A stretch of 32,088 bases of DNA from an uncultured Rhodospirillales bacterium (GTDB lineage: Bacteria; Pseudomonadota; Alphaproteobacteria; Acetobacterales; Acetobacteraceae): positions 1 to 32,088 of the forward strand of contig CAIYSR010000173.1 of NCBI GenBank assembly GCA_903928895.1, written 5' to 3'. This document shows positions 1-32,088 of this stretch, one piece after another; the first letter of the stretch is position 1; the number at the start of each line of letters is the position of its first letter. Both the position numbers and the translations under genes were made by a program. The notes below the pieces were generated by a model, which saw nothing but the letters and a program-made list of their open reading frames with translations, had not been told where the DNA came from and searched no databases.

Positions 1-584
1 CGCCAGGGCCGGCGCGGCGCGGGAAGGGCGGTCATCCCGTCGGGCTGGAGCACGAAGGCCTCGACCGGGCGGGCGATGTTTTTCAGTTCGAGCGGGCCGA
101 GCGGCACGAAGGACAGGCCGAGGCGGCCGCCGACATGGTCGCGCACGGCGGCGGAGACGCAGACGCCGCCGGGCGGGCAGGCCGATTGGAGGCGGGCGGC
201 GACGTTGATGCCATTGCCGTGGATGTCGCCGCCGGCGGCGATGACGTCGCCGATATTGACGCCGATGCGGAACCGGATGCGGCGGTCCTCGGGCACGGCG
301 CCGTCGAAATCCGGCATGCGGCTCTGCACCTCGGCCGCCCAGCGCAGGGCGGCCGTGGCGGAGCCGAAGGTGACCAGCAATGCGTCGCCGGCGGTGTTGG
401 CGAGCCGTCCACCATGGCGGGCGATTTCAGGGTCGATCAGCGCCTCGCGCAGCCGGTGCAGGCGGGTGACGGTATCGGCGTCGTCAAGCCCGATCAGGCG
501 GCTGTAGCCGACCACATCGGCGTGCGCGACGGCAATCAACTGCCGCTCCGCCTCCGCGCCGCCGAGCCTGACCACCTGCGACAC
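1..584 (-). CDS. Class III adenylate/guanylate cyclase domain protein (partial, C-terminal end outside window)
   Basis: Makes a cyclic nucleotide from NTP if active. The reading frame runs from GTG at 584 off the left edge of the window, giving about 194 residues. The start is chosen because an in-frame TGA lies only seven codons upstream; a second GTG at 575 is possible. Visible class III features are the first metal Asp in HADVVGYSRL (D23), the second in TAGDALL (D67), the GDIHG segment and the NVAARL block carrying the catalytic Asn and Arg. The segment ends in LKNIARPVEAFVLQP, where such proteins often continue into a TPR or other sensor domain. Oddity: the position that normally holds the purine-selecting Lys, four residues before the second metal Asp, is Asn (N63). 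No signal peptide is seen, so it is probably cytoplasmic. Confidence 0.85.
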   Translation of the reverse strand, partial: MSQVVRLGGAEAERQLIAVAHADVVGYSRLIGLDDADTVTRLHRLREALIDPEIARHGGRLANTAGDALLVTFGSATAALRWAAEVQSRMPDFDGAVPEDRRIRFRIGVNIGDVIAAGGDIHGNGINVAARLQSACPPGGVCVSAAVRDHVGGRLGLSFVPLGPLELKNIARPVEAFVLQPDGMTALPAPRRPW

Positions 585-667
585 CTGTTGCCCCCGCTCT
601 TGCCGACGTCACATTATGAGCACAGGCGCCGCGTTCGCCGTACAACTTGTTGCGAGAGGCCCGCGAT

Positions 668-1576
668 TCAGGCCGCGAAGGCCTCGAAGATTTCGCGCAC
701 CGCGGCGCGGTGGTCGCCGGTGGCGGAGGAGGGCACCAGGATCGGGGTGTGCACGCCGGCGGCGCGCCAGGCTTCCACGCCGTCGCGGACCTGGGTGGCG
801 GTGCCGGAGAGGGTGACGTCGTCGAGCCAGCGGTCATGCAGCAGTTTGGGGATTTCGTCCTGGCGGCCGGCTTCGATGGCGGCTTCGATGGCGGTCATTT
901 CCTCCTCGTAGCCGGCCTCTTTCCAGTAGTTGCGGTAGTTCGGCAGGTTGGCGTAGCCCTGCAAGGTGCGGCGGTGGACGGCGCGGGCGGCGGCGAGCTC
1001 CTCGGTGATGCAGGTGGGCACCATGTTGCCGATGAAGAAGCCGCCGGAGCGATGCGATTCCGGCAGGACCGAGAGTGAATCCGGAGTGTGGCGCAGGCTG
1101 GCGTTGGCGAAAATCAGGCCCTGGCCGAGTTCGCCGGCGAGCTGGATCATCTTCTTGCGCAGGGTGGCGACGAGGATCGGCGGGAGGTCGCCGAGTTTGT
1201 CATGGGCGCGGTATTTCTCGATGAAGGCACGGGTGTCGCCGAGCGGCTTGCCCGGGGTGACGCCCATACGGACATGGCTGGGGCCGTGGGCGATGCCGAT
1301 GCCGAGGCGAAAGCGGCCGCCGGAGATCTCGTGCATGAAGGCGGCGGCCTGGGCGAAATCCTCGTTGGTGCGCTGGTAGATCGGCGCGATCGCGGTGGCG
1401 AAGGGGATGGTTTTGGTGTTCCAGGCCAGGGCCTCGCAGAACGACATGTTGCCGAAGACGGAGGGGGTGTAGATGCCGGCGAAACCGCGCGCCTCGGCCT
1501 CGACGGCGAGTTCGACGGTGGCGCGGCGCTTGCGCGGGCTGGCGATGATGCAGATGCCGGGGAGCGATGGCGCCAT
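668..1576 (-). CDS. LLM-class flavin-dependent oxidoreductase
   Basis: A 302-aa protein of the luciferase-like monooxygenase superfamily (F420/FMN-dependent TIM barrel). The N-terminus (PGICIIASPRKRRATVELAVEAE), the EARGFAGIYTPS segment, the FATAIAPIYQR strand and the HEISGGRFRLGIG motif are typical of the family. The start ATG at 1576 is preceded by GGAGA at normal spacing; a longer reading frame upstream has no such site. The substrate cannot be deduced. It stands alone: 83 bp separate it from the cyclase gene downstream, and the intergenic repeats separate it from shc upstream. It is probably a cytoplasmic reductase or monooxygenase of unknown role. Confidence 0.85.
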   Translation of the reverse strand: MAPSLPGICIIASPRKRRATVELAVEAEARGFAGIYTPSVFGNMSFCEALAWNTKTIPFATAIAPIYQRTNEDFAQAAAFMHEISGGRFRLGIGIAHGPSHVRMGVTPGKPLGDTRAFIEKYRAHDKLGDLPPILVATLRKKMIQLAGELGQGLIFANASLRHTPDSLSVLPESHRSGGFFIGNMVPTCITEELAAARAVHRRTLQGYANLPNYRNYWKEAGYEEEMTAIEAAIEAGRQDEIPKLLHDRWLDDVTLSGTATQVRDGVEAWRAAGVHTPILVPSSATGDHRAAVREIFEAFAA

Positions 1577-1786
1577 GGGACGAAATCTCCTGTTTGGGGC
1601 GAAGTTGGCCATTCCGCGGCGGCCTCGCCAGACATGAGGTGATACCGCAGGTCCCGCAATGGAAGGGCTCGCCTCCCGGTTCTAGAGCTTCAGCGGACCT
1701 GATAGGCGGACGGATGAAGCTCTAGCCGTTTGTTTTGTCGCGTGATTCACGTTTTTCGACCGGTCGGCCTCAAACGATCACGCTCG
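1577..1786. other. Non-coding interval between the oxidoreductase gene and the shc 3' repeat
   Basis: With the adjoining repeat (1787-1891) this forms a 311-bp gap without a gene. It holds the oxidoreductase leader (1577-1680), the hairpin at 1682-1725, and a T-rich segment with the 11-base odd palindrome CGTGATTCACG at 1741-1751 followed by GATCACG at about 1777-1783. Together these look like a composite intergenic palindromic element. No open frame with a ribosome binding site was seen. A promoter for the oxidoreductase gene should lie here, but no convincing -35/-10 pair could be assigned. Confidence 0.55.
1682..1725. repeat. Long perfect inverted repeat (hairpin)
   Basis: CTAGAGCTTCA at 1682-1692 is exactly complementary to TGAAGCTCTAG at 1715-1725, with a 22-nt loop. 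There is no adjacent T-run on either strand, so a classical Rho-independent terminator is not indicated. It lies downstream of the hopanoid operon and upstream of the oxidoreductase gene, where a transcript-end or processing role is possible. Confidence 0.7.
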
Positions 1787-1891
1787 AAGCAGGCTTTCGC
1801 AGGACGGACCACGGATGCATTTGCAAACATTGTGCAGGCGAAAGCCAGCTTAGCATTCAGCAAGAGCGCAAACCTGAGAGGGCTTGCTTAG
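1787..1891 (-). repeat. 105-bp dispersed palindromic repeat, copy 1 (3' end of shc)
   Basis: This segment matches 24762-24866 at 98 of 105 positions with no gap. It contains two adjacent stem-loops. The larger has arms AAGCAGGCTTTCGC and GCGAAAGCCAGCTT (one mismatch) around a loop holding the palindrome TTTGCAAA (minus strand). The smaller has arms GCAAACC and GGCTTGC around TGAGAG, with one position changed relative to copy 2. On the minus strand it begins with CTAAGC, and that TAA is the stop codon of shc. It resembles REP/BIME-type or MITE-like elements; it encodes nothing itself. Confidence 0.85.
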
Positions 1892-3801
1892 AACCCCCAG
1901 GCCACGCGGGTCGTGTTGCCGCGGGTCAGGTTGCGATAGCGGGCCATCGCCATCAGCGGGAAGAACAATTTGTAGCCGTGGTAGCGCAGGTAGAACACGC
2001 GCGGGAAGCCGACGGCGGTGTAGGGGGCTTCGTCCCATTCGCCGTCGGGTTTCTGGGTGGCGGCGAGCCAGGCGATGCCGCGGGCGGTGGCTGGGTGGCT
2101 GGCCTGGCCGGCGGCCATCAGGCCGAGCACGGCCCAGGCGGTCTGGCTCGGGTTGCTCCGGTGGTACTGGCCGGGGGCGGATTTGGCGTAGGTTTCGTTG
2201 TCCTCGCCCCAGCCGCCGTCCTCGCGCTGGGTGGTGGCGAGGAAGTCCGTCGCGCGGCGGATCGCGGGGTCGTCGTGCGGCAGGCCGGCGGCGTTGAGGG
2301 CGCAGAGCACGGACCAGGTGCCGTAGATGTAGTTGGTGCCCCAGCGGCCGAACCAGGAGCCGTCCGGTTCCTGTTCGCGCCGGAGCCAGGCCAGGGCGCG
2401 GGCGATCACGGGTTCGTCGGCGGTGTGGCCGATCTGGGTGAGGAAGCTGACGCAGCGGGCGGTGACATCGGCGGTCGAGGGATCGAGCAGGGCGCCGTGG
2501 TCGGCGAAGGGGATGTGGTTGAGATACATGTGGTTGTTGTCGGCATCGAAGGCGCCCCAGCCGCCATCCCGGCACTGCATGGCGATGATCCAGGCTTCGG
2601 CGCGGGCGATGGCGTCGGCGTGGGCGGGGTCGCCTTCGCGGTGCAGCAGCATGGCGACGACGGCGGTGTCGTCGACGTCGGGGTAGTGCGGGTTCTCGTA
2701 CTGGAAGGCCCAGCCGCCGGGGATGGCGTCGGGGCGGTTCTGCTTCCAGTCGCCGACGACGTCGAGGATCTGCTTGGCCCGCAGCCAGCGGTTGGCGGCG
2801 GCGATTTCGGGGCGGGCCGGGCTGTCGGCCTCGGCCACCGCATGGCCGGCGAGGCCGGTGTCCCAGACCGGCGAGAGGCAGGGCTGGCAGTAGGCTCGAT
2901 CCTCCTCGACCACCAGGAGCTTCTCCACCGCCCGCCAGGCGATGGCGGCGTCGGGGTGGTCGGAGGGGTAGCCCAGGGTGTCGAACATCATCACGGTGTT
3001 GGCCATGGCCGGGTAGATGGCGCCGAGGCCGTCCTCGCCGTTGAGGCGTTCGGTGACGAAGGCGACGCACCAGGCGATGGCGCGTCGGCGGATTGCGGTG
3101 GGGAAGAAGGGTTCGGCCGCGCGCAGGACGCCGTCGAGCTGTTTGAACACGCGGCCCCAGGCGGAGCGGTAGGGGCCGCGGATCCAGTCGGTGACCTGTT
3201 CGGGGGGCGTGGTGAAGAGTTCGCGGACATGGATGTCGCGCGGGTTGCGGGCCTTCGGCTTGAGCGCCATCAACACCAGCAGCGGGGTGATCACGGTGCG
3301 CGACCAGTACGAGACCTTGTCGAGATGGAAGGGGAACCACTTGGGCAGCAGCACCAGCTCGACCGGCATGACCGGCACCGCGGCCCAGGGCACCTCGCCG
3401 TAGAGGGCGAGCTGGCAGCGGGTGAAGACATTGGTGCGGGCGGCGCCGCCGGCGGCGAGGATGGCGGCGCGGGCGCGGGCCATGTGCGGCGCGTCGGGGC
3501 TGTCGCCGATCATCTTGAGGGCGAAATAGGCTTTGACGGAGGCGGAGAGGTCGAAGGCGCCGTCGTGGAACAATGGCCAGCCGCCGTGCTCGCCCTGGAT
3601 GGCGCGCAGGTAGGTGGCGATCTTGCGTTCGATGCCGGGGTCGGGCAGGGCCAGGAAATGGCGCAGCAGGATGTATTCGGCGGGAATGGTGGCGTCGGCC
3701 TCGAGCTCGAAGACCCAGTGGCCGTCGGGCTTCTGGCGGTGCAGCAGGGCGGCGCGGGCGTCGGCGATGTGACGGTCGAGCGCGGTCGGAACGGCGGTCA
3801 T
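1888..3801 (-). CDS. shc: Squalene-hopene cyclase
   Basis: Cyclises squalene to hopene/hopanol, the committed step of hopanoid synthesis, as a monotopic inner-membrane enzyme. The 637-aa length fits the family (about 630-680). The catalytic acid motif DxDD is present as D375-V-D-D378 within NPHYPDVDDTAVV, and several QW-type repeats are visible (DGGWGAFD, DGSWFGRWG, DGGWGED, DGEWDE). The start ATG at 3801 gives MTAVPTALDRH and lies 16 bp after the hpnE stop; it is the last gene of the operon. Its TAA stop codon falls on the first bases of the 105-bp repeat. The end RVAWGF shows that the C-terminus is essentially complete, although a few residues may have been altered if the repeat inserted there. 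Confidence 0.97.
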   Translation of the reverse strand: MTAVPTALDRHIADARAALLHRQKPDGHWVFELEADATIPAEYILLRHFLALPDPGIERKIATYLRAIQGEHGGWPLFHDGAFDLSASVKAYFALKMIGDSPDAPHMARARAAILAAGGAARTNVFTRCQLALYGEVPWAAVPVMPVELVLLPKWFPFHLDKVSYWSRTVITPLLVLMALKPKARNPRDIHVRELFTTPPEQVTDWIRGPYRSAWGRVFKQLDGVLRAAEPFFPTAIRRRAIAWCVAFVTERLNGEDGLGAIYPAMANTVMMFDTLGYPSDHPDAAIAWRAVEKLLVVEEDRAYCQPCLSPVWDTGLAGHAVAEADSPARPEIAAANRWLRAKQILDVVGDWKQNRPDAIPGGWAFQYENPHYPDVDDTAVVAMLLHREGDPAHADAIARAEAWIIAMQCRDGGWGAFDADNNHMYLNHIPFADHGALLDPSTADVTARCVSFLTQIGHTADEPVIARALAWLRREQEPDGSWFGRWGTNYIYGTWSVLCALNAAGLPHDDPAIRRATDFLATTQREDGGWGEDNETYAKSAPGQYHRSNPSQTAWAVLGLMAAGQASHPATARGIAWLAATQKPDGEWDEAPYTAVGFPRVFYLRYHGYKLFFPLMAMARYRNLTRGNTTRVAWGF

Positions 3802-3817
3802 GGCTGAGTCCGTGGGG

Positions 3818-5070
3818 TCAGGGGGCGTCGCGCAAAGCTTCGGCGGCGGCGCGGCCGGACCTGATGGCACCTTCGATGGTGCCGGGCAAGCCGGTCGCGG
3901 TCCAGTCGCCGGCGAGGAAAAGATTGGCGATCGGGGTGCGGGGGGCGGGGCGGCGGGCTTCCTGGGCGGCGGTGGCGGCGAAGGTGGCACGGCGTTCCTT
4001 GACCACGCGGAATTTGGGCATCGGCGCCGGCAGATCGAGGGCGACGCGCACCTCGGGCCAGATCGCCGCTGCGAGATCGTCGGCTGAGCGGTCGACCAGG
4101 CGGTTGGCGGCGCTGATGGTGACGGAGACGATGCCAGGCTTGATGAAGATCCACTCGGCGGTGCCGCCGATCAGCCCGAGGAAGCCGGCGGCGCCGATAT
4201 CGCCGTCGGGTTTCGCATCGACCTGGAAATGCAGGTTGACGATGGCCTCGAAGGCGTGCGGCACCGGGAGCCAGGGCAGCAGGCCGGCGGCCACCGGCGC
4301 CGTGACCGCCAGCACCACCGCCTCGTCGGGCGCGATCAGGACAGGGCCGTCGGAGGTGTCGAACCCGGCGACGCGGCCGTTGGCGCGGCTCAGGGCGGTC
4401 ACCCGGCAGCCGGTGCGCAGCGTGGCGCCGCGGGCGGTCAGCCAGGTCAGCGCCGGGTCGATGAAGGTCTCGGACAGGCCGAGCTTGGGGTAGAGCGGTA
4501 TGCAGGCGCGCCCGCCCTTCATCAGGGTTTCCCTGACCACGGTGTCGAGCAGCCGGGCAAGGGCAGCATCGGGCGGGGTGTTGAGGGCGGCGACGGCGAG
4601 GGGTTCGAGCAGGCGGCGGTAGAGCTCGCTGCGGCGGTCGAGGGTGCCGCTCACGGTGGCATCGGCCGCGGCGCCGCGCAGGTTCAGCAGCTGGGCGTAT
4701 TCCATCAACCCGGTGCCGGGCACGCGGGTCTGGCGGCGGAACACCCACCACGGGATCGGGCCGGGGTCGGGGGCGACGGTCCAGCGTTCGCCGGTGGCGA
4801 TGTCGAGGAAGGGGAATATCGCCTCGGACGGGCCGCCGAGCAGGTCGCGGGCGCCGATGAGCGCCAGGTAGGCCATGGTCGCGGTGTTGCCGGACAAGAC
4901 GAGGTGGTTGCCATTGTCGATGCGGCAGCCCAGCGCCTTGTCGAAATAGGAGCGGCAGCGTCCGCCGGCGGCGGGGCCGGCCTCATGCAGGGTGACGCGA
5001 TGGCCGGCCTGGGTCAGCGCGATGGCGGCGGACAGGCCGGCCAGGCCGGCGCCGATGATGTGGACGTGGT

Positions 5071-5074
<4 letters not shown>
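3818..5074 (-). CDS. hpnE: Hydroxysqualene dehydroxylase
   Basis: FAD-dependent amine-oxidase-like enzyme that reduces hydroxysqualene to squalene, the last of the three HpnCDE steps. The protein has 418 aa. The N-terminal Rossmann FAD motif (HIIGAGLAGLSAAIAL, followed by an acidic residue and GGRCRS) is clear, and the C-terminal FAD segment FLAGDWTATGLPGTIEGA is typical. The start ATG at 5074 overlaps the hpnD stop by 4 bases (ATGA), implying translational coupling. The end is 16 bp before shc. The order D-E-shc supports hpnE over a phytoene-desaturase-type carotenoid enzyme, which has similar FAD motifs. Confidence 0.95.
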
Positions 5075-5915
<841 letters not shown>

Positions 5916-5919
<4 letters not shown>

Positions 5920-6743
5920 AGGTGCCTCAGGGCGCCGAGCAGGGCGGCGGCGATGTCGGGTTTGCGGAGTTTCACCCGTCCGGCCAGCGGGTCCTCGCCC
6001 GCGAGCCGGGCGGCGAGACGGCGGGCAAGGCCGGTGATGACGGCGCATTCCAGGCGCAGCCGACGGTCGCGCACGCGGCGCGGCAGGGCGGCGGCCTCGG
6101 CATTGAGCGCGGCGCAGCGGGCGAGCAGGTCCAGGTGGACGCGGCGCAGGCCGGGGGAGAGTTCGTGCTTGTGGAGGTCGAGCACCGAGGTGCCATGGGC
6201 CGCCATCAGGTCCCCGGGGACGTAGCAGCGATCGAGCTCCTGGAGGTCCTTGGCGCCGTCCTGGAGGTGGTTGAGGACTTGGAGCACGGTGCACAGCGCA
6301 TCCGACGGGCCCCAGGTGTCGCGGCTTTCGCCGTGCAGATCGAGCATGTAGCGGCCGACCGGCATGGCGGAATAGCGGCAGTAGTCGACCAGGGCGTCCC
6401 AGCTGGCGGTGCGGGTGGTGGTGGCGTCGCGGCGGAAGGCGATCAGCAGGTCGGTGGCGTGGACCGCGGTGACGCCGGTTTGCGCGAGGCTGGCGCGCAG
6501 GCGGGTGGCGCTGGGGGAGCCGTCCTCGCGCCGGCCGAGGAGCACGGCCTCCATGATGTCGAGCCGGGCGATCTTGTCGTCCGCCGGCAGGATGTCGCTG
6601 TCGGCGATGTCGTCGGCGTTGCGGGCGAAGGCGTAGTAGGCATGGACATGCGGGCGCAGGCGCCGGGCGATGAGGGCGGAGCCGACCGGGAAGTTCTCGT
6701 CGCCGCGATCCTTGCCCGACCAGGTTTCGACCGAGCCGTTCAC
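5916..6743 (-). CDS. hpnC: Hydroxysqualene synthase
   Basis: Converts presqualene diphosphate to hydroxysqualene. It has 275 aa and belongs to the squalene/phytoene synthase superfamily, with Asp-rich motifs FARNADDIADSD and NHLQDGAKDLQE. The N-terminus (GKDRGDENFPVGS) is the characteristic HpnC start. The ATG at 6743 overlaps the hpnB stop by 4 bases and the end overlaps hpnD by 4 bases. HpnC and HpnD are paralogues; the gene order and the ENFPVG motif distinguish them. Confidence 0.96.
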
Positions 6744-7846
6744 GCGGCACGCCCGGGGTAGGCGCGGTTCTTCCAGACCACGCCGCGGCCGCGATGGTGG
6801 TCGATGGCGGCGCCGATGGTGGCGGCGAGATAGAACAGGGCGATCAGGGGCAAGGCGAGGGTCCAGAAATACGACAGGCGGTAGCGGGCGAGGGCGGGCA
6901 GGAAGGTCCAGCTCATCAGGAACCAGGCGCCGTTGAGGCGGTAGGGGTCGAGCGCGAGGGCGACCGGCGGCATGAAGAACAGGAACAGCATGCCGAGCAC
7001 GCAGAAGGCCAGGCGCAACGGCGAATGGCTGAGCTGGACATAGGCGGAGCGGGCGATCATCCGCCAGATGTCGGCGGCCTCGGGATAGGGCCGGATCGAG
7101 CGCGCCGCGGTGGTGTGGCCGAGCCAGATCGGCGCGTGCGGCTTGACCGCCTTGGCCAGGGCGACGTCGTCGATCAGGGCGCCCTTGATCGCGGCGATGC
7201 CGCCGATGGCCGCGAGCGTTTCGCCGCGGATCAGGATGGTGCCGCCGGCGGCGGCGGCAACCGGGCTGCGGGGGTCGTTCACCCGGGAGAAGGGGTAGAG
7301 CATGGCGAAGAAATAGACGAAGGCCGGGATCAGGGCGCGCTCGGCCGGGCTGGTGCAGTTCAGCGCCACCATTTCGCTGACCATGGCGGCGCCGGTGCTT
7401 TCCATGCCGGCGACCAGGGTGCTGACATGGGTGGTGTCGTGGACGATGTCGGCGTCGGTGAGCAGCAGCAGCTCGCCGGTGGCGGCGGCGACGCCCTGGT
7501 GCACTGCCCAGAGCTTGCCGGCCCAGCCCTCGGGGCGCGGCGCGCCGGGCAGGATTGTCAGCCGGCCCAGCGGGTCCGGCACGGCGCGGGCCAGGGCGGC
7601 GGTGGCGTCGGTGCTGTTGTCGTCAACCAGGATCACCCGCAGCTTCCCGGCATAGTCCTGCGCCAGGAGGGAGGCGATCACGGGGGCGATGGTGGCGGCT
7701 TCGTCGCGCGCGGGCACGACGATGGCGAGCGCGGGGGGGGCGTGCGGGGTGGCTTGCGGCAGGCTGGGGCCGCGCTGCCAGAAATGGCCGTGCAGCAGGA
7801 ACAGCCAGACCCAGGCCAGCAGGGCGGCGACGGCGAGGACGGTCAT
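6740..7846 (-). CDS. hpnB: Hopanoid-associated glycosyltransferase
   Basis: A 368-aa family 2 glycosyltransferase anchored in the inner membrane. An N-terminal membrane segment (VLAVAALLAWVWLFLLHG) precedes the GT2 domain with IVVPARDEAATI, VDDNSTDAT and the metal-binding LTDADI motif. Two or three C-terminal membrane segments follow (AFCVLGMLFLFFMPPVALAL and WTLALPLIALFYLAATIG). It is assigned by synteny to the hopanoid glycosyltransferases; its precise sugar donor and acceptor are not established by sequence. The start ATG at 7846 overlaps the hpnA stop by 4 bases, and the end overlaps hpnC by 4 bases. Confidence 0.94.
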   Translation of the reverse strand: MTVLAVAALLAWVWLFLLHGHFWQRGPSLPQATPHAPPALAIVVPARDEAATIAPVIASLLAQDYAGKLRVILVDDNSTDATAALARAVPDPLGRLTILPGAPRPEGWAGKLWAVHQGVAAATGELLLLTDADIVHDTTHVSTLVAGMESTGAAMVSEMVALNCTSPAERALIPAFVYFFAMLYPFSRVNDPRSPVAAAAGGTILIRGETLAAIGGIAAIKGALIDDVALAKAVKPHAPIWLGHTTAARSIRPYPEAADIWRMIARSAYVQLSHSPLRLAFCVLGMLFLFFMPPVALALDPYRLNGAWFLMSWTFLPALARYRLSYFWTLALPLIALFYLAATIGAAIDHHRGRGVVWKNRAYPGRAA

Positions 7847-8838
7847 GCCGCGCTCCGGTTGGCGCGGAACCAGGCGACGGCATCCTCCACCGCCGCGCGG
7901 GCGGGGCGGGCGTGGAAGCCGAGTTCGGCGATGGCCTTGGCCGAGGAGAAGAACATCTTCTTGCGGGCCATGCGCAGATGGTCGCGCGTCACCAGCGGTT
8001 CGATCCCGGTGAGGTGGGCCAGCCCCTCGCAGGCCAGGGCCACCGGCCAGAGCGCGGGGATCGGCAGACGGATGCGCGGCGGCGACCGGCCGGCGACCTC
8101 GGCGACGAGGGCGAGCAGGGCGCCGAGGCCGAGATTTTCGCCGCCCATGATGTAGCTTTCGCCGATCCGGCCGCGCTCCAGCGCGAGGGCGTGGCCCTCG
8201 GCGACGTCATCGACATGGACGACGCACAGGCCGGTGTCGATATAGGCCGGCATGCGCCCGGCGGCGGCGTCGGCGATCATGCGCCCGGTGGGCGTGGGCT
8301 TGATGTCGCGCGGGCCGATCGGGGCGGCGGGATTGACGATGACCGCCGGCAGCCCCTCCTCGTGCACGAGGCGGCGGACGGCGCTCTCGGCCTCGTATTT
8401 GGAACGCTTGTAGATGCCGGCGATGGCGGCGACGTTGACCGGGGTGGTCTCGTCGGCCGGCTCGTCGGTGCCGGTGAGGCCGAGGGCGGCGACCGAGCTG
8501 CAATAGACCGCGCGCTCGACCCCGGCGGCGATGGCGGCGCGCATCAGGGCGACGGTGCCGGCGACATTGGCACGCAGCATGGTCTCGGGGTCCGGCACCC
8601 AGATGCGGTAGTCGGCCGCGACATGGACGAGGTGGCGGCATCCCTGCACGGCGGCGGCGAGGGAGGCGGGGTCGTTGAGGTCGCCCTCGGCCAGTTCGGC
8701 GTCGAGGCCGGCCAGATTGCCCCGATTGCTGCCGCGCCGGACCAACAGGCGCAGGCGATGGCCGCGCGCCGCGAGCGTGCGGGCGACGGCCGAGCCGACG
8801 AAGCCGGTCGCGCCGGTGAGGAGGGTGAGGTCGGCCAT
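7843..8838 (-). CDS. hpnA: Hopanoid-associated sugar epimerase
   Basis: A 331-aa extended short-chain dehydrogenase/reductase of the NAD-dependent epimerase type and probably the first gene of the hopanoid operon. The dinucleotide motif GATGFVGSAVARTLAARG is at the N-terminus. The catalytic triad is visible as SSVAALG (Ser) and the Y-x-x-x-K in YKRSKYEAE. HpnA proteins are hopanoid-associated and thought to modify the sugar-like side chain, but the reaction is uncertain. The start ATG at 8838 gives MADLTLLTGATG, the usual beginning. 58 bp separate it from the phosphodiesterase gene upstream, so the two could be co-transcribed. Confidence 0.95.
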   Translation of the reverse strand: MADLTLLTGATGFVGSAVARTLAARGHRLRLLVRRGSNRGNLAGLDAELAEGDLNDPASLAAAVQGCRHLVHVAADYRIWVPDPETMLRANVAGTVALMRAAIAAGVERAVYCSSVAALGLTGTDEPADETTPVNVAAIAGIYKRSKYEAESAVRRLVHEEGLPAVIVNPAAPIGPRDIKPTPTGRMIADAAAGRMPAYIDTGLCVVHVDDVAEGHALALERGRIGESYIMGGENLGLGALLALVAEVAGRSPPRIRLPIPALWPVALACEGLAHLTGIEPLVTRDHLRMARKKMFFSSAKAIAELGFHARPARAAVEDAVAWFRANRSAA

Positions 8839-8896
8839 GGCTCCGTGTATGCGCGCGGGCGCGGGAAAGGCAAGATCGATACGCGGCGCGGGCCGG

Positions 8897-10300
8897 TCAG
8901 CCGCGGAATCCCTCGTCGAGATAGATGTGGCGGCCGAGGCGGGTGCGGGCGAGACGCTGGCGGTAGGTGCCGTTGGCGGCTTCCCAGCTTTCGGCGGCGG
9001 GGCGGGCCTCGGGCTCGTGTCCGTCATGGAGGGCCTCGGCCAGGATGCGGCCGTCCATCGCCTCGGCGCCGGGCAGGCCGAGCAGGGTGAGGACGGTGGG
9101 GGCGAGGTCGCACAGCCCCGCCGGGGTTTCGGCGAGCAGGCCGCGCTGGATGCGGGCGCCGCCGAGCATCAGCACGGTGTGGAGTTCGGCGCCGAGCAGG
9201 CCGCCATGGGTGCCGCCGCCGCGCGGGAGGTCCCCGTCGTAGAGGGTGGTGCCGGGCAGGCCGCGTTCGGAGCGGGCGGCACTGGTGCGCAGCGTGAACA
9301 CCACCTGGGCGGCGCGCGCGTGGTTGGCGAGCACGGCCGAGCTAGGCAGCACGCCGAGCGGGAGATCGATCCCATCGGTGGCGAAGACGGAGCCCACCCA
9401 GTCCTGCCGGGTGAGCCAGTCGGCGGCGGCGGCGATGGTCTCGCCCCCGGCATTGGACCAGGCGAGGCCGCAGCTGGAGCCCGGCATCAGCGTGGCGCCC
9501 TCGGCCGGGGAGCGGGCGAGGTGGGGGGCGATGGCGAGGTGGCCGGAGATGGTGGCGTGGCCGTGATCGGAGGCGACCGCGATGGTCAGCGCGTCGCGCC
9601 AGGGGCCGGCTTGCCAGTCCGCCACGAGACGGCCGAAGGCGGCATCGGCGGCGCGCAACGCGTCGAGCTGGGCGGGGCTGCCGAGGCCCTGGTAGTGGCC
9701 GGAGCTATCGGGTTCGCAGAGCCACAGGATCGACAGGTCGGGCGGCTCGGGGAGGATATGGGTGCGGTAGGCCTCGGCGAGCCAGACCGCGCGCTCGGCC
9801 GGCGCGGCCGGGGGCGGGGAGAGCCGGGCGAGGAGGTCGCGGCCGCGGGCGGAGCAGAATTCGGGGCCGTGGACGGACAGCGTGAGCTGGCCCAGCGCGT
9901 CGGCCTCGGGATTGAGGACGTAGGTCTGCCCGGTGGTGCCGCTGCTCAGGATGGCGACGTCGCGCCCGGCGCCGTGCAGCAGGCGGGCGAGGGTGGGAGC
10001 GTCGAGCAGCGGGGCGCCGGTGTCCTGCTCGACCGCCTTGAGCAGGTTCATCTGGCCGGTGTCGACGCTGCGTCGGGCGTCGAGCGGGTGGGGGATGCGG
10101 TTGGCGACCAGGCCATGGCGGCGCGGCAGGCAGCCGGTGGTGACGGAAGCGGAGCAGACCCGGGTTTCGGAGGGGAACACCGAGCGCGCGCGCAGGAAGC
10201 GGGTGCCGGCGGCGGCGAAGGCCACGAGGTTCGGGGTGGTGTCGGGGCCCACCATGTCGGGGCGCAGGCCGTCGAGGACGACGAGAAGGAACTTGCTCAT
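8897..10300 (-). CDS. Alkaline-phosphatase-superfamily phosphodiesterase / nucleotide pyrophosphatase-like
   Basis: A 467-aa metal-dependent hydrolase of the type I phosphodiesterase/nucleotide pyrophosphatase group. The first metal Asp is in LVVLDGLRPDM; the nucleophile Thr is in FPSETRVCSASVTTG, followed by PRRHGL; further metal ligands are in DSSGHYQG, SDHGHATI and GGTHGG. No signal peptide is seen, so a cytoplasmic location is likely, unlike many secreted relatives. The start ATG at 10300 (MSKFLLVVLDG) puts the catalytic Asp next to the N-terminus as usual for the family; no good Shine-Dalgarno sequence precedes it. It is 58 bp upstream of hpnA and may be the first gene of that transcript. 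The substrate is unknown. Confidence 0.85.
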   Translation of the reverse strand: MSKFLLVVLDGLRPDMVGPDTTPNLVAFAAAGTRFLRARSVFPSETRVCSASVTTGCLPRRHGLVANRIPHPLDARRSVDTGQMNLLKAVEQDTGAPLLDAPTLARLLHGAGRDVAILSSGTTGQTYVLNPEADALGQLTLSVHGPEFCSARGRDLLARLSPPPAAPAERAVWLAEAYRTHILPEPPDLSILWLCEPDSSGHYQGLGSPAQLDALRAADAAFGRLVADWQAGPWRDALTIAVASDHGHATISGHLAIAPHLARSPAEGATLMPGSSCGLAWSNAGGETIAAAADWLTRQDWVGSVFATDGIDLPLGVLPSSAVLANHARAAQVVFTLRTSAARSERGLPGTTLYDGDLPRGGGTHGGLLGAELHTVLMLGGARIQRGLLAETPAGLCDLAPTVLTLLGLPGAEAMDGRILAEALHDGHEPEARPAAESWEAANGTYRQRLARTRLGRHIYLDEGFRG

Positions 10301-10380
10301 GAAAGGGGCTCTTAGACGGTTTTGCGCGCGGCGTGCAGTGACGCTTGGGTGAATCGGGGGGAGCGTGCGAGGGATGGCGG
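10301..10380. promoter_or_regulatory. Divergent intergenic region between phosphodiesterase/hpn operon and the Ehr-like operon
   Basis: These 80 bp separate two divergent gene sets and must hold at least one promoter for each unless transcripts start further away. GAGGGA at about 10369-10374 is a plausible ribosome binding site for the HyfB-like gene. No convincing sigma-70 hexamers or operator palindrome could be picked out by eye. Confidence 0.4.
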
Positions 10381-11805
10381 ATGATGGGTTCCGCAGCACC
10401 TCCGGGGTCTGGCTCGCTTGCTACCGTGCTCGCGTCGCTGCTGGCGGCGGTGGGTGTGGTGCTGTGGCTGCTGCTGGGGGCGGTGCCGCTGGGGAGCACG
10501 GGCCTGGGCTATGGGCTCGACCGGGTCTCGGGATTTTTCCTGTTGTGGTGGCTGGTGGAGCAGGCGGGGCGCGCGGCGCGCGGGGCGTGGCGGGGCATCC
10601 CCGGGGGGATGATGGTATTTGCGGCGATGGACGGCATGGGGCTGCTGGCCGGGCTGGCGCTGGTGGCCCTATGGGAGGAGGGGCAACGGCGGCGGGCGGG
10701 GCTGGCGGTGATCCTGACCCTGGTGGCGCTGGCGCTGCTGGGCGGCGGGTCGTTCGAGGCGATGCGGGATGTCGGTGGCGATGCGGCGCTGGCGCCGGTG
10801 GCGGTGGCGGTGGCGGTGCTGCTGGGGGGGCCGCTCGGGCTTTATGTGATGACACGGGTGCTGCTCGACCTCGCCGGCGCGCTGCCGCAATCGGCGGGGG
10901 AGACTGCGTTGCTGCTGGGCGGGCTGGCGGCCGGGTTTGGCGGCTGGTGGGCCTGGCGCGGGCAACGCCTGGCAGGGGTGGCGGACGGGCTGCGCTGGAT
11001 GCTGGCCGGGTTTGCGGCGATGGGTGCGGGCGTGGCGATCGCCGGGCAGGCAATTGATTTCGTCGGGCCGGCGGCGCTCGGCACGGGGGCGGTTTGGCTG
11101 GCGGCGGCGGTGGCGGCGGTGTGCGTGCCGGTGCTGGAGCTGGTGGGCAGCGGAGCGTCGGCGGGCGGCCTGCGCCGCGCGAGGATCGGCGGACTCGGCG
11201 GGCTCATGGCCTGTGCCGGGCTGGCGTTGGTACCGCCGGGGCCGGGGTTTGCGGTGCTGTGGCAGGTGCTGCGGGCGTTGCAGAGCTTGCCGGTGCCGCC
11301 GCTGGTGGGCGCGGTCGCGGCGTCCGGTGCCTGTGCGGCGGCGGGGTTCGCGGCGGCGGCGATGCTGCGGCTGCTGCGGGTCGGGTTCGGCGCGGCGGAG
11401 GGGACGGAGGCCTCGGCGCTGGTGCGCGCAACGATGGCGGGCCTGGGTGGGCTCGCGCTGGGGGTGGGGGTGGTGCCGGGGGCGGTGATCGCGCTGGCCG
11501 GCGGCGAGTCGGAGATCTTCTATGCCCCGGCGGCGCTGGCGGCGGGGGTGGCGGGGCTTGGGGTGTTGACGCATGTGCTGGCGCGGCGGCTGGGCAGCGG
11601 GGGCTATCGGGTGATCGTGCTGCCGCCGCCGCCGCCGCCCGCGTTGCCGGGGCTGGCGACGGGCCGGGCGTTGCGGCTTGGGGTGCACTGGCGGGCGCGG
11701 GCGCGCCGGTGGGCGGCAGGGCTCGATCCGCTGGCCGTACCGGCGGTGGCCGGGGGCGTGCTGGCCGGGCTTGCCGGCATGCTGCTGCTGCGGGCGTTCG
11801 GGTGA
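10381..11805 (+). CDS. HyfB/NuoN-like antiporter-type membrane subunit of an Ehr-like complex, degenerate
   Basis: A 474-aa very hydrophobic protein, probably with 12-14 membrane segments, related to the proton-pumping subunits of group 4 hydrogenases and complex I (HyfB/HycC; NuoL, M, N). Support comes from its position as first gene before HyfC-, HyfE-, HyfG- and HyfI-like genes and a weak family signature around residues 145-170 (LGGPLGLYVMTRVLLDL, aligning with K-x-G-x-Y-x-x-x-R-x-L-L). Family members are longer (HyfB about 670 aa). The protein contains no lysine, so none of the conserved pumping lysines can be present; the usual Lys is P151. The first acidic site may be D84 in AAMDGMGLLAG. 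The ATG at 10381 follows GAGGGA; ATG 10384 or TTG 10345 are alternatives. The stop overlaps the next start by 4 bases. Confidence 0.7.
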   Translation: MMGSAAPPGSGSLATVLASLLAAVGVVLWLLLGAVPLGSTGLGYGLDRVSGFFLLWWLVEQAGRAARGAWRGIPGGMMVFAAMDGMGLLAGLALVALWEEGQRRRAGLAVILTLVALALLGGGSFEAMRDVGGDAALAPVAVAVAVLLGGPLGLYVMTRVLLDLAGALPQSAGETALLLGGLAAGFGGWWAWRGQRLAGVADGLRWMLAGFAAMGAGVAIAGQAIDFVGPAALGTGAVWLAAAVAAVCVPVLELVGSGASAGGLRRARIGGLGGLMACAGLALVPPGPGFAVLWQVLRALQSLPVPPLVGAVAASGACAAAGFAAAAMLRLLRVGFGAAEGTEASALVRATMAGLGGLALGVGVVPGAVIALAGGESEIFYAPAALAAGVAGLGVLTHVLARRLGSGGYRVIVLPPPPPPALPGLATGRALRLGVHWRARARRWAAGLDPLAVPAVAGGVLAGLAGMLLLRAFG

Positions 11806-12581
11806 GCCCGGTGCTGCTGATCGGCGTGCTGGTGGCGCAGGGGCTGCTGATGCCGGTGCTGGCGGTGCTGCTGGCTGGGTTGGAGGGATGGTTCGCGGCG
11901 CGGCTCGCCGGCGTGCCGCCACCGCCGCTGCTGCTGCCCTGGCGCGCGGTGCGTGGCGGGTTCGGGCGGCAGAAAGTACGCCGCGAGGGGGCCTCGGTGC
12001 TGACCGCCGGTGGGCCGGCGATGATCTTCGCGGTGACCTGGGCGGCGGCCTGTGCGGTGCCGGTGGCGGGGGCTGGCGGCGATGCGCTGGCGGTGGCGGG
12101 ATTGCTGATGCTGGCGCGCGTGCTGGCGACGGGCGGGGAGGACCGGGTGGCGCTGGTGGCGGAGCCGATGCTGCTGCTGGCACTGCTGGTGCGCGGCCTG
12201 CCCGATGGCGGGGCGGCGGGTCCGATCGGGGTGGCGGCGCTCGCGGCGGCGGTGCTGGTGCTGACCGGGCGGGGCGAGTTCAACACCGAGGCGTCCGGTG
12301 GCGATCTTGCTTTGCTGCGTTTGGCGGCGTTTCTGCGGCGACTGGTGTTGTTCGCGCTGCTGGCGGGGCAGGTGGTGCCAGATCCGGGCGAGGGGTTCGA
12401 GCGGCGGCTGGTGGCGGTGGCGGCCACGGCGGGGGTGGTGCTGGTGCTGGCCGGTGCGTCGGTGCTGGCGCGGACGGCGTGGGCGCCGCAACGGCCGGGG
12501 CGGCGGCGTGAGGGGCTGATCGCCGGCGTCGTGCTGGCGGTGCTGGCGGTCTTGGTCGGGCTGCTGGAGGCGGGATCGTGA
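11802..12581 (+). CDS. HyfC/NuoH-like membrane subunit of an Ehr-like complex, shortened
   Basis: A 259-aa hydrophobic protein with about 6-8 membrane segments. HyfC/HycD (NuoH-type) subunits have about 310 aa and anchor the hydrophilic arm beside the quinone cavity. Recognisable relics are LLLPWRAVRGGF near residue 45 (family QPYRDLxKL), VALVAEPMLLLALL with A120-E-P122, and GGDLALLRLAAFLRRLVLFALLA after residue 166. Between E159 and D168 only a short FNTEASGG remains where the family carries a conserved loop of about 25 more residues (pattern PxDxPxTHxELTMIHE). The start is GTG at 11802, inside the 4-base overlap GTGA with the upstream stop; another GTGA overlap leads to the next gene. Only one Lys is present. 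Confidence 0.7.
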   Translation: MSPVLLIGVLVAQGLLMPVLAVLLAGLEGWFAARLAGVPPPPLLLPWRAVRGGFGRQKVRREGASVLTAGGPAMIFAVTWAAACAVPVAGAGGDALAVAGLLMLARVLATGGEDRVALVAEPMLLLALLVRGLPDGGAAGPIGVAALAAAVLVLTGRGEFNTEASGGDLALLRLAAFLRRLVLFALLAGQVVPDPGEGFERRLVAVAATAGVVLVLAGASVLARTAWAPQRPGRRREGLIAGVVLAVLAVLVGLLEAGS

Positions 12582-13204
12582 GCGGCGGGCTGATCGCGGT
12601 GGCGTCGGGGTGGCTGGCGGTGCTGGCGGTGGCGCCGCGTGATCGTGGGTTGGCGTTGCGGCTGGTGTGGCCGGCGCTGCTGGGGGCGGCGCTGCTGGCA
12701 TTCGGCGAGGCGCTGGCGTTTCGCGGGGCGGCGCTGGCCGAGCCGGTGCGGGCGGTGGGCATGGCGGCGGCGGCGGCCGCGGGGCCGCTTGCGCTGGGCC
12801 AGGCGGTGGCGCGGCGGGAGGCCGGGCTGTTGAACGGGGTGGTGGTGCCGGTGGCGGCATTCGGGCTGGCGATGGAGGGTGAGACCCTGCTGGTGCCGGG
12901 GGCGTTGGCGGTGCTGGCGGCGGGGGTGGGGATCGCGATCGGCGGGGCCGGCTGGGTGGCGCTGGCCGCGCTCGGCGTGGCGGCGGTGGGCGGGGCGCTC
13001 GGGCAGCCCGGCATGGGGACCCTGGCTGGGGCGACGCTGGTCGTGGGGGAGGCATCGGCCATTGCGTGGCCCCGGTTCTCACGCGGCGCCGGGGTGCTGT
13101 TCGCCACCATTGCGCTGTTGCCGGTGCTGGCGGTGGCGCCGGGGTGGGTCCTGGCCGCGGTGGCGAGCGGGTTGGGGCTGTTGGCCTGGCGGGGGCTCCG
13201 GTGA
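12578..13204 (+). CDS. HyfE-like small membrane subunit of an Ehr-like complex
   Basis: A 208-aa hydrophobic protein with about six membrane segments. HyfE (about 216 aa) is an extra membrane subunit with distant NuoK-like character. The assignment rests on size, topology and position between HyfC- and HyfG-like genes; sequence motifs are weak. It starts at GTG 12578 in a GTGA overlap with the upstream gene and ends in a GTGA overlap with the large-subunit gene. In typical hyf-type clusters an antiporter-like hyfF follows; here it is absent and the large subunit comes directly. Confidence 0.6.
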   Translation: MSGGLIAVASGWLAVLAVAPRDRGLALRLVWPALLGAALLAFGEALAFRGAALAEPVRAVGMAAAAAAGPLALGQAVARREAGLLNGVVVPVAAFGLAMEGETLLVPGALAVLAAGVGIAIGGAGWVALAALGVAAVGGALGQPGMGTLAGATLVVGEASAIAWPRFSRGAGVLFATIALLPVLAVAPGWVLAAVASGLGLLAWRGLR

Positions 13205-14400
13205 GCGATCCGTTTGCCGGCGCCTTCGCCATGCCCTGCGCCGGGGCGGCGCGCTATTTGCTCAACGATGAGGGCTGGCGGGCCATGGCGGCGGCGCCTG
13301 GGCTGCGCTTCGTGGCGATGTGGGCCGACGAAAGTGCGGTGATCGCGCTGCTGCGCGATGCGGCCGGCGCGAAGCTGATGGCCACCGTGGCGGTGGAGCA
13401 GGGGTTCTTCCCCGGAGTCTCGCCGTGGCGGCCGGAGGCGGCGGAGTTCGAGCGCATGATCCGCGACCTGTGGGGCTACAACGCGGTCGGCGGCATCGAC
13501 GGCCGGCCGCTGCTCGACTTCGGCCAGTGGCGCCTGGCGCATCCGCTCGGGCGCCCGGTGGCGCCCTTTGCCGCGCCCGAGCCGGCCACCTCCGGTTTCG
13601 CCCACAAGGGCACGCTCGCGCTGATGCGGGGCAAGCCCCCGCGCGTGGCTGCCCGCTTCGCCGCCCGGGTCGACGGCGGGGCCACGGTGGCCCATTCGAT
13701 CGCCTTCGCCCGTGCGGCGGAGGCGGCGGGGCGGAGCCGGGTGCCGCCGCGGGCTGAGCAACTGCGCGAAATGATGATGCGGCTCGAGGCGGTCGGCGGC
13801 GCCTTGGAATGCATCGGCCGGGTGGCCGTGGCCGCCGAGGCGGCGCTGCTGGGCGGGCGGGTTGCGGTGCTGCGCGAGGCGGTGGCGCGCACGGCGGCGG
13901 CCGCGTTCGGGCACCGGTTGATGATGGATGCGGTGGTGCCGGGCGGCGTGGTGGCGGATTTGCTGGCCGACGGCCCCGGCGCCCTGCTGTGGCTGCGCCG
14001 CAGCGTGGCCGCGGCCGACCTGCCGGCGCTGTTGGAAGCCTCGCTCGGACGTCGCCTGCGCGATCTGCCCGCGGTCGGCGCACGGATGGCGCTGGCGCTG
14101 GAGACCGTTGCGGCGGGGCTGGAGGGGCTGGGCATGTTGGTGGAGCAGCTGGAGGATGGCCCGGTGATCCAGGCCGCGATGGCGGTGGCCGGCGAGGGGA
14201 TCGGCGAGGCGACTGGCCCGTCCGGCGACATCCTGCACTGGCTGCGCCTAGAAGGTGGGCAGATCGCCGGGGTGTTCATGCTCGATCCAGGCTGGGTGCA
14301 GGCCGGCGCCGCGGCGGCCGAGGCGGCAGCGGCGGACGCGAGCGACGCGGAGATCGTGCTGGCCGCGCACGGCATACTGGCCTCGGGGATGGAATTGTGA
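13201..14400 (+). CDS. HyfG/NuoCD-like large subunit without Ni-binding cysteines (Ehr-type)
   Basis: A 399-aa soluble subunit fusing a NuoC-like domain (about 1-115, with EFERMIRDLWGYNAVGGIDGRPLLDFGQW) and a NuoD/hydrogenase-large-subunit domain (about 120-399). Family signatures include AHKGTLALMRG, ATVAHSIAFARAAEAAG, VPPRAEQLREMMMRLE, FGHRLMMDAVVPGGV and a GDILHWLRLE segment. The Ni ligand motif RxCGxC is RVDGGA (156-161) and the C-terminal DPCxxC is DPGWVQ (362-367). The whole protein has only two cysteines (C13, C204), so no NiFe site is possible. The strand-loop-strand normally before HKG (GPxHxG...EPGHFRF) is reduced to about APEPATSGFAHKG, which removes the usual quinone-pocket His. 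The start is GTG 13201, in a GTGA overlap; the end overlaps the small-subunit gene by 4 bases. Confidence 0.85.
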   Translation: MSDPFAGAFAMPCAGAARYLLNDEGWRAMAAAPGLRFVAMWADESAVIALLRDAAGAKLMATVAVEQGFFPGVSPWRPEAAEFERMIRDLWGYNAVGGIDGRPLLDFGQWRLAHPLGRPVAPFAAPEPATSGFAHKGTLALMRGKPPRVAARFAARVDGGATVAHSIAFARAAEAAGRSRVPPRAEQLREMMMRLEAVGGALECIGRVAVAAEAALLGGRVAVLREAVARTAAAAFGHRLMMDAVVPGGVVADLLADGPGALLWLRRSVAAADLPALLEASLGRRLRDLPAVGARMALALETVAAGLEGLGMLVEQLEDGPVIQAAMAVAGEGIGEATGPSGDILHWLRLEGGQIAGVFMLDPGWVQAGAAAAEAAAADASDAEIVLAAHGILASGMEL

Positions 14401-14843
14401 GCGCGTTGTGGCGGGCGCTGTGGCGCAATCTCGTGGCCCGGCATCCGGCCGGCCCGGCGGGACGGCGTGAGCGGGCGCTGCTGCATCGGGATTGCGGCAG
14501 TTGCAATGGCTGCGAGATCGAGCTGCGGTTGGCCCTGTCGGCCGCGCATGACGCGACCCGGCGCGGGTTGACCCTGGTCGCGGTGCCGCAGCACGCCGAT
14601 TTCCTGCTGGTGACGGGGCCGGTAACCCATCATTCCCAGGCCGGGCTCGGCGCCGCCTGGGACGCGATGCCCGATCCGCGGCTGGTGGTGGCAGTGGGCG
14701 ATTGCGCGGTCGATGGCGGGGTGTTTCGCGGGAGCTACGCGGTGGCCGGCGGCGCCGGGAGCACGCTGCCGGTGGATTTCGCCATCCGCGGCTGCCCGCC
14801 GACGGCGCGGCAGATCCTTGATGCGCTGGGGGAGGCGGGATGA
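14397..14843 (+). CDS. HyfI/NuoB-like [4Fe-4S] small subunit
   Basis: A 148-aa protein closely resembling HyfI/HycG/NuoB. The cluster ligands are all visible: C36 and C39 in CGSCNGCEIE, C103 in VGDCAVDGG and C133 in RGCPPTARQI. HADFLLVTGPVT and GSYAVAGG are also typical. An additional cysteine, C33, precedes the first ligand. In complex I and group 4 hydrogenases this subunit carries the terminal cluster (N2-like) next to the large subunit and membrane arm. Here it is the only subunit of the set that looks fully conserved. The start is GTG at 14397 in a GTGA overlap; the stop overlaps the hexosaminidase ATG by 4 bases. Confidence 0.92.
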   Translation: MSALWRALWRNLVARHPAGPAGRRERALLHRDCGSCNGCEIELRLALSAAHDATRRGLTLVAVPQHADFLLVTGPVTHHSQAGLGAAWDAMPDPRLVVAVGDCAVDGGVFRGSYAVAGGAGSTLPVDFAIRGCPPTARQILDALGEAG

Positions 14844-16660
14844 CGCTGCGGCTGGAGCAGGCCTGGACCGGACAATGGCATTTTGGGCTGGTCAACGAGG
14901 GTGCGGCCGCGCTGGCGGGGTTCACCTTGTGCTGGAACGGCCATTGCAAGGTCGACCCGGCGGCCGGGATCGAGCATGCGCGGCTGGTCCGCCGGGTCTC
15001 GAACTTCACCGAGGTGGCCCCGCCGGAGGGGTTTGTGCTGCGCCCGGGGGCGGCGTGGCGCTTCGTCATCGGCGGAGTGAATGTCCCGTTGCGGCATTGG
15101 ACCGAGGCGGCGCGGGCGGCCTACGTCGTGCTGCCCGGCGGCGCGACCATGGACGTCACGGTCGGGCTCTGCGGAGGGGGTGAGGCCGGGGAGCCGATCC
15201 TCGGGGCGGTGGACCTCGGCGAGGGGCGGATCGAGCAGGGGCTCGCGCTGGTGCCCTGGCCAGCGCATGTGGCGGTGGCGGGCAGCCGGGCGGTGCCGGA
15301 CGGGTTCGTCCTGCCGGACGCGGCCGCGGATTTTATCGACCTGTTCCAGCGGTTGTTTCACGGCGAAGCCTTCGCCGACCCCGCCGGCCCGGTGCTGCGC
15401 CGGGCGGTGCGCTCGGGTCCCGGCTACAGTTTGGGTTTCGGCGCGGAACTGACGATCGCGGCGGCGGATGCGGAGGGTTTTTTCCAGGGCCTGGTCACGC
15501 TCGGGCAGGTCCTGCGCGCGGCCCGGCACGACCCGCGCTGCCGCTTCCCCGCCAGCGGCGAGATCGCCGACGCCCCGCGCTTCGACTGGCGTGGCCTGCA
15601 TCTGGATGTGGCCCGGCAATTCTACGCGATGGCGGAACTCGAGCATCTGCTCGCGGTGATGGCCTGGCTCAAGCTCAACCGCTTCCATCTTCACCTCACC
15701 GACGACGAGGCCTGGCGCTTCGAGGTCAAGGCCTATCCCGCGCTGACCGACATCGGTGCCTGGCGCGGCCATGGATTGCCGATCCCGCCGCTGCTCGGCT
15801 CCGGCGCGGCGGCGCGTGGCGGGTTCTACACCCAGGACGATCTGCGCCGCCTGGTGGCGCTGGCGGCGGGCTGGGGGATCGAGATCATCCCCGAAATCGA
15901 CGTCCCCGGCCACTGCTTCGCAGCCCTTGCCGCGCTGCCGGGGCTGCGCGACGCCGGGGAGACCGGCATTTGCTGGTCGGTCCAGGCGTTCCCCGACAAC
16001 GCGCTCAACCCCGCGGTGCCGGCGGTGATGGAGTTCGTGGAGCTTGTGTTCGATGAGGTGCTCGACGTGTTTCCCGGGCGCTTCATCCATGTCGGCGGCG
16101 ACGAGGTGCCGGTGGAGGCGTGGGCGAGCTCGCCGCTGGCGGCGGGGCGCGATGCCGCCGCGTTGCAGGCCAGCTTGCTGCGCCACCTCCACGCCCGGCT
16201 GCGCCGCGCCGGACGGATCACGGCCGCCTGGGAAGAGGCGGCCCCCGGAATCGGACCCGATGCGGCGGTGCTGATGGCGTGGCAGGACCATGCGGCGGCG
16301 GTGCGGCTCGCCGCCGAGGGCTACAACGTGATCGTCGCGCTGGCACAGGTCTGGTATCTCAACATGGCGCTGGCGCCGGACTGGTGGGAACCGGGCGCCT
16401 CCTGGGCCGGATATTCTCCGGTGGCGGCGGCCTATGGCTTCGAGCCGGGCACCGGATTCGCCGACCCGGCGCGGCTGGCCGGCGTGCAGGCCTGCATCTG
16501 GAGCGAGCAGATGGCCGACCGGCGCGTGTTCGCCCGTCTTGTCTTCCCGCGCCTCGCGGCGGTGGCGGAGGCGGGCTGGACCGCACCGGGAGCGAAGGAG
16601 TTTGCCCGTTTCGCCGCTGCTGCGCGGCTGCTGCCGGTGTGGCCGGAGGGTGGGGGGTGA
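14840..16660 (+). CDS. Glycoside hydrolase family 20 beta-N-acetylhexosaminidase
   Basis: A 606-aa exo-acting hexosaminidase, cleaving terminal GlcNAc or GalNAc by substrate-assisted catalysis. An N-terminal beta region (about 1-140) and a GH20b-like domain (about 150-245) precede the catalytic TIM barrel, which begins at RFDWRGLHLDVARQF and includes LKLNRFHLHLTDDEAWR, IPEIDVPGHC and the signature HVGGDE with the catalytic pair D421-E422. WYLNMA and the C-terminal WSEQM also fit. No signal peptide is visible, so it is probably cytoplasmic, unlike many family members, and may recycle murein or glycan fragments. The ATG at 14840 overlaps the small-subunit stop (ATGA), tying it to the Ehr-like operon. 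It converges with the next gene with a 7-bp gap and no terminator. Confidence 0.93.
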   Translation: MTLRLEQAWTGQWHFGLVNEGAAALAGFTLCWNGHCKVDPAAGIEHARLVRRVSNFTEVAPPEGFVLRPGAAWRFVIGGVNVPLRHWTEAARAAYVVLPGGATMDVTVGLCGGGEAGEPILGAVDLGEGRIEQGLALVPWPAHVAVAGSRAVPDGFVLPDAAADFIDLFQRLFHGEAFADPAGPVLRRAVRSGPGYSLGFGAELTIAAADAEGFFQGLVTLGQVLRAARHDPRCRFPASGEIADAPRFDWRGLHLDVARQFYAMAELEHLLAVMAWLKLNRFHLHLTDDEAWRFEVKAYPALTDIGAWRGHGLPIPPLLGSGAAARGGFYTQDDLRRLVALAAGWGIEIIPEIDVPGHCFAALAALPGLRDAGETGICWSVQAFPDNALNPAVPAVMEFVELVFDEVLDVFPGRFIHVGGDEVPVEAWASSPLAAGRDAAALQASLLRHLHARLRRAGRITAAWEEAAPGIGPDAAVLMAWQDHAAAVRLAAEGYNVIVALAQVWYLNMALAPDWWEPGASWAGYSPVAAAYGFEPGTGFADPARLAGVQACIWSEQMADRRVFARLVFPRLAAVAEAGWTAPGAKEFARFAAAARLLPVWPEGGG

Positions 16661-16667
16661 GCCCGCG

Positions 16668-17888
16668 CTACTGCTTGACCAGTTCGACGCGGCGGTTCTG
16701 GGCGCGGCCGATTGCGGTGTCGTTGCTGGCGACCGGCTGGTCCTGGCCAAGGCCGGCGGTCTCCAGGCGCTCGACGGCGATGCCGGCGGCGGCGAGGTAG
16801 GTTTTCACCGCGGTGGCGCGGCGGGTGCTGAGGTTGCGGTTGTGCTCGGCGGCGCCGGTGGCGTCGGTGTGGCCCTCGATGGTGATGCGCCAGCCGGGGT
16901 TGGCCTTCAGCGCGGCGAGGATTTGCTGGAGCGCCGGGGTGGCGTCGGGGCGCAGCGTGTCCTTGTCGGTGTCGAAGTTGATGCCGTAGAGGCGGATGCG
17001 GCCGCTCTCCTTGAGGCCGGCGGTGACCGGGTTGGCGCTGGCGGCTTGCGGGTTCCAGTGCGGGCAGGTGCCCACGGTGGTGGCGACGCGGCGAAGGTCC
17101 CAGCCGAGGGTCCATTGCGGGTTGTTGTCGTTGGCCCAGAAGCCGCGGAAAGATGCGCCGTCGCGGGCGAGGACCATCACCACCGGGCCGGTGCCGTCGT
17201 CGTTTTCGTGCCAGCGCAGGCGCATGAGCTGGCCCTCGATGCCGCCCTGAAGGAGGCCCTGCTTTGTTTCGTAGCAGCCGGTGAGCTGGGCGCCCTCCTG
17301 GCGGAGATGGACGGCGCCGTAAGGTTCGGAGGCGTAGGTGCCGCTGACGTCGGGCAGGACGGTGTGGGAGAGCTGGGTGCCGATGGCGCGGACGTCCATG
17401 ATCTCGGTGTACTCGTCCGAGCCGTGGTTGGACTTGACCACCAGCTTGACCCAGCGGCCGGTGATGGGCCGGGGTGCTTCGAAGCGCTGGCCGTCCTGCT
17501 GGGGGACGAGATCGACGCTGGCGAAGGGCACGAAGCCGGTGGTGGCGGATTGGTCGGACACGAGGATGTCGACCTCGCGGGCCGAGCGGTCGGCCGACTC
17601 GGTCTGGGCGGTGTCGAATTCGAGGCGGGTGAGCTCGGAGCGTTCGGGCAGCGAGAAGACGATCTCGACCGGGAGCCTGTCGCCCTTCCTGGTCGCCCAG
17701 CCAGAGGCCGGGTTCTCGTCGGTGAGCCAGGCGGCTTCCCAGCTGCTGCCGTAATTGGAGGTGACGCGCTCGACCAGGGCGCCGTTGGCGAAAGCGAGAA
17801 GGTTGATCTCCACGGCGGCGCTGGCAGGCCCGACCCGCGCGAGACAGGCGAGGAGGAGAAGGCCGAGCAAAGCGACGGGGCGGCGCAT
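16668..17888 (-). CDS. Secreted discoidin-like / OmpA-family peptidoglycan-binding protein
   Basis: A 406-aa exported protein. The signal peptide is about residues 1-24 (hydrophobic GLLLLACL, then GPASA before AVEINLL). Residues about 30-155 resemble an F5/8 type C (discoidin-like) beta-sandwich (SSWEAAWLTDENPASGWATR, ELTRLEFDTAQTE, GRWVKLVVKSNHG). A middle region with two cysteines (GCYE, GTCPHW) follows. The C-terminus (about 295-406) is an OmpA-like domain: INFDTDKDTLRPDA, ITIEGHTDATG, NLSTRRATAVKTYL and GRAQNRRVELV. It probably sits in the periplasm or at the outer membrane, held to peptidoglycan. The ATG at 17888 is preceded by AAGGAT at good spacing; an in-frame GTG at 17912 is less likely. 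The pairing of domains is uncommon and the ligand is unknown. Confidence 0.85.
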   Translation of the reverse strand: MRRPVALLGLLLLACLARVGPASAAVEINLLAFANGALVERVTSNYGSSWEAAWLTDENPASGWATRKGDRLPVEIVFSLPERSELTRLEFDTAQTESADRSAREVDILVSDQSATTGFVPFASVDLVPQQDGQRFEAPRPITGRWVKLVVKSNHGSDEYTEIMDVRAIGTQLSHTVLPDVSGTYASEPYGAVHLRQEGAQLTGCYETKQGLLQGGIEGQLMRLRWHENDDGTGPVVMVLARDGASFRGFWANDNNPQWTLGWDLRRVATTVGTCPHWNPQAASANPVTAGLKESGRIRLYGINFDTDKDTLRPDATPALQQILAALKANPGWRITIEGHTDATGAAEHNRNLSTRRATAVKTYLAAAGIAVERLETAGLGQDQPVASNDTAIGRAQNRRVELVKQ

Positions 17889-17894
17889 CGGAAT

Positions 17895-17907
17895 GATCCT
17901 TCGGATC
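17895..17907. promoter_or_regulatory. Small hairpin over the ribosome binding site of the OmpA-family gene
   Basis: GATCC-TTC-GGATC is a perfect 5-bp stem with a 3-nt loop. On the minus strand the Shine-Dalgarno-like AAGGAT lies inside it, so it could partly occlude translation initiation. The stem is short and the effect is uncertain. Confidence 0.35.
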
Positions 17908-17972
17908 GTCACGTGCGCGGGAGTCTAGCGCGAACGGAGCGTGCGAGGCAGGTCGGGGGCGTGGGGGCTGAT

Positions 17973-18002
17973 CTGGACGCTGTGCGGGGCGGTGGACATA
18001 CT
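17973..18002 (+). promoter_or_regulatory. Possible sigma-70-type promoter of the 166-aa protein gene
   Basis: CTGGAC at 17973-17978 and CATACT at 17997-18002 are separated by 18 bp, with the ATG 27 bp further on and a good ribosome binding site in between. The same -10 hexamer is seen before ubiG. Picked by eye, so weak. Confidence 0.3.
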
Positions 18003-18028
18003 CGCGCGCCCTTCGAGGAGTGAGAACC

Positions 18029-18529
18029 ATGAGCGACGCGCCCCGCCCGGCCTGGATCATCGAGCGCAAAGTGGCGCGCGGCGAGGTCAAGATCGGCGTG
18101 CTCGGCTGGCGTTTCGCCGCCGAGCTCAACGGCAAGCGGATGAACCTGGCCAACAACGACATCGTCGCGGTCGACGATCTCGCGGTCTCCCGCCATACCG
18201 CGCATATGGTTCCGACCTTGCGCAGCGGCGGCTACAGCCATCTTCTTGGCGGCCAGGTGGCGCTGCTGCCGGGCGAGGCGCGCATCCTCAAGGAGGTCGC
18301 GGTCGGCACCCCGGAGGGGCTCGTCCTGCTCCGGGCCAAGCTGGTCGAGGCGCTCGCCAAGGAGCGCGACGATGAGACCGATGTGCAGGACATCATCAGC
18401 GGCCTCGGCCACCACGGCGACGAGCGGGCGCTGCGGATCACGCCGGCGCGCAAGGCGCTCAACGACTTCGACGCCAGGCATCCGCAGGTGCTGGCAGCGC
18501 TGACCGGGAAGGATGGAGTCAGCGGTTGA
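18029..18529 (+). CDS. Conserved-looking hypothetical protein, 166 aa
   Basis: Not recognised. The start ATG at 18029 is preceded by GAGGAG at 8-bp spacing. The protein is soluble and charged, without signal peptide, membrane segment or cysteine. The N-terminal part (WIIERKVARGEVKIGVLGWRFAAELNGKRMNLANNDIVAVDDL) looks like an alpha/beta fold; a C-terminal helical part contains EALAKERDDETDVQDIISGLGHHGDERALRI. It is divergent from the OmpA-family gene and its 3' end overlaps the convergent TetR gene by 11 bp. Codon and GC use match its neighbours. No function is proposed. Confidence 0.75.
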   Translation: MSDAPRPAWIIERKVARGEVKIGVLGWRFAAELNGKRMNLANNDIVAVDDLAVSRHTAHMVPTLRSGGYSHLLGGQVALLPGEARILKEVAVGTPEGLVLLRAKLVEALAKERDDETDVQDIISGLGHHGDERALRITPARKALNDFDARHPQVLAALTGKDGVSG

Positions 18530-19145
18530 GGGATTGGAGATAGACCAGCAGGCCGGCTTCGAGCAGGTCTTCCGGTGCCATCGGCAGCACCCGGCCGGGG
18601 CCGCTGGCATGGGCGAGGAACAGCGAGGCGGTGCCGTGCGCCATCGACCAGACATGCAGGGCGACCATCATCGGCGGCGGCCGGCGTTCCCGCGGGATGG
18701 CGGCGCAGAGGGTTTCGGAGGCGGTCAGCAGCACGCCGAAACTGCGCTCGGAGGCACGCAGCAGGGCGGTGTCGCTCTCCATCGGCAGGCCTGATTCGAA
18801 CATCACGGCGTACAGCGCCGGCTGGCGGCGGGCGAAATTGAGATAGGCGCGGCCGCAGCGCACCAAGGCGCGGGCCGGTTCGGGGCGGGCATTGTCCCAG
18901 GCGCCGGTGAGTTCGGCCTCGAACAATTCGAAGCCGCGCTGGGCGATCTCGGCCAGCAGGGCCGCCCGGTCGCGGAAATGGCGGTACGGCGCGGCGGGGC
19001 TGACCCCAAGCTCGCGGGCCAGTTCGGCCAGGCTGAAGCCCTGCGGCCCGCGTTCGGCGATCAGCGCCAGGGCGGCATCGATCAACGCCTGCCGCAGATT
19101 GCCGTGGTGATAGCCCTCCCGCTTGGTGTGCCGGGACCAGCTCAT
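18519..19145 (-). CDS. TetR/AcrR-family transcriptional regulator
   Basis: A 208-aa repressor-type regulator. The N-terminal helix-turn-helix is clear (NLRQALIDAALALIAERGPQGFSLAELARELGVSPAAPYRHFRDRAALLAEIA). The rest is an all-helical ligand domain with W-x-M-x-H-G (VWSMAHGTASLFL), as in the WHG-type TetR C-terminal domain. The start ATG at 19145 gives MSWSRHTKREGYHHGNL, a common beginning for this subgroup. It lies 13 bp after the GST-like gene and is probably co-transcribed with it, so that enzyme may be a target. Its 3' end overlaps the convergent 166-aa gene. Confidence 0.92.
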   Translation of the reverse strand: MSWSRHTKREGYHHGNLRQALIDAALALIAERGPQGFSLAELARELGVSPAAPYRHFRDRAALLAEIAQRGFELFEAELTGAWDNARPEPARALVRCGRAYLNFARRQPALYAVMFESGLPMESDTALLRASERSFGVLLTASETLCAAIPRERRPPPMMVALHVWSMAHGTASLFLAHASGPGRVLPMAPEDLLEAGLLVYLQSLNR

Positions 19146-19158
19146 CCCATCGCCGGCG

Positions 19159-19788
19159 TCAGGGGCGCGGCGGCGGCGCGGTGGCGATGGCGCTGGCGCG
19201 GGCGCTGATGCGGTCGAACCAGGCGCGCAGATGCGGCGAGGCCTCCATCAACGCCGCGCTCTCCGGCGCGCGGGGCAGAAAATTGACCAGCGGGAACAGC
19301 AGGATATCCGCCATGGTGAAGACATCACCGCCGAAATACGGGTGCGCCGTGAACTCGGTCTCCAGCACCTTGAACACCGGGGCGAGCTTGGGCACGGCGG
19401 CATCGATGCGGGCGCGATCGGGCGCGCCGTCCGGCGTGCCGGGGAAGAAATAGCCGATCAGGTACTGGCGCAGCAGGATGATGTCGGCCGTCGTGGTGGT
19501 GTAGGACATCCACTGCTCGCAGATGGCGGCCTGCGTCGGATCGGCGGGGATCAGCTTGGGGCCGGGAAAGGCGGCATCGATATAGCCGCAGATCGCCCTG
19601 GTCTCGAACAGGGCGAGCGCGCCGTGGCGGAAGGCCGGGATCTTACCCGTGGGGGAGATCGCGAGCACCTCCGGGGAGTGCGGGCGGGCAACCACGAGAT
19701 CGTAGCCGACGCCCTTCTCATGGCAGGCCATGCGCACGCAGCGCACGAAATTGGACATCGGCGCGCCGATGATGGTGACGGTGCTCAT
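19159..19788 (-). CDS. Glutathione S-transferase family protein
   Basis: A 209-aa cytoplasmic protein with a thioredoxin-like N-terminal domain (TIIGAPMSNFVRCVRMACHEKGVGYDLV; SPTGKIPAF with the cis-Pro; LFETRAICGYID with the Glu-Thr/Ser glutathione site) and a helical C-terminal domain (YFGGDVFTMADILLFPLV, containing the conserved Asp N-cap). Typical length. It likely conjugates or reduces small electrophiles with glutathione; the substrate is unknown. The ATG at 19788 is used. It lies 31 bp after the DUF4167 gene and 13 bp before the TetR gene, suggesting a two-gene unit with its regulator. Confidence 0.92.
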   Translation of the reverse strand: MSTVTIIGAPMSNFVRCVRMACHEKGVGYDLVVARPHSPEVLAISPTGKIPAFRHGALALFETRAICGYIDAAFPGPKLIPADPTQAAICEQWMSYTTTTADIILLRQYLIGYFFPGTPDGAPDRARIDAAVPKLAPVFKVLETEFTAHPYFGGDVFTMADILLFPLVNFLPRAPESAALMEASPHLRAWFDRISARASAIATAPPPRP

Positions 19789-19819
19789 GCGTGTTTCCCC
19801 GTTACGGTGGTGTTCGGTG

Positions 19820-20293
19820 TCAGGATTCCGGCGGTGCCGCGGCGATGGGAATTTCGCGGATCTCGACGATCGCCTCGGCCGGGGGCTGGTCGCCGTTCTG
19901 GTCGGTCGGCTGATCCGGGTCCGGCCCGTCCGAATGGTGCTGGCGGCGCGGCTGGTAAGGCTGCTGCGGCTGACCCTGGGCCTGGGCGGCCTGGTTCATC
20001 GCGTTGAGGATGCGGAAATAATGCTCGGCGTACTGGAAATAGCTCTCGGCCATCACCCGGTCGCCCACGCTCGTCGCGTCGCGGCCGAGCTGGAGATATT
20101 TTTCGAAGAGCTGCTGCGAGGTGCCGCGGATCCGCAGGTCCGGGCCCTGGCTGTCGAAGACATGGTTGCGGTTGAGCGGGACGTTGCCGCTGCTACCGGC
20201 GCTCTGGAAGCGGCCACCCCCGCCCCCGCCACCACCGCTCCCGCCGCCGTTGCCACCACGGTTTCCACGGCCACGCATGCGTTTCATGTTCAT
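19820..20293 (-). CDS. DUF4167 domain-containing protein
   Basis: A 157-aa small basic protein with an Arg/Gly-rich N-terminus (MKRMRGRGNRGG followed by a poly-Gly stretch) and the DUF4167 core (NHVFDSQGPDLRIRGT, YLQLGRDATSVGDRVMAESYFQYAEHYFRILN). The tail is Gln/Pro/Asp-rich and disordered-looking. DUF4167 proteins are widespread in alphaproteobacteria and often follow prmC, as here; the N-terminus suggests nucleic-acid binding, but the role is not known. The start ATG at 20293 is used; ATG 20287 is an alternative. Confidence 0.92.
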   Translation of the reverse strand: MNMKRMRGRGNRGGNGGGSGGGGGGGGRFQSAGSSGNVPLNRNHVFDSQGPDLRIRGTSQQLFEKYLQLGRDATSVGDRVMAESYFQYAEHYFRILNAMNQAAQAQGQPQQPYQPRRQHHSDGPDPDQPTDQNGDQPPAEAIVEIREIPIAAAPPES

Positions 20294-20361
20294 AATCTGG
20301 TCAAGCGCTTTCCTGTTCGCATCCGGTGTCCGCGCTGGCGGCGCGAGGCGCGCGCCATAAC

Positions 20362-20376
20362 CGCCGGAAACCGGCG
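20362..20376. other. Short GC hairpin between prmC and the DUF4167 gene
   Basis: CGCCGG-AAA-CCGGCG is a perfect 6-bp stem with a 3-nt loop in the 101-bp gap after prmC. No T-run follows on the minus strand, so it could be an attenuator or RNA-stabilising element rather than an intrinsic terminator. Confidence 0.35.
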
Positions 20377-20394
20377 CACCGAAGCCCGATCAAG

Positions 20395-21234
20395 CTAGCC
20401 GCCCCGCGGGCGGACGCCAAACGAATTCTTCAGGATCAGCGCACGCGCAATCCCGCTCAGATCGTGGCGCAGGTCGGGCGCGGGGAATCCGGCCGCCTGG
20501 GCCAGCGCGCCGACATCGGCGGACTGGCCGATGCCAAGCTCCAGCACCGCGACGCCGCCCGGCGCCAGCAGCGCGGGCAGCCGGGCGAGGATGGTGCGAT
20601 AGGCGTCGAGCCCATCGGCCCCGCCATCGAGCGCTGACCCTGGCTCGTGGCACGCGACTTCCTGCATCAAGGCGGCGATATCGGCCGAGGGGATGTAGGG
20701 CGGGTTAGAGAGGACGAGGTCGAACACGCCGTCGATCGCACCGGCCCAATGCCCGACGAGGAAGGCCGCGCGGGAGTGAAGCCCGTTGCGCCGCGCGTTG
20801 CGGGCGGCCAAGGCCGCGGCGGCGGGGACAACGTCGATCCCGAGGCCCCAGGCCTGCGGGAATTCGGACAATGTCGCGAGCAGGAGGCAGCCCGTGCCGG
20901 TGCCAAGGTCAAGAATGCGGCCCGGCGCGGTGCAACTGGCCAGCGCCGCTTCGATGAGGGTTTCCGAGTCGGGTCGTGGGATCAGCGTGGCGGGCGAGAC
21001 CTCCAAATCCAGCGTCCAGAACCCCTGGTGCCCCAGGATCAGCGCCATCGGCTCATGCGCCAGGCGGCGGGCCAGCAGCGGCGCGAGCGTCGCCGGGTCG
21101 GGTTCGCGGGACAGGGCGATGAGGTCGGAATGGGAGACGCCGAGCGCATGGGCCACCAGCAGGCGGGCCTCGAAGCCAGGGTTCTCGAACCGTGCCGCGC
21201 GTAACGCTTCCGTCGTGGCGCCGAGCGCGCTCAC
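20395..21234 (-). CDS. prmC: Peptide chain release factor N5-glutamine methyltransferase
   Basis: Methylates the GGQ glutamine of release factors RF1/RF2 using S-adenosylmethionine. A 279-aa class I methyltransferase with an N-terminal helical domain, the SAM motif [16 protein letters not shown] and the catalytic NPPY in [14 protein letters not shown]. The preceding gene on the strand is its substrate, prfA; the ATG at 21234 overlaps the prfA stop by 4 bases. Confidence 0.97.
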
Positions 21235-22286
21235 TCCTGCGCGGCGAGCCGGGCCGCCTGGTCCTCGGCGGTCAGCGCATCGACGAAATCGTCGAAATCG
21301 CCCTGCATCACCTTCTCGATCTTGTAGAGCGTCAGGTTGATCCGATGGTCCGACACCCGGCCCTGCGGGAAGTTGTAGGTGCGGATGCGCTCCGAGCGAT
21401 CCCCGGTGCCGACCTGGGACTTCCGATCCGCCGCCCGCGTCGAGTGCAGCGATTCGCGCTGCTGCTCGTACATGCGGGCGCGCAGCACCTTCATCGCCTT
21501 GGCCTTGTTCTTGTGCTGGCTGCGCTCCTCCTGCATCGCCACCACGATGCCGGTGGGCAGGTGGGTGATGCGCACGGCCGACTCGGTTTTGTTGACGTGC
21601 TGGCCGCCGGCGCCCGAGGCGCGGTAGACGTCGATCCGCAGATCACCTTCGTTGACCTGCACGTCGACCTCCTCCGCCTCGGGCAGCACGGCGACGGTGA
21701 CGGTGGAGGTGTGGATGCGGCCTTGGCTTTCGGTGGCCGGCTCGCGCTGCACCCGGTGCACGCCGGACTCGTATTTCAGCCGGGCGAAGACGTTGCGGCC
21801 GGTGATTTCGGCCATCGCGTTTTTGATGCCGCCGAGCCCGGTGTCGTCGTAGTCCATCACCTCGAAGCGCCAGCCCTTGAAGGCGGCGTATTTTTGGTAG
21901 GCGGCGAAGAGTTCGGCGGCGAAGAGACCGGCCTCGTCGCCGCCGGCGGCGGGGCGGATTTCCAGGATGGCGGACCGCGCGTCGGCCTCGTCCTGCGGCA
22001 GCAGCGCGACGCGGATGGCGAAGGTGAGTTCGGGAATGCGGGTCTTGAGTTCGTAGAGTTCGGCCTCGGCGAGTTCCCGCATGTCGGGGTCGTCGAGCAT
22101 CGCCTGGGCCTCGGCCTGCGCCTGCTCGGCGGCCCGCAGCTCCTCGATCCGGGCGACGAGCGGCTCGAGCTCGGCCAGCTCGCGCGAGGCCTTGACGAAG
22201 GCCTCGCCGGTGGCACCTTCCGACAGGAAGGCGTTCAGCTCGGCGGCGCGATCGACGATGCGGTCGAAGTTGAGGGAGAGGCTCAT
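21231..22286 (-). CDS. prfA: Peptide chain release factor 1
   Basis: Terminates translation at UAA and UAG. The protein has 351 aa. The PxT-type codon-recognition motif is visible as PAT in [14 protein letters not shown], and the catalytic GGQ in [18 protein letters not shown] rather than SPF identifies RF1 rather than RF2. The ATG at 22286 overlaps the hisS TGA (ATGA), and the stop overlaps prmC. Confidence 0.97.
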
Positions 22287-23521
22287 ATCAAGCGGGTGGC
22301 CAGCTCCGCGATGGCGATCTCGGCCTGCTCCCCGGTGAGGAGGTTCTTGACCTGGGCGACGCCCTTGGCGATTTCGGTTTCGCCCAGGATCACCGCCGCC
22401 CGCGCGCCCTGCTTGTTGGCCCGTTCCATACGCCGCTTCACATTGCCGCGGAAGCCGATTTCCGAGCGGATGCCGGCCTGCCGCAGCGCCTGCACGACAT
22501 CCAGCGCTACCCCCTCGGCGGCATCGCCCACCGGGATGACCACCACCGAAGCCGGTGGCGCCGGCGGGTTCTGCATCAGCATCGCCAGCCGCTCGACGCC
22601 GGCCGCCCAGCCGATGCACGGCGTGTGCGGCCCGCCCATCTCCTCGACCAGCCCGTCATAACGCCCGCCGCCCATCACCGTGCCCTGCGACCCCAGCCGG
22701 GTGGTGACGAATTCGAAGGCGGTGTGGCTGTAATAGTCGAGCCCGCGCACGATGCGGGGGTTGCGGATGTAGGGCACGCCGAAGCGGGCGAGGTGTTCCT
22801 GGAGTTTGGCGAAGAAGCCGGCGGCGGCCTCGGTCAGGTAGGCGTCGATGGTCGGCGCGCCCTGCACGATCGCCTTGTCGCCCTCATCCTTGGAATCCAC
22901 CACCCGCAGCGGATTGCGGTCGAGCCGGTTGAGACTGTCCTCGGAGAGCTTCGCCTTGTGGTCCATGAAATAGGCGATCAAGGCGGCGCGGTAGGCGTCC
23001 CGCGACTCCTTGTCGCCGAGCGTGTTGAGTTCGAGCACGGTATCCTGGGAGACGCCGAGTTCCTGCAGGATGTTCCAGCCGCAGGCGATCACCTCGGCAT
23101 CCGCCAGCGGTTCGGCGCTTCCGAGCACCTCGATGTCGATCTGGTGGAACTGCCGGTAGCGCCCCTTCTGCGGCCGCTCGTAGCGGAACATCGGCCCGGC
23201 GTAGAACACCTTCTGCGGCAACGACTGGGTCAGCCCGTTCGACACCAGCGCGCGGCAGATGCCGGCGGTGGCTTCGGGACGCAGGGTCAGGCTTTCGCCA
23301 CCACGGTCGGGGAAGGTGTACATCTCCTTCATCACCACGTCCGAGGTGTCGCCGAGACCGCGGGCGAACACCCCGGTCTCCTCGAAGATCGGCGTGGACC
23401 ACTCGTCGTAGCCGTAGGTCGCGGCGACGCGGCGCGCGGTTTCGATAACGTGAAAGTGCCGGCGGGCGTCCTCGCCGATGAGGTCACGGGTGCCGCGGAC
23501 GGGTTGGGGGGCAAGGCTCAT
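22283..23521 (-). CDS. hisS: Histidine--tRNA ligase
   Basis: Class IIa aminoacyl-tRNA synthetase charging tRNA-His. The protein has 412 aa. The N-terminus [15 protein letters not shown], motif 2 ([19 protein letters not shown]), the histidine-specific motif [13 protein letters not shown], motif 3 ([14 protein letters not shown]) and the C-terminal anticodon-binding domain are all visible. The start ATG is at 23521, just 2 bp after the ispG stop; the stop overlaps the prfA start by 4 bases. It is part of a tight ispG-hisS-prfA-prmC operon. Confidence 0.97.
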
Positions 23522-23523
23522 GG

Positions 23524-24648
23524 TTACTCCGCGGCCAGCTTGGCGGCGTTCTTCTCGGCGATGAGGGCCTCGGCCTTCTTCTCGACCAGCTCGACGATGT
23601 GCTCGATCATGGCGTCACCCTGGACGGTGTGGTCGGTCTTGCCGGCCGCATACACCATGTGGCGGCCGGAACCGCCGCCGGTGACCCCGAGGTCGGTCAT
23701 CAGCGCCTCGCCGGGGCCGTTGACCACGCAGCCGATGATGGACAGCGACAGCGGGATCTCGATATGGGCCAGCCGTTCCTCGAGCTTGGCCACCGTGTCG
23801 ATCACGTTGAAGCCCTGCCGCGCGCAGGAGGGGCAGGAGATGATCTTCACGCCGCGGTGGCGCAGCCCGAGTGACTTGAGGATTTCCCAGCCGACATGGA
23901 CCTCCTCCTCCGGCTCGGCCGACAGCGAGACGCGCACGGTGTCGCCGATGCCGGCCCACAGCAGGTTGCCCAGGCCGATCGCCGATTTCACGGTGCCGGT
24001 GCGTTTGCCGCCGGCCTCGGTGATGCCGATATGCAGCGGATGGTCGCAGACCTCGGCGAGCTGGTTGTAGGCGGCCACCGCGAGGAACACGTCGGACGCC
24101 TTCACGCTGATCTTGAATTCGTGGAAGTCATGGTCCTGCAGGATCTTGGCATGCTCCAGCGCGCTCTCGACCAGGGCTTCGGGGTTGGGCTCGCCGTATT
24201 TCTCCAGCAGGTGCTTCTCCAGCGAGCCGGCATTCACCCCGATGCGCATGGAGCAGCCATGGTCGCGCGCCGCCTTGATCACCTCGCGTACCCTCTCGGC
24301 GCTGCCGATATTGCCGGGATTGATGCGCAGGCAGGCGGCGCCGGACTGGGCGGCCTCGATCGCACGCTTGTAGTGGAAATGGATATCCGCGACGACCGGG
24401 ACATTGACCTGGCGCACGATGTCCTTCAACGCCAGCGCGCTTTCCTGGTCCGGGCAGGAGACCCGCACGATGTCCACGCCCGCCTTCTCGGCCCGCTGGA
24501 TTTGCGCCACCGTGGCCGCAACATCGTGCGTCAGCGTGTTGGTCATCGTCTGCACCGTGATCGGCGCGCCGCCGCCGACGGGGACGTTGCCGACCATCAC
24601 CTGACGGGACTTGCGGCGTTCGATCTGCTGATACGGGCGATAGCTCAT
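23524..24648 (-). CDS. ispG: (E)-4-hydroxy-3-methylbut-2-enyl-diphosphate synthase
   Basis: Iron-sulfur enzyme of the MEP isoprenoid pathway that reduces MEcPP to HMBPP; the pathway feeds the hopanoid genes elsewhere in this window. The protein has 374 aa. The N-terminal TIM barrel includes [15 protein letters not shown] and [12 protein letters not shown]; [4Fe-4S] cysteines are in [11 protein letters not shown] and [10 protein letters not shown]. The start ATG at 24648 gives [16 protein letters not shown] and is preceded by GGAG; an in-frame extension upstream to 24693 lacks that support. The 105-bp repeat copy 2 lies about 110 bp upstream. Confidence 0.97.
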
Positions 24649-24761
24649 GGCTGGCTCCGGAGGGTGCGGGCGGCGAAAGGCCGCCAATGTCATGCAAATG
24701 GGGGTCCGCGCAACCGCGGGAAGGGCATGGCCCGTCCGCGCAGCCGGGACGGCGGGCAGCT

Positions 24762-24866
24762 AAGCAGGCTTTCGCAGGACAGACCACGGATGCATTTGCA
24801 AACATCGCGCGGGCGAAAGCCAGCTTAGCTGTCAGCAAGAGCGCAAACCTGAGAGGGTTTGCTTAG
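24762..24866 (-). repeat. 105-bp dispersed palindromic repeat, copy 2 (3' end of the rodZ-like gene)
   Basis: 98/105 identical to 1787-1891, no gap. Read on the minus strand it starts with CTAAGC (24866-24861) and, in this copy, ends with GCTTAG (24765-24760), a 6-bp terminal inverted repeat. The small hairpin GCAAACC(TGAGAG)GGTTTGC is perfect here. The large hairpin has arms AAGCAGGCTTTCGC and GCGAAAGCCAGCTT with one mismatch. The TAA of its first bases is the stop codon of the upstream gene. It lies between that gene and ispG on the same strand, so it may influence read-through into the ispG operon. Confidence 0.87.
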
Positions 24867-25891
24867 GGGCGTTGAACCGGGGCGGACGCGGTGGGGGATG
24901 CGGGCGTCGCGAGGGCGGGTTTGGGCACGCCAACCGGCTGGGCGGCCGCCGGGCTCATCGTCAGCTTGCCGTCGCGGATCGGCTCGGGGTCGAGCGGCAG
25001 GTCGCGGCGGACCACGCCGTCGGCGCCGAGGGCGGGGGCGAGCACGCCATCGACCAGGATCTCAGTGCCGCCGGCATTGCCGGTGGTGAGCAGGAACTGG
25101 CCCTTGGGCGGCACCGGCCAGGTCTCGCCGGGGCGCAACACCCGATTGAGGATGACGGGGCCTTTGGGATCGCGCACCTGGACCCAGGACTCGGTCCGCG
25201 CCCGCAGCACCACGCGCGTCCCCTCGGGCAGGCCAGGCAGGGCGGCGGGCGCGGTGACTTGGGTCCCGGTCCCTTGGGTCGCAAAGGGGAGCGGCTGTGG
25301 CGGGATCGTCGTGGCGGAGCCGGAAACCTGGGCCGGGAGCGTGGTCAGCGCGGCCTCGGGCATGGTCGAGGCAACGGGCGCTGTCACCGGCGCTGTCACC
25401 GGCGCTGTCGCCGGCGCGATTGCTGCCCTGGGGGCCTCGGCGAGAGGGAGCAGCCGGGGCGGCACCGGCTGCACCGCCTCGAATTCCGGGCGGCCGGAGC
25501 TGGAAAATTTGTACCATCCGGCGTAGGCGGCCACGGCGAGAATGACGCCTAGCAGCACCACCACGCCGGCCGGAACCCCCCGATCGGGCACCGGGGCCGG
25601 GAAGCGCAGCTTGGTCTTGCTGTTGACGTGGCTGGCCTCCTCGCGGAACCGCCGGGTGATCTCGTCCGGATCGAGGCCGAGGGCGGCGGCGTAGCTGCGC
25701 AGGAAGCCGATGGCGTAGGCGTTGCCCGGCAGATCGGCGGCGCGGCCATCCTCGATCGCGGCGAGGAAGGCGAGGCGGATACGCAAATGCACCGCGATCG
25801 GCTCCAGCTCCCAGCCCAGCCGCTCGCGCGCCGCCCGCAGATCGGCGCCCACGCCGACGGCTGCTTGCGCGCCATCCTCGACGGTGGACAT
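24863..25891 (-). CDS. RodZ-like helix-turn-helix / DUF4115 membrane protein
   Basis: A 342-aa bitopic membrane protein. The cytoplasmic N-terminus has a RodZ-type HTH (VGADLRAARERLGWELEPIAVHLRIRLAFLAAIEDGRAADLPGNAYAIGFLRSYA). A single membrane segment follows (AGVVVLLGVILAVAAYAGWY), then a Pro/Ala/Thr-rich linker with three tandem 12-bp units at 25381-25416 (TAPV repeats), and a periplasmic DUF4115 domain (VVLRARTESWVQVRDPKGPVILNRVLRPGETW). RodZ links MreB to the envelope in rods; a similar shape role is inferred. ATG 25891 is chosen because the family core begins soon after; an upstream in-frame GTG at 25936 would add 15 residues. Its stop codon is part of the 105-bp repeat. Confidence 0.9.
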   Translation of the reverse strand: MSTVEDGAQAAVGVGADLRAARERLGWELEPIAVHLRIRLAFLAAIEDGRAADLPGNAYAIGFLRSYAAALGLDPDEITRRFREEASHVNSKTKLRFPAPVPDRGVPAGVVVLLGVILAVAAYAGWYKFSSSGRPEFEAVQPVPPRLLPLAEAPRAAIAPATAPVTAPVTAPVASTMPEAALTTLPAQVSGSATTIPPQPLPFATQGTGTQVTAPAALPGLPEGTRVVLRARTESWVQVRDPKGPVILNRVLRPGETWPVPPKGQFLLTTGNAGGTEILVDGVLAPALGADGVVRRDLPLDPEPIRDGKLTMSPAAAQPVGVPKPALATPASPTASAPVQRP

Positions 25892-26080
25892 CAACGAACG
25901 GACTTGCGTCAGCCGGGACTTGCGATCCTGCAGCACGGCACATTGATCCTAGGCAACGGGAGAGGGAGGGGGAGAGGTCGGGCGGATGCCCGGGCCGAAC
26001 CGTGGTTCTAGACAATGGCGCGGACCATGCCAACCGGATTGCACCGGGGGCGGTCGCAATTGCAGAATTTTAACAGAGAC

Positions 26081-28333
26081 TCAGAGATTGACGCCGTGTT
26101 CCCGCGCCCAGGCGGTGATCGGTTCACGGACGCTGGCGGCGTGGCCGGCGGTGCGCCGGATGGCGGCGAGGACCTCGCGGAAGGTCCCGAGATCGACATC
26201 GCGCAGCAGGGCCTTCACCGGCAGCACGCCGGACGCCGGCATGGAGAGGGTCTCGATGCCGAGGCCGACCAGCGTGAGCGCCTCGGCCGGCCGCGCCGCC
26301 GCCTCGCCGCAGACCGAGAGCGCCACCCCGGCGGCGCGGCACTGCTCGGCCAGCGCGGCCAACAGTTCGAGCATCGGCGGCGACAGCAGATCGTAGCGGT
26401 TGGCCAGCGCCGGCGTGCCGCGGTCGGCCGCGAACAGGAACTGCATCAGGTCGTTGGTGCCGACCGAGATGAAATCAACCTCGCGCAGCAGGGCCGGAAG
26501 CTGGAACATCAGCGCCGGCACTTCGAGCATGGTGCCGACCCGCAGGACCGACGGCGCCGGCCGCACCCGGGCGGCCTCGGCATGCAACAAGGCACGGGCG
26601 GCGCGGAATTCGGCGACTGTCGCCACCATCGGGAACATCACCGACAATGGCCGGCCGCCGGCCGCCAGCAGCAGGGCGCGCAACTGGCGGCGCAGCAGGG
26701 CCGGGCGGTCGAGGCCGATACGGAGCGAGCGCCAGCCCATCGCCGGGTTCTCCTCCTCCGGCAGGTCGGAGCCCGGGAGCAGCTTGTCGCCGCCGAGATC
26801 GAGCGTGCGGAACAGCACCGGCCGGTCGTCGGCGGCGTCGAGCACCCGGGCATAGACCGCCGCCTGCTCCGGCACATCGGCGATCGCGCCGCGCGCCAGC
26901 ATGGCAATTTCGGTGCGGAACAGCCCGATGCCCGCTGCCCCGGTGGCTTCGAGCTGGGCGAGTTCGAGGGCAAGACCGATGTTGAGCATCAGCGTGACCT
27001 TGGTGCCGTCCCGTGTCGTGCTGGGCAGGTCGCGGATGGCGGCATAGCCGGCTTGCCGCGCGCTGCGGGCGTCGAGCGCGCGGTGGTAAAGGGCGATGAC
27101 ATCCTGTTCCGGCCGCAGGATCACCTGGCAGCCGGCCTGGGTCTCGGCGGCATCGAGAATGACGGCGTCGCCGTCCTCGGCGGTGTCGAGCAACCCGCGT
27201 GGCACCGCGACGGCGGGCAGGCCGAGGGCACGGGCCAGGATGGCGGCATGGCTGCCGGCACTGCCGTCCTCGACCGCGAAGCCGGCGATGCCGCGGCTAT
27301 GCCAGTCCAACACCTCGGCCGGGCCGAGACGGCGGGCCAGCAGGATGGCGCCGGGGGCGGGCAGGGCGGGCGCGGTCCCGCCGGTGAGCGCGCCGAGCAG
27401 CCGCCCGGCCAGGTCCTCCAGGTCGGCCAGCCGCTCGCGCAGATAGGGGTCGGTGATGCGCCGCATCCGGTCGCGCAGGTCCCCGGCGACGCGGTGCACC
27501 GCGGCCTCGGCGGACAAGCCGCCACGAATGGCATCCCCCACCCGCTTGAGCCAGCCAGCGTCGGCGGCGACCAGCCGGTAGGCGTCGAGGATTTCGCGCG
27601 ATGCGGCGGCATCGGCGCTGCGCGCGCCGGCATCCTGCGGCAGCCCCGCCTCGATCAGGGCGTCGATCCCCTTCTGCATGGTGGCGACGGCGCGGTTGAG
27701 CCGGGCGAGTTCGACGCCGCTGTCCTCGGCCAACAGCCGGCCCGGCGCCGGGGCTGCCCCCAGCACGACGGCCGGCCCCATGGCGAGCCCGGGCACCAGC
27801 GAGGTGGCGGGAAAGCGGCGCGGCACGGTGGCGCCAAGCCCCTCGCCGGCACTGTCCTCGGCCCCCGAGGCCGCCAGCACCTCGGCCAGCAGCATCGCCA
27901 CCGTCTCGAGTTCCTCGACTTCCCCGGCGTCGTAGCGGCGCAGGTTGCGGTTCTGCACCGCGATCACGCCGAGCGTCCGCCCCGCCCGGCGCACCGGCAC
28001 CGCCAGCATGGAGGCGTAGGGCTCCTCGCCGGTCTCCGCCCGATAGGCGAAGGCGGGATGGTTCTGCGCATCCGGCAGGTTCAGCGGCGAGCCGGTGGCC
28101 GCGACCAGCCCGACGATGCCCTCGCCCACCCGCAGCCTGGTCCGCCCCACCGCCTCAGGCCGAAGTCCCTCGGTGGCGACGAGTTCGAGAATGTCACCGG
28201 GCTGGAGCGCATAGATCGAGCACACCTCGCTGACCAGCTCGCCGGCGACGAGGCGCACCAGCTCGGGGAGCGATCCGGCGCCGCGCGCCATCAGCTCCCG
28301 CAACCGGGCCAGGAGTCGGCGTTGCGTTACCAT
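26081..28333 (-). CDS. ptsP: Phosphoenolpyruvate--protein phosphotransferase, nitrogen PTS enzyme I (GAF-containing)
   Basis: EI-Ntr transfers phosphate from PEP to NPr at the head of the nitrogen phosphotransfer system. The 750-aa protein has a GAF domain (about 1-155, with VSEVCSIYAL and EEPYASMLAVPVRRAGRTLGVIAVQN), the EI N-terminal domain, the phosphohistidine in GSAGSHAAILARALGLPAV (H362) and the C-terminal PEP-binding barrel (GIGLFRTEIAML, FRTLDLGGDKLLP, VGTNDLMQFLFAADR, VSVCGE-type segment SVCGEAAARP). GAF plus length identify PtsP rather than carbohydrate EI. The start is ATG 28333 (MVTQRRLLARL). A 120-bp gap separates it from the small gene upstream on the strand. Confidence 0.96.
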   Translation of the reverse strand: MVTQRRLLARLRELMARGAGSLPELVRLVAGELVSEVCSIYALQPGDILELVATEGLRPEAVGRTRLRVGEGIVGLVAATGSPLNLPDAQNHPAFAYRAETGEEPYASMLAVPVRRAGRTLGVIAVQNRNLRRYDAGEVEELETVAMLLAEVLAASGAEDSAGEGLGATVPRRFPATSLVPGLAMGPAVVLGAAPAPGRLLAEDSGVELARLNRAVATMQKGIDALIEAGLPQDAGARSADAAASREILDAYRLVAADAGWLKRVGDAIRGGLSAEAAVHRVAGDLRDRMRRITDPYLRERLADLEDLAGRLLGALTGGTAPALPAPGAILLARRLGPAEVLDWHSRGIAGFAVEDGSAGSHAAILARALGLPAVAVPRGLLDTAEDGDAVILDAAETQAGCQVILRPEQDVIALYHRALDARSARQAGYAAIRDLPSTTRDGTKVTLMLNIGLALELAQLEATGAAGIGLFRTEIAMLARGAIADVPEQAAVYARVLDAADDRPVLFRTLDLGGDKLLPGSDLPEEENPAMGWRSLRIGLDRPALLRRQLRALLLAAGGRPLSVMFPMVATVAEFRAARALLHAEAARVRPAPSVLRVGTMLEVPALMFQLPALLREVDFISVGTNDLMQFLFAADRGTPALANRYDLLSPPMLELLAALAEQCRAAGVALSVCGEAAARPAEALTLVGLGIETLSMPASGVLPVKALLRDVDLGTFREVLAAIRRTAGHAASVREPITAWAREHGVNL

Positions 28334-28453
28334 GTCTTTGCGCTTAGCGAGGGGGGAAGGCAGAAACAAGGCCGATCGGCGGCACACTGCAATGCTTTAT
28401 CCGTGCCGGCTCCCTGGAGCCGCCGTCAGCAGCGGCCGGATCGGCGCTCTTGG

Positions 28454-28783
28454 CTACCCGCCCGGCGTCCGCAACGCCTCCAGCCGGTGCCGCTTATAGG
28501 CGGTGATCGCCTCGGTCAGCTGGTGCCGCGGATCAAAGTGCAGATGGGTCACCGAGGCGAAAATCCGCTGCGGCACCTGCGGGCCGAAATCGAGCTGGCA
28601 GACGATCCCGCCGGCATCCTCGGCATAGCGGACGAGCTGGATCGTGCAGGGTTCCGCGATCTCCCATCCCGGCCGGGCCGCGCGAAGCGTGGCGACAAAC
28701 GCCCGCGTCGCCAGCGCCGGCAGCGGCAGTGCCGCCGTCATCGCCTCGATCAGGGCCAGAGTCGCCTCCGGATCGTCGATCAC
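28454..28783 (-). CDS. Small hypothetical protein, 109 aa
   Basis: Not recognised as a named family. Start GTG at 28783 (reads MIDDPEATLALIEAM); no ATG is available nearby. It lies 7 bp after the nitronate-monooxygenase-like gene and ends 120 bp before ptsP, so it is likely co-transcribed with lysC and that enzyme. The sequence suggests a small alpha/beta protein (CTIQLVRYAEDAGGIVCQLDFGP, then RIFASVTHLHFDPRHQL), without membrane segment or signal peptide. No function is proposed. Confidence 0.7.
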   Translation of the reverse strand: MIDDPEATLALIEAMTAALPLPALATRAFVATLRAARPGWEIAEPCTIQLVRYAEDAGGIVCQLDFGPQVPQRIFASVTHLHFDPRHQLTEAITAYKRHRLEALRTPGG

Positions 28784-28790
28784 GGCGCGA

Positions 28791-29816
28791 TCAGGCGACG
28801 GCGCGCGCCATCAGGGCATCTTCCGCCTGCGCGATCAGCTCCGCGATCACCTCGGCCACGCTCTGCACCGAGGTCACCATGCCGACCGACTGGCCCGCCA
28901 TCACCGAGCCGTCCTCGACATTGCCCTCGATCACCGCGCGCCGCAGGGCGCCTGCCCAGAAATGCTCGATCGAGAGCTGCGCCTGCTCCTTGGTGAACTC
29001 CCCGGCGTCGAACTTCTTCAGCGTCTCCGCCTGGTGCGCCAGGAACCGCTTGGTCCCGGCATTGACCAGTCCGCGCACCGGGATCACCGGGAACCGCTCA
29101 TCGAGCTGGATCGACGGCAGCGCATCGCGCGCATTGGCCCGCACGAACGCCTTCTTGAAGTTCTCGTGCGCGATGCTCTCGGTGGTCGCGGCGAAACGGG
29201 TGCCGAGCTGCGCGCCCGACGCCCCCATCTCCAGATACGACAGGATCGCGTCGCCGCGCCCGAGCCCGCCGGCGACGAACACCGGCACGTCCTTCAGATG
29301 CGGCAGAATTTCCTGCGCCAGCACCGTCAGCGACACCGGCCCGATATGCCCGCCGGCCTCGGAGCCCTCGATGATGATCGCATCCGCGCCCGAGCGCACC
29401 AGCCGCTTGGCCAGCACCAGGGCCGGGGCGAAGGCGACCAGTTTTGCCCCGCCATCCTTCACCGCGCGCACCGCGCCGCCGGGCGGAATCCCGCCGGCCA
29501 GCACCACATGCCCGACCTTGGCGGCCAGACAGACCCGCACCAGGTCGTCCAGCTGCGGATGCATGGTGATCAGATTGACCCCGAACGGCCGCGCGGTCAG
29601 CGCCTGCGTCGCCGCGATCTCGGCCTCCAGCAGCTCCGGCCCCATCGAGCCGCAGGCGATTACCCCGAAGCCGCCGGCGTTGGAGATGGCGGAGACCAGG
29701 TGGCGCTCGCTGACCCAGCTCATCGCGCCGGCCAGCAGCGCCGTCTCGGTGCCGAGGAACGCACTGCCGCGCGCCCACAGGCGGTTCAGCCTGGCGCGCG
29801 CCTCGGCCCGTTCCAT
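28791..29816 (-). CDS. Nitronate monooxygenase-family FMN protein
   Basis: A 341-aa FMN-dependent TIM-barrel protein of the nitronate monooxygenase / 2-nitropropane dioxygenase family. Visible elements are LLAGAMSWVSERHLVSAISNAGGFGVIACG, FGVNLITMHP, DAIIIEGSEAGGHIGP (containing the usual glycine-rich flavin segment and a catalytic-region His), PVFVAGGLGRGDAI and GASGAQLGTRF. The true substrate may not be a nitronate. ATG 29816 overlaps the lysC stop by one base (TGATG), implying coupling; GTG 29819 is immediately adjacent. Often found as a housekeeping neighbour of amino-acid genes in this group. Confidence 0.9.
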   Translation of the reverse strand: MERAEARARLNRLWARGSAFLGTETALLAGAMSWVSERHLVSAISNAGGFGVIACGSMGPELLEAEIAATQALTARPFGVNLITMHPQLDDLVRVCLAAKVGHVVLAGGIPPGGAVRAVKDGGAKLVAFAPALVLAKRLVRSGADAIIIEGSEAGGHIGPVSLTVLAQEILPHLKDVPVFVAGGLGRGDAILSYLEMGASGAQLGTRFAATTESIAHENFKKAFVRANARDALPSIQLDERFPVIPVRGLVNAGTKRFLAHQAETLKKFDAGEFTKEQAQLSIEHFWAGALRRAVIEGNVEDGSVMAGQSVGMVTSVQSVAEVIAELIAQAEDALMARAVA

Positions 29817-31084
29817 CACGCCGCGTCCAGCCCGTAGGCGGTGTGCAGCGCCCGCACCGCAAGCTCGGTGTAGTCGGCGCCGATCAGCACGCTCACCTTG
29901 ATTTCGCTGGTCGAAATCACCTGGATGTTGATCCCCTTGGCCGCCAGCGCGGTGAACATCGTGTTGGCCACGCCCGCATGGCTGCGCATGCCGACGCCGA
30001 CGACGCTGATCTTGGCCACGTCGGCATCCGCCACCAGCTCGGCATAGCCGATCTTGTCCTGCTGCTCGCCCAGCACCGCCTTGGCCCGGGGCAGGTCGGT
30101 CTTGCCGATGGTGAACGTCAGATCGGTGCTGGCGGCATCGGCGCCGATGTTCTGCACGATCATGTCGACATTCACCCCCGCCGCCGACAGCGGCCCGAAT
30201 ATGGCGGCGGCGACGCCGGGGCGATCCGGGATATGGCGGACGGTGATCTTCGCCTCGTCGCGCGAATAGGCGATGCCCGATACGATTTCCTGTTCCACGA
30301 TCTCATCCTCATCGACAACCAGGGAGCCCGGCAAATCCCCACCGAGGATATTGTCCGAGGCGAAACTTGAAAGCACCTGCACCCGCACGCGCATCTTCAT
30401 CGCGAGCTCGACGCTGCGGGTCTGCAACACTTTCGCCCCCACCGAGGCGAGTTCGAGCATCTCCTCGTAGGCGATCCGCTTGAGCTTGCGCGCCTTGGGC
30501 ACCATCCGCGGGTCGGTGGTGTAGACGCCATCGACATCGGTGTAGATGTCGCAGCGGTCGGCCTTCAGCGCCGCCGCCAGCGCCACCGCCGAGGTGTCCG
30601 AGCCGCCTCGCCCAAGCGTCGCGATCCGGCTTTCCGGCCCGATGCCCTGGAACCCTGCGACCACCGGCACCTGCCCCGCCTCCATCGCCGCGATCAGCCC
30701 GCTGCCGTCGATCGCCTCGATCCGCGCCTTGCCGTGCTGCCCGTCGGTGCTCAGCGGGATCTGCCAGCCCTGGTAGGAGCGCGCCGCGACCCCGATCTCC
30801 TGCAAGGCGATCGCCGTCAGCCCCGAGGTCACCTGCTCGCCGGTCGCCACCACCGCGTCATATTCGCGCTGGTCGTGCAGCGCCGACAGATCGGTGCAAA
30901 ATTTGACCAGCTGGTTCGTCACACCCGACATTGCCGAGACCACCACCGCCACCTGGTTGCCGGCCTCCACCTCGCGCTTGACGCGGGCGGCGACATTGCG
31001 GATGCGGTCGAGATCGGCCACCGAGGTGCCGCCAAACTTCATGACGATGCGAGAGCCGGTGCGGACGTGGGCGGCGGCGGACAT
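29816..31084 (-). CDS. lysC: Aspartokinase
   Basis: Phosphorylates aspartate, the first step to lysine, threonine, methionine and diaminopimelate. A 422-aa monofunctional enzyme. The kinase domain has KFGGTSVADLDRIRNVA, VVSAMSGVTNQL, GRGGSDTSAVALAAAL and DIYTDVDGVYTTDPR; two C-terminal ACT domains follow (IPDRPGVAAAIFGPLSAAGVNVDMI and KISVVGVGMRSHAGVANTMFTALAAKGINIQVISTSEIKVS), indicating feedback control by end products. The start ATG at 31084 gives MSAAAHVRTGSRIVMKFGG. It is divergent from ubiG across 89 bp. An internal start making a regulatory beta subunit, known in some species, cannot be judged here. Confidence 0.97.
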   Translation of the reverse strand: MSAAAHVRTGSRIVMKFGGTSVADLDRIRNVAARVKREVEAGNQVAVVVSAMSGVTNQLVKFCTDLSALHDQREYDAVVATGEQVTSGLTAIALQEIGVAARSYQGWQIPLSTDGQHGKARIEAIDGSGLIAAMEAGQVPVVAGFQGIGPESRIATLGRGGSDTSAVALAAALKADRCDIYTDVDGVYTTDPRMVPKARKLKRIAYEEMLELASVGAKVLQTRSVELAMKMRVRVQVLSSFASDNILGGDLPGSLVVDEDEIVEQEIVSGIAYSRDEAKITVRHIPDRPGVAAAIFGPLSAAGVNVDMIVQNIGADAASTDLTFTIGKTDLPRAKAVLGEQQDKIGYAELVADADVAKISVVGVGMRSHAGVANTMFTALAAKGINIQVISTSEIKVSVLIGADYTELAVRALHTAYGLDAA

Positions 31085-31173
31085 GCGGTTTTCCAGGCAG
31101 GGACCGGCCTGGGCCGGCTTGTTGTGCAATGCGACAGGGCGCACACATACTGAGCGCGAGAGGGTTGAGCAAC
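31085..31173. promoter_or_regulatory. Divergent lysC/ubiG promoter region
   Basis: For ubiG (plus), TTGTGC at 31122-31127 and CATACT at 31146-31151 have 18-bp spacing. For lysC (minus), TTGCTC (complement of 31167-31172) and TATGTG (complement of 31144-31149) have 17-bp spacing. If both are used, the -10 elements overlap and the promoters face across each other. A CCGGCC/GGCCGG inverted repeat at 31104-31117 would form a small hairpin in the lysC leader. All picked by eye. Confidence 0.35.
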
Positions 31174-31878
31174 ATGCAGCATGCACAGACCGGTGTGGTG
31201 TCCAGCGAGGAAGTGTCGAAGTTCGATGCCCTCGCCGAGCAATGGTGGGACCCGACGGGCCCGATGGCGCCGCTGCACGCGATGAACCCGCTTCGCGTCG
31301 CCTGGGTCGATGCCCGCATCCCGCGCGCCGCGCGCATCCTCGATGTCGGCTGCGGCGCCGGCCTGCTCGCCGAGGCGCTGGCGGCCTGCGGCCATGACGT
31401 GCTCGGCCTCGACGCCGCCGGCGCCGCCATCGCGGCCGCGCGCGCCCATGGCGAAGGCAAGGGGCTCGCGCTGTCCTACCGCGCCGGCCTCGCCGAGGAC
31501 CTCCGCGCCGAGGGGCTGCGTTTTCCCGTCATCACCGCGCTCGAAGTGATCGAGCACGTGCCCGATCCCGCTGCCTTCCTCGCCGTCCTGGCCGGGCTGC
31601 TGGAACCCGGCGGCACCCTCTTCGTCTCCACCCTCAACCGCACAAAACGGGCCTGGCTGGTGGCGAAACTCGGCGCCGAATACGTCCTGCGCATGCTGCC
31701 GCGGGGCACCCATGACTGGCGCGCCTTCCTCTCGCCCGCCGAAATCGGGGGGATGCTGCGGGCCGAGGGCATGCGCGTCGCCGATATCGCCGGCATGACC
31801 TACGCGCCGGCCACCGGACGCTGGACCACCGGGCGCGACGTCTCGGTCAACTACATCCTCCAGGCCGTCAGCGGGTAA
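31174..31878 (+). CDS. ubiG: Bifunctional 3-demethylubiquinol 3-O-methyltransferase / 2-polyprenyl-6-hydroxyphenol methylase
   Basis: Performs both O-methylations of ubiquinone synthesis with SAM. A 234-aa class I methyltransferase: EVSKFDALAEQWWDPTGPMAPLHAMNPLR is the typical UbiG N-terminus, ILDVGCGAGLLAEALAACG the SAM motif, ALEVIEHVPDP motif II, and FVSTLNRTKRAWLVAKLGAEYVLRMLPRGTHDW the UbiG-specific block. The start ATG at 31174 is preceded by GAGAGGG; upstream in-frame starts are not supported. Divergent from lysC. Confidence 0.97.
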   Translation: MQHAQTGVVSSEEVSKFDALAEQWWDPTGPMAPLHAMNPLRVAWVDARIPRAARILDVGCGAGLLAEALAACGHDVLGLDAAGAAIAAARAHGEGKGLALSYRAGLAEDLRAEGLRFPVITALEVIEHVPDPAAFLAVLAGLLEPGGTLFVSTLNRTKRAWLVAKLGAEYVLRMLPRGTHDWRAFLSPAEIGGMLRAEGMRVADIAGMTYAPATGRWTTGRDVSVNYILQAVSG

Positions 31879-31900
31879 AACCAACCCTGATGCATCCTGA

Positions 31901-31921
31901 CCTTCTTCGGTCGAAGACGAG
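31901..31921. terminator. Hairpin downstream of ubiG
   Basis: TCTTC-GGTC-GAAGA (31904-31917) flanked by CCT and AGG forms a compact stem-loop 23 bp after the ubiG stop. It is not followed by a T-run on the plus strand, so intrinsic termination is only possible, not clear. Confidence 0.45.
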
Positions 31922-31937
31922 GATCAAAAAAACGAAG

Positions 31938-31979
31938 AAAGTCTTTCTTTTTTTGGAAAAAAAGAAACAAAAAAACTTT
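31938..31979. terminator. AT-rich long hairpin, likely (bi)directional terminator
   Basis: TTTCTTTTTTT (31944-31954) is exactly complementary to AAAAAAAGAAA (31957-31967), and the outer AAAGT (31938-31942) pairs with ACTTT (31975-31979). On the minus strand the structure is followed by a run of seven T (complement of 31925-31932 region). In a very GC-rich region such a low-GC hairpin between genes is probably a transcript end for ubiG and for a gene entering from the right. Confidence 0.6.
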
Positions 31980-32088
31980 ATCCCTGGCTTTGCCGCCGCC
32001 GGAAATACAGACTCCAACGGATGAAAGTTTTTCGCTCTTATTGCATAGCTTGTTGATACGGCCCCAACCCAGCGGCTGCCATGATCCA
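31980..32088. other. Gene-free right end
   Basis: The last 109 bases (with 31879-31979 a 210-bp non-coding stretch) show no coding frame with a start and ribosome binding site. Base composition is much less GC-rich than the rest of the window. Confidence 0.6.

Follow-up and report, generated by a model that had tools for sequence, protein, structure and literature searches.

A severely reduced version of the Hyq complex in Acetobacteraceae that keeps its [4Fe-4S] cluster ligands

With regard to described systems, the Hyq complex of Azorhizobium caulinodans (hyqRBCEFGI) shares with the operon reported here the gene order B-C-(E)-G-I, a HyqG in which NuoC- and NuoD-like parts are fused, the Cys-X-X-Cys, Cys, Cys pattern of HyqI for an N2-type cluster, and the absence of Ni CxxC pairs, as far as the relevant portion of PMC3357923 describes it. 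In contrast, the operon lacks HyqF, a recognisable HyqE, the three conserved HyqG cysteines (Cys258, 491 and 497 of A. caulinodans; same portion of PMC3357923), the elements of the quinone cavity and the antiporter residues. Ehr complexes also comprise group-4-like subunits without Ni/Fe ligands, but they are suspected of charge translocation via antiporter-like subunits (relevant part of PMC6349859), the residues for which are gone here. Formate hydrogenlyase (FHL)/Hyf of Escherichia coli and complex I are likewise related, yet the operon exhibits no Ni site, ferredoxin-like subunits, NADH module or pump residues. The deranged bc1 complex of Acetobacteraceae provides a parallel from the same family, as a respiratory operon that outlives its catalytic residues; there, however, the Fe-S ligands are lost in Acidocella, whereas here they are the conserved part (PMC10715153, in the portion concerned). 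No description of a degenerate Hyq or Ehr complex was found in the open PMC literature.

Gene content and family assignment

The window, the whole analysed stretch of 32,088 nucleotides from an uncultured Rhodospirillales bacterium, contains the operon at 10381-14843. Its five open frames are joined by 4-base overlaps at 11802, 12578, 13201 and 14397, exactly where an earlier sequence-only reading had placed them. The first gene (10381..11805, plus strand, like the whole operon) encodes a reduced HyqB/HyfB-like protein of 474 residues, of the NuoL antiporter-like type, assigned by hhalign and residue tables; its start is a choice, TTG at 10345 being possible too. It is followed by a reduced HyqC/HyfC-like protein of the NuoH type (11802..12581, 259 residues; hhalign 99.8%) and by a hydrophobic protein of 208 residues, here called X (12578..13204), which occupies the position of HyqE. 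The last two genes encode a reduced HyqG/HyfG-like large subunit comprising NuoC-like and NuoD-like parts (13201..14400, 399 residues; PF00374, 2e-7) and a HyqI/HyfI/NuoB-like small subunit of 148 residues (14397..14843; PF01058, 3e-26).

A GH20 hexosaminidase-like gene (14840..16660, plus strand; PF00728, 2e-86) overlaps hyqI by a further four bases, an overlap missing from the earlier list. It was considered as a sixth subunit and kept out of the complex because tblastn and gene calls did not find it beside hyqI at the loci of the other four same-genus genomes. On the other side, a type I phosphodiesterase gene (8897..10399, minus strand; PF01663, 7e-29), whose likely start codon lies downstream of the beginning of the listed frame, is divergent from hyqB. 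Its relatives are divergent from hyqB also at L115, L117 and L119 and at the canonical loci L038 and L044.

By profile comparison, the operon is a severely reduced version of the Ehr-type, group-4-hydrogenase-like Hyq complex (hyqBCEFGI). The B, C, G and I proteins of the window class align with their canonical counterparts at hhalign probabilities of 99.6-100, the lowest being that of B (99.6%, E 6e-25). For X, on the other hand, the probability stays below 1, whether it is compared with canonical E, F and B or with the relatives' E-F protein; X resembles HyfE solely by position, length and hydrophobicity. A model of X (A2) found it in 5/5 same-genus genomes and in 0/55 others (60 searched); on this distribution and the missing profile similarity, X was rejected both as HyqE and as a leftover of HyqF. 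The HyfB, C, G and I identities proposed by the sequence-only reading thus hold, and that of HyfE is positional only. Compared with the six-gene Hyq set B-C-E-F-G-I, there are five genes, no F, and an X unlike E; as in Ehr complexes, the group-4-like large subunit is devoid of Ni cysteines. Transmembrane segments were counted from hydropathy alone.

When the window was searched by tblastn with 22 E. coli Hyf/Nuo proteins (19, then NuoEFG), the only convincing operon matches were HyfI (5e-27), NuoB (5e-16) and HyfG (1e-5). A NuoH match (E 0.002) falls in a different gene outside the operon (20826-20981). NuoE, NuoF, NuoG, NuoI, HyfF and HyfH were not detected in the window, as the earlier reading had claimed, and the best match to the complex I input modules (NuoI or NuoE, F, G) was no better than E 0.15. 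FHL supplied the top matches both for the window HyqI (subunit 7, ahead of Mbh and complex I chains) and for a 32-row Hyq profile in which the window HyqG is included (subunit 5).

Lost and retained sites

The window HyqG exhibits no Ni cysteine pairs, in agreement with the earlier reading, and neither the two CxxC pairs nor the Hyp maturation typical of group 4 [NiFe] hydrogenases was found. The reported lack of maturation genes nearby extends further, as HypD was detected in 0/5 same-genus genomes, the positive control being detected in 4 of the 14 named genomes. A [NiFe] hydrogenase is ruled out on both grounds.

The sites of the proton pump and of the quinone cavity are also affected. None of the 11 antiporter residues is present in the four reduced HyqB proteins, and 9-11 of them are present in 29/32 canonical ones, the remaining three being incomplete frames; at some positions of the residue table, conservative D/E and K/R swaps were scored as kept. 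As the window HyqB comprises two histidines and not a single lysine, realignment cannot supply the antiporter lysines, and misplaced sites are ruled out. In the alignments, the acidic loop of HyqC is deleted, as are the quinone-side hairpin of HyqG, which retains the N2-side residues, and the N-terminal segment of HyqI at the position of the NuoB H1 helix. The quinone-side His is missing in 5/5 reduced HyqG. The three conserved Hyq cysteines of HyqG are likewise all missing in 5/5, and also at 4 of the 36 loci classed as canonical (L061, L065, L069 and L089). The losses, previously attributed to three subunits, therefore concern all four recognisable subunits, together with HyqF. In contrast, the four cluster cysteines, already noted in the small subunit, are present in all 60 HyqI sequences compared.

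Occurrence, graded losses and selection

The reduced operon is present in 5/5 same-genus genomes, with G and I in five, X in five (partial in G001) and B and C in four, as the G001 contig begins within the third gene. Each of the five additionally carries an ordinary NuoD and a HyqG of the canonical type, the latter truncated by a contig end in one genome. Both the Hyq family and this canonical copy had been missed by the sequence-only reading.

Loci were classed as reduced, intermediate, other degenerate or canonical from profile scores and L043 motifs; motifs and tree were used because bit scores failed to separate the classes. The 36 canonical loci were hand-picked once the quinone-side motif was known, which makes their 36/36 for the His partly circular; canonical-scoring loci without the motif (e.g. 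L014, L026 and L150) were assigned to the other degenerate class, and the degenerate L123 and L162 were omitted from the residue table. Judging from these classes, the window operon is one end of a graded loss series in Acetobacteraceae. The intermediate class, whose cultured bearers include Acidisphaera sp. S103, adjoins hopanoid genes and mostly exhibits a fused E-F. Elsewhere, at L152, the operon comprises four genes, B-C-G-I. In a HyqG tree built by a quick method (n=76), the reduced class, the intermediate class and L028 form a clade (SH-aLRT 96) nested within the Acetobacteraceae Hyq large subunits, and each of the two classes is itself a supported clade (5 rows for the reduced and 11 for the intermediate class). 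Of 17 genomes picked as holding a more or less degenerate HyqG, 13 carry a second, higher-scoring one, including G003, whose second copy is a fragment of 103 positions lying at the end of a contig.

Conservation differs between the subunits. Among same-genus species, the reduced HyqI proteins share 71-82% identity over 115 common columns and their canonical counterparts 78-81%; for HyqG block 131-180 the figures are 77% and 81%, respectively. The membrane subunits show 40-61% (reduced B, C, X) versus 71-90% (canonical B, C, E). As the very high GC3 inflates NG86 omega, canonical same-genus genes served as control. Omega was 0.12-0.46 versus 0.18-0.39 for HyqI and 0.21-0.44 versus 0.22-0.32 for HyqG (reduced versus canonical), compared with 0.44-0.73 versus 0.13-0.24 for HyqC and 0.50-0.77 versus 0.24-0.46 for HyqB; X reached 1.02, near-neutral in one comparison. 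These estimates indicate that HyqI and HyqG are under purifying selection close to canonical strength and that the membrane genes are clearly relaxed. No internal stops or frameshifts were seen in the compared frames of the five divergent genomes. A pseudogene or chance frames are rejected, the homologues being open in five genomes and HyqG and HyqI under selection. The two outcomes named as fatal by the earlier reading, frameshifted or neutral orthologues and sites merely misplaced, do not apply to HyqG and HyqI. A retained function is thus strongly indicated for these two subunits and weakly for the membrane part, where constraint is clearly relaxed and X near neutral once.

Candidate functions

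No recognisable H2, quinone or pump site remains and the Fe-S site is kept, which suggests a different job. We propose, with a probability of about 45%, that a dismantled Hyq complex is kept as a membrane-anchored single-[4Fe-4S] relay or sensor. Homology, gene order, residue losses and the conservation pattern are direct observations; beyond these, a single N2-type [4Fe-4S] cluster would sit in HyqI under the conserved cluster-side block of HyqG, and B, C and X would assemble as its membrane anchor. A partner would carry electrons to and from the cluster, or else the redox state of the cluster would be read out. Such a complex would neither make nor use H2, would pump no protons and would lack quinone reduction of the complex I type. 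Several observations count against this reading: no partner gene consistently adjoins the reduced operon; the omega of X (up to 1.02) and of HyqB (up to 0.77) is compatible with ongoing decay; in two of three comparable genomes HyqI shows lower identity in the reduced operon than in the canonical one (73 versus 80% and 71 versus 81%; 79 versus 78% in the third); the overall HyqG identity is lower (54-70 versus 76-80%); and the HyqI cysteines could serve folding alone.

Scaffolding is a doubtful alternative, in which the dead complex would be retained solely to stabilise another respiratory complex or canonical Hyq. The deranged bc1 of acidophilic and acetous Acetobacteraceae has been suggested to stabilise complex I (portion of PMC10715153 concerned), and the coexistence of a second HyqG in 13/17 genomes is in line with such a role. 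Nevertheless, the deranged bc1 of Acidocella has lost three or four Fe-S ligands according to the same portion of PMC10715153, whereas all four are kept here, and G010, which is 98% complete, shows the degenerate copy alone.

We regard new catalysis as quite unlikely. With the hairpin, the segment of HyqI and the loop of HyqC gone, the quinone/Ni cavity may be open to a different substrate, possibly a lipid, and a squalene or hopanoid role is conceivable, for instance a conjectural supply of electrons to the flavoenzyme HpnE. Indeed, hpn genes adjoin 11/11 intermediate-class loci and three reduced-class loci, which are all those whose stretches reach far enough, and were found neither at the 44 other HyqG loci with 10 kb or more of sequence nor at nine further degenerate loci. 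However, they are convergent or divergent to the operon and hence not in one transcription unit with it, they flank the operon on one side in the intermediate class and on the other in the reduced class, the link can reflect shared ancestry, the four-gene L152 locus is without them, and no cofactor besides the cluster is evident.

Similarly slim is the chance that the operon is a relic in decay, a duplicate on its way to losing function in which HyqI and HyqG go slowest. The graded losses, the relaxed membrane genes and an X shortened to 157 residues in G004 fit it; against it stand the intact frames of five divergent genomes, the near-canonical omega of HyqI and HyqG, and the fact that the reduced and intermediate classes each form a supported clade. 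Finally, a working proton pump or quinone reductase, with sites misaligned or supplied in trans, e.g. by canonical HyqF, is highly improbable: canonical Hyq with intact residues does occur in the same genome, but lysine is entirely missing from the window HyqB, and the hairpin and the acidic loop have been deleted instead of moving elsewhere.

Taken as a whole, the sequence-only reading is borne out in part, both as observation and as interpretation: an Ehr-type complex has been stripped further and its operon remains open and conserved, which makes the changed function it had proposed probable on sequence grounds. We suggest more tentatively that, in this branch of the complex I/group 4 hydrogenase superfamily, stepwise loss across Acetobacteraceae freed the N2 cluster from the quinone cavity and the pump, leaving a membrane-anchored electron relay, a sensor or a new catalytic centre.

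The canonical, intermediate, reduced and four-gene operons amount to a deletion series made by nature in a machine of the complex I type. The antiporter charges, the HyqC acidic loop and the quinone-side histidine were lost together, and the ligands of the N2-type cluster and the block covering them were kept in every sequence compared. The function of the remnant, if any, would be one that an N2 cluster performs in the absence of both quinone and pump. The operon adds to the deranged respiratory proteins of the same family described in part of PMC10715153, but with its Fe-S ligands kept, not lost.

Operon layout and relationship to Hyq

The reduced operon is located on contig C173 of the 5.57 Mb genome G000, the source of the window and, judging by its relatives, probably a member of Acetobacteraceae, and comprises five frames on the plus strand, linked in series by 4-base overlaps: B (HyqB-like, 10381-11805), C (HyqC-like, 11802-12581), X (12578-13204), G (HyqG-like, 13201-14400) and I (HyqI-like, 14397-14843). 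Among the five, only G (PF00374, 2e-7) and I (PF01058, 3e-26) score above the Pfam cut-offs. Canonical loci, such as L043, exhibit six genes, B-C-E-F-G-I, of which B, C, G and I match four window genes in a profile comparison with probabilities of 99.6-100; X, located at the HyqE position, has no tie to the canonical Hyq genes in the same comparison. The window operon is shown to descend from Hyq. The hyqBCEFGI operon is known from Azorhizobium caulinodans, in which, according to the authors, HyqG has neither Cys-X-X-Cys pair and HyqI offers four cysteines to an N2-type cluster (PMC2650096, PMC3357923); Ehr is a name used for complexes without Ni/Fe ligands (PMC6349859).

The reduced operon is also present in the other four same-genus genomes (MAG loci L031-L034 among named records), with identities of 54-70% for the HyqG-like and 69-79% for the HyqI-like protein. 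B and C are visible in four of the five genomes, as the G001 contig begins within the third gene. In the relatives, 10 out of 10 inspected junctions of the B/C, C/X and G/I types, to which the count is restricted, have a stop codon compatible with a start/stop overlap of 4 bases (ATGA or GTGA). X is hydrophobic, was found in the window genus alone among 60 genomes, and is shortened to 157 aa in G004. A normal NuoD is encoded in all five genomes, as is a canonical HyqG (scoring 900-904 bits in four, the G003 piece being cut by a contig end); HypD was found in none of the five. Among 17 genomes selected for carrying a HyqG that is degenerate to varying degree, 13 have a second, higher-scoring copy; only the degenerate copy is seen in G010 (98% complete), G023 (92%), G037 (82%) and G181 (72%).

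Residues lost and retained

Based on profile scores and motifs of L043, loci were classified as canonical (C), reduced (R; the five genomes of the window genus), intermediate (N; 10 loci from named records and L160 of G142) or otherwise degenerate (D; nine additional loci showing partial losses). Of 11 canonical E, K and H residues in the antiporter helices of HyqB, 9-11 are retained in 29 canonical proteins, 0-6 in D (HyqB being present at six of nine loci), 0-1 in N (10/10 proteins) and none in R (4/4). Three canonical HyqBs were excluded as incomplete: L047 and L079, which start at a contig end, and L059 of Siccirubricoccus sp. G192 (162-2319), where HyqB is in two overlapping frames of an otherwise canonical operon, reflecting either a frameshift or an assembly error. 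The eight HyqC charges are complete in 33 of 34 canonical proteins, the exception being a 142-aa fragment with six, and number 3-5 in D, 1-3 in N and 2-3 in R.

The quinone-side histidine of HyqG is present in 36/36 C loci (a set partly chosen for it), 2/9 D and 0/11 N, and the corresponding hairpin is deleted in R (5/5). R and N lack all three of the Hyq cysteines in HyqG, as do four C loci. The N-terminal segment of HyqI is deleted in R (5/5), shorter in L089, and retained in three N and in the canonical rows inspected. The recognised Ni, quinone and proton sites are gone from the reduced operon. The four cysteines of HyqI are present in 60/60 sequences. With K and R scored alike, a set of five HyqG residues is retained in full throughout R, N and D and in 33/36 C, with four of five in L090, L106 and L109; alignment with FHL and complex I, together with general knowledge, suggests that these residues adjoin the cluster.

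Graded loss and neighbouring genes

Among the N loci other than L041 and L052, E and F are fused in a single frame of 514-569 aa in L039, L040, L042, L045 and L048, and the fused model also spans a single frame in L160. In L046, L050 and L057, the E part stops after 180-197 aa, with a separate F-like frame in L057. The D-class locus L152 (contig C58 of G054, ~6065-10378) is a four-gene operon, B-C-G-I; with the end of HyqC at 8610 and the match to HyqG starting at ~8661, there is no room for E and F. G054 also holds a canonical six-gene Hyq elsewhere (L164).

In a tree of 76 HyqG proteins (quick method, SH-aLRT support only, D_L010 being a long branch), R and N each form a single clade (supports 100 and 98), and together with L028, the same G054 gene as L152, they form a clade nested within Acetobacteraceae Hyq (96). 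A further clade (97) unites R, N, one canonical row and seven of the nine D rows. The remaining two, L026 and L123, are interspersed with canonical rows, which implies that partial loss occurred repeatedly. In the window genus, the canonical Hyq forms a separate, deeper clade (100).

On the minus strand of the window (1888-9027) lies a hopanoid cluster comprising squalene-hopene cyclase, HpnE, an SQS_PSY gene in the HpnD position, HpnC, HpnB and HpnA. Hopanoid genes adjoin the operon at 11/11 N loci, with hpnB-D at each and hpnA at 10, the sequence of L040 stopping short of it. In R, they adjoin it in the window and at L115 and L117, the L113 and L119 stretches being too short to reach them. 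A search of 44 other HyqG loci spanning 10 kb or more, and of the nine D loci, revealed none, although search spans differ. As these genes converge with the operon in N and diverge from it in R, on opposite sides, common ancestry suffices to account for the association. A type I phosphodiesterase gene (8897-10399), divergent from hyqB, is similarly placed at canonical L038 and L044 (58-60% identity). Downstream, a GH20 gene (14840-16660) overlaps the end of hyqI by 4 bases and was not found beside hyqI in the four same-genus relatives. The downstream genes vary: judged from translations, they are sugar-nucleotide and glycosyltransferase-like in L113, L115 and L119, with none of this kind in the window and L117, and no redox partner gene is visible among them at these five loci.

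Selection and probable role

Between G000 and the same-genus genomes, the reduced genes show identities of 40-59% (B), 45-61% (C), 42-55% (X), 54-70% (G) and 71-81% (I), versus 71-79% (B), 84-86% (C), 81-90% (E), 68-86% (F), 76-80% (G) and 78-80% (I) for the canonical genes. Over 115 common columns, HyqI identity is 71-82% (reduced, four genomes) versus 78-81% (canonical, three genomes): 73 versus 80 in G001, 71 versus 81 in G002 and, about equal, 79 versus 78 in G004. HyqG block 131-180 shows 77% versus 81%, with 41-62% versus 71-86% outside it. NG86 omega values, reduced versus canonical, are 0.12-0.46 versus 0.18-0.39 for HyqI, 0.21-0.44 versus 0.22-0.32 for HyqG, 0.44-0.73 versus 0.13-0.24 for HyqC, 0.50-0.77 versus 0.24-0.46 for HyqB, and 0.52-1.02 for X versus 0.13-0.35 for E, X being close to neutral in one genome pair. 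Therefore, the cluster-bearing part is constrained nearly as in the canonical complex and the membrane part is relaxed; the cluster ligands are retained under selection.

As the most likely working, we infer that HyqI would carry one [4Fe-4S] cluster shielded by HyqG, that B, C and X would hold this unit at the membrane, and that the module would relay electrons or serve as a sensor. The leading alternative is a solely structural function, like the one proposed for the deranged bc1 complex in Acetobacteraceae (PMC10715153); conservation of the cluster ligands makes this less likely. Other possibilities are a new chemistry in the opened cavity and slow decay. In the open PMC library, no account was found of a Hyq/Ehr complex that lacks the pump or the cavity.
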